Shown here piece after piece: positions 1 to 64,000 of a stretch of DNA of 64,000 bases. A program made the translations under genes and the position numbers. Numbering within the stretch: the first letter of the stretch is position 1; the number at the start of each line of letters is the position of its first letter. The stretch lies in the NCBI GenBank assembly GCA_003279115.1, contig QCBG01000006.1:1-64000 (forward strand). The letters are read 5' to 3'. The notes under the pieces were generated by a model, which saw nothing but the letters and a program-made list of their open reading frames with translations, was not told the origin of the DNA and did no database searches. This DNA comes from Prochlorococcus sp. AG-347-E03 (lineage in GTDB: Bacteria; Cyanobacteriota; Cyanobacteriia; PCC-6307; Cyanobiaceae).

Positions 1-162
1 TATTATGCTAGAAACTTTTGAGAGATCACCAGAACCAATTGCTGGGATTAAGTTTCCAGCTAAATAAGCTAATAAAGGCCAACAAGCTACGTAAATAAGC
101 ATGCATATAAAACCCTTTATGAACCTATTTGTATATTGTCTGACTGGTGGTATTAGTCTCAA
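1..162 (-). CDS. N-terminus of a membrane protein, probably ABC exporter (MsbA type), partial
   Basis: This is the first 54 codons of a gene that leaves the window at its left edge. The frame is open from a TTG start at 162 down to base 1. The peptide begins MRLIPPVRQYTNRFIKGF and continues into a hydrophobic helix (about residues 17-40). Short basic N-termini followed by a first transmembrane helix are usual in ABC exporters that fuse membrane and ATPase domains. I infer an MsbA-like exporter from this and from a remembered Prochlorococcus gene order next to tpiA. No ATPase motif is inside the window, so another polytopic membrane protein is possible. It is transcribed divergently from the S4-domain gene. 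Confidence 0.45.
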   Translation of the reverse strand, partial: MRLIPPVRQYTNRFIKGFICMLIYVACWPLLAYLAGNLIPAIGSGDLSKVSSII

Positions 163-220
163 GATATTATAAATTTAATTGTTTATCCTACTTTATCAAT
201 ATCTTTGGGCATAAAAAACA

Positions 221-397
221 ATGAAATTGGATCAATTCTTAAAATGGAAAAATTTGGTATCTTCTGGAGGTGAAGCAAAAATTTTTATTAAATCGGGTTC
301 TGTTAAGGTTAATGGTGTTACAGAAACTAGGAGAGGGAGAAAATTAAATAAGGGAGATAAAGTTATATTTCTAAAAAATGAATTATTCTTCGAATAA
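221..397 (+). CDS. small S4-domain RNA-binding protein (58 aa)
   Basis: The ORF runs ATG 221 to TAA 395-397 and encodes 58 residues. Almost the whole protein is one S4 fold: MKLDQFLKWKNLVSSGGEAK, then IKSGSVKVNGVTETRRGRKL and KGDKV. The GxVKVNGxxExRRGRKL core is the RNA-binding loop of YbcJ/YaaA-like S4 proteins. These proteins bind structured RNA, often rRNA, but this subfamily has no firm function. It lies 52 nt upstream of tpiA in the same direction and may be cotranscribed with it. Confidence 0.85.
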   Translation: MKLDQFLKWKNLVSSGGEAKIFIKSGSVKVNGVTETRRGRKLNKGDKVIFLKNELFFE

Positions 398-449
398 TTG
401 GCTTATTAAACTCAATTTATATTAATATAATTTTCTTGGAGATAGTATT

Positions 450-1175
450 TTGAGAAAATCTGTTATTGCTGGTAATTGGAAAATGCACATGACTTGTGCT
501 GAGGCTAAGTCTTATTTAGAAGAGTTTATACCTTTAATAAAAAATATAAATAAAGATCGTAAAGTTGTTATTGCGCCCCCTTTTACTGCTATTTCAACCT
601 TTTCTGATCATTCTGATTTTGATTATTTAGATATTTCTAGTCAAAATATTCATTGGGAGGATGAAGGAGCATTTACTGCAGAAATTTCCCCTAAAATGCT
701 TCTTGAACATCGTGTTTCATATGCAATAGTTGGTCACAGTGAACCAAGGAAGTATTTTAGTGAAAGTGATGAACAAATTAATAAAAGAGCAGTTTTTGCT
801 CAATCTAGTGGACTTACTCCAATTGTTTGTGTTGGAGAAACACTAGAACAAAGAGAGAGAGGAGAAGCTAATAGAGTTATTACTAGACAGGTTGAACAAG
901 GATTAGAAAATACAGATCCATCTAATTTAATTGTTGCCTATGAACCAATATGGGCTATTGGTACTGGAAAAACATGTGAAGCAGAAGACGCTAATAAGAT
1001 ATGTTCTTTGATTCGGAAATTAATAGGTTTTGATGATGTTATTATTCAATATGGAGGATCTGTTAAACCCAATAATATTGACGAAATCATGTCAATGAGT
1101 GATATAGATGGGGTGTTAGTTGGAGGGGCTTCATTAGATCCGAATAGTTTTGCGAGAATTGCAAATTATCAATAA
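450..1175 (+). CDS. tpiA: triosephosphate isomerase
   Basis: This enzyme interconverts glyceraldehyde-3-phosphate and dihydroxyacetone phosphate in the Calvin cycle and glycolysis, in the cytosol. At 241 residues it is normal length. Catalytic positions are visible: Asn9/Lys11 in AGNWKM, His96 in VGHSEPR, Glu165 in [13 protein letters not shown] (the flexible loop), and the phosphate-binding YGGSV and VGGASL stretches. The start is TTG at 450, preceded by a purine-rich TTGGAGA; it gives the canonical beta-1 strand at once. The last 26 nt overlap folP, so the two are probably translationally coupled. Confidence 0.97.
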
Positions 1176-2004
1176 GAAAAATCCATGGCCTAAAGGTTGG
1201 GGACAAAAAACTTCAATCATGGGAGTTATTAATTTAACTCCTGATTCATTCAGTGATGGTGGGGAATTAAATTCTTCAAAAAAAGTTTTAGATCAAGTAA
1301 ATCATTTCTTGTGTAATGGTGTTGATGTTATTGATCTTGGTGCTCAAAGTACGAGACCTGGGGCTAAAGAAGTTGGCTCTATTACAGAAATAAAAAGATT
1401 GATCCCATACCTGAAATTAATAAAATCTGAATATCCAGATGTTTTAATTTCTATCGATACTTTTAATTCTGAAGTAGCTTACGAAGCTCTTTTAAATGGT
1501 GCTAATTGGATAAATGATGTCACGGGAGGAAGAAGAGATATAAAAATTTTGGATGTTGTATCAAAATTTAACTGTCCATTCGTCATAACTCATAGTCGTG
1601 GTAATAGTCAAAATATGAATCAACTCTCTAATTACCAGAATTTATTGAGTGATGTTAAGTACTCGCTTGATGATTTAATAAAGAATGCTTTAGAAAAAAA
1701 TGTACATAAAACAAATATAATAGTGGATCCTGGAATTGGTTTTTCAAAGGATATCATTCATAATTTGGAAATCTTGAGAAACTTAGATGTATTTAAAAAA
1801 TGGAATTTGCCAATTTTGATAGGTGCATCTAGGAAAAGATTTATAGGAGAAATTTTGAATGAGAAAAATCCAAAAGAAAGAGATATTGGAACACTCGCAA
1901 TAAGTTGTATTTGTTCTCAATTTAATATTGATATTGTGAGAGTACACAATGTTAAGCTTAATTATCAAATCCTGAAAGTAGCTGATAGGGTATACAGAAA
2001 ATAA
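1150..2004 (+). CDS. folP: dihydropteroate synthase
   Basis: FolP condenses p-aminobenzoate with hydroxymethyl-dihydropterin pyrophosphate in folate synthesis. The 284-residue protein shows the pterin-binding signature [10 protein letters not shown] (29-38), the GAQSTRPGA loop, DPGIGF, and GASRKRFIG near the C-terminus. The longest start is TTG at 1150, inside the 3' end of tpiA. The next Met (codon 24) lies within the first beta strand and would be too late, so the overlapping start is favoured. The gene ends 7 nt before the stop of the convergent chlH. Confidence 0.93.
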
Positions 2005-2011
2005 TAAATTT

Positions 2012-5000
2012 TTATTCTTTAACTCCTTCGATTTTATCTTCTACTTCTTGGTATAGTTCTTTCAATTGTTCTATATTTTCATCTGAAGTTTCCCAATATC
2101 CCCTCCCATTGACTTCTAGCAATGTTCCAACAATTCTCCTGAAACTATTAGGATTAAGATCCATTAATCTTTTCCTCATCTCTTCGTCATTTATGAATGT
2201 TTCATTAGTTTCTTCATATACAAAATTATCTACTTGACCACTTGTCGCACTCCAACCAAGAGTGTAATTAAGTCTGTTAGAAAGTTCTCTAACTCCTTCG
2301 TAACCAGATTTGAGCATACCTTCATACCACTTAGGATTTAAAAGTTTTGTTCTTGAGTCTAATCTGATAGTTTCACCAAGTGTTCTAACTTGAGCATTAG
2401 AAGTGGTTGTGTCTGCTATGTAGCTACTTGGCTCTTTCCCATCATCTCTTAGTGTTTTGATCAATTTTGTTGGATCTGAATCAAAATAATGACTTACATC
2501 TGTTAATGAAATTTCTGAGGAATCAAGGTTTTGAAATGTAACATCTGCTGTTTTCATTACTGACTCAAATACCTCTCTTTTTTGATTCATCTCACCTGGA
2601 TTATCAGCATTAAAAGCATATGTTTTACGTGATAGATACATTTCTTGTAATTCATTTTCCTCCTCCCAAGTTGAATTTTCAACAGCTAAATTAACATTTG
2701 AACTGTAGCTACCACTTGCATTAGAGAATACTCTCGCAGAAGCCTCTCTGATAGTTGTACCTTCTTTTTCAGCTTGTTCTAATGAGTGTTTTCTTACAAA
2801 ATTTGATTCCAAAGGCTCATCAGCTTCAGCAGCTAATTTAACTGCCTGGTCTATTAATGCCATTTGATTGATAAATAGATCTCTAAATACTCCAGAACAA
2901 TTAACTACCACATCTATTCTTGGTCTACCTAATTCTTCTAGAGGAATTAATTCTAATTTGTTAATTCTCCCAACTGAATCTGGCTTTGGTTTTACTCCAA
3001 CAAACCATAAGATTTGTGCCAGTGATTCTCCATAAGTTTTAATGTTGTCCGTACCCCATAAAACACATGCTATTGTTTCAGGCCAAGAACCTTGTTCCTC
3101 CTTTTGTCTTTCAATTAATTTGTCTACAACTGACTTTGCTGCAGCAACTGCTGCTGTAGTAGGTATTGATTGAGGATCAAGTGCATGGATATTTTTACCA
3201 CTTGGTAAAACACCTGGATTTCTTATTGGATCTCCACCTGGTCCAGGTAAAACATAATTTCCATCTAGTGCTTTAATGAGACTATCCATTTCTTTGTCTG
3301 CGCAGACCTGTTCCAGACAGAAAAGTAAGTAATCAAATAATTTATTTAATTCCTTCTGATTAACTTCATTAAATCCATTAAATCTGCAGACTCTTAGCCA
3401 AGGGGTAGGTAGATTTAGACCAAAAACTTTAAGTAAATCGAAAAGTTTGGATAGAAGTGACTTTTCTAAATAAACTCTTCCATCAACAATTTTTAAAGAG
3501 TTAACCATTGCAAAAATCGATTCTCTTGCTGTCTTTATGATTTTTTCATTTAACTCTACAAATTTAAGTTCACCTTTATTATTACCATCATAAATATTTT
3601 CAATACTTAGACCCATGGATTCTGCGAGTAATCCAGGGAGAGATCTTAATCCCTCTTGTTCTCTCTCTAAAGATGCAATATTTACGAGTGTTGCGACAGC
3701 TTCTTCTGCTGTTGGAGCTTCTCCAATAGTATGAAGACCGCAAGGTAACAATCTACTTTCAATTTCCATCAACTGTTTATAGACATTACCAACAAATAAA
3801 TCTCTATCATCTAGTGAAAGCTCTTCTACGTCTTTTGAAGGCAGCTCAACATCTTTGTCAAGGTTACATTGTTTAGAAGTCTCAACTATTGCATTAACAA
3901 TTTGAATACCTCTACTATTTTCTCTTAATTGTTGATAAGAACCAACTAGTTCACTAAGCTCTTTAAGTCCTTTGTAGAGTCCTGCATTTTCAGCTGGAGG
4001 AGTCAGATAACTAATAGTTGAAGCATATCCTCTTCTCTTCGCAATAGTTGCTTCAGATGGATTATTCGCAGCATAGTAATACAAATTAGGCAATGATCCA
4101 ATTAGAGAATCCGGATAGCAAGTTTCACTCATACCCATCTGCTTCCCAGGCATAAATTCAAGTGAACCGTGAGTTCCAAAATGAAGAACAGCATCAGCCC
4201 CCCAGATTTTTTCTACATAAGTGTAATAAGCAGCAAAACCATGATGAGGACTAGCACTCCTTGAATAGAGTAATCTCATGGGATCACCTTCATAACCGAA
4301 TGTAGGTTGAACACCTATAAAAACATTTCCAAAATGTTTTCCATAGATAAGTAGGTTTTGCCCGTCACTATTTAGGTTCCCAGGAGGTTTACCCCAATTC
4401 TCTTCAAGTCTTTGTGAATATGGTGTGAACTCCTCGTATTCTTTTACTGACATCTTATGAGCAATATTTAACTCTGGGGAGCCATCCATAGCTTCAGGGT
4501 TGTTAATTACTTTTTCCATTAATTCTTTTGAATTACTTGGAAGTTCATCTATTTGATATCCTTTCGATTTCATTTCGAGCAATACTCTGTAAATTGAACC
4601 AAAAACATTCAAGTATGCAGCCGTACCGACATTTCCTTTGTCTGGTGGAAAACTAAATACTGTAATAGCTAATTTTTTGTCCTTTCTTTGTTTAACTCTT
4701 AAAGTTGACCATTTTATAGCCCTTTCAGCTATTACATCAACTCTGTCCTGTAGTGTATGAGCTTTGCCCGTAGCATCATCACGACCTGAGAGAATAATAG
4801 GTTCAATAGCCCCATCAAGTTCTGGAATTGCAATCTGAAGTGCTACCTGAACTGGATGTAAACCAAGATCACTATCTTCCCATTCTTGGGTGGTTTGGAA
4901 GACTAATGGAAGTGCAACCATATAAGGTCTGTTTAGCCTTTTTAGAGCTTCAATGGCTTTAGGGTGATCTTGTCTTGCTGGCCCTCCAACGAGTGCAAAG

Positions 5001-6022
5001 CCAGTTAGGGATACAACTCCATCTACTATAGGTTGGTCTTTATTTATGGAATCATAATAAAATTCATTTACTGGTTTAGAAAAATCAAGACCTCCACAGA
5101 AAATAGGAAGAACTCTCGCACCTCTGTATTCCAATTCTTGAATTACGGCCACGTAATGTGCATCATCTCCAGTAACTATATGACTTCTCTGAAGAACTAA
5201 ACCTATCGTTGGAGATTTGTCATCTTTAGGATTTATATCTTTCCTATTATTCTCCCAATTTTGATATTCTTTAAGACTTTCAAACATGCAAGGCGCGAGT
5301 GGATGCCATATTCCTAAATCTGGGAATGTTTCAGGGTCTTGAATTTTGAATTCTTCTATTTGATCTTTTATGTTCTCTGAAACTGCATATTTTTCAGAAA
5401 TCATTAATAAGAAGTTTTTTAAGTTCTCAGTAGTACCACCTAACCAGTACTGAAAACTTAGAATGAATGTTCTAGCATCTTGAGCTTTTTCTACTGGTAG
5501 ATATTTAAGTATTGAAGGAAGTGTATTTAATAACTTCAACATTGAATCTTGGAAGCTTGCTCCATCAGATTCTTTTTTCTTTTTTATTAAATCTCCAATA
5601 ATACTTTTAGATTGACCAAGTTGGGCCATACTAAATGAACCTAACTTATTTAATCTCATTACCTCTGGCATAGAGGGAAAAATAATAGACGCTTTAAGCC
5701 TGTCTTTATATGGAGATACTGCATCAACTACTTTTTGAGCAAGATCTTCGATAAATATTAAGGAAGCGACAAATATATCTGCATTAGCTATATCTTCTTT
5801 AAAATCTTCAAAATTACTTTCGTTTCTAAGCTCTTCAATAAGATAGCCGCTAAGGTCTATACCTATTGGCCCATTCATCTTATTTATTGACTTTGCAGCT
5901 TCCGTTAAGGAATTTTGGTATTGTGGCTCAAGGACAACATAAACTGCTTTTATGACAACTTTGTGTTTGTTATCCTCAACAGGAGATACTCTGCGGTTTG
6001 CTGAGCGGACCTGCGTAAACAT
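2012..6022 (-). CDS. chlH: magnesium chelatase subunit H
   Basis: ChlH is the porphyrin-binding catalytic subunit of Mg-chelatase and, with ChlD and ChlI, inserts Mg2+ into protoporphyrin IX, the first committed step to chlorophyll. The 1336-residue length is typical of cyanobacterial ChlH. Diagnostic CobN/ChlH stretches include the [14 protein letters not shown] block, the [18 protein letters not shown] loop and [10 protein letters not shown]. It is transcribed divergently from dapB across a gap of about 100 nt that must hold both promoters. It is a paralogue of the cobN at 50.6 kb; the chlorophyll assignment rests on overall similarity to ChlH and the ATG start [11 protein letters not shown]. 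Confidence 0.97.
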
Positions 6023-6125
6023 TGATTTTTCTTTAAGTATTTCTATCAGCCTACGAATGAAAAGACGTTATTGTGTGCAATATAAATAGCGTGTAACAAC
6101 CTTTAAAAAAAAATTTTTTACAAAA

Positions 6126-6974
6126 ATGATTGAAAATTCTCAAAAACCTGTTCCAGTACTAGTATCCGGAGCTTTAGGCAGAATGGGTGGTGAAGTAGTG
6201 AATGCAGTATTAAATTCTAAAAATTGTGAACTTGTTGCAGCAATTGACATAAATGAAAAGAACAATGGGTCAAATATTTCTGAATTATTGAAGGTAAAAA
6301 ATTGTGATGTTTTTGTTTCTACCGATTTTGAAGGAACTTTATGTTCCGTTAGTCAAAAGTATAGAAATGAAAATATCAAACCTGTTCTGGTTGATTTTAC
6401 TCATCCTGATTCTGTATATGAAAATACCAGATCAGCTATCGCATACGGTATTTCTCCAGTGGTAGGAACTACAGGACTCTCTCTTTCTCAAATAAAAGAT
6501 TTGTCTATTTTTGCTGAGAAGGCATCTGTTGGCTGTGCAATAATTCCTAATTTTTCGGTAGGAATGGTTCTTCTTCAGCAAGCAGCATCAGTAGCAGCAA
6601 GGTTTTATGACAATATTGAATTAATTGAGATGCATCATAATCAAAAAGCTGATTCTCCTAGTGGGACTTGTATAAAAACTGCAGAAATGATTGAAGAATA
6701 TCCAAAGAAATTTAATCAGAGTTTAGTGAAAGAGTCTGAATCATTGAAAGGTGTGCGGGGAGGGGTCAGAGATTCAGGAATTAATATACATTCTGTACGA
6801 TTACCTGGATTGTTAGCACATCAGTTAGTAATAATGGGATCTCCGGGTGAAACTTACACAATTAAGCATGACACTATTGATCGAAAGGCATATATGCCAG
6901 GTGTTTTACAGGCTATTAAAAAAATAGGAAAATATGAAACTTTAGTTTACGGACTTGAAAAATTGATTTTTTAA
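6126..6974 (+). CDS. dapB: 4-hydroxy-tetrahydrodipicolinate reductase
   Basis: DapB reduces dihydrodipicolinate with NAD(P)H in the lysine/diaminopimelate pathway. The 282-residue protein begins with a nucleotide-binding [12 protein letters not shown] (13-24). It has the VGTTGLS loop, the catalytic signature [14 protein letters not shown], and the C-terminal [11 protein letters not shown] substrate-binding segment. dapF of the same pathway is at 61.7-62.6 kb. The next gene starts 1 nt after its stop. Confidence 0.96.
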
Positions 6975-6975
6975 A

Positions 6976-7617
6976 ATGCTTATTCCAATTAATTCAAATC
7001 AAATTTCAAAACTTATTCCTGCGGTGGGTACCGGAAGTCAATTTAAGTACACTTTGGGTAATCCAAGAAAAATTCTTCAAAGAGTAATAGTTTCTTCAAT
7101 TGGTGGATTTATCTCATTAATCATTAGTTCGACAGGAGATCAAACAAATAATTTCTGGTTATTGCTTTGTGTCGCTTTCTTTTTGTATATCATCTGGGGC
7201 CCAATTCTCGAATCAAGTAGAAAAAATTTGCAATTAAGAAAATATAAATTTTTTTCTATATTTGATGGGTATGTATCAGATATCTATAAAACAGAAAAGA
7301 TTGAAAGTTCAAGAGAACAATCTAATAGGCAAGGTCGATTAGAAATTATCGAAAACAAAAGGACTTGGTTAGTACTTGAATTAGAAGATGAAGATGGTTA
7401 TTTGGAAAAGTTAAGTTTTCCCATGGAAAATAAGCACAGTCAAATTAGAGTGGGTTCGAGTATAAGATGTTTATTAACATCTGATAACCGTAATTTTGAT
7501 AGAGATTTTTATTTGACCGATGCTTGGCTTCCTGAAATTAACTTATGGGTTGGTGAGTATCCCTATTTATTAAGACCTGCATTTGAGGAAATTTGTTATA
7601 TTTATTTGAATAGATAG
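6976..7617 (+). CDS. conserved cyanobacterial membrane protein of unknown function
   Basis: I recognise no enzyme here. The 213-residue protein has two adjacent hydrophobic segments (about 36-52 and 58-76) near the N-terminus, followed by a soluble mixed alpha/beta region ending in a Trp/Tyr-rich tail. The N-terminal phrase LIPAVGTGSQFKYTLGNP looks like a cyanobacterial family sometimes labelled phosphate ABC permease; that label is not supported by the two-helix topology. It follows dapB with a 1-nt gap and precedes the UbiH-like gene, so it is likely part of the same transcript. Confidence 0.7.
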   Translation: MLIPINSNQISKLIPAVGTGSQFKYTLGNPRKILQRVIVSSIGGFISLIISSTGDQTNNFWLLLCVAFFLYIIWGPILESSRKNLQLRKYKFFSIFDGYVSDIYKTEKIESSREQSNRQGRLEIIENKRTWLVLELEDEDGYLEKLSFPMENKHSQIRVGSSIRCLLTSDNRNFDRDFYLTDAWLPEINLWVGEYPYLLRPAFEEICYIYLNR

Positions 7618-7639
7618 TGAATATTATTTATATTATCTG

Positions 7640-8794
7640 ATGAAAAATAAATTCAATTTTAAAATTGTTGGTTCAGGTCCAACGGGTTTATTACTTTCAA
7701 TTGCACTTTCTAAGTTTGATTGCAATATTTTTTTAACTGATTTATTAACAAAAGATAGATTAATTGATAAGGATAAAACTTATGCAATTACTCACTCAAC
7801 AAGAAAAATCTTATCTAAATTTAGACTTTGGGAAAAATTAGAACCATATTTATTTGGCTTTGATACCCTTTCAATTTCAGATAGCGTAACTTCTGCTTTA
7901 ACCAACTTATCAACTTCTGACTTAGATGATGATATAAGTTCTGTTGAAAATATTGGCTGGGTAGTTAAACATTCGGATCTTATGAATATATTTTTTCAGG
8001 AGATTGATAATTGTGAAAATATTTTTTTTATGACGCCACAGAAATTGTTACGTAAAAAAATATTTTTTGATTATCAATTCCTTTCTACAGGAGCAAACTC
8101 ACTTGATAAAAAATTGTTGGATTTTGTAGATATAAAAAAATCTTATAGCCAGTCTTGTCTAACTTTTAAAGTTTCTCTTAGAGGTCATTGTGAAAAGCGC
8201 GCTTATGAAATTTTTAGAAAAGAAGGCCCACTTGCATTATTACCTTTAGAAAAAAACTTATATCAAGTAATTTGGACTTCTAGTACATTAAAAGCTATTG
8301 AAAGATTAAATTCGGATAAGAATTTTTTAATGGATAATTTATCAACTATCTTGCCGGATGAATTTAAGTTGGATCAATTAATTGGTGAATGTAATATTTT
8401 TCCTGTTTCATTATCCTTAAATTTACCAGTTTTAAATTTTAAAAAATTAGTTTTTGTAGGAGATGCATTTCATACATTTCATCCTGTTGGTGGTCAGGGT
8501 CTAAATAGTTGTTGGAGAGATGTTAATACTATTTTTGATATTTTTAATAAAAATAATGCTATTACTAAAATGCAATTGACTTTATTTAAATTTAAATATT
8601 TTTCAAGCAGAATTTTAGATATTATCGTTACTATTTTCATAACTGATTCATTGATATCAATTTTTGCTAATAGAAACATTTTTTTATTTCCTATAAGAAA
8701 ATTTTCATTTTTACTTTTAAATAATTTTATTTTTATAAGAAAATTAGTCCTTAACCAAATGACAAAATCTATCATTTATTCAAGGATTAAATAA
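7640..8794 (+). CDS. FAD-dependent monooxygenase, UbiH/VisC family
   Basis: The protein (384 residues) has the aromatic-ring hydroxylase flavoprotein layout. An FAD dinucleotide fold IVGSGPTGLLLSIAL (9-23) comes first, and the second FAD motif GDAFHTFHPVGGQGLN lies about two thirds along. Family members hydroxylate quinone precursors in ubiquinone synthesis. Cyanobacteria make plastoquinone instead, so the substrate here is unknown. A role in prenylquinone or carotenoid chemistry is only inference. The last 80 residues are hydrophobic and basic, suggesting membrane association. Codon use is extremely AT-rich, like its downstream neighbours. Confidence 0.85.
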   Translation: MKNKFNFKIVGSGPTGLLLSIALSKFDCNIFLTDLLTKDRLIDKDKTYAITHSTRKILSKFRLWEKLEPYLFGFDTLSISDSVTSALTNLSTSDLDDDISSVENIGWVVKHSDLMNIFFQEIDNCENIFFMTPQKLLRKKIFFDYQFLSTGANSLDKKLLDFVDIKKSYSQSCLTFKVSLRGHCEKRAYEIFRKEGPLALLPLEKNLYQVIWTSSTLKAIERLNSDKNFLMDNLSTILPDEFKLDQLIGECNIFPVSLSLNLPVLNFKKLVFVGDAFHTFHPVGGQGLNSCWRDVNTIFDIFNKNNAITKMQLTLFKFKYFSSRILDIIVTIFITDSLISIFANRNIFLFPIRKFSFLLLNNFIFIRKLVLNQMTKSIIYSRIK

Positions 8795-8799
8795 AACTT

Positions 8800-9000
8800 A
8801 TGAATGTTTATTTATACAAAGAGACGATAATTTATTTAATTAGTAAAATTGGTTTAGAAGAGTCTTCCATTGAACTTGGTCTTAAATTATCAAAAAAAAA
8901 TAATACTCAATTACCAATAATATTGTGGAGTTATGGAATGCTAACTATTGAAGAATTGGATGAGTTATATTCATTTTTATTTCAAAAAATGAAATCATAA
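8800..9000 (+). CDS. DUF2949-like small protein
   Basis: The 66-residue protein reads ...IGLEESSIELGLKLS...LPIILWSYGMLTIEELDELYSF. The LPxxLWxYGxxTxxELDxx pattern is what I associate with the cyanobacterial DUF2949 family. No catalytic residues are apparent. It starts 5 nt after the UbiH-like gene. Confidence 0.65.
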   Translation: MNVYLYKETIIYLISKIGLEESSIELGLKLSKKNNTQLPIILWSYGMLTIEELDELYSFLFQKMKS

Positions 9001-9167
9001 TTCTGTTATAATGACAAATATCTTATTCAAGAACAATTACAGCTTTAACTAAAGGAAATCAGGTATCAAGGAAATCTGTAGAGAAACTTGATTTATTATT
9101 ATTAATACTAGAGACTATTGATTTAAACGGAATACAATCCCTTTATTCAATTTCAAATAGACTTAAT

Positions 9168-9560
9168 TTGAATGAAGTTTTGCCAAATAAAATTACTATT
9201 TGGAAATTAAGGAATAACAATCCATTGAGAAAATCTTATGTGAATAACAATATTAAGCTTATTGAATTTGATGCCTTAATTAAAATTACCGTTGAAATGT
9301 CTAGATATTTATATCCATATATTAGAGAGATACTTAAATCTAAAGAGGATCTTGAAAAGAATTCAGTTATTTGGAAAGATTTTAATAAGAGACTTATCGA
9401 GTTGATTAAAGAGAGATTTAACTTAGATAGTATGAGAGTGAAAAAGCTTTTAAATCAAACTGAAAATGATGAAATTATTGTAAAGTCACTACTTACCTTA
9501 TCTCTTTGTATTTCAAATAAGGGTTATGAAAAGTTGAAGAATTTTTTATTTGAATTTTAA
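9168..9560 (+). CDS. DUF3038-like protein; true start uncertain
   Basis: This is a 130-residue frame from the TTG at 9168, most likely the cyanobacterial DUF3038 family, whose usual neighbour is DUF4335 (next gene). Coding-like sequence continues upstream in the same frame to a TGA at 9012-9014, including EKLDLLLLILETIDLNGIQS, a typical family N-terminal helix. No ATG, GTG or TTG lies in that upstream stretch. Either a rare ATT/ATA start is used or a frameshift has separated it from the ATG at 9011. The 3' end overlaps the DUF4335 gene. Confidence 0.7.
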   Translation: MNEVLPNKITIWKLRNNNPLRKSYVNNNIKLIEFDALIKITVEMSRYLYPYIREILKSKEDLEKNSVIWKDFNKRLIELIKERFNLDSMRVKKLLNQTENDEIIVKSLLTLSLCISNKGYEKLKNFLFEF

Positions 9561-9564
9561 TATT

Positions 9565-10152
9565 ATGCAAAATAAATTATCATTTCATCAGTCATCTGTG
9601 AGTCTCGATATAGTCGGATTGCCAGATTATTCAAATAATGAAAATAAAGATCAAATATCAATTATTTCACAATGGAAATTAAACATAGTTAATAAACCTC
9701 TTATTGAAGGTAAAATTGAACATTTAGGCCCTATTATGAATGCTTTTTATATTTATTCAAATCTTTTAATCAAAAATGAAATCCCAATATATGAATCCGA
9801 ATTAATTGATATAAAAGCTGATAATCTCCATATACATAATATTGTTTTAAAGAGTTCTAAACCAAATGTAAAACCATTAATCTTAAAAATTGGTAATTCA
9901 TTATTGTCAGACACAATAAATTGTTTTGATCAGTTAAATGAATCATCAAAGGTCAGAATAAAAAAAACTGGTTTTTCAAAAAATATTCCTAAAAAAGTAA
10001 GAATTGGGGTATTTAACAAAGAAAATATTATTAATTTCGTTATTCCTCCGTTTATTGCAATATTTACTTTAATTTTATTATCTTCTGCTTTTATTTATTT
10101 TCATAATCCAATTGAAAATAAAGAAAAAATTGAACAAATAAATTCAAAATAA
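9565..10152 (+). CDS. DUF4335-like protein with C-terminal membrane anchor
   Basis: From the ATG at 9565 the protein begins MQNKLSFHQSSVSLDIVGLP, the N-terminal pattern of cyanobacterial DUF4335. A longer in-frame start at 9550 overlaps the upstream gene. It has about 195 residues: a soluble domain, then one strong transmembrane segment near the C-terminus (FVIPPFIAIFTLILLSSAFI). DUF3038 and DUF4335 are normally paired, which supports both calls. No function is established. Confidence 0.7.
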   Translation: MQNKLSFHQSSVSLDIVGLPDYSNNENKDQISIISQWKLNIVNKPLIEGKIEHLGPIMNAFYIYSNLLIKNEIPIYESELIDIKADNLHIHNIVLKSSKPNVKPLILKIGNSLLSDTINCFDQLNESSKVRIKKTGFSKNIPKKVRIGVFNKENIINFVIPPFIAIFTLILLSSAFIYFHNPIENKEKIEQINSK

Positions 10153-10241
10153 AGTCTCATTAGCATCCTAAATACAAACACGATAGTATAGGTTAATTTC
10201 TATTCAGGATAATTTTTAATTTATTCTTTGAGCTCTGATAT

Positions 10242-10607
10242 ATGGCAGATTTAAACATCCCAAATATGAATAAGAAGTCTGATAAATATATTTTCAAAAA
10301 AAAATTAAGTTTAAGGAGAAAATCTAAAAGAAGGCTATTTTTAGAGTCTGCCTTTTTGCTTATTATGAGTCTTTTGTTAGCTTATATAAATTATTTGATA
10401 CCTAATAAAAGTTTGCTTTTAGGTAATCTGCCAAAGACATTTAATAGATCTTTTGAATTAATAGTCGAACTTTTTTCAAATCTATATGAAATATTTTTGG
10501 TGATTTTTATTTTTGCCTCTTCTCTTACAGCTTTGGTATTAATCGTAGGTTCATTCTATAGACTATTTAAAATTTCTAAAAGGAAGTCAAGAAAAATCAA
10601 CTATTAA
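10242..10607 (+). CDS. hypothetical membrane protein (121 aa)
   Basis: I do not recognise the family. The start region is very basic (KKKLSLRRKSKRR), followed by a transmembrane segment (about 34-51), a polar loop, a second segment (about 82-104) and a basic tail. The basic ends suggest both termini face the cytoplasm. It is convergent with the small gene at 10613-10774, with stops only 5 nt apart. Confidence 0.7.
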   Translation: MADLNIPNMNKKSDKYIFKKKLSLRRKSKRRLFLESAFLLIMSLLLAYINYLIPNKSLLLGNLPKTFNRSFELIVELFSNLYEIFLVIFIFASSLTALVLIVGSFYRLFKISKRKSRKINY

Positions 10608-10612
10608 TAGTT

Positions 10613-10774
10613 TCAAATTGGTTGCATTAAACCTCCACTCCCTGAATCAGAATCATCATCATCATTTTCTGTTTCTACTCCAAATAATGCGTAAATACCT
10701 AGTAAAAGAGATGACAAAATAATTGTTAAGGGTAAAATCGAATTTTGAATACCGACGTCTATATACTCACCCAT
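10613..10774 (-). CDS. small single-span membrane protein with acidic tail (53 aa)
   Basis: ATG at 10774, TGA at 10613-10615. The peptide is MGEYIDVGIQNSI followed by a hydrophobic span PLTIILSSLLLGIYALFG, then an acidic tail ETENDDDDSDSGSG. Start, hydrophobic helix and uninterrupted frame support a real gene. The size and single span resemble small thylakoid subunits, but I cannot name it. Confidence 0.7.
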   Translation of the reverse strand: MGEYIDVGIQNSILPLTIILSSLLLGIYALFGVETENDDDDSDSGSGGLMQPI

Positions 10775-10846
10775 ATGAAATTTAAATTTTAATAAACCTA
10801 ACCGAAATCAAACTCTTTCGCGGATTTTAAATAATTTTTTAATAAT

Positions 10847-13800
10847 TTATTCTCTTTTAACAAGAAGTTCTTTATCGAAATTCTCAATTTCTCTTTCAAA
10901 AGAACCGAACCACAACATTAGTTGATCAATTTGATTTTGAATTTCAGTTACCCCTAGACCCCTTATAGTAATAATTGATAATTGTTCTCCTTCATCAAAA
11001 TTAAATTTATTTTGAACATTACTTGCTAAGGAATTTTTAAGAATTTTAAAAGTAGAATTTTTCAATTTAGTCTCTATTACTATATTCGGCTTTTTGAGTT
11101 TAATCTTATTAAAACCGCATTTTTTTGCAATTAATTTTAGTCTCATTATTATAATTAAGGACTCAACAGGTTTGGGTAAGGTTCCATATCTATTCACCCA
11201 GTCTGTAGCAAGTTCAGTTAGTTCATTATTATTTGAACATTCAGTAGCAGATTTGTATGCCTCAAGCTTCTCTTCCCTGTTTAATATCCATGTTGCAGGT
11301 ATAAATGCATTTATGGGGAGATCAATTTGGGTATCGCTAACTTCTGGTATTTCTTGGCCACTAATTTCTGAAATAGCCTCATGGAGCATCTCTATATATA
11401 AATCATATCCAATAGCATTAACCTTCCCACTCTGTTCTTCTCCTAATAAACTTCCAACACCTCTTATCTCCATGTCTTTCATAGCAAGTTGGTATCCACT
11501 TCCTAGTTCGGAAAAGTCTTTTATCGCTCTCAATCTTTGTTTTGCAGCGTCATTAATTTTATTTATATTTGGATAAAATAGCCAAGCATGTGCTTGTACA
11601 CCGCTTCTTCCAACTCTTCCTCTAAGTTGATAAAGTTGTGATAGTCCAAACTTGTGAGAATCTTCAATAATTATTGTATTTACTTTAGGGATGTCTAATC
11701 CACTTTCAATTATCGTTGTGCATATCATTAGATCTACTTCTCCATTATTAAAAGCAATCATTGCATTTTCAAGCTCTGTTTCGTTCATTTGCCCATGAGC
11801 AACAATAAATTTTATGTTGGGAAACATTTTTTTTAATTTGTTTACTGCCTGATCTATATCAGAAATTCTTGGAAGAACATAAAAAATTTGACCTCCCCTA
11901 TCAAGTTCTTGATTAATTGCAGTTCTTATAACATCCATATCTATTTCAGATAAATATGTTTTTATTGATCTTCTTGATGGAGGAGGAGTATTTAATAAGC
12001 TCATTTGTCTAAGTCCAGATAAGCTCATATAAAGAGTTCTTGGAATTGGAGTTGCCGAGAGAGTTAAAACGTCTATGTTATTTTTGATTTTTTTAATTTT
12101 CTCCTTTTGCCTTACTCCAAATCTTTGCTCTTCATCAATAACAAGTAGTCCTAAATTTTTAATTTCTATTTCTTTTCCTAAAATTTGGTGAGTTGCTACA
12201 ACTAAATCAATTTTGTTATTTTTCAAACCTGCATAGATTTCCTTTCTTTCATTAACGGTTTTGAATCTATTTAGTAATGATACTTTTATTGGGTAAGGTG
12301 AAAATCTATTATTTATAGTTCTCCAATGTTGTTGGGCAAGGATTGTTGTAGGTGCTAGCAATATTACCTGCTTGCCTGATGTAATAGCCTTAAAAATTGC
12401 GCGGACAGCGACCTCTGTTTTGCCAAATCCTACATCTCCACAAACTAGCCTGTCCATTGGCTTATCGCTTTCCATATCAGATTTTATATCTTTTACAGCA
12501 GTAATTTGATCAGGTGTTGGTTGATAAGGGAATGATTCCTCTAATTCATTTTGCCATGGACCATCTTCTGGGTAAATGTACCCCTTTAATTTTTCTCTCT
12601 TTGCATAAAGTTTTAAAATATCGACTGCAACTTTTTTGATTTGTTTCTTATTTTTATCTTTTATTCTTTCCCATTCTGTACCTCCTAATTTATTTATTTT
12701 TGGCTTTATTTTTCCGCTTGATCTATATCTGTTAACACTACCAAGTTGATCAGCGGCAACACTTATCTTTCCATCTTGATACTGAATGACTAAATAATCT
12801 CTTGAATCTCCAGTTATATTTAATTTTTCTATTTTTAAAAATTTCCCTATTCCATGATTTTTATGAACTATAAAATCACCTGGACTAATCTTATTCACAT
12901 TAATATTTGAATTTACACTCCTTTTTTTTCTTCTTATGAATACATTATTAAAAAGAGATTGTTGTGAAAATAATTCTTTATCTGTTATTAGGACAACTTT
13001 CCATATCGGAAGATAAAAACCCTCGATTTCATAATTGTTCTTATTTTTTAAAATTAAAGGAGTTGAATTATTAATTGACTTAAATGCTTGATCAATATCA
13101 TTAGGATTGTTTAAGAAATCTGTATTACATTCGTGCTCAAAAAGTAAAGTCCTAGTTCTCAATGGCTGCGCTGATAATATCCATACTTTTTCATTATTTT
13201 TTATATTTTTATTTATATCATTGGATAATTTTCCTATATTTTTAGAGTATGAATTTAATCTTTTATCGTTTAATAAAAATCTATTATCAATATTGACTTT
13301 TGATTCAAATTCATAAAATTTTATTAAATTAAAATTTTCTAGTGAATTTAATATTTCGTCAAACATTAAATGCAAATTAGGTTTGGCCTCTAAATTAATA
13401 TCATTATTTTTAAGGTTCTCATTTAAGTCATGCGCACAATTATCAAAATTACTTTCTGAATCTAGATACCAATTATTTGCAAATTTTTTACAATCTTCTA
13501 ATTCATCAATTACAAGAATTGTATCCCTATTTATAAAATCAATTATGTTTGAAGGTTTTTTTTCAATTATTCCTAAATAACGATCAAGATTATTTTTATT
13601 TATGTCTTCTGAATTAAAAATACTGTTCTTAGATACATTATTTAACTTGTCTTTAATAAGCAAATCAAATCCAGCCTGTATTATTTCAATATTATTGATA
13701 CTTTCTAATGTTTTCTGTGTATGGGGATCATATTCTCTTATTTTCTCAATTATATTATCAAAAAATTCCAATCTTATAGGAAACTCATTATTGACAGGAT

Positions 13801-14359
13801 AAATATCTATTATTTCTCCTCTCCTGCTCCAGTACCCTTCTGTTGAAGTTACATTATCCTTCTTATAACCCAGTAAAGTAAGTTTATTAGCTAATTCTTG
13901 AATCTCGATTTGTACCCCTTTTTGCAAATCTAACTTGTTTTCAATTAATACGTTTTTATTTATTAGATGAGGTTGTAGTGATCTCTCTGTTGATATAACA
14001 ATATTAAGTTCATTTTTCTCTTTTTTTATTAATTTGGATAAAACAGTAAGCTGACTAAATTCAATCTCTTTGGATTTATTAATTGATGCGTATGGGAGAT
14101 GTTCTTTTGGAGGATAATATAAAACTGCTTTATCATTTATACTTTCAAAATAACCAATCCATTTGTAGGCAATTTCTTGATTAGGACAAATTAATAATAT
14201 ATTTTTCCCCACTTTTTTTGCGATGCTATCTAAGATTATTGATTTTGCATATCTACTTGAACCAACAATATTTAATTGATTATTTTTTGAAATTCTTTTT
14301 ATTAATTCAGAAGTAATTTGTGAGTTCGAAATATAATCTACTAAAGTATTTAAACTCAT
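10847..14359 (-). CDS. mfd: transcription-repair coupling factor
   Basis: Mfd releases RNA polymerase stalled at DNA lesions and recruits UvrA. The 1170-residue protein is full length. It has a UvrB-homologous N-terminal part, the RNA-polymerase-interaction (CarD-like) domain (SPGDFIVHKNHGIGKF) and a RecG-type translocase. Walker A is GDVGFGKTEVAVRAIF, the DEEQ box is in LLVIDEEQRFG, SATPIPRTL follows, and TRG is near the end. uvrC of the same repair route is at 55.7 kb. Confidence 0.97.
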   Translation of the reverse strand: MSLNTLVDYISNSQITSELIKRISKNNQLNIVGSSRYAKSIILDSIAKKVGKNILLICPNQEIAYKWIGYFESINDKAVLYYPPKEHLPYASINKSKEIEFSQLTVLSKLIKKEKNELNIVISTERSLQPHLINKNVLIENKLDLQKGVQIEIQELANKLTLLGYKKDNVTSTEGYWSRRGEIIDIYPVNNEFPIRLEFFDNIIEKIREYDPHTQKTLESINNIEIIQAGFDLLIKDKLNNVSKNSIFNSEDINKNNLDRYLGIIEKKPSNIIDFINRDTILVIDELEDCKKFANNWYLDSESNFDNCAHDLNENLKNNDINLEAKPNLHLMFDEILNSLENFNLIKFYEFESKVNIDNRFLLNDKRLNSYSKNIGKLSNDINKNIKNNEKVWILSAQPLRTRTLLFEHECNTDFLNNPNDIDQAFKSINNSTPLILKNKNNYEIEGFYLPIWKVVLITDKELFSQQSLFNNVFIRRKKRSVNSNINVNKISPGDFIVHKNHGIGKFLKIEKLNITGDSRDYLVIQYQDGKISVAADQLGSVNRYRSSGKIKPKINKLGGTEWERIKDKNKKQIKKVAVDILKLYAKREKLKGYIYPEDGPWQNELEESFPYQPTPDQITAVKDIKSDMESDKPMDRLVCGDVGFGKTEVAVRAIFKAITSGKQVILLAPTTILAQQHWRTINNRFSPYPIKVSLLNRFKTVNERKEIYAGLKNNKIDLVVATHQILGKEIEIKNLGLLVIDEEQRFGVRQKEKIKKIKNNIDVLTLSATPIPRTLYMSLSGLRQMSLLNTPPPSRRSIKTYLSEIDMDVIRTAINQELDRGGQIFYVLPRISDIDQAVNKLKKMFPNIKFIVAHGQMNETELENAMIAFNNGEVDLMICTTIIESGLDIPKVNTIIIEDSHKFGLSQLYQLRGRVGRSGVQAHAWLFYPNINKINDAAKQRLRAIKDFSELGSGYQLAMKDMEIRGVGSLLGEEQSGKVNAIGYDLYIEMLHEAISEISGQEIPEVSDTQIDLPINAFIPATWILNREEKLEAYKSATECSNNNELTELATDWVNRYGTLPKPVESLIIIMRLKLIAKKCGFNKIKLKKPNIVIETKLKNSTFKILKNSLASNVQNKFNFDEGEQLSIITIRGLGVTEIQNQIDQLMLWFGSFEREIENFDKELLVKRE

Positions 14360-14433
14360 TTATAGTTATCAATCTTGATTACAAATATCCGATCTATTAT
14401 ATTAGATTTTATACTGATTGTGAATAATATTTG

Positions 14434-15144
14434 ATGGATTCAGCCGCAATAAATTCTTTTATACCCACACTAGATCAGGTAGACAGTTGGTACGAAATCT
14501 TTACTCTTTTACCAATATTAATTGCTCTAGAATTATTATTATCGGCAGATAATGCTGTCGCACTAGCTTCTCTTACTAAATCCCTCGACAGTTCTGAATT
14601 AAGGTCAAGAGCATTAAATATTGGTATAACAATATCTTTATTATTCAGAATTATTCTCATCATATTATCTAATGTTCTTCTAAAGTTTATTCTTATAAGA
14701 GTTTTTGCTGGTTTTTATTTAATATACTTATTCTTCTCTAATGTTTTTTTAAATTCAGATTCAGAAAACGTTGAAAATGGTGCAGATAATAATAAGAATA
14801 ATTTTAGGTTCTTAAAGGTTGTAGCGCTTCTTTCAATTACTGATTTTGCATTTTCCATAGACAGTATCACTACTGCAGTAGCTATCAGCGATCAGTACAT
14901 ATTAATTATATTTGGAGCAGTAATTGGAGTATTAGCCTTAAGATTTACATCGGGGATTTTTCTAAAACTTCTTGATATATTTTCTAGATTAGAAACAGCG
15001 GGTTATGTAGCAATTTTAATTGTTGGTATTAAACTTTTACTAAATACCTTAATAGAAGAATCTATTCTTCCAGACTATTATTTTTATATTTTGATTCTTT
15101 TTGCTTTTATTTGGGGATTTTCTAAAAAAAAATTTAAAACTTAG
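14434..15144 (+). CDS. TerC-family integral membrane protein
   Basis: A polytopic protein of about 236 residues. The signature ALELLLSADNAVALASL in the first transmembrane region, and the later DFAFSIDSITTAVAIS repeat, are the paired acidic motifs of TerC/Alx proteins. This superfamily includes manganese exporters and proteins needed for thylakoid or secreted protein metallation. The ATG at 14434 is preferred over the adjacent TTG at 14431. Its last 4 nt overlap the stop of the convergent fmt. Confidence 0.88.
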   Translation: MDSAAINSFIPTLDQVDSWYEIFTLLPILIALELLLSADNAVALASLTKSLDSSELRSRALNIGITISLLFRIILIILSNVLLKFILIRVFAGFYLIYLFFSNVFLNSDSENVENGADNNKNNFRFLKVVALLSITDFAFSIDSITTAVAISDQYILIIFGAVIGVLALRFTSGIFLKLLDIFSRLETAGYVAILIVGIKLLLNTLIEESILPDYYFYILILFAFIWGFSKKKFKT

Positions 15145-16127
15145 TCTGAGAGATATTCACCTACTAATGGCTTTAACTGTTGGATCAACTGCTTTTTGCT
15201 AGAAATGTTTTTGCCTTCAAGTTTTGCTTCTAACAAAATAATCGGATCAGTTTTAGTTGAAATTATTATTCCTTTATTTTCTATAACAGCAAGAATAATT
15301 CCTGGTTTTGAATAATTGCTCATTAAAAGGTATTTTTCATTTTTAATTTCATCACTACTCAAAATTTCGATTTTAATTATTTTTAGGTTCTTACCTCTAA
15401 AAGTAATATTTGTTCTTGGGTATAGTGCTTTTATTTTTTGAGAAATTTTAATTGCCTCATTTCCCCAATTTATTCGATAGTCTGATTTTTCAATCATTCT
15501 TGCGTAAGTAATTTCTCTTCCAAGAGTATTTTGTTTTTTTAATTGATAATTAGTATTTTTTTTTATATTTTCTTCGAGTAAAGACGTAGCATTTAAAAGT
15601 AATTTTGCAGATAAAATACTAAGTTTTTTCGATAGTGTATTTAAATTATCGGTATTATCGATTTTAATTTTTTCTTCCAATAATAAGTCGCCAGTATCTA
15701 GTCCCTCATTCATTTTTATAATTCCTACACCAGTGAATTCATCACCTTCCATTAAGGACCATTGGATTGGGGCAGCACCACGCCATCTTGGAAGTAATGA
15801 AGCATGTGCGTTCCAAGAACCAAACTTTGGAATTTCTAATATCTCTTTGGGTAAAATTTTTCCGTAAGCTATAACAATAAATAAATCACAAGATAGTGAC
15901 TTAAGTTCATTTATAAAATGTATATTGTTCCTTATTTTTTCTGGAGTAAAAATTTTTATAGATTTTTGCTCGGCAAAGCTTTTAATAGGTGAGGATATTA
16001 ATTTATTTCCCCTAGATCTTTTTTTATCCGGTTGGCTAACTACTGCAATCACCTCGTGCTTTGATTTAATAAAAATATCGAGGCTCTCAATTGAATATTC
16101 AGGTGTTCCCCAGAATATAATTCTCAC
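15141..16127 (-). CDS. fmt: methionyl-tRNA formyltransferase
   Basis: Fmt formylates initiator Met-tRNA. The 328-residue protein begins MRIIFWGTPEYSIESL, contains the folate-binding and catalytic region with SWNAHASLLPRWRGAAPIQW and the GDxxTGVGIIKM loop with LDTGDLLL, and ends in the C-terminal tRNA-binding domain. Its start overlaps the tldE-like stop by 4 nt, so it is the last gene of the acsF-tldD-tldE-fmt run. Confidence 0.96.
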   Translation of the reverse strand: MRIIFWGTPEYSIESLDIFIKSKHEVIAVVSQPDKKRSRGNKLISSPIKSFAEQKSIKIFTPEKIRNNIHFINELKSLSCDLFIVIAYGKILPKEILEIPKFGSWNAHASLLPRWRGAAPIQWSLMEGDEFTGVGIIKMNEGLDTGDLLLEEKIKIDNTDNLNTLSKKLSILSAKLLLNATSLLEENIKKNTNYQLKKQNTLGREITYARMIEKSDYRINWGNEAIKISQKIKALYPRTNITFRGKNLKIIKIEILSSDEIKNEKYLLMSNYSKPGIILAVIENKGIIISTKTDPIILLEAKLEGKNISSKKQLIQQLKPLVGEYLSD

Positions 16128-17476
16128 GCGTCACCAGTTATTGATAATTCATCAACCCATATATGTGGAGAAATTCCACTAGTTGTGACCTTCTGGCTTG
16201 ATTCAATATTTACTATATTTTTCAAAAGATATTTGATATCTCCTGCGACAGTAGCAGATTCTATTGAGACTTTAGTACCGTTTTTATATAACCACCCATC
16301 AAATGGAAGAGAGAATGAACCTTGACTTGCTCTGACACCTGCATGGATTGCGTTTAATTCTTCAATATAAACAAATTCTCCCTCATAAGAAGAGTGATCT
16401 AGTGATGTTTTGAGATCAGACTTTTCCTCTGATTTCTCAACTACTATCCAATCAGGAGATACTGAGACTTTTGATCCTAGTCCGGCGTGGCCAGTGGGAA
16501 TTGTTTTAAATATTCTTGCAGTTGATTCAGAATGTATAAAATTTTCAATTCTACCTCTATTAATTAAACATAGTCTTTTGGTTGGGGTTCCTTCTCCATC
16601 AAATGGTGATGAAGAAATATTCTTTTCGTGAAGACCATCATCATAAATATTAAGTGCTTCTGTAGATAGTTTCTCTCCAATAGAATTTTTATTAGATAAA
16701 CTGACTCCATCTAAAATGCTTCTAGCATTAAACATTGAGCTAAAGGCATTAATGATAGTTAAAAAAGACTCTGGGGAAAAACATATCAAATATTTATCAG
16801 TTTTAATAGATGAATAATTTAAATGAGAAATTGTTTTATTTGAAGCTTCTTTAATACACGACTCTATATCTATATCATCAACTCCATACCCAAGTTTTAT
16901 AGAACCTGAACTACGAGGCTTATTATTTTTTTCTTCAGCTCTTGCATATAAATATAGTGCAGCTTGACTTTTGGAATAACTTCGAAAGGCACCATCACTA
17001 TTTGCATAAACTCTCTCAAAGAAACTTTCAGATAAACCATTATATGGAACAGATTTAATAGATTCATGACTTTTTAATAGTTTTACTTCAGCTTCTCTTA
17101 GAAGAGTAAGTAATTTTTTTATTCCAACAGGACTTCTTTTTTTAAATTCCTTAACTTTAATAGGATCCTTTGCTAGTGGAGAAAATTCTGTACTTTCATT
17201 CTTATTGCCAAAATCAGAAGCTATATTTGCTTGCTTAAGAGCCTTTTTAATTCCAGATTCACTAATATCACTTGTTGTAGTAATGCCGACTAGATTAGAT
17301 TGATTCCAAACTCTTATAGTTAAAATTTGCTTCTGTGATGCCTTAAGTTGTTTGGCTTCTCCTTTATCTACTTGAACAGAGTAGTCATTAGAAAAACTTG
17401 CACCATAATCCCATTTTCTAAGATTTAGAGAATCTGCAGCTTCGGAGATTTGAGTTGTTATTTCTCTTGAATCCAT
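16124..17476 (-). CDS. tldE: TldE/PmbA-type metalloprotease partner subunit
   Basis: The 450-residue protein is a TldD/PmbA family member without the HExxxH zinc motif, which is the TldE condition. The fold features are visible: an N-terminal domain (RKWDYGASFSNDYSVQVDKG) and a C-terminal domain ending with a GISPHIWVDELSITG strand. In known systems TldD and TldE form a heterodimer that trims unfolded peptides, with the active site in TldD. Spacing is 3 nt after tldD and a 4-nt overlap with fmt. Confidence 0.88.
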   Translation of the reverse strand: MDSREITTQISEAADSLNLRKWDYGASFSNDYSVQVDKGEAKQLKASQKQILTIRVWNQSNLVGITTTSDISESGIKKALKQANIASDFGNKNESTEFSPLAKDPIKVKEFKKRSPVGIKKLLTLLREAEVKLLKSHESIKSVPYNGLSESFFERVYANSDGAFRSYSKSQAALYLYARAEEKNNKPRSSGSIKLGYGVDDIDIESCIKEASNKTISHLNYSSIKTDKYLICFSPESFLTIINAFSSMFNARSILDGVSLSNKNSIGEKLSTEALNIYDDGLHEKNISSSPFDGEGTPTKRLCLINRGRIENFIHSESTARIFKTIPTGHAGLGSKVSVSPDWIVVEKSEEKSDLKTSLDHSSYEGEFVYIEELNAIHAGVRASQGSFSLPFDGWLYKNGTKVSIESATVAGDIKYLLKNIVNIESSQKVTTSGISPHIWVDELSITGDA

Positions 17477-17479
17477 ATC

Positions 17480-18904
17480 CTATCTTCCACCAACAGTAAT
17501 TGAATCAACTTTAATATGAGGTTGGCCGACAGTTACGTTGACACTTCCACTGATGGACCCACAAAATCCAGGTGCTAATTCTAGGTCATTACCGCACATT
17601 GATATTTTTGGCATAACTTCTTTAGCCTCACCAATCAAAGTTGCTCCCTTTACTGGTTTAGTTAATTTACCATTTTTAATTAGATATCCTTCTTCAACAG
17701 CAAAATTAAATTGTCCTGTCGCACCTACACTGCCTCCACCCATTGATTTGCAGTAAAGACCATCGCTAATACTATTTATTAAATCTTCTTTGGAGTAATC
17801 ACCTTTAGCTATAAAAGTATTTCTCATTCTTGAAGCTGCAGCAAAAGAATAATTTTGTCTTCTTCCACTCCCTGTTCTTTTATGACCAGTTCTTAATTCA
17901 CCTGCCCTATCTGATATGAATTTTTTTAAAATTCCATCTTTTATAAGAACTGATTTTTCCGGTTCCATTCCTTCATCATCTACAGATAATGAACCAAAGG
18001 ATCCTTCTGATATACCTTCATCTATTGCTGTAACAGATTCATGTGCAATTTTTTCATTCAATTTATTCTCAAATGGTGTTGTTCCTCTCTCTATTTGGGT
18101 AGTTTCAAGTAAATGTCCACAGGCTTCGTGAAATATAACGCCACCAAACTTATTAGCTAATACTACTGGCATTTGTCCGGCATCAACATAATCTGCATAC
18201 AACATATTCATTGAACTTTCAAACACATCATTAGCTGCTTTTTCATGGTCCCATAATCTGAATTCATTAGGCATACCTGCCGATCCAAATCTTCTACTTC
18301 CACTAGATCTATACTGGGCATCACTAGCAATTACGTTAAGTCCAACTGTTTGATGCAACCTAATATCGGAGGCATAGGTGCCATCACTAGAGGCTATGAT
18401 TACTTCTTGAAGACTTCTTGAGTAACTTCCTTTTCTAGTTATTATTTTATTATTTTTTTTAAGAGAATTTGTACTGACTAATAGTTTTTCACTTATTTCG
18501 TGAATCGACGGAACTTCATTAATCCAATTTTTCTTGGGTAAAGTATAGTCCCTATGTTTATTTAATCCGTTAAATACTTCTCTATTTTTGTTATCTTTTA
18601 TATCTAACATCTCAATAGCCTGAGATACCGATTTCATCAAACCATGTTTTGTTAAATCATTAGTACTTACAAATCCATCCTTTTTGTTTTTGAAGATTCT
18701 TATTCCTGCTCCCCTCCCAAATGAAGGACTTACACTTGTAATGAAATCTTCTTCGGCTAGTACACTTGCATTATCAGTATTTTCAATAAATATTTCTACA
18801 AAATCGGCCCCGAGCCTAATCCCATAGAAAATAATTTCTTCTAATAGATCTTTATTGCAATTACCAAAAACGATTTCATTTGATTTGACTTGTGACGAAA
18901 GCAT
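17480..18904 (-). CDS. tldD: TldD-type zinc metalloprotease subunit
   Basis: The 474-residue protein carries the catalytic motif GGVIFHEACGHLLE (HExxxH) with downstream conserved Cys and Gly stretches (GSVGATGQFNFAVEEG). It is the active partner of the adjacent TldE-like protein. The known role is cleavage of unstructured peptides, including maturation of modified peptides in other bacteria. The cyanobacterial substrate is unknown. It begins 31 nt after acsF. Confidence 0.92.
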   Translation of the reverse strand: MLSSQVKSNEIVFGNCNKDLLEEIIFYGIRLGADFVEIFIENTDNASVLAEEDFITSVSPSFGRGAGIRIFKNKKDGFVSTNDLTKHGLMKSVSQAIEMLDIKDNKNREVFNGLNKHRDYTLPKKNWINEVPSIHEISEKLLVSTNSLKKNNKIITRKGSYSRSLQEVIIASSDGTYASDIRLHQTVGLNVIASDAQYRSSGSRRFGSAGMPNEFRLWDHEKAANDVFESSMNMLYADYVDAGQMPVVLANKFGGVIFHEACGHLLETTQIERGTTPFENKLNEKIAHESVTAIDEGISEGSFGSLSVDDEGMEPEKSVLIKDGILKKFISDRAGELRTGHKRTGSGRRQNYSFAAASRMRNTFIAKGDYSKEDLINSISDGLYCKSMGGGSVGATGQFNFAVEEGYLIKNGKLTKPVKGATLIGEAKEVMPKISMCGNDLELAPGFCGSISGSVNVTVGQPHIKVDSITVGGR

Positions 18905-18935
18905 ATTATTTTATAAATCTTTTCAGTATAAAAGA

Positions 18936-20108
18936 TTATCTAATCGAAGGTTGGAAATCTTTGCTATCAAGAGGTTTTAATAAGTATAGTCTTAATAACT
19001 GGTAACCGTTTGATAGATATTTAGGTAATTTTTTAAAAGTTTTAGATAATTTATTTCCATCACTGCTAGCAATATCGGAAAGGACCTTATTATTTTCAAC
19101 TATTTTATCTAATCTTCCATAAAAAGATTTATCATAAACGTCTAGAACTACAGGGAAAATTCTAGCAGAAGTTTCATTTGTCTTATTAATTACATACTGA
19201 TCGTAATCTCTAGCATCTAACCCTAAAGAAGCGTAGAAATCTTTTTTTATTCCAAGATCTCTTGCATACATTGTTGCAAATACAGCAAGTAGAAAAAACC
19301 TTGACCATAACTTAGATGTTAAGGGAAGATTGTTTAAGAAGTATCTGAATCTATGGAAATAGTCAAATAGTGGATGTGTAAAGGTAGAACCGCCAATGGT
19401 AATTTTTTTACTTAAGGATTTAACTGTACGTGGTTGTGCTTTCATTAACGCATCGAAGAAGTCACCATGTCTATTTTCATCTTGACACCAATTTTCAAAG
19501 TAATTAAATAAAGGGAAAATCTTACTATCAGGATTTTTTTCAAGATGCCTATAAATTGCAATATATCTCCAATAGCCAATTTTTTCAGATAGGTAAGTAG
19601 CGTAAAATATACTTCTTGGTGGAAAGTAAGTGTAATCTTTATTCGCTGTCAAAAAACCTAAATCCAACTGTAATCCAAAGTCACTCATTGATTTATTCAA
19701 GAAACCTGCATGTCTAGCTTCGTCTCTGGCCATATGGGCAAAACATTCCGCAAGAAGAGGGTTTTTATCTTTAATTCTTCTGCTTAGCTCTTTATAAAGT
19801 AAAAAACCTGAAAATTCTGACGTACAACTTCCCTCAAGAAAATCTACAAAGAGCTCTCTTGTGTCAGGATCTAATTTTTCTGCCGCCCCTTCAAATTCAC
19901 TATTTCTTACAAAATGATGCCTATTGTAGTCTTTTCTAAACTCTTCACATATAGCCTCTAATTCTTCCTCGTTTATTGATAAATCCATATTCTCCATTGC
20001 CTCAAAGTCTGTTGTATAGAATCTTGGAGATAATATTGTTTCCTTTGCCGGTACCTTTCCATTATTAACTTCTTTTTTATTTTTTGATTCAATAGTGGAT
20101 TGAGTCAT
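18936..20108 (-). CDS. acsF: Mg-protoporphyrin IX monomethyl ester (oxidative) cyclase
   Basis: AcsF is the diiron enzyme that forms the isocyclic ring of protochlorophyllide using O2. The 390-residue protein shows the ferritin-like ligands in [14 protein letters not shown] and [14 protein letters not shown], with the upstream Glu in [12 protein letters not shown]. The first 30 residues are polar and Lys/Asn-rich. Its position at the head of a run with tldD and tldE suggests possible coexpression, but a promoter inside the 31-nt gap cannot be excluded. Confidence 0.96.
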
Positions 20109-20188
20109 ATTTAAATTGATTTATTAATACTATTATTTACTATGATTTGTATTTTCGAGGGAAAAGTTAACCTGGTGTTATTGTTTGT

Positions 20189-20767
20189 TTAATTAACTCC
20201 TATCAATTTTTGTCCATTTAATCTCTGAAGTACTCTTGAAATGATCAATTTAAGAGTAATTCTTTTTTCGTCAATGAGGAAAGATTCAATAATGCTAGGT
20301 TTTTGATTTGGTTTGGATAAAGAAATACTTTTTAATGAACTTATGTCTTCCTTTTCAAAAGATAGCCAAAAGCTGCAAGTATTTTTAATATCACAATTTA
20401 TTACCCAACATTTATCTCCAGCAATGGGTCTATTGGTGTTTTCAAGATTAATATTGTTTATTTCTAATCCTCTTTGATTAATCTCTTCTGTTAAAGCAGG
20501 AATCAAATGAATATTAATGAATTCTTGGAATGGTTTTTTTTCTATAGGTAATTCTTTTTTTGGTTTAGGAACAGTTTTAACAGGTGTATTATTTTCATTT
20601 TTTAAGTCATTTTTAGGAGCAGAACTAGTTTGAGAATTGGCATTATTTTCGTTCACAATGAAAGCATTTTCTGATTTAGATTGTTTTAGTTCCTCACCAT
20701 TAGATTTAGTAGCGTCGTCAGATAATTCATGATTTGCTTTATTTTTTGAGTCTAAATTTTCTGCCAT
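20189..20767 (-). CDS. DUF2996-like protein
   Basis: From the ATG at 20767 (MAENLDSKN) the protein is 192 residues. Four extra codons from an earlier ATG at 20779 are less likely. The first 85 residues are low-complexity Asn/Lys/Glu/Ser. A conserved domain follows, with KPFQEFINIHLIPALTEEI, a CWVINCDIKN strand and a C-terminal LISRVLQRLNGQKLIG helix, matching cyanobacterial DUF2996. No catalytic motif is apparent. Confidence 0.75.
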   Translation of the reverse strand: MAENLDSKNKANHELSDDATKSNGEELKQSKSENAFIVNENNANSQTSSAPKNDLKNENNTPVKTVPKPKKELPIEKKPFQEFINIHLIPALTEEINQRGLEINNINLENTNRPIAGDKCWVINCDIKNTCSFWLSFEKEDISSLKSISLSKPNQKPSIIESFLIDEKRITLKLIISRVLQRLNGQKLIGVN

Positions 20768-20836
20768 AAAATAATACAATATATTTTTATTATAAATTAA
20801 AAAACAATTTTTTTATTATTTAAATTATTTAGATTT

Positions 20837-21280
20837 CTACCATTCATCATCATCATAATTCCAGTCATCTTCTTTATCTTGACTACTTGAATAATTTTTA
20901 CTGCTTGTAAAATTATTTTTATCAGTATTTTTTATTACTCTGTAATTAACAGATATAGTAGGTTGAGTATCTCTTATATCCCTTTGAGGTGGCATCTCAA
21001 GATTAGATTTTAAATCGTCATCATTATGTAAAGGTTCATAATTTTCTTCAATTTCTTCGTAAGTATTTTTTTTAAAGCTGGTAAAAGTAGTGTTTAATAA
21101 AGTACTTATAATTAAACCAGAAAAAAATGAAAAACTGATTAACTTACCTATACTAATTTCTTGGACAGTCCATTTAAAATATCTAAATGATGTCTTCTGA
21201 TTATTATTTATATGTAATGAAGTCTGAAATATAATTATAAAAAAAAGAGTTAATAATAAAAATTTTTTCTTAAAAATCAT
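20837..21280 (-). CDS. hypothetical membrane protein with acidic C-terminus (147 aa)
   Basis: I do not recognise the family. There is an N-terminal hydrophobic segment after MIFKKK (residues 7-21), a second span around 46-63, then about 80 polar residues ending in KEDDWNYDDDEW. Two membrane helices with a charged cytosolic tail are likely. It lies between DUF2996 and the RNase R-like gene on the same strand. Confidence 0.65.
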   Translation of the reverse strand: MIFKKKFLLLTLFFIIIFQTSLHINNNQKTSFRYFKWTVQEISIGKLISFSFFSGLIISTLLNTTFTSFKKNTYEEIEENYEPLHNDDDLKSNLEMPPQRDIRDTQPTISVNYRVIKNTDKNNFTSSKNYSSSQDKEDDWNYDDDEW

Positions 21281-21335
21281 GCTAGCAAGTTATCTTTTTA
21301 ATTAAAATTCTAATCATAAATTTTTTAATTTATAT

Positions 21336-23561
21336 TCAGTTTAACTCCAAATCAATTTGATATTTAAGAATATCGACTTTTATAATTTTTACTTCTATTT
21401 CATCTCCAACTTTGTAGGATTTCTTGGATTTCCTTCCAATTAATAGATTTTGTCTTGATCTATATTCGTACCAATCATTGTTAAGAGTACTAACATGGAC
21501 TAAGCCTTCTACATATAGTTCTGATAACTCAACAAAGAATCCATAACTTTGTACTGAAATAATATGCCCACTGTAAATATTGCCTAATAATTTTTCTGCT
21601 TTTCTTACTTTTTTTATACTAATCATATTGGATTTGTATTGATTAACTTTGGACTTGTGTTCAGTAAGTTTATCTATTACAAACTTATTAAATAACGTAT
21701 CTATATTCTTCGAAATTGATGAATTAAATATATCCGAATTAAATGAATTCAATGATTTATTCTCAGCATTATCATTGACTACATGAATATTATATTTCTT
21801 TGATTTCTTCGAATTTATTAGAATATTCAAAATACAGTACTGGTTCATAAGATTAATGAAGTCATATCCAGGAATTGTCCATGGAGAAATAAATATTTTT
21901 TCTGAATCATCATTATCCATTTCTTTAGAACTCAGGCTTATTTCATTTTCCTTAAATTCATTAATTAAAAGTTTATGCAAGATTCTTTTTTTATTTTCAT
22001 CGCCACATAACTTAAGAACTTGGCTAAATGACAAATTACCATCTTCATTTAGCTCAACATTATTATCGATAAATTCCGAATATTTGATTATTTCATTTGC
22101 ATTGATGTAGTCTATTCCCCTTGAGAAGTATCCTGCACTTTTTAAGCTATATTTATTTGAATGTTTGAACCATATTAAATTCGCTTCATGTATTAATGGG
22201 GAAATATAAGTTTGACAATCTTCTTTATTTAGTGGTTCAAAATATCCTTTTGAATAATCAGCTGGGTTGTGAATAAAAAATTCATTTAAAGATTCAATTT
22301 TATTAAGTGGAGGAGGAATTTCAACTTTACCTTCTAAGAGATGCCTTTGCCTAAATGATGTAGAAATCTCCAATATTTTGTCTAAATCTTCAATATGTTC
22401 TTTTATAGGTTTTAACAACCTTGATGTGATTCTAGTCTTACTTTTTCTGGATAGAAGAGCTTCCGTGTGATCACTTCCAACAATAAGAGTGCATCTTACT
22501 AAAGTTAGATGAAATGACCATTCAGTTATTTCATTATCGCTATTTAAATGCAAGCATAGACTTATTGCTTCATTCTTTTCTCCTAATTTAAATTCAGAAG
22601 TATGTCTTATAATTTCACTAAGATAGTTTTGCCAATTATTCAGTAAGGGAAAGGATTCATAGCTTCTCAGAAATATATCTAATGATTTTTTACTATTTAG
22701 ATCTAATCTTTCTGCAATACTATTTGTATGGATCCATAGTTTAGTACTTTTATCTTTTCCTTTATCTATTTGAAAAATTGGAAGCAGTGGAGAATCATCA
22801 TAATTCCAACTTTTGAACAAATAAGAGTTTTTTTCGGTTAAGTCTATCCTTTCCCTTTTCTCTATCTTCTTGGATTCAACATCATAATTATTTTTCAAAT
22901 TGATAATATTGCTTTTAGATAAAACAAAATCTGTATCTAATTCCTCATTATTATTAAGTTCTAGTTCTTGAATTACATGGCCTAATCCTTCATCTTGTCC
23001 TATGGGAAATCTATCAACTTCAACTTTAACTATATTTTTGTTTTCTGGTTTGTAGGTATATTTTTTATCTTCTTTGGGAAGTTTTATTTTAGAAAGAATC
23101 CTATCATCGATTGGAATGGCATATATATCATCGTTTATTATTTCAACTTTAGACAGAAGTATTTGATTCGACCTTTCAAGAATACAATCGACTATTCCCT
23201 CCGGTGATCTTCTTCTGTATCCCTCTTTTATTATCCTTACTAAAACTTTATCTCCATTCCATGCAAAATTAAGTAAATTTTCTTTTATATAAATATCTTC
23301 TTTGTTTTTCCCCCTTACTGCAAAGCAATATCCTTTACTGCTACATCTAATTTTTGCAACAATGTGATTACTATCTTTAGTACAGGTATACTCATTATCT
23401 GCATTTTTATTAATTATTTCAAGTTTTTCTAGGGCTCTTAAAGCGATATCTAATTTATCCTTATCAGATTTCTTTGTTATTTTTAATGATCTGCATAATT
23501 TTTTGTATTCTAGTCCTTCGGAATGATTCAGATTATCGATTATTGATGATGTCGTAAACAT
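21336..23561 (-). CDS. RNase II/R-family protein with degenerate RNB catalytic site
   Basis: The 741-residue layout is that of RNase R. It has a winged-helix-like N-terminus, cold-shock-type domains (VRGKNKEDIYIKENLLNFAWNGDKVLVRI), an RNB-like middle and a C-terminal S1 domain (GNIYSGHIISVQSYGFFVEL...EGLVHVS). The RNB active-site cluster (normally D-x5-D-x-D-D after an RxDL lead) is missing. After ERIDLTEKN comes NYDDSPLLPIFQIDKGKDK, then the next conserved strand KLWIHTNSIAERL. The SPxRRYxDL helix is also degraded to SPWTIPGYDFI. It is probably a non-catalytic RNA-binding paralogue. Confidence 0.8.
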   Translation of the reverse strand: MFTTSSIIDNLNHSEGLEYKKLCRSLKITKKSDKDKLDIALRALEKLEIINKNADNEYTCTKDSNHIVAKIRCSSKGYCFAVRGKNKEDIYIKENLLNFAWNGDKVLVRIIKEGYRRRSPEGIVDCILERSNQILLSKVEIINDDIYAIPIDDRILSKIKLPKEDKKYTYKPENKNIVKVEVDRFPIGQDEGLGHVIQELELNNNEELDTDFVLSKSNIINLKNNYDVESKKIEKRERIDLTEKNSYLFKSWNYDDSPLLPIFQIDKGKDKSTKLWIHTNSIAERLDLNSKKSLDIFLRSYESFPLLNNWQNYLSEIIRHTSEFKLGEKNEAISLCLHLNSDNEITEWSFHLTLVRCTLIVGSDHTEALLSRKSKTRITSRLLKPIKEHIEDLDKILEISTSFRQRHLLEGKVEIPPPLNKIESLNEFFIHNPADYSKGYFEPLNKEDCQTYISPLIHEANLIWFKHSNKYSLKSAGYFSRGIDYINANEIIKYSEFIDNNVELNEDGNLSFSQVLKLCGDENKKRILHKLLINEFKENEISLSSKEMDNDDSEKIFISPWTIPGYDFINLMNQYCILNILINSKKSKKYNIHVVNDNAENKSLNSFNSDIFNSSISKNIDTLFNKFVIDKLTEHKSKVNQYKSNMISIKKVRKAEKLLGNIYSGHIISVQSYGFFVELSELYVEGLVHVSTLNNDWYEYRSRQNLLIGRKSKKSYKVGDEIEVKIIKVDILKYQIDLELN

Positions 23562-23641
23562 GATAAGGAAGAAAAATTATAAATTAATTGAGGTTTTCAT
23601 ACTTCTTATATTACACCTTATTATCTAAGCTTAAACTAATT

Positions 23642-23947
23642 TTATTCTTTGTCTTCTTTTTCTTCTTTGTTGATTGAAAATGAGTTTATAAAAAGTCTGA
23701 TACCAATAATAAAAAATGTTATTGAAGCTATTGATTTAAGAATTACTTCGGGTAAAAAACTTGAAATAGAACCACCTGTTAAAGCGCCTAGTAAACTGGC
23801 TAATACAAGTGCAGAAGAAGATCCTAAAAAAACTGCAAATGGTTTATTTGATGTGCCGCTTATAGTTAATGTGGCTAATTGGGTTTTATCGCCTAATTCG
23901 GCTACAAATACGGTGAGAAATGTTGATAGTAATAAACTTAAAACCAT
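23642..23947 (-). CDS. half-size UPF0016 / hemi manganese exchanger (101 aa)
   Basis: One repeat unit of the UPF0016/Gdt1 cation-exchanger family. It has the signature ELGDKTQLATL (residues 16-26) in the first helix and two further hydrophobic segments. Full-length family members carry two such units in tandem. In cyanobacteria the single-unit version occurs as a pair called hemi manganese exchangers, proposed to export Mn2+. The gene abuts the preceding unit with no gap, consistent with a heterodimer. An antisense ORF over it is a shadow. Confidence 0.82.
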   Translation of the reverse strand: MVLSLLLSTFLTVFVAELGDKTQLATLTISGTSNKPFAVFLGSSSALVLASLLGALTGGSISSFLPEVILKSIASITFFIIGIRLFINSFSINKEEKEDKE

Positions 23948-24274
23948 TTATAAATAATTTTTGTAAGTATCATAAGCTAAAAATATACTTATTATTATCA
24001 TCAAAAAACTAGTAAATAATGCAAATTTACTTGGAGATATTTTTTTTGATAACCATTTACCAATAAGAACTCCTACTACACTAGAACTTATCAAAGCTAG
24101 AGAACTTCCAAGAAAAACAATTATTGGCTTCCCCGATTCGGCTGAAAGCATTAGCGTTGCTATCTGTGTTTTATCGCCAAGCTCTGCTATGAAAATTGTT
24201 GTAAAAGTAGTAATAAATATAGATAAGAAACTTTTTTCTATATTGAGCTCTTTTTTTTCTAATTTACTATTCAT
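23948..24274 (-). CDS. half-size UPF0016 / hemi manganese exchanger (108 aa)
   Basis: This is the second UPF0016 unit: signature ELGDKTQIATLMLSAESGKP at residues 31-50, followed by hydrophobic helices. It has an extra polar N-terminus (MNSKLEKKELNIEKS). Its stop touches the start of the downstream 101-aa partner, and its start overlaps the CxxC-cluster gene by 4 nt. The three genes therefore form a tight operon. A Mn/Ca exchanger built from two halves is inferred from the family. Confidence 0.82.
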   Translation of the reverse strand: MNSKLEKKELNIEKSFLSIFITTFTTIFIAELGDKTQIATLMLSAESGKPIIVFLGSSLALISSSVVGVLIGKWLSKKISPSKFALFTSFLMIIISIFLAYDTYKNYL

Positions 24275-24618
24275 TTTTCTGAAATTGCCACTTTAAAACT
24301 TTTCATCTCTTTACTTTTGTAACCATAATTTGATGAAATATGCTGTTTACAGCAATCTATAAGAAATTTATCGCCAGAATTAAAATATCCCTCAAAAGTA
24401 GTTGAAAATTCACTTACCCTGCAAAAATGAGGTCTATTTTCGTAAATTAAGCATTTTTTATTTTCTCTATCTAAATTTTTGCACCAACCGTCCTTAGCTG
24501 TCATTGAATTAATTAAATCGATATCGTCTTTATTAAGTTTGTCTGCTAAATCGCTCCTTTCGTTCAAGTTGAACTTACAACAAGCTCCACAATTTTCTAT
24601 ACAAGTCCATGATTTCAT
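24271..24618 (-). CDS. YkgJ-type cysteine-cluster protein
   Basis: The 115-residue protein has the cysteine pattern CIENCGACCKFN near the N-terminus, then GWCKNL, KCLIYENRPHFCRV and IDCCKQH. This is the CxxCxxCC family (UPF0153/YkgJ), thought to bind zinc or an Fe-S cluster; biochemical function is not known. It is the first gene of an operon with the two hemi exchanger genes, which may hint at a metal-related role. Confidence 0.82.
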   Translation of the reverse strand: MKSWTCIENCGACCKFNLNERSDLADKLNKDDIDLINSMTAKDGWCKNLDRENKKCLIYENRPHFCRVSEFSTTFEGYFNSGDKFLIDCCKQHISSNYGYKSKEMKSFKVAISEK

Positions 24619-24701
24619 AATTTAATTCAATCTTGTAACGTATCAGTACAGTTCAATCATTTATTTGTAAAAATAGTATCACAAAATATATTCATTTAAT
24701 C

Positions 24702-24779
24702 ATGGCAACACTTATTCCTTTAGCTGTAGTTGCGCTAGCAGGACCAGCAATAATCGCTTTAGTATTTTACCGCAGATAA
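24702..24779 (+). CDS. psb30: photosystem II Psb30 (Ycf12)-like small protein
   Basis: A 25-codon frame from ATG 24702 to TAA 24777-24779. The peptide is one hydrophobic helix, ATLIPLAVVALAGPAIIAL, with a short basic end VFYRR. The AGPAIIALxxxRR end resembles the C-terminal half of Psb30/Ycf12, a one-helix PSII subunit; picocyanobacterial versions are short. The identification rests on this short match, so another one-helix photosystem subunit is possible. Confidence 0.65.
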   Translation: MATLIPLAVVALAGPAIIALVFYRR

Positions 24780-24791
24780 AAATTATCCTTT

Positions 24792-25553
24792 GTGACTTAT
24801 CTCGAGGGTGTTTATTGGGATTTAGATGGAACTATCGCAAATACTGAATTGGAGGCTCATTTGCCTGCATTTAATAATGCATTCAAAGACCTCGACATAG
24901 ATTGGAATTGGGACACTAAAAAATATATTCAACTTTTGAGAATAAATGGAGGCAAAAATAGAATTGCTCATTATTCTAAAATAAATAATAATAACTTTTC
25001 AGATGATTTTATTCTCAAAATTCATGAGAAAAAGCAGTCTCATTATTTGGAATATATAAAAAAAAATTCCGTTAACTTTAAAACAGGTGTTTTTAGGTTG
25101 ATAAAAGAATTACATAGGAAAAAAATAAGGCAATTTATAGTTACTTCAAGTTCAAGAAATCAAGTTAATTTACTCGTTGAAAATCTATTTAATGGTTTTA
25201 ATCCATTTGAATTCATTATTTCAAGTGAAGACGTTAAATTAAAAAAACCAAATCCATTGCCTTATTTAAAGGCAGTTCAATTAAGTGGGATAAAAAAAAA
25301 TAACATAATAGTATTCGAGGACTCTAATCCAGGATTAATGTCTGCTAAGGCGGCTAAATTACCAACAATATTTGTCCCCTCTAATGTACCAACAGTTTTA
25401 GATGAAAATATTAAATTAGATTTTATTTTAGATACCTTAGGTGATGAAAAAAATGTGGCAAATGTAATTAAAGGTCCTAAACTAAAAAAATCATATGTTG
25501 ACTTAAGTTTCCTAAATGAATGTTTAATAACTTTTCACAATGCAAAAAACTAA
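24792..25553 (+). CDS. HAD-superfamily hydrolase, CbbY-like
   Basis: The protein has 253 residues from the GTG at 24792. HAD motifs are in order: WDLDGTIANTE (motif I), VTSSSRNQV (motif II Ser), KKPNPLPYL (motif III Lys) and VFEDSNPGLMSAKAA (motif IV). An alpha-helical cap lies between I and II. It is a phosphatase or phosphoglucomutase-like enzyme of the CbbY group; the substrate cannot be read from the sequence. It overlaps the next gene by 14 nt. Confidence 0.87.
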   Translation: MTYLEGVYWDLDGTIANTELEAHLPAFNNAFKDLDIDWNWDTKKYIQLLRINGGKNRIAHYSKINNNNFSDDFILKIHEKKQSHYLEYIKKNSVNFKTGVFRLIKELHRKKIRQFIVTSSSRNQVNLLVENLFNGFNPFEFIISSEDVKLKKPNPLPYLKAVQLSGIKKNNIIVFEDSNPGLMSAKAAKLPTIFVPSNVPTVLDENIKLDFILDTLGDEKNVANVIKGPKLKKSYVDLSFLNECLITFHNAKN

Positions 25554-25866
25554 TTTCTTAAGAATTTCCTCTCAACTAAATAATTTATTATTTAGTTTCC
25601 TAAGTGATTCATGGAGATCAAAATCTATTGGACTTATTGCTGTTTTGACAGGATATTTTTTATTTGCCAATTTTCTTACAAAATTCATATCTGAAGGGAA
25701 AAATGAACTGATTATGGTTCCAATAATCATTGTATTTATTGAGATTATTATAAGAATTAAGCCTCCTTCAAGTTCAAGATTTTATGATCTATGGTCAGTA
25801 ATTGATAAATTAAGAATCGGTGCAATCTATGCCGTTATACTCGAAGCATTTAAATTAGGATCTTAA
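25540..25866 (+). CDS. Ycf20-like (DUF565) membrane protein
   Basis: The 108-residue protein has an N-terminal amphipathic part (SSQLNNLLFSFLSDSWRSKS), then hydrophobic segments IGLIAVLTGYFLFANFL and MVPIIIVFIEIII. This order matches the Ycf20/DUF565 family of algae and cyanobacteria, linked elsewhere to non-photochemical quenching; function here is unproven. The start overlaps the HAD gene by 14 nt. It is convergent with rpmF, with stops 3 nt apart. Confidence 0.7.
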   Translation: MQKTNFLRISSQLNNLLFSFLSDSWRSKSIGLIAVLTGYFLFANFLTKFISEGKNELIMVPIIIVFIEIIIRIKPPSSSRFYDLWSVIDKLRIGAIYAVILEAFKLGS

Positions 25867-25869
25867 AAG

Positions 25870-26043
25870 CTACTCTTCTTCTTCTTCTTCTTCAATAGGA
25901 TAAACAAATCCTTGAGCTTTCCCAGTTAAAACTGATTTACCTAAAGATATAGCTTTCTGAGCTGCTATTGCTGCTTTTCCTTTCCAAACAGCGTGTCTTT
26001 GGTTCCTTTTGCTCTTTGATTTTTTCTTCTTTGGTACAGCCAT
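25870..26043 (-). CDS. rpmF: 50S ribosomal protein L32
   Basis: A 57-codon gene. The product begins [20 protein letters not shown], the hallmark of L32, and includes the [10 protein letters not shown] end. It finishes with seven glutamates coded by GAA x6 and GAG, a trinucleotide run that could slip. ATG at 26043. It is convergent with the Ycf20-like gene. Confidence 0.95.
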
Positions 26044-26174
26044 TCTGTGTATTTATTTCCATATAATAATATAACCTTTAACTGGTTATCTCCAAAACTT
26101 TTGAGTATATTTTGTTTATATACGTCAATTTTTTAAATAAGCATATATGCTTTATTAATCACTTATAAAGATTA

Positions 26175-27929
26175 GTGTTTAGATCAAAATTCTCATATTC
26201 AGATTCTAAATCGAGTTATTCGGATCTTCTGGAAGATATTGAGATGGGAAAAATAGAATCAATATTTTTCTATCCAAGGCAGAGAGAAATTGATGTTCTG
26301 TATAAAAATGGCGATAAATTTAAAATACCCATCCTTTACAACGATCAATTAATCCTTGAAAAGGCTACTGAAAATAAAATAGATCTTACAATTTACAATA
26401 GTAGAAAAGAAGCCTCAGCTGCTAATTCATTTGCTTCAATAAGTCTTTTCCTGATTTTCATATTAGCTATAGTCTTAATCTTGAGAAGCACATCGAAATT
26501 GGCTTCCAGAGCTTTTGGTTTTACCAAAAATCAAGCTAAATTTGTAACTATTGATGATGTAGAAACGAGATTTGATGATGTAGCTGGCGTCCCTGAAGCC
26601 GCTGAGGAATTAAAAGAGGTAATAACATTTTTGAAAGAACCAAAGAAATTTGAAAATCTTGGAGCAAAAGTTCCTAAGGGAGTTCTTCTAATAGGCCCAC
26701 CAGGAACAGGTAAAACATTATTAGCTAAAGCAATTGCTGGTGAATCAGGAGTGCCTTTTCTCTCAATATCGGCATCAGAGTTTGTAGAACTTTTTGTTGG
26801 TGTTGGAGCAAGCCGAGTTCGTGATCTTTTCTCTAAGGCTAAGGAAAAATCTCCTTGTATAATTTTCATTGATGAAATTGATTCCATTGGTAGGCAAAGA
26901 GGGTCTGGAATCGGAGGTGGAAATGATGAAAGAGAACAAACTCTTAATCAGCTTCTAACTGAATTAGATGGTTTTGCTGATAATTCTGGGATTATTGTTT
27001 TAGCAGCAACAAATAGACCAGATATTTTGGATGCAGCATTATTAAGACCAGGTAGATTTGATAGGAAAATTGAAGTAATGCTTCCAGATTTAGATGGAAG
27101 AAAAAAAATTCTTTCAGTTCACTCACTTTCCAAACCACTTTCAAGCGATGTTGATTTAGGATATTGGGCTTCTAGAACAGTTGGATTTTCGGGAGCAGAT
27201 CTTGCAAACTTGATGAATGAAAGTGCTATTCACTGTGCAAGAGACGAATCCAAATTAATCACTGATCTTCATATAGAAAATGCTCTTGATAAAATTACCA
27301 TTGGCCTAAGAAGCTCATTAATAACTTCTCCTAATATGAAAAAAATTATTGCTTATAACGAAGTAGGTAGAGCAATTGTATCTGCTGTGAGAAATGGAAT
27401 TGAATCAGTCGATAAAATTACGATTTTACCCAGATCTGGATCTATAGGAGGATATACAAAAATATGCCCTGACGAAGATGTAATTTCTAGTGGATTGATT
27501 TCAAAAAAATTATTATTTTCAAAAATTGAAATTGCTCTAGCTGGAAGAGCAGCAGAAACGATAGTTTTTGGTGAAGGTGAAATTACACAATGCTCCATAA
27601 ATGATATCTCTTATGCGACAAATATCGTAAGGGAAATGGTTACAAAATATGGATTTTCAATTATTGGTCCAATTTCAATGGATTCTGATAATAATGAAAT
27701 GTATTTAGGAGATGGATTATTTAGAAGAAAGCCTCTCATAGCAGAAAATACCAGTTCTAGAATAGATAATGAAATTATAAATATTTCTAAAATTTCATTA
27801 AATAATTCAATAAAAATATTGAAAAAAAATAGAGCCTTACTAGATAAATTAGTTGATATTCTTTTAAATCAAGAAATTATAGATAAAAAAGTTTTTAAAT
27901 TAACAACTTCTAAATTGTTGAAAGTTTGA
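26175..27929 (+). CDS. FtsH-like AAA protein lacking the zinc-protease motif
   Basis: This 584-residue FtsH homologue starts at a GTG (26175); a stop codon lies three codons upstream. Only one membrane helix precedes the ATPase (about 86-104), so the usual first helix is missing. The AAA module is intact: Walker A GPPGTGKT (174-181), Walker B IIFIDEID and second region of homology [20 protein letters not shown]. In the M41 protease part, the HExGH signature reads NEVGR (395-399), removing both zinc-ligand His residues; the Glu remains. It is probably a protease-dead partner or chaperone in hetero-oligomers, as plant FtsHi proteins are thought to be. Confidence 0.85.
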
Positions 27930-27961
27930 TTTTATTGCTTTAAATTAAAAAAAATATTTTC

Positions 27962-28714
27962 TTGATAATTAAAAACAATACAAAGAAGTTATTAGTTACA
28001 CTTTCATTTTTACTTATTTTTCCATTTGTACAAAAACAATGGTTAAATTTGTATTCACTAAATATTAATGATATTTCCTTTTATTCAATCCTTTACTATT
28101 TGAGCGGAGCAATATGCCCATCTTTGGTGTATATAAACTCTCTTAAAAACTATACATACTATAATTTTACTAAGGATAAAATTCATAGTATAAAAATAAT
28201 TAAAGGAAAAAGATTATTATTCTTAGTAGCAATAAATTTAATATTTCTCTCTTACTTAATAACTGATTATATGTATATAAATTTTGATCTTTTATTTAAT
28301 TTATTTCTTCAAGGAATTAATGTACCAAAACCGGATATTCCACAGTTAAGTTTTTTCATATTTTTAATTTCTATCCTATTAATTTTTAAGAAATCTAAGG
28401 TTCTGTTAAAAAAAATAATATTGGTAAATTTTGTTTTGATTTCTCTCTATCTTTGGCATCTTCAAATTAATAATATTAGTGTTGATCATCAGTTTCATAT
28501 TTATAAATATTCTGGTTTAAATGACTTAAATTTAATTAATCTTTTTATCCTAGTCGCCATAGAAATTTCCTTTTATACGTGGTCCTTTCTATCATATAAA
28601 ACTAATTTGAGCGATTGGATCGTGCCCAAACCTCAAAAAGGGGATGTAATCCCTTTTTTGAATATATCTATTTTTTATTTTTTTATAATTATTTACTACT
28701 CAATGCTTACTTAA
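27962..28714 (+). CDS. hypothetical polytopic membrane protein (250 aa)
   Basis: I do not recognise a family. About seven hydrophobic segments run through the protein: 11-24, 39-57, 83-103, 128-142, 150-166, 187-210 and 231-248. It starts with TTG at 27962, 32 nt after the FtsH-like gene, and could be cotranscribed with it. A polar DWIVPKPQKGDVIPFL loop precedes the last helix. A membrane partner of the neighbouring FtsH-like protein is a guess from position only. Confidence 0.65.
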   Translation: MIIKNNTKKLLVTLSFLLIFPFVQKQWLNLYSLNINDISFYSILYYLSGAICPSLVYINSLKNYTYYNFTKDKIHSIKIIKGKRLLFLVAINLIFLSYLITDYMYINFDLLFNLFLQGINVPKPDIPQLSFFIFLISILLIFKKSKVLLKKIILVNFVLISLYLWHLQINNISVDHQFHIYKYSGLNDLNLINLFILVAIEISFYTWSFLSYKTNLSDWIVPKPQKGDVIPFLNISIFYFFIIIYYSMLT

Positions 28715-28729
28715 ATGTTTCTAATTCTT

Positions 28730-29314
28730 CTATAGTGCAGAAAAATATTCCTTACTACCTTTGGGATCCTCTAACATTGTTTTCTCCCCAGGGGTCCAGT
28801 TTGCTGGACATACTTCATCGGGGTTTGCCGCAACGTATTGATAACCTTGAAGAATCCTTAGCGTTTCATCAACATTTCTACCTACAGGAGCCTTGTTAAC
28901 AGTTGTATGCATAACTACTCCTTCAGGATTGATAAGAAATAAACCTCTATCAGCCTCCCCATCATCATTTAGAACATTGTAAGCCTGGCAAATTTCTCTT
29001 TTTAAGTCAGAAACTAAAGGATAGTTAATATCACCTATACCACCTTCATTTCTTGGGGTTTGTATCCAAGCTAAATGACAGTGTTTGCTATCAACTGATA
29101 CCCCAAGTATTTCCGTATTAAGTGCCGAGAAATCTTGGTATCTATCACTAAATGCAGTGATTTCAGTTGGACATACAAATGTAAAATCTAGTGGGTAAAA
29201 GAATAGAACAACCCATTTACCTCTTAGACCTGAAAGTGTAATCTCCTTAAACTCTTGATCATATACTGCTGTAGCACTAAAGTCTGGTGCTTCTTGGCCA
29301 ACTCTTAAGCTCAT
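28730..29314 (-). CDS. 2-Cys peroxiredoxin
   Basis: The enzyme reduces hydrogen peroxide and alkyl hydroperoxides using thioredoxin. The 194-residue protein has peroxidatic Cys48 in [15 protein letters not shown] and resolving Cys169 in [11 protein letters not shown], the typical 2-Cys arrangement. The [13 protein letters not shown] loop and the C-terminal extension are those of overoxidation-sensitive members. It is convergent with the preceding membrane protein and has its own promoter-like region. Confidence 0.96.
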
Positions 29315-29344
29315 GAAAAAATTTGTCCTTATTTAAATTATGTA

Positions 29345-29397
29345 TGGTCTGAATGACCGTAATTAGTATTATAATTTTATTGATAATGAATTAGCAA
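29345..29397 (-). promoter_or_regulatory. putative peroxiredoxin promoter and 5' UTR inverted repeat
   Basis: On the minus strand a TTGCTA (29397-29392) is followed after 18 nt by a perfect TATAAT (29373-29368). Downstream, in the expected leader, lies GGTC-N5-GACC (29346-29358), which could be an operator or small hairpin. The peroxiredoxin start is at 29314. Read by eye only. Confidence 0.5.
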
Positions 29398-29413
29398 GTT
29401 TTTTTTTAATTCA

Positions 29414-29539
29414 ATGAAATGGCACTATTCCTTTACTAAGAAATTTACAATTTTGAATCACAATAAACTTTTAAAAAATCTCAAAAAGGAGTTAATTAAA
29501 TATCCCATTAACAGGATTGATAATAAAAATTCGAATTAA
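29414..29539 (+). CDS. hypothetical small basic protein (41 aa)
   Basis: ATG 29414 to TAA 29537-29539. The peptide is MKWHYSFTKKFTILNHNKLL followed by a Lys-rich helix, very basic with no clear membrane span. It may be a genuine mini-gene or a chance frame in AT-rich DNA. Confidence 0.35.
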   Translation: MKWHYSFTKKFTILNHNKLLKNLKKELIKYPINRIDNKNSN

Positions 29540-29614
29540 AAGAAATTTTATTTTATTTAAGATTCCTTAAAATTTTCCTCTCTATAATTAGAAAAATTTC
29601 TAGTAATTTTAATT

Positions 29615-29773
29615 ATGGCTAAATATATTGAAAGACTAAAGGAAAAAGTTAAAATAAAAAAATTTGATTCTAATCAGCCAATTGGAGCTTGGATTTTCGT
29701 TGTAATTTTGAATATAGTTGGATTTGCGGGTTATTTTTACTTAAAGGTAAATCATATACAACTAGGCAATTAA
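29615..29773 (+). CDS. small single-span membrane protein (52 aa)
   Basis: ATG 29615 to TAA 29771-29773. A basic amphipathic head (AKYIERLKEKVKIKKF) is followed by one transmembrane helix (GAWIFVVILNIVGFAGYFYL). The ordered basic-then-hydrophobic design supports a real gene. No family is recognised. Confidence 0.55.
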   Translation: MAKYIERLKEKVKIKKFDSNQPIGAWIFVVILNIVGFAGYFYLKVNHIQLGN

Positions 29774-29777
29774 AAAC

Positions 29778-29999
29778 TTATCTTATTTCCTTCTTAATAG
29801 AGCGACAAAAATTTTTTAATCTTTCTTTTCTCGTTAAGTCAGGTAAAGTCCAAATTGATTCTGTTTCAGGTAAAGGATCTTTGCTCCATTCTTTGAATTC
29901 TTCCATTATCGAAGCATTATTTAATTTTGATGTATACTTTTTTCGTTTTTTTAAATATTTTCTTATCACTGCTAGATTTGCCTCAATATATTCCGTCAT
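29778..29999 (-). CDS. hypothetical small protein (73 aa)
   Basis: The protein starts MTEYIEANLAVIRKYLKKRK and contains EEFKEWSKDPLPETESIWTL. It is soluble and helical in character, with clear acidic/basic alternation unlike noise. Its stop lies 4 nt from the stop of the convergent 52-aa gene. Function unknown. Confidence 0.6.
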   Translation of the reverse strand: MTEYIEANLAVIRKYLKKRKKYTSKLNNASIMEEFKEWSKDPLPETESIWTLPDLTRKERLKNFCRSIKKEIR

Positions 30000-30063
30000 A
30001 ATAAATACTTAAGTCTTATATTAATTTATCATCTAGCAAGTTCTACTTTAAAGAAAAGATTAA

Positions 30064-30234
30064 TTAGACATTTTGAACTGCTTGAAAAAGTCCAAATGAA
30101 TAACTCCCAATTAGGATCCAACCAAGGACACTTGAGATTATTGTTGATCTTCTATTATGTCTTCTGAGAGCTGATTCAATCATCTCATTTACTTCATCTC
30201 TATTAAGATATTCTTCTCTAGAGTCTTTTTTCAT
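30064..30234 (-). CDS. small single-span membrane protein (56 aa)
   Basis: ATG 30234, TAA 30064-30066. MKKDSREEYLNRDEVNEMIE is followed by a basic RRHNRRS and a hydrophobic span TIISSVLGWILIGSYSFGLF. A charged head and one C-terminal helix suggest a small membrane protein. No family is assigned. Confidence 0.6.
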   Translation of the reverse strand: MKKDSREEYLNRDEVNEMIESALRRHNRRSTIISSVLGWILIGSYSFGLFQAVQNV

Positions 30235-30437
30235 TTTTTTATTTTTCTTTTTACGATAAACGAATTTATAAGAAAGTGAGCATAAGATTTTTTATTTACG
30301 ATAAGGGTTTTATACTTGATGATTATATAAATATTTTTAAATTTAGCATTAAATATATTATGAAATTTTAAGAGTAATTTTTTAAATTTTAAGATAAAGT
30401 ATTTGAATTGAAGGACTATAGCTTTTCTATACAAAAA
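30235..30437. other. AT-rich intergenic stretch, nothing recognised
   Basis: Between two mini-genes transcribed away from each other. Very AT-rich, with no ORF I would defend; it presumably holds both promoters. A minus-strand frame here is low-complexity Lys/Ile/Phe and is not annotated. Confidence 0.5.
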
Positions 30438-30596
30438 ATGAATATTAATGATAAATCTGTTTTAGAAATGCTTAATAAACTTATTGCTATTGATAGGCTG
30501 AATAAAACTCAAATTCTTCAAATGGTGAATTTAGTTTCAATATCAAATGATATCAATGATTTAAAGGATAATTTGAAATGGGAAAGTTCTAAATAA
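30438..30596 (+). CDS. hypothetical small helical protein (52 aa)
   Basis: From the ATG at 30438 the product is MNINDKSVLEMLNKLIAIDR followed by helical sequence ending NDLKDNLKWESSK. A TTG at 30408 would add ten residues. It is soluble with heptad-like leucine spacing. Function unknown. Confidence 0.5.
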   Translation: MNINDKSVLEMLNKLIAIDRLNKTQILQMVNLVSISNDINDLKDNLKWESSK

Positions 30597-30699
30597 TTTT
30601 ATAAAAATATTTAAAAACAAAAAATTATTTTTTGATTATTATGAATTCTTGAAATATAAATAAGAGAAAATGACTGTCTAAGTAATTAATAAAGAGTTT

Positions 30700-30716
30700 G
30701 ATAAATTATTTATATG
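30700..30716 (+). repeat. 17-bp direct repeat, copy 1
   Basis: GATAAATTATTTATATG at 30700-30716 is identical to 31043-31059. This copy ends in an ATG followed by only three sense codons and a stop. Confidence 0.7.
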
Positions 30717-30720
30717 AATT

Positions 30721-30894
30721 TCAAATAAATTGTGGATAGTTATTTTTATTAAAAGAAACTTCCTCTTGATTACTATAATCAAATGTTGTTTTCTTATCCT
30801 TGCTAAATGATTTAATTAATATTGTAGAAGTGATAATTATTATTAATATGATCAGTAAATCTCCAACAGTAATCCCTCTCTCCTTAAGATTCAT
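30721..30894 (-). CDS. small single-span membrane protein (57 aa)
   Basis: ATG 30894, TGA 30721-30723. MNLKERGITVGDLLIILIII begins a strong transmembrane helix (about 11-28), followed by a polar tail SFSKDKKTTFDYSNQEEV. The basic pre-helix and Gly-Asp entry are typical of small picocyanobacterial membrane proteins. Unnamed. Confidence 0.65.
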   Translation of the reverse strand: MNLKERGITVGDLLIILIIIITSTILIKSFSKDKKTTFDYSNQEEVSFNKNNYPQFI

Positions 30895-31042
30895 AATAAA
30901 GTATATATTCTGTTTAAATATAGCCTTATTTATTTAATAAACTTATATTTTTTACAAACATGCTAAAAATTTATATTAAGGAAATATAAAAAGAATATAA
31001 AAATATTAAGACTATAATCTTTTGAATCATATAAAAAAAATA

Positions 31043-31059
31043 GATAAATTATTTATATG
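31043..31059 (+). repeat. 17-bp direct repeat, copy 2
   Basis: The identical 17-mer to 30700-30716. Here its final ATG is the start codon of the 59-aa gene at 31057. Confidence 0.7.
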
Positions 31060-31236
31060 GAAGTCCAAAAAAAAATTAATAGTTCTAACAATCCTAATTT
31101 TTTCTCTAGTGAGATGATTATCACAAAAAAATCTCTTAACGAAAATCAACTCAAATTAACTTATCAAAAACAGTTAATCTCAGATTTAGATTATAAGCAC
31201 AAGGAATGGTCAAAATCTATTGATAGTAAGTTTTAA
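31057..31236 (+). CDS. hypothetical small protein (59 aa)
   Basis: ATG 31057 to TAA 31234-31236. MEVQKKINSSNNPNFFSSEM continues into a helical, charged second half ending DYKHKEWSKSIDSKF. The 3' end overlaps the stop of the convergent 50-aa gene by 4 nt. No family recognised. Confidence 0.5.
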   Translation: MEVQKKINSSNNPNFFSSEMIITKKSLNENQLKLTYQKQLISDLDYKHKEWSKSIDSKF

Positions 31237-31385
31237 AAGCTTTCGTTGATTATATTTAAAAGTCTATTCCTCTTGTTTGTATTTTTCTCTTCCCAATGAA
31301 GTGTTACTTCATCATTAATGACAGGTTTCGCTTCATAAGCTAGATACCAAAGAATCAATCCTACTGGAAATATTAAAATATGCAT
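31233..31385 (-). CDS. small membrane protein (50 aa)
   Basis: ATG 31385, TAA 31233-31235. MHILIFPVGLILWYLAYEAK forms an N-terminal span, then polar NDEVTLHWEEKNTNKRNRLL. It is tail-to-tail with the 59-aa gene, sharing bases in the palindromic TTTTAAAA. Unnamed. Confidence 0.6.
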   Translation of the reverse strand: MHILIFPVGLILWYLAYEAKPVINDEVTLHWEEKNTNKRNRLLNIINESF

Positions 31386-31415
31386 AGCAAAAATTAGTTG
31401 ACTTAAATCAAATAT

Positions 31416-31448
31416 AGTGCAACACTTGTATTGTGCAAGTGTGACACT
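31416..31448 (+). promoter_or_regulatory. palindromic operator-like site upstream of RHH-like gene
   Basis: Arms AGTGCAACACTTG (31416-31428) and CAAGTGTGACACT (31436-31448) are inverted repeats with two mismatches around a 7-nt centre. The site lies 15 nt before the ATG of a putative ribbon-helix-helix protein. Such proteins often repress their own genes through palindromes; this is inference. Confidence 0.6.
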
Positions 31449-31450
31449 AA
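31439..31450 (+). repeat. 12-bp inverted repeat, left copy
   Basis: GTGTGACACTAA. Its exact reverse complement lies at 31827-31838, directly after the stop of the gene at 31464. Confidence 0.75.
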
Positions 31451-31463
31451 TTTTTATTTAATT

Positions 31464-31826
31464 ATGCCCTCTCCGAGGAAAAGAATTGGTTTTTTGCCAA
31501 GTGAAGAAGTTCATGAAATTATTGAAAAATTGTGCACAGCTAATGAATATAGTCAGTCAAAAGTCACAGGTTTATTGGTCGAAGAAGCATTGAGGTCTCG
31601 AGGAGTATTAAATGAAACTTTTGGTCCGGATTCAAATATAAAAAATGATTTTATCAATTTTTCCTTTGTAAAAGAAACATTCTCTAAAGATAAATTCCCA
31701 GTTAATGGGGAAGAATTTAAAATTAATAAAAAAGTATTATCTGATGATATCAAAATGATTCATGAATTTATTGAGTTTAAGTTTTTTAAGGAAGTAATGA
31801 AGCAAAATAATAATCTTTTTGAATAG
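31464..31826 (+). CDS. putative ribbon-helix-helix DNA-binding protein (120 aa)
   Basis: The start is taken at ATG 31464, giving MPSPRKRIGFLPSEEVHEII. The N-terminal 50 residues have the RHH pattern: a short basic strand (RKRIGFLP), helix EEVHEIIEKLCTANEYS, a turn, and helix QSKVTGLLVEEALRSRG. The C-terminal 70 residues are charged and unassigned. A longer frame from TTG 31431 would place the operator-like palindrome inside the gene, so it is disfavoured. The gene is bracketed by 12-bp inverted repeats. Confidence 0.65.
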   Translation: MPSPRKRIGFLPSEEVHEIIEKLCTANEYSQSKVTGLLVEEALRSRGVLNETFGPDSNIKNDFINFSFVKETFSKDKFPVNGEEFKINKKVLSDDIKMIHEFIEFKFFKEVMKQNNNLFE

Positions 31827-31838
31827 TTAGTGTCACAC
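31827..31838 (-). repeat. 12-bp inverted repeat, right copy
   Basis: TTAGTGTCACAC, the exact reverse complement of 31439-31450, beginning at the base after the TAG stop. With one mismatch allowed inside each end, similarity extends to 14 of 16 positions. Confidence 0.75.
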
Positions 31839-32096
31839 CTCTAATGTTTATATGACATTGCTTTTCAATAAACTTTAGAAATTAAGTAATAATAAATGTT
31901 TATGTTACTTTTTCTAATCAACTTCTTAAAGAGGGATCGTAAAATAAATTAAATCTTTAGAATTCAGCGGACTAAATCCTCGTGGAGATATGAACCTTAG
32001 CCCGCTTTAAAAAAGTAGCAATAAATAAATATAAATACAATAAAAATGTTAATTTACGTTTGATCTAAAATTGGAATATTAAAGCTCTAAATCTAA
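31839..32096. other. intergenic stretch with a GC-rich hairpin
   Basis: About 260 nt. At 31966-32006 is a stem of AGCGG-x-CTAA with TTAG-x-CCGCT, ten positions with one mismatch. An inner CTC/GAG mini-stem sits in the loop. Its base composition is far richer in G and C than its surroundings. No T-run follows on either strand, so it is not an ordinary terminator. It may be a small RNA or structured leader of the gene at 32097. Otherwise nothing is recognised. Confidence 0.5.
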
Positions 32097-32249
32097 ATGA
32101 CAGTAACTGAATTAAATGAAGACACACAAGATCAAATAAGTGATCTTCTTGAAAATCTTCAGTATATAGAGAAACTTAAAAATAAAGATATGCGAATTTT
32201 ACTTGATAAGATAGTCAGAAAATATGGAGGAAAAGTAGTAAATAAATGA
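32097..32249 (+). CDS. hypothetical small protein (50 aa)
   Basis: ATG 32097 to TGA 32247-32249. MTVTELNEDTQDQISDLLEN is followed by LQYIEKLKNKDMRILLDKIV and a basic tail. It is acidic then basic helices, soluble. The stop overlaps the ATG of the thioredoxin-like gene (ATGA), so the two are translationally coupled. Confidence 0.7.
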   Translation: MTVTELNEDTQDQISDLLENLQYIEKLKNKDMRILLDKIVRKYGGKVVNK

Positions 32250-32635
32250 AACGCTTATTAATCCCTCTATTTGCTTTTCTTACTTTACCAAATGCTGTTC
32301 TTAGCAACCATTTGTATAGTCAAAGAAAAATTATAGTCACTTCAGAAAGCACCAAGGAATCTATCGAGTTAGCAAAATACCTTAATGATAAGGGTGTTGT
32401 TAAATATTCAGCATATTGGTGTCCTAATTGCCTTAATCAAAGTGAACTATTTGGTAAGCAAGCTTATAAAGAACTTAATGTTGTTGAATGTGCAAGAGAT
32501 GGCATAAATAGTCAAACCCAATTATGCATTGATAAAAAAATCCAAGGTTTTCCTACTTGGGAAATAAATGGAAAGTTAATTTTAGGTGTACTTTCACTAA
32601 ATGATTTATCTAAGTTAACTGGATTTAAGAATTAA
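32246..32635 (+). CDS. exported thioredoxin-like protein with CPNC motif
   Basis: The 129-residue protein has a signal peptide (KRLLIPLFAFLTLPNAVLS, cleavage probably near 20) and a thioredoxin-like domain with YWCPNCLNQSELFGKQA, VECARDG, and GFPTWEINGKLILG (cis-Pro). This is the C-terminal domain seen fused to vitamin K epoxide reductase (VKOR) in cyanobacteria. Here it stands alone, so it probably passes disulfides in the periplasm or thylakoid lumen. It is coupled by a 4-nt overlap to the 50-aa gene upstream. Confidence 0.8.
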   Translation: MKRLLIPLFAFLTLPNAVLSNHLYSQRKIIVTSESTKESIELAKYLNDKGVVKYSAYWCPNCLNQSELFGKQAYKELNVVECARDGINSQTQLCIDKKIQGFPTWEINGKLILGVLSLNDLSKLTGFKN

Positions 32636-32658
32636 TGAACAAGTAAGAAGATTATTGG

Positions 32659-32808
32659 TTAGATATTAAAGGTTAATTCTTGAGGCCCTTTCATACACCC
32701 TCCAGCTGGATAACTAATTACTTTTTTCGATATTATTCCAATACTGATAGCAACCATTCCAATTCCAATCAGTGCTATGTTTCTTTTGCTAGCGTTGAAA
32801 TATTTCAT
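32659..32808 (-). CDS. small membrane protein (49 aa)
   Basis: ATG 32808, TAA 32659-32661. MKYFNASKRN is followed by a helix IALIGIGMVAISIGIISKKV and a short tail with GGCMKGPQELTF. One span with a single Cys after it. Unnamed. Confidence 0.6.
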   Translation of the reverse strand: MKYFNASKRNIALIGIGMVAISIGIISKKVISYPAGGCMKGPQELTFNI

Positions 32809-32991
32809 TGAAAGATTAATTTATTTTATAGTAGGGAAATTGAAACTATTACGTGGAATTTTTTGTTTAAAGAGAAAATTAAAAAGTAATCTTAAATCTT
32901 TATTTTTTTTAATATTTTATATCCCCTTCTTCAATTTTTTAGTTTTTATTTGACAGTCTTTTTATAATTAATTTTAGATTATTCTTTTTTT

Positions 32992-33123
32992 ATGGAAGAT
33001 AAAGGATTTAATTTGACCCAAGGAATGGCTTTGCTACTTTTGAAGCCATTAAATTTACCCGCTAATTACGTCCTAAATCTCATAATTTATATAACTAACC
33101 CTAATAACAATATTGGTTATTAA
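32992..33123 (+). CDS. hypothetical small protein (43 aa)
   Basis: ATG 32992 to TAA 33121-33123. MEDKGFNLTQGMALLLLKPL continues NLPANYVLNLIIYITN. It has a weakly hydrophobic helix. The 3' end overlaps the stop of the convergent 83-aa gene by 4 nt, the second such overlap in this cluster. Confidence 0.5.
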   Translation: MEDKGFNLTQGMALLLLKPLNLPANYVLNLIIYITNPNNNIGY

Positions 33124-33371
33124 GATTCGTCCCAAACTGGTTTGGTTCTTCTCCAACCTTGAGCGATTAACTTTTCCCATTCATCTCTAGCTGTATCAAC
33201 TTTAAGTTCTTCTCTGGTTGTCATAAGAGGTGGTTCTCTTCCTAAAACACCAATAATTTTTCCAGAGTCAATAAACATATATTCAAAAAATTTATCTTTA
33301 TTTTGCTTATTCTTCATAAATCTTTTAACCCTTGAACGGTTTGAATTTATAAGCCAAAAATCTTCTTTCAA
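33120..33371 (-). CDS. small protein, possibly DUF1651 (83 aa)
   Basis: The protein starts MKEDFWLINSNRSRVKRFMK and ends DEWEKLIAQGWRRTKPVW. The closing WxxLxxxGWxR pattern is what I remember of DUF1651, a family largely confined to marine picocyanobacteria; that assignment is tentative. It lies 11 nt downstream of clpS and is likely cotranscribed. Confidence 0.65.
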   Translation of the reverse strand: MKEDFWLINSNRSRVKRFMKNKQNKDKFFEYMFIDSGKIIGVLGREPPLMTTREELKVDTARDEWEKLIAQGWRRTKPVWDES

Positions 33372-33382
33372 TCTTAATTACT

Positions 33383-33670
33383 TTATGTCTTCTCAATCGG
33401 AGCAATTGTTAACCCTTTGCTGATGAGTTGCTCATGATATAGCTCTGCCTGTTCAAGATTACCTCTCCAAACTTCCGCTGATCCTGTCTTGTCAACTTTG
33501 ATGGTTAGATCCCATGCTTTTTTTTCACTCATGCCTGGGATTATTGTCAGAAGACAATTTGCGACATGTTGAAAAGTATTAAAACTATCATCAAGAACTA
33601 TTACCCTCGCTTCTGGATATTTTGCTTTGGATTTCTTTTGTTCTAGGACTTTACTGAGTGAATTAATCAT
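33383..33670 (-). CDS. clpS: ATP-dependent Clp protease adaptor ClpS
   Basis: ClpS delivers N-degron substrates to ClpAP/ClpCP. The 95-residue protein has the VLDDSFNTFQHVANCLL segment (the usual DDxxxTxxxV core) and GMSEKKAWDLTIKVDKTGSA, then GNLEQAELYHEQLISKGL. The normal Asn-Asp gate reads DSFNT. Its start is about 67 nt downstream of the tRNA gene on the same strand. Confidence 0.93.
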   Translation of the reverse strand: MINSLSKVLEQKKSKAKYPEARVIVLDDSFNTFQHVANCLLTIIPGMSEKKAWDLTIKVDKTGSAEVWRGNLEQAELYHEQLISKGLTIAPIEKT

Positions 33671-33736
33671 TATTGTTTGCTCTTTTTTAAGTCAATTAAA
33701 TTTTACCTATGTTCTTCAATCGAAAAAAATTGAAAA

Positions 33737-33810
<74 letters not shown>

Positions 33811-33839
33811 ATGGGAATATTGTAAGGCATGGATTGTAC

Positions 33840-34322
33840 TTAATTACCATTTTTAAAATTTATTTGTTTATGGGCCTCATATATAGCGATACCGCATGCC
33901 ACGGAAAGATTTAGACTCCTAACACCTTTTTTATCATTGTCTCCAGTTTGTAAATTTGGCATAAATATTGATATCAAAAAGTCACTTTTATCAATAATGC
34001 AATCAGGCAATCCTGAATCTTCTCTCCCAAATAGCAAAATATCTTCTTTCTGAAATTTAAATTCCTTTAAATAAACCCCGTTTTTTTTACTAAAAGAAAT
34101 TATTCTTTTTGTTTTTTTTGAGGCCAAAAAATTATCAAAATTTTTATACTTATTAATTGTAACTAGAGGCCAATAGTCTAAACCTGCTCTTTTTAAATAT
34201 TTATCCTCTAGTTTAAAACCTAGGGGCTCTATAAGATTTAAAGGTATATTAAATGCAGCACATGATCTGGCAATATTTCCAGTATTTTGAGGGATTCTAG
34301 GTTCAAAAAGAGCGACTTCCAA
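33840..34322 (-). CDS. trmL: tRNA (cytidine(34)-2'-O)-methyltransferase
   Basis: This is a SpoU/TrmD-knot methyltransferase that modifies the wobble base of certain Leu tRNAs. The 160-residue protein has EPRIPQNTGNIARSCAAF, LLFGREDSGLP and VRSLNLSVACGIAIYEA, the three SPOUT motifs that form the trefoil knot. It ends 30 nt before the tRNA gene and follows cobU by 2 nt. Confidence 0.94.
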   Translation of the reverse strand: MEVALFEPRIPQNTGNIARSCAAFNIPLNLIEPLGFKLEDKYLKRAGLDYWPLVTINKYKNFDNFLASKKTKRIISFSKKNGVYLKEFKFQKEDILLFGREDSGLPDCIIDKSDFLISIFMPNLQTGDNDKKGVRSLNLSVACGIAIYEAHKQINFKNGN

Positions 34323-34324
34323 TT

Positions 34325-34885
34325 TTAAGTAGGTATTTCTATACTTATTTCATCTATTTTGATAGCTCTGCCGTTTATTGCTAGCCAATTATCTTTAGAT
34401 ATTTTGGTTATTCTCTTTTGAAGCTCGCCGATTCTTTCAATATAAGTATTGCCAATTTTATATTCAGAGACAAGACTCCAACCTACTTGTTCTCCAACAA
34501 TAAATGTTATGCTTCTTCTTTTTATTAAATGATTTATTAGTGATTTTAATTTTCTTGACCATTCATTGTGTTCTTTATCAATACTTTCCATAACAAATCC
34601 ACCAATTGAGTCTATTAATAATGGACCACCTTCTTTTCTTAATATAGTTAATAGATCTGAAGTTTCTATTAGTTTCCAATCTTTTGGCCTTCTTTTTCGA
34701 TGTAATTTAATTTTATCCTGCCATTCTTTATCATCAATATTGTTTTGAGATAAGGCAACATATGATAAAGTTTTCGCTTCTTTTGCTAGATGCTCTGCAA
34801 ATTCACTTTTACCGCTCTTAGTTCCACCTGTAATAAAAATAATATGAGATAAATTTTCTTTAGGACTGAAATTTTTGTCATTCAT
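34325..34885 (-). CDS. cobU: adenosylcobinamide kinase / guanylyltransferase
   Basis: CobU phosphorylates and guanylylates adenosylcobinamide in late B12 assembly. The 186-residue protein has the P-loop GGTKSGKS (20-27), HRKRRPKDW with the guanylate-accepting His, LLIDSIGG, and VGEQVGWSLVSE. It fits the B12-making capacity shown by cobN at 50.6 kb and the B12-dependent metH at 46 kb. Confidence 0.93.
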   Translation of the reverse strand: MNDKNFSPKENLSHIIFITGGTKSGKSEFAEHLAKEAKTLSYVALSQNNIDDKEWQDKIKLHRKRRPKDWKLIETSDLLTILRKEGGPLLIDSIGGFVMESIDKEHNEWSRKLKSLINHLIKRRSITFIVGEQVGWSLVSEYKIGNTYIERIGELQKRITKISKDNWLAINGRAIKIDEISIEIPT

Positions 34886-34895
34886 AAATTCTCTA

Positions 34896-35207
34896 TTATT
34901 TAGAGAAATACCACCATGTTGCTAAAGGAATAATTGTAGCAGCAATTAATAATCCTATAACTATATAAGTAGCAGTTGAACTCTCAGTATCACTGGATCT
35001 CATTACGTTAAAGTTTGGATCGACTACGGGGTTATCAATTGACGAAGGCTGACTTTTTTCGTAATTAATAATAGTTTTTTGTTGATTAGCAGCAAAAAAA
35101 GTGTTAAAACTACTAACACTTTCTGCATATGTGGTTGATGGAATAAGAATAAATATTAAGCCAGAAATGATAAATGAAAAAAGATATTTATTGATTTTTA
35201 GAATCAT
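34896..35207 (-). CDS. exported, membrane-anchored hypothetical protein (103 aa)
   Basis: An N-terminal signal-like segment (residues 8-27, ending TYAES) is followed by a short polar region and a C-terminal transmembrane helix TYIVIGLLIAATIIPLATWW. This looks like a protein whose middle faces the periplasm or lumen. No family is recognised. It lies 10 nt upstream of cobU. Confidence 0.65.
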   Translation of the reverse strand: MILKINKYLFSFIISGLIFILIPSTTYAESVSSFNTFFAANQQKTIINYEKSQPSSIDNPVVDPNFNVMRSSDTESSTATYIVIGLLIAATIIPLATWWYFSK

Positions 35208-35318
35208 TTTTGAGAGTTTTGATTAATTATATATTAAAAACCATATGTTTGAGTATTTTTAAACGTACTAAACAATATAATATTTGCATAATTTAAATAG
35301 AATTAACATATTTTATAT

Positions 35319-35945
35319 ATGGGATTCAATGGGAAATCTTTAATATTCATAGGCATAGTTATTTTTATTTTTCAGATAGTAAATTTCTTTTCAATAAAAA
35401 CAATTACTCCTGAACTTGAAAGAGCACAAGTTCTTGCTGCAATAGCTTCATTAATTATTATTTTGATAGGTTTCTTATTTAAACAATTCGAACCTTTAGC
35501 TGGTGAGAAAGTTGATTTAAAAGGAGAAAATAAGTTTCTCTTTGATAAAAGTATTCCGGATCAAGTAATTGATGAACTTGCATGGGGATCTGAAGCGATA
35601 TTAACTTCTACTGCAGCTGCAGCAATACTAATCCACAATGATGGGGTAAATATACTGATAAGAGGAATTACTTCTGGTAATGAGTTTAAACCTGGAGAAA
35701 CTTGTTTGAGATCTATAAAAGATATGAAATTAATTTCATTAGCCAACACTAAATTTTATCCAGGAAGAGATGAGTTTCTTGATTTTTGTGCCGATATTCC
35801 ATCTATCTTAGTTGTACCAATAAATAGTAAAGCTTTTATATTGATAGGAGGCTGGAGCGCTAAATGTTTTACCAAGTCTGATGAAAAATGGATAAATAAT
35901 TGGTCGAAGAAAATCAATAATATTTTTTCAAAAAATAATATTTAA
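35319..35945 (+). CDS. CCB2/CCB4-like cytochrome b6f cofactor assembly protein
   Basis: The 208-residue protein has two N-terminal membrane helices (about 8-25 and 38-54), then a soluble domain with LAWGSEAILTSTAAAAILIH and a GGWSAKCFTKSDEKWI end. This matches the cyanobacterial and plastid family (DUF2930) whose members CCB2 and CCB4 attach haem c(i) to cytochrome b6. Family call from memory of these motifs. Its stop overlaps the convergent lptC-like gene by 4 nt. Confidence 0.75.
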   Translation: MGFNGKSLIFIGIVIFIFQIVNFFSIKTITPELERAQVLAAIASLIIILIGFLFKQFEPLAGEKVDLKGENKFLFDKSIPDQVIDELAWGSEAILTSTAAAAILIHNDGVNILIRGITSGNEFKPGETCLRSIKDMKLISLANTKFYPGRDEFLDFCADIPSILVVPINSKAFILIGGWSAKCFTKSDEKWINNWSKKINNIFSKNNI

Positions 35946-36571
35946 AAATAAATTATTGATTTAACTCTTTTATCTGTTGCTTTAAAACTTACTGATTCAG
36001 TTTTTAGATTATAGTAGGCGTTTTCTGAGTTTATTTCATATTTATTCTTGTTATTTTTATCCTTTATTATGTATTTTACTGGATTAAAAAATTCAATTAT
36101 GCTATCAGAACCCAATTTGGCCTTTGATGAATTTAATATAATATTTTGATTCTCAAATCTTATATTTCCCTCCAATAGATAGTCAGTCTCTTCTATATTC
36201 CAAATAAAATTATCAGCAAATAAAATATCATCATCTCGCGTAAGAGTTTTTAATATTACATTCCCCTTCAATTTTAGGATTTTATTGTTGTCTGATAATG
36301 TAGATTCTTCAGAACTAATAATATATTTAGTCTTTTCTCCTTTAAAAATATTTATAGTAGGTTTTTCTAATTCGAATTTTAATTCACTTATGTTATAACT
36401 TGAGTTTGGACTTGAAATAGAATATATTTTATCTCCCTTATTGGAGTAAATATTCAAATCTAAACTGTCTATTTTTTGTATTACTTTATTTTCTTCAATT
36501 ACATTCGGTGCACATCCAAGAAAAAAAAATGGTAAGAAAATTATTAACCTATAAATGTTGGTCATAATCAA
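35942..36571 (-). CDS. LptC-like lipopolysaccharide export lipoprotein
   Basis: A 209-residue protein with lipobox LPFFFLGC near residue 19 and a beta-jellyroll-like body. It repeats short strands (KGNVILKT, LLEGNIRF, INSENAYYNL), the LptC/LptA pattern. It would link the inner-membrane LPS transporter to the periplasmic bridge. The start overlaps the metG 3' end by 23 nt; the second Met (codon 3) is an alternative start. Confidence 0.75.
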   Translation of the reverse strand: MIMTNIYRLIIFLPFFFLGCAPNVIEENKVIQKIDSLDLNIYSNKGDKIYSISSPNSSYNISELKFELEKPTINIFKGEKTKYIISSEESTLSDNNKILKLKGNVILKTLTRDDDILFADNFIWNIEETDYLLEGNIRFENQNIILNSSKAKLGSDSIIEFFNPVKYIIKDKNNKNKYEINSENAYYNLKTESVSFKATDKRVKSIIYF

Positions 36572-38093
36572 GCTTATTTATGATTGGAGTGGGTTTAGGA
36601 AGAATAGAGTCACTTATTAATAATCCCCAACTTAATTGTTGTTCCCAAGTAATATCTTCACTGTATATAGAGCCAAGTTGTTCATTTATTTTTGAAGATA
36701 ATTCTGGCAATAAAGGTAGTAATAATAAGCCTATTATTCGGGTGCTTTCTAATACGTTGTAAATAATTTCTTGAACAAGAGTCAAATTATCTTTTTCTTT
36801 TATTAACATCCATGGTTGATTATCATTTAAATACAAATTTGTATTAATTGCTAGGCTAAGTACTTCGTTGGCAGCTAGATCTAATTTGTAGATATTAAAA
36901 TTATGAATATAGTTTTCAACTGCAATTTTGGCATAATTCTCTAATTTATTATCACTTGAAATTTTTTTATTATTTGGCACTTTATTATCGAACCATTTTC
37001 TAGACATAGATGATGTTCTATTTAGCAAATTACCAATTGTATTGGCTAAGTCATTATTGATAATGTCAACAAATCTTTTATCTTGAAAATCTCCATCATT
37101 TCCTAGTGATATATCTTTAATAAGAAACCACCTTACAGGATCATTGCCATATTTTGAAAGCAAAATGTCAGGGTCGAGTACATTTCCTAAGCTTTTACCC
37201 ATTTTTTGTCCCTCTCTAGTGAGAAACCCATGTCCTAAAACTTTTTTGGGAACTTTCATATCAGCAGAAATGAGCATTGCAGGCCAATAGACAGCATGAA
37301 ATCTCAGTATGTCTTTACCTATTAAATGAATATCAGCTGGCCATCCTCCATTAATTGATTTTTCCAATGAATGATCTTTTGCATCAGAACTAATAGCACT
37401 TACATATCCAAGTAAAGCATCAAACCATACGTAGAAGGTGTGATTGTCGTGGCCAGGAACAGGAATTCCCCATGAGACATTTGTTCTTGAAATTGAAAAA
37501 TCCTTTAAACCTCTAGAGACAAAATTTATAATTTCATTCCTTCTTTCTATTGGTTCTATAAAAGATGGTTCGTTGATTATTTTCTCAATTTCTTTTTGAT
37601 ATTTCGAAAGCCTAAAAAAGAGATTCTTTTCATTTTTCCATTCTAGTTGTTTTTGATGTATTGGACACTTATATGTTGTTGAGTTTTCTGGATTATCTTT
37701 AAATTCTTCACAACCGACACAATACCAACCTTTTTGTACTCCCATATAGATATCATCAGATGCTTTTACTCTTTCATAAAATTCATTAACAACCAACTCA
37801 TGATTTTTTGAAGATGTCCTTATGAATTTATCGAAAGATATATCCCAATCCTTCCAATTAATTTTAAAAATTTCTGAGATTTCATTGCAATGTTCTTTTG
37901 GTTCAATACCCTTTTCATTTGCAGTTCTTTGTATTTTTAAACCATGTTCATCAACACCTGTGATGAAAATAACATCTTCACCTTTAAGCCTTTTATACCT
38001 AGCTATGGAGTCACAAATTATTGTTGTGTATACACTTCCTAAATGAGGTTTATCATTTACATAATATAAAGGGGTAGTAATGATAAAACTCAT
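36549..38093 (-). CDS. metG: methionyl-tRNA synthetase
   Basis: MetG charges methionine onto tRNA-Met. The 514-residue protein has YVNDKPHLGSVYTT (HIGH equivalent), one zinc knuckle (CVGCEEF ... CPIHQ), GQKMGKSLGNVLDP (KMSKS) and the anticodon-binding helical domain. There is no C-terminal EMAP-like extension, as is usual in cyanobacteria. It follows the RNB nuclease gene by 69 nt. Its cognate tRNA gene is at 33.7 kb. Confidence 0.97.
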   Translation of the reverse strand: MSFIITTPLYYVNDKPHLGSVYTTIICDSIARYKRLKGEDVIFITGVDEHGLKIQRTANEKGIEPKEHCNEISEIFKINWKDWDISFDKFIRTSSKNHELVVNEFYERVKASDDIYMGVQKGWYCVGCEEFKDNPENSTTYKCPIHQKQLEWKNEKNLFFRLSKYQKEIEKIINEPSFIEPIERRNEIINFVSRGLKDFSISRTNVSWGIPVPGHDNHTFYVWFDALLGYVSAISSDAKDHSLEKSINGGWPADIHLIGKDILRFHAVYWPAMLISADMKVPKKVLGHGFLTREGQKMGKSLGNVLDPDILLSKYGNDPVRWFLIKDISLGNDGDFQDKRFVDIINNDLANTIGNLLNRTSSMSRKWFDNKVPNNKKISSDNKLENYAKIAVENYIHNFNIYKLDLAANEVLSLAINTNLYLNDNQPWMLIKEKDNLTLVQEIIYNVLESTRIIGLLLLPLLPELSSKINEQLGSIYSEDITWEQQLSWGLLISDSILPKPTPIINKLDYDQHL

Positions 38094-38162
38094 AAAGCTT
38101 TTTTATTAATATTAACAGAAATTTTTTTAATCTTATAAAGGGATATATTATAAATTATTTAA

Positions 38163-39347
38163 TTAATAAATAAACTCTAAAAGATTATTATCATTTTTAA
38201 TGTGTTTTATTTTATATATTTTATTACTATATATTTCTATTGATACAAAAAGAGTAATAAGTATTTCTAATGAATAATCTGGAAAATAAACTAATGCTAT
38301 ATTTCTTTTATGATTAATCCACTTAACAAATATTATTTTATAAAACGGTTTATTTTCATTCTTAAAAAATAATGTTAAATACTTAAACTTATCATTTTTA
38401 TAGATATTGTTGTTCTCTGCTTGTCGATTCTTTGAATAGTCAATAATCTTAGAAATTGAATTTATACAAAAGGTTTCGTAATTATTAATTTTATTATATA
38501 CTTGTCTTTGTATAACTAAATCAAGATATCTTCTTAATGGTGAAGTACATTGTACATACATTTTAAGTCCTAATGATTCATGGATTCCGGGCTTAGTTGT
38601 TATATAACTTCTTCCCATATATTGTTTTAATATTATATATTTAATTTCACTATCATTGTATCTATTTATTATTTCAGATGGATTACAATTTAATTTCTGA
38701 ATCCTAAATGCAGCCGCTAAATTATATTTATCTAAAAACAGACTTGTTACATAACCCATTAATATCATTGATTCTGCAACTATAATTTGTGATAATGATT
38801 TTTCTAATTTATTTAGTATAACTTTATCCTTATATAATTTAATTTTATTATTAGGACTATCAAAAATAATTGCTCCTTTTTTCTTTCTGTAAGTAATACT
38901 TTTCTCTAATAAATTTTTGATCTGAATTAATTCAATTTCTTCTTTAGGTTCTAATTCTAATATCTCATTTGCATCTTCATATGTTAATTGATATTTTGGT
39001 TTTATTAATGCTTCAATTATTTCATAATTATTTATTGATCCATCCTCATTGAATTCAATTGCTGCACTAATAGTTTCTGAAATTTTATTTTGAGCAAGAT
39101 TTGCCTTTTCAAGAATATCTTTAGGTAGCATTGGGACATACTGATCAATTAAATATAAACTGCTATTTCTTCTTCTTGCATCTAAATCAATATTAGAGTC
39201 ATGCAAAAAGAGTTTGCATGGATTACTAATATGTATCCATAATTTTTTTATATTTCCTTCTCTTATTTCTAAAGAAATTGCATCATCAACCTCATGTGGA
39301 TCATCAGAATCAATAATATATGTTTTTAAATTAGTTAAATCTTTCAA
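38163..39347 (-). CDS. minimal RNB-domain ribonuclease (RNase II family)
   Basis: The 394-residue protein starts at TTG 39347; a TGA lies five codons upstream, so no longer form exists. It opens directly with the catalytic cluster IDSDDPHEVDDAIS (D13, E19, D21, D22) and keeps VPMLPKDIL, FRIQ and QCTSPLRRYLDLVIQRQ. The N-terminal cold-shock domains of RNase II/R are absent, and the C-terminal 75 residues are at best a weak OB fold. It would be a 3'-5' exonuclease with little built-in RNA binding. It sits in an rpmG-rpsR-rnb order. Confidence 0.88.
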   Translation of the reverse strand: MKDLTNLKTYIIDSDDPHEVDDAISLEIREGNIKKLWIHISNPCKLFLHDSNIDLDARRRNSSLYLIDQYVPMLPKDILEKANLAQNKISETISAAIEFNEDGSINNYEIIEALIKPKYQLTYEDANEILELEPKEEIELIQIKNLLEKSITYRKKKGAIIFDSPNNKIKLYKDKVILNKLEKSLSQIIVAESMILMGYVTSLFLDKYNLAAAFRIQKLNCNPSEIINRYNDSEIKYIILKQYMGRSYITTKPGIHESLGLKMYVQCTSPLRRYLDLVIQRQVYNKINNYETFCINSISKIIDYSKNRQAENNNIYKNDKFKYLTLFFKNENKPFYKIIFVKWINHKRNIALVYFPDYSLEILITLFVSIEIYSNKIYKIKHIKNDNNLLEFIY

Positions 39348-39392
39348 ATATTTGAGATATCAACTATGGTGCCGACTTTATTCAGTATGAAA

Positions 39393-39614
39393 TTATCCTT
39401 CAGGATTTACGAACGGTAGAAGTGCTACAATTCTGGCTCTTTTTACAGCTAATGTAAGATCTCTTTGTTGCTTAGAGGTTAAACCAGTCATTCTTCTTGG
39501 TAGGATTTTACCCCTTTCAGTTATAAATTTTTTTAGGAGTTCTACATCCTTATAGTCAATGGGATCTCCAGGTTTGATAGGTGATAATTGTTTTTTAAAA
39601 ATTGAATTAGGCAT
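39393..39614 (-). CDS. rpsR: 30S ribosomal protein S18
   Basis: The 73-residue protein shows [20 protein letters not shown] and [20 protein letters not shown], the S18 core. It follows rpmG by 12 nt. Its stop is about 46 nt before the RNB gene, the usual cyanobacterial cluster. Confidence 0.97.
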
Positions 39615-39626
39615 GATTTAATTTGA

Positions 39627-39821
39627 TTACTTTATTTCTTTGTGAATTGTCATCCTGTTTAAATGAGGATTAAACTTTTTTAGTTCTAATCTTTCAGTTG
39701 TATTTCTACGATTTTTTTCAGTAGTATATCTTGAGACACCATTTGATCTCTTAGGATCTGTGCTTGTCCTAGCTTCAGTACATTCCAGGGTCACTACAAC
39801 TCTTGTCCCTTTTTTGGCCAT
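39627..39821 (-). CDS. rpmG: 50S ribosomal protein L33
   Basis: The start is set at the ATG giving [20 protein letters not shown] (39821), not the in-frame ATG 48 nt earlier, because L33 begins MAKKG. The 64-residue protein has [20 protein letters not shown]. It heads the rpmG-rpsR-RNB run and is divergent from pheT. Confidence 0.96.
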
Positions 39822-39922
39822 TTTAATTAATACTTTATTGTATAATTTTCTATTGTACATCTTCAACAAACTTTTTTGAAGATATACTAATTTCTTTTAT
39901 CATCATTGATTAAAAAATATAT

Positions 39923-42367
39923 ATGAAAGTTTCTCAAAATTGGTTGAAAAATTTAGTAGAAATTACTTCTACTCCTGAAGATCTCTCTGAGAAATTGTCT
40001 ATTGGTGGATTTGAGGTTGAATCGTTAGAAGATTGTTCAGAAAATGTAAATGGTGTTGTTTTAGGTAAGGTTTTATCTGTTTTAAAACACGAAGGATCTG
40101 ACAAACTCTCAATTTGCCAAGTCGATATTGGTACTTCAAAGAAGTTACAAATTATCTGTGGTGCGCGCAATATTAAGCCAAATATTTATGTTTATGTTGC
40201 TACTGTCGGTGCGAAATTAAATGCAGTTGATTTAACTATTAAAAGAAGTGAGATTAGAAGTGTCATGAGTGAAGGAATGATATGCTCTCTGCATGAACTA
40301 GGATTAGAAGACTCTAGCGAAGGGATAGAGATTATTGATGAAGATTTAGCCTTAAAACATAAATTAGGCACTCCAGCGGCAGACTTGCTTCAATTAAATG
40401 ATTTTATATATGATTTAGCCATTACAGCTAATAGGCCTGACGGAATGTCGGTTATAGGTATAGCCCGCGAAATTTCTGCTCTTTTAGAATCCAAATTAAT
40501 TTTTCCAGAATTAAACCATAAATACAATATTCATTTACTTAAGGGAATTAAACTTTGCCCAGAGGCAATAACATCTGATTGCATTTATACAATAAGCTGC
40601 ATTGATGGAGTAAATGGAGATAAATTATCGCCAAAATGGCTTAAAGACCGTATAGAAAAATCAGGTATAAAGTCGATTAATCTTCTAGTTGATTTAACAA
40701 ACTACATTCTTTTAGAACAAGGGCAACCTTTGCATGCGTTTGACAGAGAAAAACTATCTAACTTAATTGGAAAGGAAGTTTCCCCAGAAGACTTTTCTGT
40801 ACGAAAAGCCAAGGATAACGAAAGTCTTATTTGTTTGGATGGTAAAAAATATGAATTAAATGACAATATTACGGTAATTACTTGTTGCGATAAACCAATT
40901 GCTATTGCTGGGGTGATAGGTGGTTTAGAGACTTCTGTAACCAATACTACTTCTTCTATTTACCTTGAAGGCGCTGTTTTTAATCCAGTTACTATAAGAA
41001 AATCTTCAAAGGCGGTTGGAATTAGAACTGAATCTAGCAGCAGATATGAAAAAGGGATTTCTTCAAAAAATACATTAAGTGCAGTTACCAGGGCAATTAA
41101 TCTTTTAGAAGAATATTTTCCTATTAATTTACCAATTATCAATACTACGAATTTAATAAATGATGAGGATATTTTTATTAAATTACGGAGAAATCGTATA
41201 CATAAGATTCTTGGGCCATTAATCATTAACGATCAATTTGAAAAAAGAAATTTATCTGACACTGAAATAGTTGATAAATTAACACTCATAGGTTGTACCG
41301 TAAAGAGTAAAGAATATGGCTGGGATGTAGCAGTAATTCCTAATAGATCACAGGATTTAATAAGAGAAATAGATTTAATTGAAGAAATTGCGAGATTAAT
41401 AGGATATGACAGATTCGACTTGAACCTTCCTAATCCAATTAAGCCTGGAAAACTGTCATCAGAACAGTTGGCATTGAGAAAAGTAAAAAATGGTTTTACA
41501 GAAAATGGTTTTAACGAGGTACTTAGCTACTCTCTTGTTCCAGAAGATAAAGAAACTCTTATAAAGATTTCTAATCCTTTGTTATTAGAAACTAGTTGCT
41601 TAAGAGATAATATCTGGAAAGAACATTTGGAGATTGTAAACAGAAATATAAAAACTGGACAAACAAGTTGTTTTATATTTGAATTTGGAAATGTTTTTCA
41701 TAATAATACTGAATTCATTCAAGAAGAATTACTGAATGGAGCAATTTATGGCAATAAAAAATTTGGAAAATGGGTAAATTCAGGTAAGGATAATGATCTT
41801 AATTATTTTCAAGCTAGAGGAAAGTTAAAGGAAGCATTATCATGTTTGAATATAAAAATTGATGATAAACCTACTGATTCAATAGAGTTTCTTCATCCCG
41901 GAAGAACAGCAAAATTAATTGTTGAAGGGAAAGATGCAGGTTATTTTGGTGAAATTCATCCCAAGTTAATACTTGAAAAGAAGTCATTAAAAAAAGTTTA
42001 TTTATTTAGCATAAATGTAGCTAAACTTTTGGGAGCTAGTACAAGAAAAAATAAATGGATTCCAATTTTTAAGGAATACCCAACTGTTCCAAAAATGGAA
42101 AGGGATATAAATTTTGTTTTCAGTAAGAAATTTTTAATTAGCGACATAACTTCACAAATAAAAAAAACAGGAAAAAATCTCTTAGAGGATGTATATTTAA
42201 TCGATGCTTTTGAAGATATTAAACTTGGGGAGGATTATATAAGCTATACATTTAGATTAATTTATAGAGATAAAGATAAAACATTACTGGACTCAGATAT
42301 TAAATCAATACACTCAAGCATCATTTCTAATATTGAAAAAAGTTTTAATACAAAATTGAGGAATTGA
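39923..42367 (+). CDS. pheT: phenylalanyl-tRNA synthetase beta subunit
   Basis: PheT binds tRNA-Phe and edits misacylated Tyr as the beta part of the alpha2-beta2 enzyme. The 814-residue protein has the N-terminal EMAP/tRNA-binding domain (VLKHEGSDKLSICQVDIG, ICGARNI), B3/B4 editing domain (YEKGISSKNTLSAVTRA), B5, catalytic-like core and C-terminal ferredoxin-fold anticodon domain (FKEYPTVPKMERDINFVF). Full length. Confidence 0.97.
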   Translation: MKVSQNWLKNLVEITSTPEDLSEKLSIGGFEVESLEDCSENVNGVVLGKVLSVLKHEGSDKLSICQVDIGTSKKLQIICGARNIKPNIYVYVATVGAKLNAVDLTIKRSEIRSVMSEGMICSLHELGLEDSSEGIEIIDEDLALKHKLGTPAADLLQLNDFIYDLAITANRPDGMSVIGIAREISALLESKLIFPELNHKYNIHLLKGIKLCPEAITSDCIYTISCIDGVNGDKLSPKWLKDRIEKSGIKSINLLVDLTNYILLEQGQPLHAFDREKLSNLIGKEVSPEDFSVRKAKDNESLICLDGKKYELNDNITVITCCDKPIAIAGVIGGLETSVTNTTSSIYLEGAVFNPVTIRKSSKAVGIRTESSSRYEKGISSKNTLSAVTRAINLLEEYFPINLPIINTTNLINDEDIFIKLRRNRIHKILGPLIINDQFEKRNLSDTEIVDKLTLIGCTVKSKEYGWDVAVIPNRSQDLIREIDLIEEIARLIGYDRFDLNLPNPIKPGKLSSEQLALRKVKNGFTENGFNEVLSYSLVPEDKETLIKISNPLLLETSCLRDNIWKEHLEIVNRNIKTGQTSCFIFEFGNVFHNNTEFIQEELLNGAIYGNKKFGKWVNSGKDNDLNYFQARGKLKEALSCLNIKIDDKPTDSIEFLHPGRTAKLIVEGKDAGYFGEIHPKLILEKKSLKKVYLFSINVAKLLGASTRKNKWIPIFKEYPTVPKMERDINFVFSKKFLISDITSQIKKTGKNLLEDVYLIDAFEDIKLGEDYISYTFRLIYRDKDKTLLDSDIKSIHSSIISNIEKSFNTKLRN

Positions 42368-42388
42368 TTGTATTGATATTCTTATCTA

Positions 42389-42425
42389 AGACTAATTATA
42401 AGTCTATATATAATTCTCATATAAG
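42389..42425 (+). promoter_or_regulatory. AGACT/AGTCT promoter module, copy 1
   Basis: AGACT (42389-42393), 7 nt, AGTCT (42401-42405), 14 nt, TATAAG (42420-42425). The expected start point is about 42432 and the 82-aa gene begins at 42473. It shares unit, period and spacing with copies 2 and 3. Confidence 0.6.
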
Positions 42426-42472
42426 ATAAGCAATAATCCTATAAAATTGATTAATGTTGTATTATAGAGTTC

Positions 42473-42721
42473 ATGATTAATTTTCTTTCCCTATTGATAT
42501 CTTCGGTGCTGTGGGTCCAAGTTCCCCAGTGGGCAGATGATTGGTCAAAATGTTCTATTGATGTGCCTGACGCTTCATGCCATTGGTACATAACTGCACC
42601 TGATAATACATTTGGGGAGGGGTTTGATTGGGCTAATGCACCATGGTTTGATGCCAATGGATTAAGAGATGTTCCTAGCATTGATAAGCAAACTGCTATT
42701 CAAAAGCTCCAATCTAAGTAG
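42473..42721 (+). CDS. small exported Trp-rich hypothetical protein (82 aa)
   Basis: An N-terminal hydrophobic segment (INFLSLLISSVLWV) looks like a signal peptide. The mature part is acidic with two cysteines (SKCSIDVPDASCHW) and several tryptophans (WADDW, FDWANAPWF), perhaps a small disulfide-bonded extracytoplasmic domain. No family is recognised. G+C content is visibly higher than in its neighbours. It is driven by promoter module 1 and followed by a hairpin. An antisense frame is considered a shadow. Confidence 0.65.
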   Translation: MINFLSLLISSVLWVQVPQWADDWSKCSIDVPDASCHWYITAPDNTFGEGFDWANAPWFDANGLRDVPSIDKQTAIQKLQSK

Positions 42722-42742
42722 TACTGTCTTTAAGGCAGTACT
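42720..42742 (+). terminator. hairpin at the end of the 82-aa gene
   Basis: AGTACTG (42720-42726) pairs with CAGTACT (42736-42742) around TCTTTAAGG. It overlaps the stop codon. There is no T-run, so termination is uncertain; it could protect the mRNA 3' end. Confidence 0.45.
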
Positions 42743-43139
42743 TACGCTCATAAAAGTAGCTCATAGCAATACTTTCTAGCCCTTATTAATTCCTTGGACA
42801 TTGAAAGGACATAATTTATTGATCTGTTATTCAATTTTTAATTTTTCCCAGGCATAAAGCAGTTTGGATATGATTTATTCAAATCGATTAAATTAATTAT
42901 CTTACTAATCTGTTTTGAGACTACATAATAGACTAATAATAAGTCTCATTTAAGAAGTACTATACACTAAATTTTTATTATTTAAAATTAATTTTATCTT
43001 AATTTCATTTATACATAATTTTGTTTTCATAAATTTGAATAAAAATAATTGATTAAAATTAGAAATTTTAAACTTAACAGCTATCTAATATGAGACTATT
43101 AATTAGACTTATTATTAGACTTATTTGAGAATTGCTATA
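42743..43139. other. intergenic region with two promoter modules, no protein gene seen
   Basis: About 400 nt between the 82-aa gene and the convergent RHH-DnaJ gene. It holds promoter modules 2 and 3. I found no ORF above about 20 codons that looks coding. The stretch after module 2 (42973-43090) is almost pure A+T and could be a leader or small RNA. Confidence 0.6.
42918..42966 (+). promoter_or_regulatory. AGACT/AGTCT promoter module, copy 2
   Basis: AGACT (42918-42922), AGACT (42930-42934) and AGTCT (42942-42946) at an exact 12-bp period. Then 14 nt and TATACA (42961-42966). No gene lies immediately downstream on the plus strand. Confidence 0.6.
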
Positions 43140-43141
43140 CT
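43093..43141 (+). promoter_or_regulatory. AGACT promoter module, copy 3
   Basis: AGACT at 43093, 43105 and 43117 (12-bp period), 14 nt, then TATACT (43136-43141). It points into the 3' end of the minus-strand RHH-DnaJ gene, so a transcript would be antisense to it. Confidence 0.6.
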
Positions 43142-44150
43142 AATCTCTATATAGATTTTTTAGCAATTGATACGCTTCATTTAATTTTCTCATTTGATCT
43201 GTTGATCCTCCAGCATCTGGATGTGTCTCTAAGGCTATTGATTTATAGGACTCCCTAATTTTACGGAATGTATGAGCTGATCCTGCTGATGTTGATAAAT
43301 TCAATAATTTAAGTGCACCATGTACTGTCATTGTTGAGTCCAAAGTTTCAAATGAATTTGATCTATTATTTCGCTTAAATCTACTTACAAACCTTCTCAT
43401 AAGTGTTGGTATTCTATTTATCAGATCTGATGTAGCAAAAGGGTCTTCTAAAACGCCAATCATTAATAAAACAATTTCAAGGGATGGATTTTTCTTTATC
43501 CAAAATGGGCATAATTCTGACATTAATTTATTGGCTGCACTCCAAGTAAAGGGTAGATTTTCAGTTCCATCAAGATTTGGCCATATATCCCTTTCAAACC
43601 AATCCATTGAAGCTTCTACTACATGGTCATTAGGAACTGATCCATATAAGGTTTTCCAATGACTAATTAACTCAATTCGACATTTTATTAATTCAGTTTC
43701 TTTGATTGTATTAATTTGAATATCATTAATATTCTCCTTTAATTTTTCACTATTAATACTTCTTCTTAGATTCTTTACTTTTTTTTCAACAAAATTGGGA
43801 AGGCTTATATTTGAGTTGGCTTTTTCTTTATATTGATTGTTATTTGTAGATCTTTTATTCAAAGATATCTCATTAACTTCTTTTTTTACATCTGATTTAA
43901 TTAATACCAATGCAGTATCTTCATCAATATTTAAATTTTCACTATTATTCTTATCGTTAAAGTCTATTTCTTGCTGTTGGTTCTTAGGTAGTAAATCATC
44001 TTCTTGGAGAAGTTCTTTAAGTATCTTTTCTATTACAGGACCTCTTGCTCTAAATCCCCACTCTTTTCGTAATTGATCAAACCTGGAAATTAGTTCCTCT
44101 GGTAAATCAATTGAAATTCTTTTTGTATTTGAATTTTCAGGAATATTCAA
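43140..44150 (-). CDS. ribbon-helix-helix / DnaJ-domain fusion protein
   Basis: The 336-residue protein starts with an RHH-like unit, KRISIDLPEELISRFDQLRK to IEKILKELLQED (about 10-52). An Asn/Lys-rich linker follows (about 55-140), then a unique helical region with SHWKTLYGSVPNDHVVEASM. A C-terminal J domain contains FRKIRESYKSIALETHPDAG with the HPD motif, then MRKLNEAYQLLKNL. J domains stimulate Hsp70. Joined to a DNA-binding-like head, this suggests a regulator controlled by DnaK or DnaK recruitment to DNA. No Cys-rich DnaJ part. Confidence 0.8.
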   Translation of the reverse strand: MNIPENSNTKRISIDLPEELISRFDQLRKEWGFRARGPVIEKILKELLQEDDLLPKNQQQEIDFNDKNNSENLNIDEDTALVLIKSDVKKEVNEISLNKRSTNNNQYKEKANSNISLPNFVEKKVKNLRRSINSEKLKENINDIQINTIKETELIKCRIELISHWKTLYGSVPNDHVVEASMDWFERDIWPNLDGTENLPFTWSAANKLMSELCPFWIKKNPSLEIVLLMIGVLEDPFATSDLINRIPTLMRRFVSRFKRNNRSNSFETLDSTMTVHGALKLLNLSTSAGSAHTFRKIRESYKSIALETHPDAGGSTDQMRKLNEAYQLLKNLYRD

Positions 44151-44294
44151 TAATATTTTCTTGAAGAGTATGGAATTTATTTAATTTTATTCAAAAAAAA
44201 TTGAAAGTCCATAAGGAATATTGTTTTTAAATTAAAACCAATTTATTTTTATGTCACAAGTCAATTAAGTATCTTTTTATAATAAAAATAAAAA

Positions 44295-44474
44295 ATGATC
44301 AATTGTTATTTCAAGTCATCTAAAGAAAAAAAGAGTTTTTATCAACACAAGAAATTAGAAATGCTCAATTATATTAAGGATTCACTTGAACGTAAAATTG
44401 CATCTGTAACAGCATCTATAGAAGTTCTAGAAAGCCAAATAAGCAGGGATAAAGAAGTTGAGGTAACTAATTAG
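44295..44474 (+). CDS. hypothetical small protein (59 aa)
   Basis: ATG 44295 to TAG 44472-44474. MINCYFKSSKEKKSFYQHKK is followed by an amphipathic helix region LNYIKDSLERKIASVTASIE that could form a coiled coil. It is soluble. Its stop is 3 nt from the convergent adenylyltransferase-like gene. No family recognised. Confidence 0.6.
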   Translation: MINCYFKSSKEKKSFYQHKKLEMLNYIKDSLERKIASVTASIEVLESQISRDKEVEVTN

Positions 44475-44477
44475 TAT

Positions 44478-45308
44478 TCAAACAAAACTTTCTAGAAGTT
44501 TTTCAGGGCCAAATTTCTTTAAATAATTAATATTTGAATTTTCAGTTACTAGTAGATATCCTGCAAATCCTAAACCGTTAATACTGAAACCATGAATATG
44601 ATCATTTTTTCTTTTTATAATAGCGATCCATTTATTAGTTATTAAAATATTGTAGGGACATATCGGTTTCTTATCGCTAATAGGATCCCCAAGTCCCAAT
44701 TTCTTGCATAACTCTAAGTAAAACTCAAAAAGACATGATGGATTTTCTAAAAAATTAAATTTGGATACAATAATATTTTTTTTAAGCTTACTATTTAGAT
44801 CTTGATATGAGTTCATCTCTAAAAACCACTTTTCTCTAGGGCATGATATCTCACCTTTAGATCTACGCAGAAGTTGAAAATGCCTGTGAGGTTGACTTGC
44901 TCCCGCAATTGGAGAACTATTGAAAAACCATAATCCACTAGTATCATTATTAACTTGTTGGATCGCTCTCCAATCTTTAATATCTAACCATCCATTTTGA
45001 GGTTTCCATTCACTTGTAATAAGTAAAATATGACCTTTTTGTACAGGGTACTTATTTAATATTAGTTGATGATTATCACCAATTTTATCAATTTCTAGTA
45101 TCTTTTCCCAAGGACAAAACGGATTTTGCTTAGGACCATAAATTTTTTTTTTAATAAATTTTGAAGTATCGAGTTTCCTAATTATGAAGTCGTCTTTTTC
45201 ATATAAATCTCTTGTAATAATATCAGTTTTGAGAGGATATAAAGATTCATCATCAATTGATAATCGAGTTTGTTCTAATGCTTTTTCCCAATATATTTCT
45301 AAACTCAT
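44478..45308 (-). CDS. ATP adenylyltransferase (Ap4A phosphorylase)-like
   Basis: The 276-residue protein matches the Ap4A phosphorylase group of the HIT superfamily. It has KQNPFCPWEKILEI, LNKYPVQKGHILLITSEW, NSSPIAGASQPHRHFQLL (HxH nucleotidyl-binding His) and PYNILITNKWIAII. It would split diadenosine tetraphosphate with phosphate, controlling alarmone levels. Catalytic His lies in QPHRHFQ. Confidence 0.85.
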   Translation of the reverse strand: MSLEIYWEKALEQTRLSIDDESLYPLKTDIITRDLYEKDDFIIRKLDTSKFIKKKIYGPKQNPFCPWEKILEIDKIGDNHQLILNKYPVQKGHILLITSEWKPQNGWLDIKDWRAIQQVNNDTSGLWFFNSSPIAGASQPHRHFQLLRRSKGEISCPREKWFLEMNSYQDLNSKLKKNIIVSKFNFLENPSCLFEFYLELCKKLGLGDPISDKKPICPYNILITNKWIAIIKRKNDHIHGFSINGLGFAGYLLVTENSNINYLKKFGPEKLLESFV

Positions 45309-45356
45309 TTAAAAAAATTTATCATAACCATTTTAAAAAAAAAATTAAACTTGTAA

Positions 45357-45740
45357 TTACTTTTTATTAAATTGATATTCTTTCAATTTTTCAAGAGTTA
45401 CTGATTCTAAGACTACAATATTAGTTGATTCTAATATGACTTTTGGTGCAAGACCGTCTAATAATGCTTGCTTCCACCTATCAAGACAAATACACCAATG
45501 ATCACCATCCTTTAGTCCTGGGAAGGAATAAATAGGCATGGGAGTAATTAAATCATTACCTTGTGATTTACTATATTTCAGGAAATTATCATCCATCACA
45601 CAACATATGGAATGATTCCCTCCATCATTCTTGTCATAGTTGCAAAATCCATCCCTGAACCACCCTGTCATAGGTGCGCAACTACAAATCTCAATTTTTT
45701 CTCCAAGGACATTTAACTGATTTTGATTATTTATGGTCAT
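45357..45740 (-). CDS. DUF2237 protein
   Basis: The 127-residue protein has LNVLGEKIEICSCAPMTGWF, DGGNHSICCVMDD, FLKYSKSQGNDLITP and GDHWCICLDRWKQALLDGLAP. These conserved Cys and Trp positions are those of DUF2237. Function not known. It follows the Ap4A-phosphorylase-like gene in position but is upstream in transcription. Confidence 0.85.
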   Translation of the reverse strand: MTINNQNQLNVLGEKIEICSCAPMTGWFRDGFCNYDKNDGGNHSICCVMDDNFLKYSKSQGNDLITPMPIYSFPGLKDGDHWCICLDRWKQALLDGLAPKVILESTNIVVLESVTLEKLKEYQFNKK

Positions 45741-45839
45741 AGAATTTTTTAATAATAATAAAACACCAACATTTCTTTAAAAAAGGTTGACGAGTATGGG
45801 GGGTAAGGAGGTAATAATTCTAATAAGGTTTTTTTCATT

Positions 45840-46058
45840 ATGGATTGGGACTTTACTGAAAACATAGCATTTAAAGCTCTTTATGAAGCTTTTAAAGATA
45901 GTGATGAAACTTCTGCATTAGAATTTTTATCTAGTGATGGCGCTTCATATTATCTTGAGTTAACACAGGACGCTGCGGGTGAGGGACTTGATTTAGGTGA
46001 TAATGAAACGATGGAAGAACTTCAAGAAGAAATTATTGAATATTTAGAAAACAACTAA
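45840..46058 (+). CDS. acidic hypothetical protein (72 aa)
   Basis: Strongly acidic protein: MDWDFTENIAFKALYEAFKD, LEFLSSDGASYYLELTQDAA, then LGDNETMEELQEEIIEYLEN. Helical and soluble. It begins with an ATG after an upstream GGTAAGGAGG-like purine run at about 45803. Its stop is 9 nt from the convergent metH. No family recognised. Confidence 0.65.
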   Translation: MDWDFTENIAFKALYEAFKDSDETSALEFLSSDGASYYLELTQDAAGEGLDLGDNETMEELQEEIIEYLENN

Positions 46059-46067
46059 AGATTTAAA

Positions 46068-49000
46068 TTAAGCGCTGAAATATTTAGCTTTTGAGTGCAG
46101 TGAAATGATAGCTGTAGTACTTTGTTCTGGATGAAGTTGTTCAGATTCATCCATGGTCAAGCTTATTCTTTTTGTATCCAACAATGATAATTGTATGTTT
46201 GAATCAGATACTTTTGGACATGCAGGATAACCAAAAGAATATCTAGCGCCTCTATATTTTTGAGCTAGTATTTCTCTATTTTTGTCTGGTTCTTCAGTCC
46301 TAAAACCACATTCAATACGAATTAATGCATGGACATACTCAGCTAGAGCTTCTGCTAATTGCACTGTAAGTCCATGGAATAATAAATAATCGCTATATTT
46401 ATCTTCTTTAAATAATTTTTGAGAATATTCACTAGCAATATCGCCCATAGTTACTGCCTGCATAGGAAATATATCTATCGGTTTATCCTTTTTTAAATCA
46501 CAATAAAAATCAGCTATGCATAAATTATTCCCAGATTTTTGTCTTGGGAAATTAAATTCGGAAATTTTATTTAATGATTTATCATCAAATAAGAAAATAC
46601 TATTATCTTTTCTACCGCATCTGAAATATCCATAAACTGCTTTGGGAGAAATAAGTTTTTTTTCTACAATTGTCTCTAACCACCTATCTAGCAATGGTTT
46701 AGCATATGAATCCAAATAGTTATTGTATTCATCTACGCTTTGGTTTTTTCCTTTTTTTATTTGCCATTGTCCGCTAAATAGAGCTTTTGTATCTAAATAA
46801 AAAATTAACTTATTTAAATCTATATCAATCTCGTTCAAGACTTTCGTTCCCAAAAAAGGGGCTTGAATTGGTTCTTCTTCATTTATAAATTTAGATCTTA
46901 TAAAATTTTCTTTTAAATTTAATTTAGAAGTCTCTATATTTATAGAAATTGATTTTTTAACAGCTTGAGAGTTGGATTTTGATGAAGCTAAATTAATATT
47001 TATACCCTCATTTTTAATGAAACCCTCTGTATTTGACCAATTACCCTTTTTTTTATTATCCATATATTCATTCATAAATTTAAGATCAGTGAACGCGTCT
47101 TTTCCGTACAATATTTTCCCTTTATATATTTTGCTGCAGTCCTCATTTACAAATTTTGGAGTTAAGGCTGCGCCTCCTAATATTACTGGTACACTAATAT
47201 TTTCATTGTTAAATGCTTCTAAATTATCTTTCATAAAAGCAGTTGATTTAACAAGTAATCCACTCATAGCGATGCAATCTGCATTGTGCTTTTTTTGTGC
47301 GTCTATAATTGCTGAAACATCTTGCTTTATTCCAAGATTTATTACGTCATAACCATTATTTGTAAGTATTATGTCTACCAAATTTTTTCCTATATCATGA
47401 ACATCGCCTTTGACAGTAGCAATTAAGAGTTTTCCATTTGATATGTTTTCATCTACAGTTTCCATATATGGTTCTAAAATTGAAACAGCAAATTTCATTG
47501 TTTCTGCTGATTGGAGTACAAATGGCAATTGCATTTGACCTGAACCAAATAAATCTCCTACAACTTTCATCCCATCAAGTAAAAAAGTATTAATTATTTC
47601 AAGAGGTTTATATTTTTTTAACGCTTTATTTAATTGATCCTCTAAACCTATTTTTTCTCCATCAATAATATGATTTTTTAGACTTTCTTCCAGAGTTAGA
47701 TTTTTATTTTCTATAGATGCTTTTTTGAAATCTTGAATAGATAAATCTTGAAAAGCCTTTGTTAATTCTACTAATGGATCATAAATACAAATATCATCTT
47801 CAAATTCTCTTTTGTCATATATCAAATCTAAGCAAAGCTTTTTAGTTTCTTCAGAAATTTTTGATAATGGCAAAATTTTATTTGGTGCGATGATAGCAGA
47901 ATCCAATCCTGCTTTAATGCATTCATCTAAAAATATTGAATTTAGATTAATTCTTGATAATGGTGAAAGACCAAAACTAATGTTTGATATCCCCAGTATG
48001 ATATGAATATCTGGGAAATTTTCACGAATTTTTGATATAGCATTAATTGTTTCTTTAGCGTTTAATCTATCTTCTTCTATCCCAGTAGATATTGGCAGAG
48101 CTAATGGATCAAAAAATAGCTCATAATCTGACAAGCCACATTCTCTAGTTCTATTAAGCGCTCGTTTTACAATATTATATTTTTTATCTGCATTCCTTGC
48201 CATTCCATCTTCATCAATAGTTCCTACAACAAGACCCGAACCATACCCTAAGGCTAAATTTAGTACTTGATCAAATCTTTCATTGCCATCTTCGTAATTG
48301 GTTGAATTTATAATACATTTACCACCAGCTGACTTTAATCCACTTTCCATTTTGTCAGCATCTGTAGAGTCAATCATTAATGGCAAATTTATATTGGTGA
48401 CTAGTCTTGAAGTTATTTCTTTCATATCTTTCACTCCGTCTCTCCCCACATAATCAACATTTACATCAAGAACGTGTGCATTTTCTTTTTGTTGTTGCTT
48501 GGCAATTGAAACTAGTCCATCCCAATCGTCGTTATTTAATAACTCCCTTACCTTTTTAGATCCACTTGCATTTAATCTTTCTCCTACAATCAAGATAGAA
48601 TTGTCCTGTTTGTATGGAACAGAATTATATATTGATGATGCAGAAGGAATATAACCACTTAAATTGTTATTACCAATTTTGTTAGACCTTTCGTTATAAG
48701 TAATTTCATCGATTATTGAAGAAAGATATTTAATATGATCAGGTGTTGTACCACAACATCCACCTATTAATTGAACTTTAAAGTCATATATAAAATTCAT
48801 TAACTGCATCTTCAATTCTATTGGCTTTAATCTGTAGTGAGCAACACCACCAATATTTTCAGGAAGTCCTGCATTGGGAATACAGCTTATAGCGAAAGGA
48901 GAATTTTCAGATAAATATTTAATATGTTCTTTCATTTGTTCTGGACCAGTTGCACAATTCAGACCAAGGATATCTATGTTAAATGGTTCTAATATTGTTA

Positions 49001-49634
49001 ATGCAGAGGCGATGTCAGATCCAACAAGCATAGTACCTGTTGTTTCCATTGTTATTGATACCATTATTGGTATATCTATATTTTTACTATCAAGTACTTC
49101 TTTAGAAGCTAATAAGGCAGATTTAATTTGTAATACATCTTGACAAGTTTCAATTAAAAGAAGATCAACTCCTCCATCTGTAAGACCATATATTTGTTCT
49201 TTATATGATTGCTTTAATTCATCAAAATCTATATGCCCTAACGTGGGTAATTTAGTAGTTGGTCCAATTGAGCCAGCAACAAACCTTGGCTTATCTACTG
49301 ATCCATATTTGGCAGCAGCCTTTTTGGCTATTAATGCAGCATTTTTATTTATCTCATATGCCTTATCCGCAATATCATATTCATCAAGAACTATTGATGA
49401 GGCTCCAAAAGTATTAGTTTCTATAACATGACAACCTGCTGCTAAGAATGAATTATGAACCTTTTCAACGACCTGTGGTGAGGATAAAACAAGGTTTTCA
49501 TTACAACCCTCTAATTCTTTTCCTCCAAAGTCGTCGGCAGTAAGATTTAAGTTCTGAAAAGATGTTCCAGTACCCCCGTCAAAAATTATTAATGGCTTCT
49601 CATCTCTATTTAAATAGGTTCTGAAAGATTCCAT
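46068..49634 (-). CDS. metH: cobalamin-dependent methionine synthase
   Basis: MetH moves a methyl group from methyltetrahydrofolate to homocysteine through B12. The 1188-residue protein has all modules. The homocysteine domain carries zinc cysteines (LNCATGP, GGCCGTTPDH). The pterin domain has ERLNASGSKK and DVNVDYVGRDG. The cobalamin domain has DVHDIGKNLVDIIL, where His is the cobalt ligand. The C-terminal AdoMet reactivation domain has GARYSFGYPACP. It depends on the B12 route that includes cobN and cobU here. Confidence 0.97.
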   Translation of the reverse strand: MESFRTYLNRDEKPLIIFDGGTGTSFQNLNLTADDFGGKELEGCNENLVLSSPQVVEKVHNSFLAAGCHVIETNTFGASSIVLDEYDIADKAYEINKNAALIAKKAAAKYGSVDKPRFVAGSIGPTTKLPTLGHIDFDELKQSYKEQIYGLTDGGVDLLLIETCQDVLQIKSALLASKEVLDSKNIDIPIMVSITMETTGTMLVGSDIASALTILEPFNIDILGLNCATGPEQMKEHIKYLSENSPFAISCIPNAGLPENIGGVAHYRLKPIELKMQLMNFIYDFKVQLIGGCCGTTPDHIKYLSSIIDEITYNERSNKIGNNNLSGYIPSASSIYNSVPYKQDNSILIVGERLNASGSKKVRELLNNDDWDGLVSIAKQQQKENAHVLDVNVDYVGRDGVKDMKEITSRLVTNINLPLMIDSTDADKMESGLKSAGGKCIINSTNYEDGNERFDQVLNLALGYGSGLVVGTIDEDGMARNADKKYNIVKRALNRTRECGLSDYELFFDPLALPISTGIEEDRLNAKETINAISKIRENFPDIHIILGISNISFGLSPLSRINLNSIFLDECIKAGLDSAIIAPNKILPLSKISEETKKLCLDLIYDKREFEDDICIYDPLVELTKAFQDLSIQDFKKASIENKNLTLEESLKNHIIDGEKIGLEDQLNKALKKYKPLEIINTFLLDGMKVVGDLFGSGQMQLPFVLQSAETMKFAVSILEPYMETVDENISNGKLLIATVKGDVHDIGKNLVDIILTNNGYDVINLGIKQDVSAIIDAQKKHNADCIAMSGLLVKSTAFMKDNLEAFNNENISVPVILGGAALTPKFVNEDCSKIYKGKILYGKDAFTDLKFMNEYMDNKKKGNWSNTEGFIKNEGININLASSKSNSQAVKKSISINIETSKLNLKENFIRSKFINEEEPIQAPFLGTKVLNEIDIDLNKLIFYLDTKALFSGQWQIKKGKNQSVDEYNNYLDSYAKPLLDRWLETIVEKKLISPKAVYGYFRCGRKDNSIFLFDDKSLNKISEFNFPRQKSGNNLCIADFYCDLKKDKPIDIFPMQAVTMGDIASEYSQKLFKEDKYSDYLLFHGLTVQLAEALAEYVHALIRIECGFRTEEPDKNREILAQKYRGARYSFGYPACPKVSDSNIQLSLLDTKRISLTMDESEQLHPEQSTTAIISLHSKAKYFSA

Positions 49635-49652
49635 TTTTAGGTAAAAATTAAT

Positions 49653-50573
49653 TTATTTTAGAGAAATTCTTGTTACCCAATTATCATAGTCTTGAGAACG
49701 ACCTTCTGTTATTTCTATAAGCTTACTTTTTAATTTATTCATTATTGGTCTTTCACCATTTAATTCACTTGATTCAATTTTTTTAACTGGTGTAATTTTT
49801 GCTGCTGTACCAGTTAGAAAAACTTCATCTGCTATTAATAATTCTGTTTTATCAACAGGCCTTTCAATTACATTTATTCCAAAAGATTTTGCTAATTCAA
49901 TTACACTAGCTCTAGTAATCCCCTCAAGGATATCTTGATCAACACCAGGAGTGATTAAGTCTCCATTTCTTACAATAAATAAATTCATACCACTAGCTTC
50001 GCTTACCTTACCACTTGAATTTAATAACAATGCTTCATCAAAACCCGATAAACTAGCTTCTGTTTTAGCTAAAGAACTAGTAATATAAGCCCCACTTATT
50101 TTTCCTCTTAATGGGAGAGATCTATCTTCTTGTCTAGTCCAGCTACTCATTCTACAAGAAACTCCATCTGGGGATAGATAATCTCCTAGTTCAATACAAT
50201 ACATAAAGAAATCTGTTTCAATATTGTGTAACCTTGGAGCTATACCTAAATCGCTTGTATATACGAATGGTCTAATATAAATAGGTTTTTCTGGCTTATT
50301 TCTTTTTATAACTTCCTCTAAGGCTTTAAAAATATATTCTTCAGAAATATCAGTTAAAAGTAATTTTGCACTTTGAGATAATCTTTTTATGTGTTTATCA
50401 GTTCTAAATAAAAGGAATTCTTCTTTATTTGTAGGGTTAGGTATCGCTCGCATTCCTCCAAATGCAGCAGTACCATAATGTAGTGCGTGAGTAGCTATTG
50501 ATATTTTTGCTTCTTTAAATGGAATACATTTACCTTCGAACCAGGCGTATGGAAGAAATTCATGCATATTCAA
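49653..50573 (-). CDS. ilvE: branched-chain amino acid aminotransferase
   Basis: IlvE transaminates the last step of Leu, Ile and Val synthesis. The 306-residue fold-type IV PLP enzyme has GTAAFGGMRAI, IYIRPFVYTSD, the PLP Lys region GKISGAYITSSLAKTEA, SGKVSEASGMNLF, and EVFLTGTAAKITPV. It lies 18 nt before metH, so the two may be cotranscribed; it is divergent from cobN. Confidence 0.95.
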   Translation of the reverse strand: MNMHEFLPYAWFEGKCIPFKEAKISIATHALHYGTAAFGGMRAIPNPTNKEEFLLFRTDKHIKRLSQSAKLLLTDISEEYIFKALEEVIKRNKPEKPIYIRPFVYTSDLGIAPRLHNIETDFFMYCIELGDYLSPDGVSCRMSSWTRQEDRSLPLRGKISGAYITSSLAKTEASLSGFDEALLLNSSGKVSEASGMNLFIVRNGDLITPGVDQDILEGITRASVIELAKSFGINVIERPVDKTELLIADEVFLTGTAAKITPVKKIESSELNGERPIMNKLKSKLIEITEGRSQDYDNWVTRISLK

Positions 50574-50639
50574 TTTATTTAATTAAGGTAAACTTGTTTT
50601 AACCTACTTACGTATTCTAAACCTTATTTATATATAAAA

Positions 50640-53600
50640 ATGCACAGGACATTAAATATAGCAGGAAATGAAAAGAATAATGATGATTTAATTGAGCAAC
50701 CAGCGGCAGATTTTATTTTTATAACAAGTGTTAAAGCTGATTTAAATCTCATATCTAACTTATTGTTAGAAAAGGAATTTGCTTCATTAAAAAATAATAT
50801 AAGAGCTTTAGAAATTTCTAATTTAAATTCCTCAGCTCAAATAGATAATTATTTATTAAAAACAATTAATTATGCAAAAGTTGTCATACTAAGAATTTTT
50901 GGAGATAAAGGTACATGGAACTATGGAATTGAACAACTTTTATATTGGCAAGCAGTCAATAAAAAAAGAAAGTTAGTAATCCTATCAGGTACCGTTGATC
51001 AGGAAGTTTCCTTAAGTGAAATAAGTAGTATAGACAAAAATATTGCATTAAATATTTCTAGATTACTAAGATCGGGAGGAATGGACAATTATAGAAAATT
51101 TCTTAATTGTTTAAATTATCTAAAGGTAAATGAAACATTAATTCCTGATGAGTTTTTGAATATTAGTTTTTATGCAGATCCTTATTTATATGATTGGAAA
51201 ATTGAAAAAGGCGAAAAAATAGGAATAATATCCTATAAATCACTTTTTTTGGCTAATGAAATTGAAGTAAATGAAAAACTTAACTTGCAGTTACGAAGAT
51301 GCGGACTATCGCCTAAAACGTTATTTATTTCCACACTAAAAGATCATATTATTCAAAAGAAATTAATAGATATTTTTAAAAAGGAAGATATTAAATTAAT
51401 AATTACCACAACTTCATTTTCTTCATCTCAAATCAAAAAAAACGAATTAATTGAAAATTCTACAAATATTTTTACTTCTCTTAAAATTCCAATTTTACAG
51501 CTTCTCTCTTCAAATAGATCAAGAAAAAATTGGTTAAATTCATCCATTGGAATGAATTCATCTGATTTATTAATGCAAATAATTATACCTGAATTTGATG
51601 GAAGGATTACTACTTGTCCTTCAGCATTTAAAGAAATAATTTCTGAAAAAAATACACTTTACAGTGAAATAACCAGTTACAAAGCTGATCAAGTAGGTAT
51701 TAAATGGATTTCAAAATTCGCAACAAATTATGTGAAACTTCAAAAACTTAATAATTTTGATAAAAAAATTTGTTTAATAATTAGTAATTATCCAGTAAGG
51801 AATGGAAGAATCGGTAATGGTGTTGGTCTTAATACACCATCTTCGATAATAAATATTCTTAACTGGTTAAAAGAAGAAGGTTATGATCTTGGATCTTGTA
51901 ATTATCCTCAAGATTCTTCGGAGTTAATGTCAATACTTATAAAAACTAGAACTAACGATCTTGAATCTCAAAATAATAAACCATTAGATTACTTACCACT
52001 TAGTGAATATTTAAAATATTGGAATAATTTAGAACTTGAACCAAAAAATATTATTGTTAACCGTTGGGGCAAACCATCAGAAGCTATCGATCTTAATAAT
52101 GAAGGCTTCTCAATAAATGGTATTAGATTTGGAAAAATAACATTATTGATTCAACCTCAACGAGGTTATGACGTTTTCACTGATAGAGATATTCATTCTC
52201 CCGATCTTCCACCTCCCCATAGATATTTAGCACAATATTTTTGGATTGAAAAAGTTTTTAACGCAAATGCTATTTGCCATATTGGTAAACATGGGACTGT
52301 TGAATGGTTACCTGGTAAATCTATAGGTCTCAGTAATAAATGTTTTCCAAATATTATTTGTCCAGCAATACCAAACATATATCCTTTTATCGTAAATGAT
52401 CCTGGAGAAGGATCCCAAGCTAAAAGAAGAACTGCTGCAACAATTATTGATCATTTAACCCCTCCTTTAGATAGGTCAGAATTATATGGAAAATATTCAA
52501 TATTAGAAAATTATTTAGACGAATATTTTGAAGCGAAATTATTAAATTCTAATCGGATAGAAATTATAGAAAAATCCATTTTTGAATTAATTAAAAAAGA
52601 TTTTAACGAAATCACTTTAAATAATAAAAATAATCAAATTGAAGAGATTGATTCTTTTCTTTGCAAAATTAAAGAATCTCAAATTAGGACAGGTTTGCAT
52701 ATTTTTGGTAATAGGCAGGATGACATTAATGAAATAAATTTATTCTTGTGTATCGCTAGAGTGCCAAATGCCAATCGAATTGGGATTGTTCAATATATAG
52801 CAAAACATTTAAAACTAGATTTGGATCCTTGGACAAATAAATATGATCAAAAGTTAAGTGAAAAGGATAAAAAAATATTATTGACTTTTTCCAACAAAAA
52901 CATTTTAAACTTTAGAATGGCTATTGATTTTTTAGAACAACAAGCAAAGTATTTAATATATTTGTTTTTTTACAAAAACAATACCAATATAAAAAATCTA
53001 GAAAAATATAAAAATCAGAAAATAATAGACTATTTCTTTAATGAAAAAAAACATAATAAGTATTTTTTATTATTAAAAAAAGAGATTCTATATCCAATCA
53101 TTAATTCTTCATATAATGAGAAATTATCATTTATTAATTCATTAAATGGACAATATGTAAAAAGTGGTCCATCTGGAGCTCCTACGAGAGGTAAAACTGA
53201 AGCTTTACCCACTGGTAAAAATTTCTTTTCAGTTGATTCAAGAGGACTGCCAACTGAATCAGCATGGAGTGTTGGTTGTCAATCCGCTTCACAAATACTT
53301 GATTTATACAAACAAGATAATGGAGAAGATTTAAAAAATATAGCAATATCTGTATGGGCAACATCCACTATGAGAAATGGTGGTGAAGACATTTGTCAAA
53401 TACTATATTTATTAGGAGTACAGCCTGTTTGGGATGGGCCTTCAAGAAGAGTAGTAGATCTAGAAATCATTCCTTTATCTGTTCTCGAAAGACCAAGGGT
53501 TGATGTTACTTTAAGGATTTCGGGAATGTTTAGAGATGCATTTCCACAGTTAGTTAAATTAACTTCTAAAGCAATAAATCTTGTTTCTAATCTTAATGAG

Positions 53601-54377
53601 GATGATCAATTTAATCCTCTTGCTGGGTCATCAAGGGATGGTGATTCAATTAATCGTATATTTGGGTCAGGGCCAGGTTCATATGGAGCTGGTCTGCAAG
53701 AACTAATTTCAAATTCTAATTGGGAAAATATTGATGATTTTGGAGAATCTTTTCTTAATTGGAGTAAGTGGATTTACGGTGATAATCTTGAACCTATAGA
53801 GGATAAAAAATCATTAGAAAATGCTCTTAAAAATGTGCAGTTAGTTGTTCATAACCAAGATAATAAGGAACATGATATTTTAGATTCTGATGATTATTAT
53901 CAGTTTCAGGGTGGATTATCTTCAGCAGTAAAAAAATTGAGCGGTAAATTACCTGAAATGTATCATGGTGATTTATCAAAATTTGGATTATCTAAAATTT
54001 CAAAATTACAAGATGAAATTAATAAAGTTGTTATATCAAGAATACTTAACCCTAAATGGATAAATGGAATGAAGGATAATGGTTATAAAGGAGCGTTTGA
54101 ATTTTCAGCTACACTAGATTACTTATATGCTTTTGATGCTTCTACTGAAGTAGTCTCAGATTGGTGTTATGAGGAAGTTTATAAATCATGGTTATGTGAT
54201 CTAGATCTTAGGAATTTCTTTCTAGAGAATAATCCATGGGCTTTAAGAGATATTGCACAAAGATTACTTGAAATTGTCAATAGAAAAATGTGGAATAATT
54301 GTTCATCAGATGTCATTGAAAATTTAAAGAATATAATTATTAATACTGATTCAGTAATTGAAAAAAACGAATTCTGA
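50640..54377 (+). CDS. cobN: cobaltochelatase subunit CobN
   Basis: CobN is the large subunit that binds hydrogenobyrinic acid a,c-diamide or a related corrin for cobalt insertion. The 1245-residue protein has FDGRITTCP, RGYDVFTDRDIHSPDLPPPH, HIGKHGTVEWLPGKSIGLS, the GPSGAPTRGKTEALPTGKN loop and RISGMFRDAFPQ. These loops align with ChlH, but the His/Lys content fits CobN. No cobS/cobT is in the window; cyanobacteria are thought to borrow ChlI/ChlD. Confidence 0.95.
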   Translation: MHRTLNIAGNEKNNDDLIEQPAADFIFITSVKADLNLISNLLLEKEFASLKNNIRALEISNLNSSAQIDNYLLKTINYAKVVILRIFGDKGTWNYGIEQLLYWQAVNKKRKLVILSGTVDQEVSLSEISSIDKNIALNISRLLRSGGMDNYRKFLNCLNYLKVNETLIPDEFLNISFYADPYLYDWKIEKGEKIGIISYKSLFLANEIEVNEKLNLQLRRCGLSPKTLFISTLKDHIIQKKLIDIFKKEDIKLIITTTSFSSSQIKKNELIENSTNIFTSLKIPILQLLSSNRSRKNWLNSSIGMNSSDLLMQIIIPEFDGRITTCPSAFKEIISEKNTLYSEITSYKADQVGIKWISKFATNYVKLQKLNNFDKKICLIISNYPVRNGRIGNGVGLNTPSSIINILNWLKEEGYDLGSCNYPQDSSELMSILIKTRTNDLESQNNKPLDYLPLSEYLKYWNNLELEPKNIIVNRWGKPSEAIDLNNEGFSINGIRFGKITLLIQPQRGYDVFTDRDIHSPDLPPPHRYLAQYFWIEKVFNANAICHIGKHGTVEWLPGKSIGLSNKCFPNIICPAIPNIYPFIVNDPGEGSQAKRRTAATIIDHLTPPLDRSELYGKYSILENYLDEYFEAKLLNSNRIEIIEKSIFELIKKDFNEITLNNKNNQIEEIDSFLCKIKESQIRTGLHIFGNRQDDINEINLFLCIARVPNANRIGIVQYIAKHLKLDLDPWTNKYDQKLSEKDKKILLTFSNKNILNFRMAIDFLEQQAKYLIYLFFYKNNTNIKNLEKYKNQKIIDYFFNEKKHNKYFLLLKKEILYPIINSSYNEKLSFINSLNGQYVKSGPSGAPTRGKTEALPTGKNFFSVDSRGLPTESAWSVGCQSASQILDLYKQDNGEDLKNIAISVWATSTMRNGGEDICQILYLLGVQPVWDGPSRRVVDLEIIPLSVLERPRVDVTLRISGMFRDAFPQLVKLTSKAINLVSNLNEDDQFNPLAGSSRDGDSINRIFGSGPGSYGAGLQELISNSNWENIDDFGESFLNWSKWIYGDNLEPIEDKKSLENALKNVQLVVHNQDNKEHDILDSDDYYQFQGGLSSAVKKLSGKLPEMYHGDLSKFGLSKISKLQDEINKVVISRILNPKWINGMKDNGYKGAFEFSATLDYLYAFDASTEVVSDWCYEEVYKSWLCDLDLRNFFLENNPWALRDIAQRLLEIVNRKMWNNCSSDVIENLKNIIINTDSVIEKNEF

Positions 54378-54378
54378 A

Positions 54379-55026
54379 TTATCTACCTAATAGCGAAAGT
54401 CCATGACTATCTGTTCCGCATGTTTTTAGCATTGAATATTTATCTGCTAATTTATCTATTTCTGAACAAACAAATAAACTAGGATTCCATACTTCATTAA
54501 GTTCATAGTCGTACCAAACCTCTATTCCATCAATACCTTGTATTTTGGCCTCTGGAATTAATTTATAAAAGGGGATCCTGTATCTCGCTGGGTGTGCAAG
54601 AAATGATAAACCACCAGCTAAATTTATTGCTTTAATAACTGATTTAATATTTAAATCATTACCTATTGGAGACTCTCCAAGGATGTAGGGATTTAGGTAT
54701 TTACTTTTTATATCTATTCCCAATCCAATTACATGTACTAAACATCCAAGAATCAAACAATTAATTTCTATTCCCGAAATTAATGTAAAAGAATCTTTAG
54801 GATAATTTTTGAGTATATTATTTTTTTTTATATATTCATGAGCTTTAATTGTATGATGATCGGTTATTGATAAAAATTTCAAGTTATTTTTATAAGCTTG
54901 TTCTAAAAGTTCATATGGTTCTAGACTTCCATCACTAAATTTTGTATGACAGTGAAAATTAATATTTTTAGGGCAACTATTTTTATTAATATTGGAGGTT
55001 AATTTTACTAAGTCTTCCCTATTCAT
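54379..55026 (-). CDS. PHP-domain metallohydrolase
   Basis: The 215-residue protein has the PHP metal ligands in order: NFHCHTKFSDGSLEP, LSITDHHTIKAHEY, SGIEINC, LAHPARYRI and CGTDSHG. This resembles the TrpH/RNase AM group, which removes nucleotides from RNA 5' ends or hydrolyses 3',5'-bisnucleotides. The substrate here is unknown. It overlaps hemJ by 8 nt. Confidence 0.85.
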   Translation of the reverse strand: MNREDLVKLTSNINKNSCPKNINFHCHTKFSDGSLEPYELLEQAYKNNLKFLSITDHHTIKAHEYIKKNNILKNYPKDSFTLISGIEINCLILGCLVHVIGLGIDIKSKYLNPYILGESPIGNDLNIKSVIKAINLAGGLSFLAHPARYRIPFYKLIPEAKIQGIDGIEVWYDYELNEVWNPSLFVCSEIDKLADKYSMLKTCGTDSHGLSLLGR

Positions 55027-55585
55027 TACTTAATGAATTCTCATTTTTCTTTCTAATCTTTGCATATAATTGTATTGAAGCCAACATGAAAATAATTAGT
55101 CCAACTACGCTCCATGTAGCAACACTAGTTGGAAAATTATTTTTAAAAATAACTAAAAGTACAATTATAAATAATAATAATGTAGGCAATTCATTTAATA
55201 ATCTAAGGTTTTTTGCTGACATGGTTGAAGTACCATTTTGTAATGAATACATTATTTTGTAACAGTAAGAATGATAAATTACTAATCCTAAAACAAAAGA
55301 AATTTTAATTTGTAACCACTTCTCACTTAACCAACTTGGTTGCATAATTACCATGCATATAGCCATACTTAAAGCTAATATCATCCCAGGTGTTGTGATT
55401 ATATTCGCCAGCCTTTTTTCCATCAAGGTGTATTGTTTATTAAAGGCAATTTTTAATGCATTATCCATGTTTTTAGATTCTTCATGATATATGAAAAGTC
55501 TTACTAAATAAAAAAGGCCCGCAAACCAAACGATTACACCAATAATGTGAAGTGATTTAAACCAGAGATATGCTTCAGCTGCCAA
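55019..55585 (-). CDS. hemJ: protoporphyrinogen IX oxidase HemJ
   Basis: HemJ oxidises protoporphyrinogen IX to protoporphyrin IX, feeding haem and chlorophyll. The 188-residue membrane protein has the family His13 in WFKSLHIIGVIVWFAGLFYL, VRLFIYHEE, KISFVLGLVIYHSYCYKI, and LNELPTLLLFIIVLLVIF. Four to five membrane helices. Supplies the substrate of ChlH, encoded at the other end of the window. Confidence 0.92.
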   Translation of the reverse strand: MAAEAYLWFKSLHIIGVIVWFAGLFYLVRLFIYHEESKNMDNALKIAFNKQYTLMEKRLANIITTPGMILALSMAICMVIMQPSWLSEKWLQIKISFVLGLVIYHSYCYKIMYSLQNGTSTMSAKNLRLLNELPTLLLFIIVLLVIFKNNFPTSVATWSVVGLIIFMLASIQLYAKIRKKNENSLSNE

Positions 55586-55673
55586 ATTACTAGATTAATT
55601 TAAAAATATATATTTTTAATATAGTTATATTTAACAGTATCAAGAAATCTATTTTTCAAAAATTAATTAATAT

Positions 55674-57632
55674 TTATAACTCGTTAAAATATTCATATAT
55701 ATCATTTACTGAATTTTTTCCAAGTCCTTTAACTTTTGATAAATCCTCTTTACTAGCTATTCTTATCGCGTCTATTGATTTAAAATGCTCAAGCAATTCT
55801 CTTATTCTAGATGGTCCTAATCCACTGATTTGGGACAATTGAGATCTATTCATTCTCTTAGATCTTTTGTCTCTATGAAAAGATAATGCAAATCTATGTG
55901 CTTCATCTCTTACTCTTCTTAATAGAAGAACTCCTTTTTGATTTTCGTCAGTATCAAGAGACTTAGTAAAGCCTGGAATAAATATTTCTTCTTGTTTTTT
56001 TGCTAATGAACATATAGTTACTTCCTCCTCAAGATTTAATTCTTTTAATGCTTTAATAGCTGCATTTAACTGTCCTTTTCCTCCATCAATCATTATTAAA
56101 TCAGGCCAGTCTGATAGAAGTTCATTGTCTAGTTTACTATTAGTTTTATCATTTAATATTGAAAAATCCCCTCCGTTAACTTTAAATCTTGACCATTTTT
56201 TAAACCTTCTATGTATTACTTCATATATCGAAGCAAAATCATCACTATGTCCTAAAACAACGTTTGGATCTTTAATTTTATATTTCCTATAATGCTGTTT
56301 AGAAGGAATCCCATCAATAAAAACGACTTGTGATGCTACAGGGTCACTACCTTGAATATGGCTTATATCATAACCTTCAATTCTTTTAGGTTGTTCGCTT
56401 AATTCAAGTATTTGGGCAAGATCCTCAATTGATGATTCATTATCTTGTATCCCATTTATTATTCTATCTAATTCCAATTTCGCATTTTTTAAAACCATTT
56501 CTACAGTTTCATGTTTTTTATTTCTTTTTGGGATTAAGATTTTTACTTTCTTTTTTCTTAGATCCGTTAACCAATCCTCTATGGTTGCTTGTTTTGGAAG
56601 GTTATATTGAAGCAGAATTTCTGATGGTATTTCTACAGCTTCAACATTCATATAATGCTCTTCTAATATTTTTTGTAGAATGAGATTTTCATCTTCATTA
56701 TTTAATTTTTGACTATAGCCAATTCTCCCAATGAGCTTACCAGATCTCATTTGGAAAATTTGTATACTAGATACATTTTTGTCTGAAACTATTCCAAAGA
56801 TATCTCTATTAATTGAAGAATCTGGTATCGATATTTTTTGTGATTCAGTTAATAATTTTAAACCTGAAATTTGGTCTCTTATTTTTGCTGCATTCTCATA
56901 ATCTAAATCATTTGAAAATTGCAGCATTTTTTTTTGTAAAAAAATTTCTAAGTCATCATTTCTTCCCTGAAATATCATAGATACTTGTTTCATTATTTTT
57001 TTATAATCGTCAGATGATATAACTTCTTGGCAAACACCTGGACATCTTCCTATTGAATAATTCAAACAAGTTCTATCTTTATAGACTGGCCTTGGTCTTT
57101 GTCTAAGTGGAAATATTTTTTTTATCGTAAATAATGTACTCCTTAATAATCCGACATCAACATAAGGTCCATAATATCTATCTAAATTATTTCTATTTCT
57201 TCTTCTTCTTGTAATAAATATGCGAGGATATTTTTCACTCCAAGTTATACAAAGATATGGATATTTCTTATCATCCTTTAAAAGAATATTAAAGTATGGT
57301 TTGTTTGTTTTAATTAAATTTGACTCTAAATTTAATGCTTCATATTCGCTATCTGTGACTATTATTTCTATTTCAGTTATTTGACGAACCATCAAACTTA
57401 ATCTGGGCGTTAAATCTGAATATTTATTGAAATAACTACTTACTCTACTACGTAGTTTTTTTGATTTACCGATATAAAGTAAGTTACTATCAATATCTTT
57501 AAAAAGATAACAACCAGATGACTTTGGAATTTCGGATAATCTTGATTTTAATAACTCCTTATTATTAATTAATTTATATTCAATTTTAAAATTATATTTG
57601 TTATTTATTTTTTCGATAGAGGAATTACTCAT
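55674..57632 (-). CDS. uvrC: UvrABC excinuclease subunit C
   Basis: UvrC makes both incisions in nucleotide-excision repair. The 652-residue protein has the GIY-YIG nuclease (SGCYLFKDIDSNLLYIGKSK), UVR motif (NDLDYENAAKIRDQI), RNase H-like nuclease with EGYDISHIQG and MIDGGKGQL, and a C-terminal (HhH)2 domain (QISGLGPSRIRELLEHFKSI). Full length; partner of UvrA/UvrB, not in this window. Confidence 0.97.
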   Translation of the reverse strand: MSNSSIEKINNKYNFKIEYKLINNKELLKSRLSEIPKSSGCYLFKDIDSNLLYIGKSKKLRSRVSSYFNKYSDLTPRLSLMVRQITEIEIIVTDSEYEALNLESNLIKTNKPYFNILLKDDKKYPYLCITWSEKYPRIFITRRRRNRNNLDRYYGPYVDVGLLRSTLFTIKKIFPLRQRPRPVYKDRTCLNYSIGRCPGVCQEVISSDDYKKIMKQVSMIFQGRNDDLEIFLQKKMLQFSNDLDYENAAKIRDQISGLKLLTESQKISIPDSSINRDIFGIVSDKNVSSIQIFQMRSGKLIGRIGYSQKLNNEDENLILQKILEEHYMNVEAVEIPSEILLQYNLPKQATIEDWLTDLRKKKVKILIPKRNKKHETVEMVLKNAKLELDRIINGIQDNESSIEDLAQILELSEQPKRIEGYDISHIQGSDPVASQVVFIDGIPSKQHYRKYKIKDPNVVLGHSDDFASIYEVIHRRFKKWSRFKVNGGDFSILNDKTNSKLDNELLSDWPDLIMIDGGKGQLNAAIKALKELNLEEEVTICSLAKKQEEIFIPGFTKSLDTDENQKGVLLLRRVRDEAHRFALSFHRDKRSKRMNRSQLSQISGLGPSRIRELLEHFKSIDAIRIASKEDLSKVKGLGKNSVNDIYEYFNEL

Positions 57633-57641
57633 TTATAATAA

Positions 57642-58130
57642 TTACCCTCCATAATTCCAGCCAGTTGAAGATAAATTTAGTGAGTCAACATCATTATTTA
57701 GATAAGCAGATGCAACCTCTCCTACAAATACGGTATGGTCTCCATGCATAACACTTCCAACAACATTACATTCAACTCCACCAACACTATCAACTAAAAT
57801 AGGCAATCCAAGCTCACCTAAATTAAATTCAACAGATTCAAATCTACCTCCTAATGCTTTTTGAGGTTTAAAGAAAACAGCAGCTAGATCCTTTTGATCA
57901 CTTTTGAGCACATTTAATGAGAACTTATTGGTGGACTTTATTATTTCATGACTAGAACCCTCTGCTCTAACAGCCATTACAACTAATGGTGGGGTGAAGG
58001 AACCTTGAGTCACCCAACTAGCAGTAAATCCATTCACTTCATTTTTATCTTCGTCTCTAACACCACAAATAAATAATCCGTGAGGTATTTTTCTTAATAA
58101 GATTTTTTTTGCTTCTAGATTTAATGTCAT
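57642..58130 (-). CDS. flavin reductase-like domain protein
   Basis: The 162-residue protein is a flavin-reductase split barrel. NGFTASWVTQGSFTPPLVVM binds FMN, with SVGGVECNVVGSVMHGDHTV and VGEVASAYL. In cyanobacteria this domain is often the C-terminus of flavodiiron proteins; here it is free-standing. It could supply reduced flavin or be an independent reductase. Partner unknown. Confidence 0.85.
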   Translation of the reverse strand: MTLNLEAKKILLRKIPHGLFICGVRDEDKNEVNGFTASWVTQGSFTPPLVVMAVRAEGSSHEIIKSTNKFSLNVLKSDQKDLAAVFFKPQKALGGRFESVEFNLGELGLPILVDSVGGVECNVVGSVMHGDHTVFVGEVASAYLNNDVDSLNLSSTGWNYGG

Positions 58131-58189
58131 AATTGATTTATCTAATAATCTTATTTTAACTAAATTTCTTATTCGATCATAATAAATTC

Positions 58190-58663
58190 ATGAAAATTCT
58201 TTATCCAGGTACTTTTGATCCTTTAACAAACGGGCATCTTGATTTAATAGAAAGGGCTGAAAAAATATTTGGCAATCTAGTAGTTGCTGTTTTAGAAAAT
58301 ACTTCTAAAACACCAACTTTTAATCTTGAAAGAAGAATAATACAAATAAAAAATTCTCTTTCTCATTTACCTAATATTGAAGTTATTTCTTATTCAGGAC
58401 TCACTGTGGATTGTGCAAATGATCTAAAAGCTAATCTTATTCTTAGAGGCTTAAGAGCAATGAGTGATTTTGAGTATGAACTTCAGATTGCTCATACAAA
58501 TAAATCTCTTAATAATGATGTTGAAACTATATTTTTGTCCACAAATACAAATTATAGTTTTCTTAGTAGTTCTTTAGTAAAAGAAGTTGCAAAATTTGGT
58601 GGTGAAATTAATCACATGGTACCTCCCTCTGTTGAGAGTGATTTAAAAGAATATTTTAAATAA
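58190..58663 (+). CDS. coaD: phosphopantetheine adenylyltransferase
   Basis: CoaD transfers AMP to 4'-phosphopantetheine, the penultimate step to coenzyme A. The 157-residue protein has [19 protein letters not shown] (T/HxGH), [19 protein letters not shown] and [17 protein letters not shown]. It is divergent from the flavin-reductase gene and convergent with dacB. Confidence 0.97.
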
Positions 58664-58671
58664 TATTTTTA

Positions 58672-59898
58672 TTAACAAGATTTCAAGTAATAAAGATCAC
58701 GTAATAATTTAAATGTTTTTTCTTTATCAATTTTATTAGAATTTTGGATAATGCTTATAATTATTGGCTTTTCATTTTTATATAAAAAGCCAGATAATGC
58801 AAAGACATTTGAAAGAGTTCCAGTTTTCCCAAAAAACTTTCCAGATAATTCACTATTTACAAATCTTTTAGCTAACGTTCCTCTTACTCCCGTAATTGAA
58901 AGTGTAGATTGATAAGCTTGAAAATTATTAGAATATCTCATTTTATCTAAAAACAATACAACTAACTTTGTTGTAATTCTATTTTTTCGAGACAATCCAC
59001 TAGCATCTGCAAAGTAAGCATTAGTTACTGGGAGGCCTTTATTTTCAAGCCATTTTTTCAATTTTATATATTCATTATCGTTCCATGTATTTGAGGCATT
59101 TTTAAAGAGTGATTCAGCTGTAAAATTATGGCTTTCAGAATTAGTAAGAGTTAATAATGAAAGAATTGGAGTTGAATATATTTTACTTATCTCTGTAATA
59201 TCTTTTAAATAAAATGTTTTTTCTGATTCAAAAAAATCTATATTTACTTTTGAATTAGGAAATTTACTTTTTAAATAGTTTTTAATAAAATTTCTTAAAG
59301 CATAAATATCTTCATATTTATTGTGATTACTTTCAATAGCTAGAGATGTAATTGGAGATCCATATTCGTAAAGTTTATCAGTATTTGTCCAGCCACTAGG
59401 CCAATATAATTTTGAATCAATTTCTATAATATTAAAGTTAATAGTTTTATTTTCTTTAATATTTGAAATTAGTATGATTATATCTTCATAGTTCAGATCT
59501 GGATCCCCTTGACCGAACAAATAATAATTGTTTTTATTTTTTTTTAATAAAAATGTCTTTAAATTATTATTTAATTTATATTTACTTAAAACATAAGCTG
59601 ATGAGAATAATTTTTGATTTGATGCTGGTAACCTTGGAACGTCATCATTATAGGAACTAATTATTGTCCCGTTATTATTGATAATTGATACACTAAAAGA
59701 ATCATCTAGCGTTTTATTCAATAAAGCATCATAAGTAGGACATTTTTTATTTTTAGTAATTATTCCAGGGAAATTAAAATAAATACTATTTAAAATATTT
59801 ATTTTATGATTTGTTAGTAAATATCTTATTAAGAATGGAGATGTTACTAATACTAGAACAATTAAGAAAAATGAATAAATTTTTTTTATCACATTCAA
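58672..59898 (-). CDS. dacB: D-alanyl-D-alanine carboxypeptidase, PBP4 (DacB) family
   Basis: A peptidoglycan DD-peptidase that trims or cuts cross-links in the periplasm. The 408-residue protein has an N-terminal signal-anchor, the SxxK catalytic serine in PRLPASNQKLF, SGLSRKN (SxN) and FGKTGTLSNVFALSG (KTG). It is the last gene of the dapF-desulfurase-DUF1995-dacB run, 1 nt after its neighbour, coupling DAP synthesis with wall remodelling. Confidence 0.9.
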   Translation of the reverse strand: MNVIKKIYSFFLIVLVLVTSPFLIRYLLTNHKINILNSIYFNFPGIITKNKKCPTYDALLNKTLDDSFSVSIINNNGTIISSYNDDVPRLPASNQKLFSSAYVLSKYKLNNNLKTFLLKKNKNNYYLFGQGDPDLNYEDIIILISNIKENKTINFNIIEIDSKLYWPSGWTNTDKLYEYGSPITSLAIESNHNKYEDIYALRNFIKNYLKSKFPNSKVNIDFFESEKTFYLKDITEISKIYSTPILSLLTLTNSESHNFTAESLFKNASNTWNDNEYIKLKKWLENKGLPVTNAYFADASGLSRKNRITTKLVVLFLDKMRYSNNFQAYQSTLSITGVRGTLAKRFVNSELSGKFFGKTGTLSNVFALSGFLYKNEKPIIISIIQNSNKIDKEKTFKLLRDLYYLKSC

Positions 59899-59899
59899 T

Positions 59900-60526
59900 C
59901 TATAAATTTACAAAAATAGATTCATTGTCGGGTTTAATTTCAAATTCTTTTTTAAAAAAATATTTTTTGTTTTCTTCTTTGAAAAGCAACCAGTTATTTG
60001 GATAAATATGCATAAGAGCAGCTTTATTTAAAGGCTGAAGAAAATAAATATTTTTCCAAGTTTTAACAAAGTTTTTACGTCTCTCTCTAATAACACTTCC
60101 TATACCAATATTAGCATCTTCAAATTTAGGATTTAATGAATAATGAGTTCCTTGATAATTATCGGACATAGGTTCAAATGAATCAAAATCATATGGCTGG
60201 GGAAGTATCGATATCATTACACTATCAATATTATTTATATTATTTGATTCATTAAATGATTTAAAAGTAAAGATTTTATCTTTGATATCTGGATAGTCTC
60301 TTTGAGCCAAAGCCACAGCACCTTGATCAGCAAATGTTATGAATACATTATTATTTTTAGTTAATATCTTGTAAATAGTTATTCCAATTCTGTTAAACTT
60401 CAATCCTTCAAAATTAAATTCTATAGTAAGTCTTTTATTTGAATCTAATAAACTTGGAATAATTGCATCCTCCATATTCTTAAGAGATTCATTTAAATCT
60501 TTAGGTAGTCTGTAATTTGTTTCCAT
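59900..60526 (-). CDS. DUF1995 protein
   Basis: The 208-residue protein has KRLTIEFNFEGLKFNRIGIT, NNVFITFADQGAVALAQRDY and FLQPLNKAALMHIYPNNWLL, as in cyanobacterial and plastid DUF1995 (LPA3-like). Plant relatives are linked to PSII assembly, but the function here is not shown. Its ATG overlaps the desulfurase stop by 1 nt, so it is translated in sequence with it. Confidence 0.8.
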   Translation of the reverse strand: METNYRLPKDLNESLKNMEDAIIPSLLDSNKRLTIEFNFEGLKFNRIGITIYKILTKNNNVFITFADQGAVALAQRDYPDIKDKIFTFKSFNESNNINNIDSVMISILPQPYDFDSFEPMSDNYQGTHYSLNPKFEDANIGIGSVIRERRKNFVKTWKNIYFLQPLNKAALMHIYPNNWLLFKEENKKYFFKKEFEIKPDNESIFVNL

Positions 60527-61698
60527 TAAAATTTGTCAATACATATTTGAATAAGTTCTAAAAATTTATCTATTTCTGACTTATTGTTTATTGAACCTAA
60601 AGTAACACGAATATTGGAATATAGTTCATCATCTTTTAAACCAATATTTTTAAGTGTTGAGCTCGGTTTCCCAGATGAGCTTGAACAAGCACTTCCACTA
60701 CTTATGGCTATTCTATTTTCTGACATGAAATTAACAATCTTATAGGCTCTTATAGGATCAAATAGCTTATTTAAAAGTAGAAACGAAATATGATTTGGAA
60801 GCCTATGGTTAATACTGCCCGTAATCTTTATATGATTATTATCCTTAATTTTTTGAAAAAAATAATTTTTAAGTTTATTAATACTATTAGAAGGAAATTC
60901 TGTTGTGTGATCATATGATTTTATTTTTCCTTTAATATTCTTTAATGATTCATACATTCCAGCAATTAATGGCAAAGCTTGTGTTCCTTGTCTAATTGAA
61001 TATTCCTGGGTAAGTGATATGTCTTTATTTTTTAAAATCATTCGAGACTTTTCATTCGTTAAGAGAATCCCGATACCTTTTGGACCTCCAAATTTATGAG
61101 CAGATAAACTTAAAAAATCACATTTAAGATCTTTCCAACTGAATATTCCATTACTTATTATTTGAGTTCCATCTAAATGAAACATTATATTAAATTCTTC
61201 ACATTTGGAACCTATAAATTGAACAGGTTGAATTGTTCCAATTTCACTTTGTCCCCAAATAATTGATACAAGCTTAGTATCATTGGTAAAAATTTTATCG
61301 ATATTAGCAATATTTAAAATTCCATCATTATTTACCTTCCATTCGTAAATATCCCAATTTTGTTTTTTTAGTTTATTAGCACAAATAGTAGTTGCTTGAT
61401 GTTCAACATTTGAAATGATAACTCTACCATTTTTAAATTTCTCGTAAATATTATTAAATACAATATTTGTTGATTCCGAAGAACCAGATGTAAAAATTAT
61501 ATCCTCTGGTTCTGCTTCAAATATATAAGCAATTTTAGATCTAATTTTTTCAAGATATGTAGAGCATTTTATCCCTAGCTCGTATGTTGATGAAGGGTTA
61601 TGCCAATAATTCTTATAAGTTGAATTTATTATATTTAAAACATTTTCAGATAATGGAGTCGTAGATGCATTATCTAAATATATAAAATTATTTTCCAT
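60526..61698 (-). CDS. cysteine desulfurase, NifS/IscS type
   Basis: This PLP enzyme takes sulfur from cysteine for Fe-S clusters and thio-modification of tRNA. The 390-residue protein has the PLP Lys in LSAHKFGGPKGIGILL and the catalytic Cys in ISSGSACSSSSGKPSS (loop of IscS/NifS class I). DAP, sulfur and wall genes are packed with 1-nt overlaps on both sides. SufS is a separate class, so this may not serve the SUF route. Confidence 0.9.
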   Translation of the reverse strand: MENNFIYLDNASTTPLSENVLNIINSTYKNYWHNPSSTYELGIKCSTYLEKIRSKIAYIFEAEPEDIIFTSGSSESTNIVFNNIYEKFKNGRVIISNVEHQATTICANKLKKQNWDIYEWKVNNDGILNIANIDKIFTNDTKLVSIIWGQSEIGTIQPVQFIGSKCEEFNIMFHLDGTQIISNGIFSWKDLKCDFLSLSAHKFGGPKGIGILLTNEKSRMILKNKDISLTQEYSIRQGTQALPLIAGMYESLKNIKGKIKSYDHTTEFPSNSINKLKNYFFQKIKDNNHIKITGSINHRLPNHISFLLLNKLFDPIRAYKIVNFMSENRIAISSGSACSSSSGKPSSTLKNIGLKDDELYSNIRVTLGSINNKSEIDKFLELIQICIDKF

Positions 61699-62558
61699 TA
61701 ATTTATTAAAATTGATCCCGAGAAAACCTTTTTTGCATTACCGGTCATCATTACTTCAGAATCGTCATTTGACCAATCTATTTTAAGATTGCCTCCTGGC
61801 AAAGAAACAATTGTCAACGAGTTGCAAAGGCCTAGTTTATAGGCTGCTACATGAATAGCACAAGCTCCTGTCCCACAGGCTAAGGTTGGACCTGCTCCTC
61901 TTTCCCATACTTTTACCTTGATATTATCTCTATTTAGGATTTGACAAAAATGAACATTAGTTTTTTCTGGAAATAATTCATTATTTTCAAATATTGGACC
62001 AAGTGTAGAAAGAGCAATAGAATCTAAATCTTGTACAAAGAATATTAAATGAGGATTCCCCATCCCTACTGCATAACCTTTATTATTAAAATTTTTCTCA
62101 ATAAATTCGTGTGAAGGAATTGAATTTATTTTTTTTTCAATTGTTGTTGGAATATTTTGACTTTCTAAAATTGGAACTCCCATTTTTACTGTAATTTCAT
62201 CATTTATGTATTTTGCAATTTTTAAACCTGCTTTAGTCTCAATTTTATATTCTATATTTTTTTTATTAATGGAATCATTTACGTGGAGATATTCAACTAA
62301 ACACCTAATTCCATTTCCACACATTTGTGCTTCAGAACCATCAGAATTAAAGATTATCATTTTTGCATAATTATCTTCATTAGGTTCTTCTATAAAAATC
62401 ACACCATCTGCTCCAATACCAAATTGCCTGTTGCAAATTTGTTTTATATCAAATATTTTATTTGTCTTGTAATTTTTATATAAATCATTTCCTCTAGAAT
62501 CAATTACTACGAAATCATTTCCGTTACCTTGATATTTTTCAAAAGTTATATTTTTCAT
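61698..62558 (-). CDS. dapF: diaminopimelate epimerase
   Basis: DapF interconverts LL- and meso-DAP for lysine and peptidoglycan. The 286-residue protein has the two catalytic cysteines in QMCGNGIRC and ACGTGACAIH, with NDFVVIDSRG and MGNPHLIFF. It is the first gene of a four-gene run; its stop overlaps the desulfurase start by 1 nt. Confidence 0.96.
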   Translation of the reverse strand: MKNITFEKYQGNGNDFVVIDSRGNDLYKNYKTNKIFDIKQICNRQFGIGADGVIFIEEPNEDNYAKMIIFNSDGSEAQMCGNGIRCLVEYLHVNDSINKKNIEYKIETKAGLKIAKYINDEITVKMGVPILESQNIPTTIEKKINSIPSHEFIEKNFNNKGYAVGMGNPHLIFFVQDLDSIALSTLGPIFENNELFPEKTNVHFCQILNRDNIKVKVWERGAGPTLACGTGACAIHVAAYKLGLCNSLTIVSLPGGNLKIDWSNDDSEVMMTGNAKKVFSGSILIN

Positions 62559-62665
62559 TTGAAGATAATATATTTTAAATTTTAATTGTAAATTATTCCT
62601 TTTAACAATCTATTTCTATTTTATACAATGGATATTAAAATAATAATTTAACAAATAAAAATTAA

Positions 62666-64000
62666 GTGATTTCTCCCGATAAACAATATGAGATTGATAC
62701 CAATTTATATAATCCATCTGAAATAGAAAAAAAATGGCAGTCAATATGGACAGAAAACAATTTATACAAAACCGAAGAATTAACTGAGAATAGCGATAAA
62801 TTTTATGCCTTATCAATGTTTCCCTACCCTTCAGGTAATCTTCATATGGGACATGTTAGGAATTATGTTATTACAGACTTAATAGCACGGTTCCAAAGGT
62901 TTAATGGCAAATCTGTTTTACATCCAATGGGTTGGGACGCTTTTGGTTTGCCTGCTGAGAATGCAGCGATTGAAAGAGGAATTAGTCCAAGTGTCTGGAC
63001 AAAAAAAAATATTTCTCATATGAAGTCACAATTAATGCTTTTGGGACTATCAGTTGATTGGGATAGAGAATTTGCAACTTGTGATGAAAATTACTATGTT
63101 TGGACACAATATCTATTTTTAGAGTTATACAAGGCAGGTCTTGTATATCAAAAGGAATCAGAAGTTAATTGGGATCCTATAGATAATACAGTCTTAGCGA
63201 ATGAACAAGTTGACTCAGAGGGTAAATCTTGGAGATCTGGGGCACTAGTTGAAAAAAAATTATTAAAGCAATGGTTTTTAAGGATTACTAATTATGCGGA
63301 TGAGTTATTGAAGGATTTAGAAAAATTAGATAACTGGCCAGAAAGAGTAAAAATAATGCAAGATAATTGGATTGGAAAGTCAATTGGTACAAATATTAAT
63401 TTCAATATAAATACCAATCCAGAAAAGAAAATAACTGTATTTACAACTAGGCCAGATACTTTATTTGGAGTTACTTATTTAGCAATTTCTGTTAATCATT
63501 CAATAATTAAAAATATTTCTGATCAAGAAACCATACAAGATATAGAAAATCTTAAACAATATTTGAAAAATAATAAAAATAATGAACCTGAAAAAATTGG
63601 AATAAAAACTAGCTTAGTAGCAATAAATCCAGTTAATTCTGAACCTATTCCTATTTGGGTGGCAAGTTATGTTCTCGATGAATACGGTACAGGTGCTGTT
63701 ATGGGCGTGCCTGCTCATGATCTAAGAGACTTTGAATTTGCTAAGAAAAATAATATTGATATTAAACAGGTAATAAAAAAGGATAAAAATGAACAAACTA
63801 AAGAGCTTGATGAAGCTTATGTGGAAAATGGATATCTTATTAATTCAAATCAATACAATGATATAGCAAATACTATTGCTAAATTAAAAATTTCAGAGGA
63901 GGGCGTAAATAATGGATGGGCCGAAAATAAGATTCAATATCGTTTAAGAGATTGGTTAATATCTAGACAAAGATATTGGGGATGTCCGATTCCTGTCGTT
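62666..64000 (+). CDS. leuS: leucyl-tRNA synthetase, N-terminal part (runs off the window)
   Basis: The frame is open from GTG 62666 to the last base (445 codons). The protein starts MISPDKQYEIDTNLYNPSEI, has the HIGH motif in PYPSGNLHMGHVRNYV, the MGWDAFGLPAENAAI signature, the editing (CP1) domain with TTRPDTLFGVTYLAIS and GVPAHDLRDF, and ends with SRQRYWGCPIPVV. The KMSKS part lies outside. It is divergent from dapF. Confidence 0.96.
   Translation, partial: MISPDKQYEIDTNLYNPSEIEKKWQSIWTENNLYKTEELTENSDKFYALSMFPYPSGNLHMGHVRNYVITDLIARFQRFNGKSVLHPMGWDAFGLPAENAAIERGISPSVWTKKNISHMKSQLMLLGLSVDWDREFATCDENYYVWTQYLFLELYKAGLVYQKESEVNWDPIDNTVLANEQVDSEGKSWRSGALVEKKLLKQWFLRITNYADELLKDLEKLDNWPERVKIMQDNWIGKSIGTNINFNINTNPEKKITVFTTRPDTLFGVTYLAISVNHSIIKNISDQETIQDIENLKQYLKNNKNNEPEKIGIKTSLVAINPVNSEPIPIWVASYVLDEYGTGAVMGVPAHDLRDFEFAKKNNIDIKQVIKKDKNEQTKELDEAYVENGYLINSNQYNDIANTIAKLKISEEGVNNGWAENKIQYRLRDWLISRQRYWGCPIPVV

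Follow-up and report, generated by a model that had tools for sequence, protein, structure and literature searches.

The window (the whole 64-kb stretch of Prochlorococcus DNA that was analysed) contains three copies of a repeat array, a small open reading frame (ORF) and a candidate dif-like core between the first two copies, and a gene for a protein with an RHH domain and a J domain, which we refer to as RHH-DnaJ (Table 1).

Table 1. Positions in the window of the arrays, the candidate core and the neighbouring genes.
Feature	Position	Strand	Remarks
Array copy 1	42380..42426	.	Units AGACT 42389, AGTCT 42401, ATTCT 42413; outer TCT/AGA half-sites; profile R1 E 4.4e-11
82-aa ORF	42473..42721	+	Between array 1 and core in HL genomes; matches PHROG 14182 and 1187
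Candidate dif-like core, HL form	42717..42745	.	AGTAGTACTG-TCTTTAAGG-CAGTACTTAC; overlaps stop codon of the 82-aa ORF
GGAC-N8-GGAC conserved direct repeat	42796..42811 (conserved repeat region 42796-42819)	.	12-bp spacing; sequence and conservation
Array copy 2	42909..42955	.	Units 42918, 42930, 42942; R1 E 3.0e-10
Array copy 3	43084..43130	.	Units 43093, 43105, 43117; just past 3' end of RHH-DnaJ gene; R1 E 6.9e-11
RHH-DnaJ protein gene	43140..44150	-	336 aa; RHH N-terminal, J domain C-terminal
RHH domain	44007..44120	-	Residues 11-48; E 0.033 in window member alone, below cut-off
J domain with HPD motif	43155..43271	-	Residues 294-332; 26.6 bits vs cut-off 27.8

The initial annotation described AGACT and AGTCT units with a period of 12 bp, each series standing 14 nt before a TATA string, and likened them to activator sites in the place of a -35 box. 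All the units and TATA strings that it named are present at their positions. The 12-bp period is real, with five AGWCT pairs at this distance in the window against 0.16 expected and none at any other spacing from 6 to 22. Scanning the 64-kb window with the pattern AGWCT-N7-AGWCT-N14-TATA gave three perfect matches (at 42389, 42930 and 43105). With up to two mismatches allowed, 14 matches were found against 3.0 ± 1.8 in shuffled sequences, a number reached in 0 of 100 shuffles, so that the proposed check for chance occurrence, run on the window, places the pattern above chance.

Alignment of both strands of the three copies showed that the array is a 47-bp near-palindrome, TCTNATATRAGACT-N7-AGWCT-N7-AGTCTNATATNAGA, composed of three inner units and outer TCT...AGA half-sites, with ATA placed symmetrically on both flanks. 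The 14-nt distance between array and TATA string held for copies 2 and 3; in copy 1 a third unit (ATTCT) had been overlooked, and its presence puts TATAAG (42420) out of register with the other two copies. TATA is found at the homologous place of copy 1 in none of 21 orthologues, of copy 2 in 13 and of copy 3 in 12. The A at flank position 9 is conserved on both sides of all three copies (21/21 each at the orthologous loci), so that what was taken for a -10 box belongs to a symmetric site and is not directional. The GGAC-N8-GGAC repeat is possibly, and speculatively, a degenerate fourth array.

In a DNA search of 40 genomes the locus was found in 21 of the 25 Prochlorococcus genomes, the source genome included; the other four, each at most 81% complete, gave no match of locus length. 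A weight matrix detected three copies at 20 of the 21 loci and four at one (L013), without indels, with the information residing in the half-site positions and the spacers nearly free. When paired columns were counted, 74% of the cells were paired, as against 75% after shuffling; the spacer columns stayed at chance level and showed no covariation, and a hairpin reading of the arrays was therefore rejected; at Rfam gathering scores a tRNA was the sole match in the window. Among the matches listed in a search of 44 genomes under stricter filters, the strong matches to profile R1 in the HL genomes G000, G015, G022, G134 and G156 were the three copies only, and the others listed there were partial (E 0.005 or weaker).

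The palindromic core

Comparison of palindromes in the same interval of non-HL genomes revealed one shared element in 18 of 18, the 29-bp palindrome TGCRTAMCTGY-N7-RCAGKTAYGCA. A model of this core (R2) matched at the locus in all 37 non-HL genomes among the 40 searched, 19 of which were outside the training set, and gave no match at the locus in the three HL genomes; the sole other match below E 0.05 is a second core copy in G095. In a sample of 194 genomes of the class, searched under stricter filters, 13 genomes matched at E ≤ 0.01; these are all the non-HL members of the family in the sample, and no 29-bp core was detected outside the family at this threshold. The second core of G095 lies near glyQ (chromosome 759,500-774,300; L263, L408) beside a phage-derived island which contains a T7-like RNA polymerase, a 517-aa tyrosine integrase and a relative of the 82-aa gene; its 10-kb stretch holds no arrays.

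Arrays flank the core on both sides in 17 of the 18 non-HL relatives, and in G048 on one side only above threshold. Array matrices found two to four arrays near the core per locus with a lowest score of 21.6, an in-sample value as the matrices were fitted on the same 18 loci; out-of-sample control stretches gave no match in 400 kb and one in 800 kb, none scoring 18 or higher. One extra array is present about 1.5 kb upstream of the RHH-DnaJ gene in L168 (G100, score 24.4), L169 (G170, 23.3) and L170 (G128, 30.3).

A GTACTGTCTTTAAGGCAGTAC-type sequence stands between the arrays in HL genomes. In 81 HL sequences, 22 of the 24 columns of GTACTGCCTTAAAGACAGTACTAC are at least 90% identical, part of which is the ORF stop codon, and the right arm is variable in some strains. 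This HL element shares little sequence with the 29-bp core; to judge only from its place and from CTG-N9-CAG, it may be a diverged counterpart, and this assignment is the weakest link in our argument. An intrinsic terminator was also considered for the core and set aside, as no clear T-run follows.

The RHH-DnaJ gene and the nature of the arrays

The RHH-DnaJ protein of the window, taken alone, is under the Pfam cut-offs for both the RHH and the J domain. Across relatives the assignment is firmer: RHH_1 and DnaJ are both matched by 10 of 10 Prochlorococcus members at E ≤ 1 (best 5.9e-5 and 4.7e-7, respectively), and RHH_1 by 17 of 17 N-termini of the family at E ≤ 0.1 (best 1.7e-6). At E ≤ 0.001 RHH-DnaJ has a match in 124 of 151 family genomes, which in at least two cases (G046 and G053) is no more than weak. 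All 21 family members in the class sample of 194 genomes match RHH-DnaJ, and seven further matches span the J domain only. Searches against solved structures returned only weak RHH matches (NikR, E 0.025; CopG, E 0.28), and an AlphaFold model built on 13 near-identical rows (mean pLDDT 39.6) was too poor and was not used.

RHH dimers bind tandem short units in the MetJ/met box, CopG and ParR/parC systems, and in this respect the arrays would be similar. The predicted RHH strand of the family, [KR][RQK]I[ST]V, is similar to that of MetJ (KRISIDL in RHH-DnaJ, KKITVSI in MetJ), and the MetJ box, AGACGTCT, resembles AGWCT. The locus differs from the MetJ, CopG and ParR systems in its 12-bp unit spacing, its 47-bp palindromic blocks, its place at the terminus and the J domain. 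The core was found in 8 of 8 genomes with the RHH-DnaJ gene and in 0 of 14 genomes in which the match to RHH-DnaJ was lacking (13) or weak (1); core and gene are linked, so that this co-occurrence might reflect absent contigs or a lost locus. From linkage and co-occurrence we infer that RHH-DnaJ is the likeliest binder of the arrays.

The 82-aa ORF is probably incidental cargo. Its product looks secreted, and a paralogue is present elsewhere in the genome (G000:C26) without arrays or core. A second small ORF, at 31431-31826 of the window, appears CopG/RHH-like by eye.

That the arrays are the site of an undescribed DNA-binding protein, as had been suggested, is well supported by conserved half-sites, variable spacers without covariation and the retention of arrays across the family. 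The activator reading is disfavoured by the symmetry of the element, which has ATA on both flanks, by the register of copy 1 and by the lack of other strong copies: among the matches listed for the five HL genomes, none of the strong ones lies outside the locus, whereas the sites of a regulon would recur. A promoter at copy 3 would moreover be directed at the 3' end of the opposing gene, and the arrays of relatives form two-sided clusters around a palindrome. The likeness drawn to PhoB-type boxes, which are directional direct repeats before a -10 box, does not extend to a near-symmetric element with copy 1 out of register. The arrays are real repeats but probably not promoters, and weak promoter activity near them is possible.

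The arrays might still be transcriptional operators through which RHH-DnaJ represses or activates genes of the interval, perhaps including its own. The position of copy 1 upstream of the 82-aa ORF, the TATA strings that follow copy 2 at 14 nt in 13 of the 21 genomes and copy 3 at the same distance in 12, and the extra array upstream of the RHH-DnaJ gene in three genomes would fit this. Against it stand the symmetric flanks and the deviating register of copy 1, and the two-sided clusters persist around the palindrome although the interval genes vary among relatives; we therefore regard an operator function as improbable.

Terminus position and candidate recombination machinery

The gene dnaN was located in 44 of 44 genomes. 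Measured from dnaN, the locus lies at a median of 0.481 of the circle, above 0.45 in 19 of 25 genomes and with a minimum of 0.333; these values are for 25 of the 43 single-contig genomes, four HL genomes being entered as approximate mid-locus values. As pheT is within about 6 kb of the locus in all 44 genomes, it is a syntenic block as a whole that has this chromosomal position. Skew was sampled in five genomes in which the locus is off the antipode (G173, G180, G110, G111 and G093), and in two of these, G173 and G180, a clear flip is found near the locus and not at the antipode. GC skew in G173 stays positive as far as 480 kb and, apart from one stretch at +0.003, is negative from 560 kb onwards, and TA skew crosses zero at 460-480 kb, with the locus at 519 kb and the antipode at 214 kb. 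In G180, TA skew is positive to 1.30 Mb, remains about zero as far as 1.395 Mb and is negative from 1.405 Mb onwards, and GC skew behaves similarly with one exception at 1.44 Mb; the locus is at 1.40 Mb and the antipode at 1.256 Mb. Skew in G110 is broad or ambiguous (positive at 380 kb, near zero and mixed between 0.45 and 1.09 Mb and clearly negative from 1.14 Mb onwards, with the locus at 0.80 Mb and the antipode at 1.205 Mb). It is ambiguous in G111, G093 gave no usable skew, and no flip occurs within the window.

In G015, which we take to be strain MED4, the arrays start at 828,863, 829,325 and 829,565 and the putative HL core at 829,205. According to Mansky et al. (2024, PMC10913375), vesicle DNA of MED4 is enriched at 826,000-832,000 of NC_005072.1, an interval that received 92,377 of 1,368,548 and 186,179 of 2,729,515 mapped reads. 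The authors place this interval within a 100-kb region of wider enrichment that has several peaks; the tallest is at what they term the dif site, whose position was taken from earlier literature. The MED4 arrays and core (828.86-829.61 kb) are inside this 6-kb terminus interval. Terminus enrichment is also stated for Prochlorococcus vesicles in PMC7901474.

A place at the terminus and arrays on either side of a centre would suit a replication fork trap of the Tus/Ter or RTP type. Known fork traps use polar sites; the arrays, near-symmetric and not polar, all lie within about 1 kb of the core, and we consider a fork trap very improbable.

FtsK_SpoIIIE (PF01580) was matched in 0 of 15 genomes, in a search whose control matched 10 of 14 named genomes, which did not include Synechococcus elongatus. 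Phage_integrase was matched in 15 of 15, revealing a divergent tyrosine recombinase. The candidate enzyme, of 389 aa, has a match in 146 of the 194 class genomes, not all of them orthologues, and its best NCBIfam match is of the XerA type but, at 34 bits, far below the cut-off of 220. Its gene is not linked to the core and is far more widespread, so in other cyanobacteria its own target must differ.

Known dif/Xer systems comprise XerCD-FtsK, the single-recombinase systems XerS/difSL and XerH/difH, and archaeal XerA/dif. The core resembles their sites in being 28-29 bp long with inverted arms of about 11 bp around a short centre (in 18 genomes, the HL form being presumably diverged), in normally occurring once per chromosome, at the terminus (37 of 37 non-HL genomes, with the second copy in G095), and in the presence of a tyrosine recombinase that is a candidate for acting on it (15 of 15 genomes). 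It differs from them in its strongly symmetric arms and in the large arrays for another protein on both sides. XerCD-FtsK systems depart further in having FtsK, for which the 15 genomes gave no match; the locus was therefore not assigned to the XerCD-FtsK-dif family, and it may nevertheless work like such a system. The plasmid sites cer and psi also combine a Xer-type core with adjacent accessory sites, there bound by PepA/ArgR, and such sites could control synapsis. Unlike cer and psi, the present locus is at a chromosomal terminus, has accessory sites on both sides and would use a different protein. Kono et al. (2011, PMC3025954) state that dif prediction failed in the five cyanobacteria tried. 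A search of mostly open-access literature returned no description of this terminus site or of the RHH-DnaJ protein.

Viral copies of the core and proposed function

Of three forms of the core arms, the first was found in 3 viral contigs, the second in 50 and the third in 77 (IMG/VR loci L270-L399, 130 in total). Permuted-palindrome controls gave four contigs for the second arm form and none for the third; the first form is without such a control, and its three contigs may be due to chance. With a relaxed pattern, 129 of the 130 contigs carry a single core copy. Contigs with a GC content of 0.5-0.7 have the arm form of GC-rich hosts and those of 0.3-0.4 have the A+T forms. Within the centre only the two terminal positions are constrained (Y and R), which gives an 11+7+11 organization. 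Terminases and a T7-like RNA polymerase are recurrent neighbours, and the best named matches of three representative contigs are cyanophages (38-75% identity). In P-SCSP1u, a phage of MED4, an intergenic site at 36946 has one arm, GACAGTACTAC, identical to the HL host arm and another arm with mismatches; no core was found in MED4-184, MED4-117 or KBS-S-2A. The 17-mer of the HL core occurs in two viral contigs, apparently of one phage, inside a coding gene, and was dropped as a coincidence. No arrays are present within 1.5 kb of any of the 130 viral cores. Viral centres differ from host centres, which argues against simple integration into the host site; conserved arms with free centres suggest that these phages may use the host enzyme for self-resolution.

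A terminus-organizing or anchoring site, similar to MatP/matS or to a centromere, is a further reading, in which the palindrome would be the site of another protein and recombination would be absent. The RHH protein, the arrays and the terminus place agree with it, and MatP likewise binds palindromes in the terminus region by an RHH-type fold. The locus is unlike the MatP/matS system in the J domain of its protein and in being compact: in the five HL genomes the strong R1 matches are confined to one place, whereas matS sites are single, numerous and scattered. The 11+7+11 Xer geometry of the core with its variable centres, and the presence of the core without arrays in viral contigs (0/130), speak against pure anchoring, which we consider unlikely.

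A conserved and nearly unique architecture thus stands near the terminus of genomes of which the 15 searched gave no FtsK match. The explanation to which we give an even chance is that it is a nucleoprotein site of the picocyanobacterial family for recombination or segregation at the terminus of cyanobacteria without detected FtsK. We infer that the core is recombined, with the 389-aa enzyme as the candidate recombinase. Dimers of the adjacent RHH-DnaJ protein would bind the 12-bp-spaced AGWCT units cooperatively and form complexes on either side of the palindrome, to which a single Xer-type tyrosine recombinase would bind and where it would carry out the exchange. The J domain would recruit DnaK, and the flanking complexes together with DnaK would control synapsis or anchor the terminus at division, FtsK being undetected. 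More tentatively, and with doubts outweighing our confidence, we propose a machine of new design in which a J-domain RHH protein on arrays flanking a dif-like site would, together with Hsp70, gate recombination and sister separation, and in which cyanophages would carry the core as a means of having their genomes resolved or integrated by the host enzyme.

With a compact, conserved terminus locus and a linked, putative DNA-binding protein, the ways in which cyanobacteria complete replication, resolve chromosome dimers and part their sister chromosomes become directly testable in highly abundant phototrophs. The locus may also be the reason why vesicle DNA of Prochlorococcus is enriched for the terminus, and the viral cores suggest that cyanophages exploit the same site.
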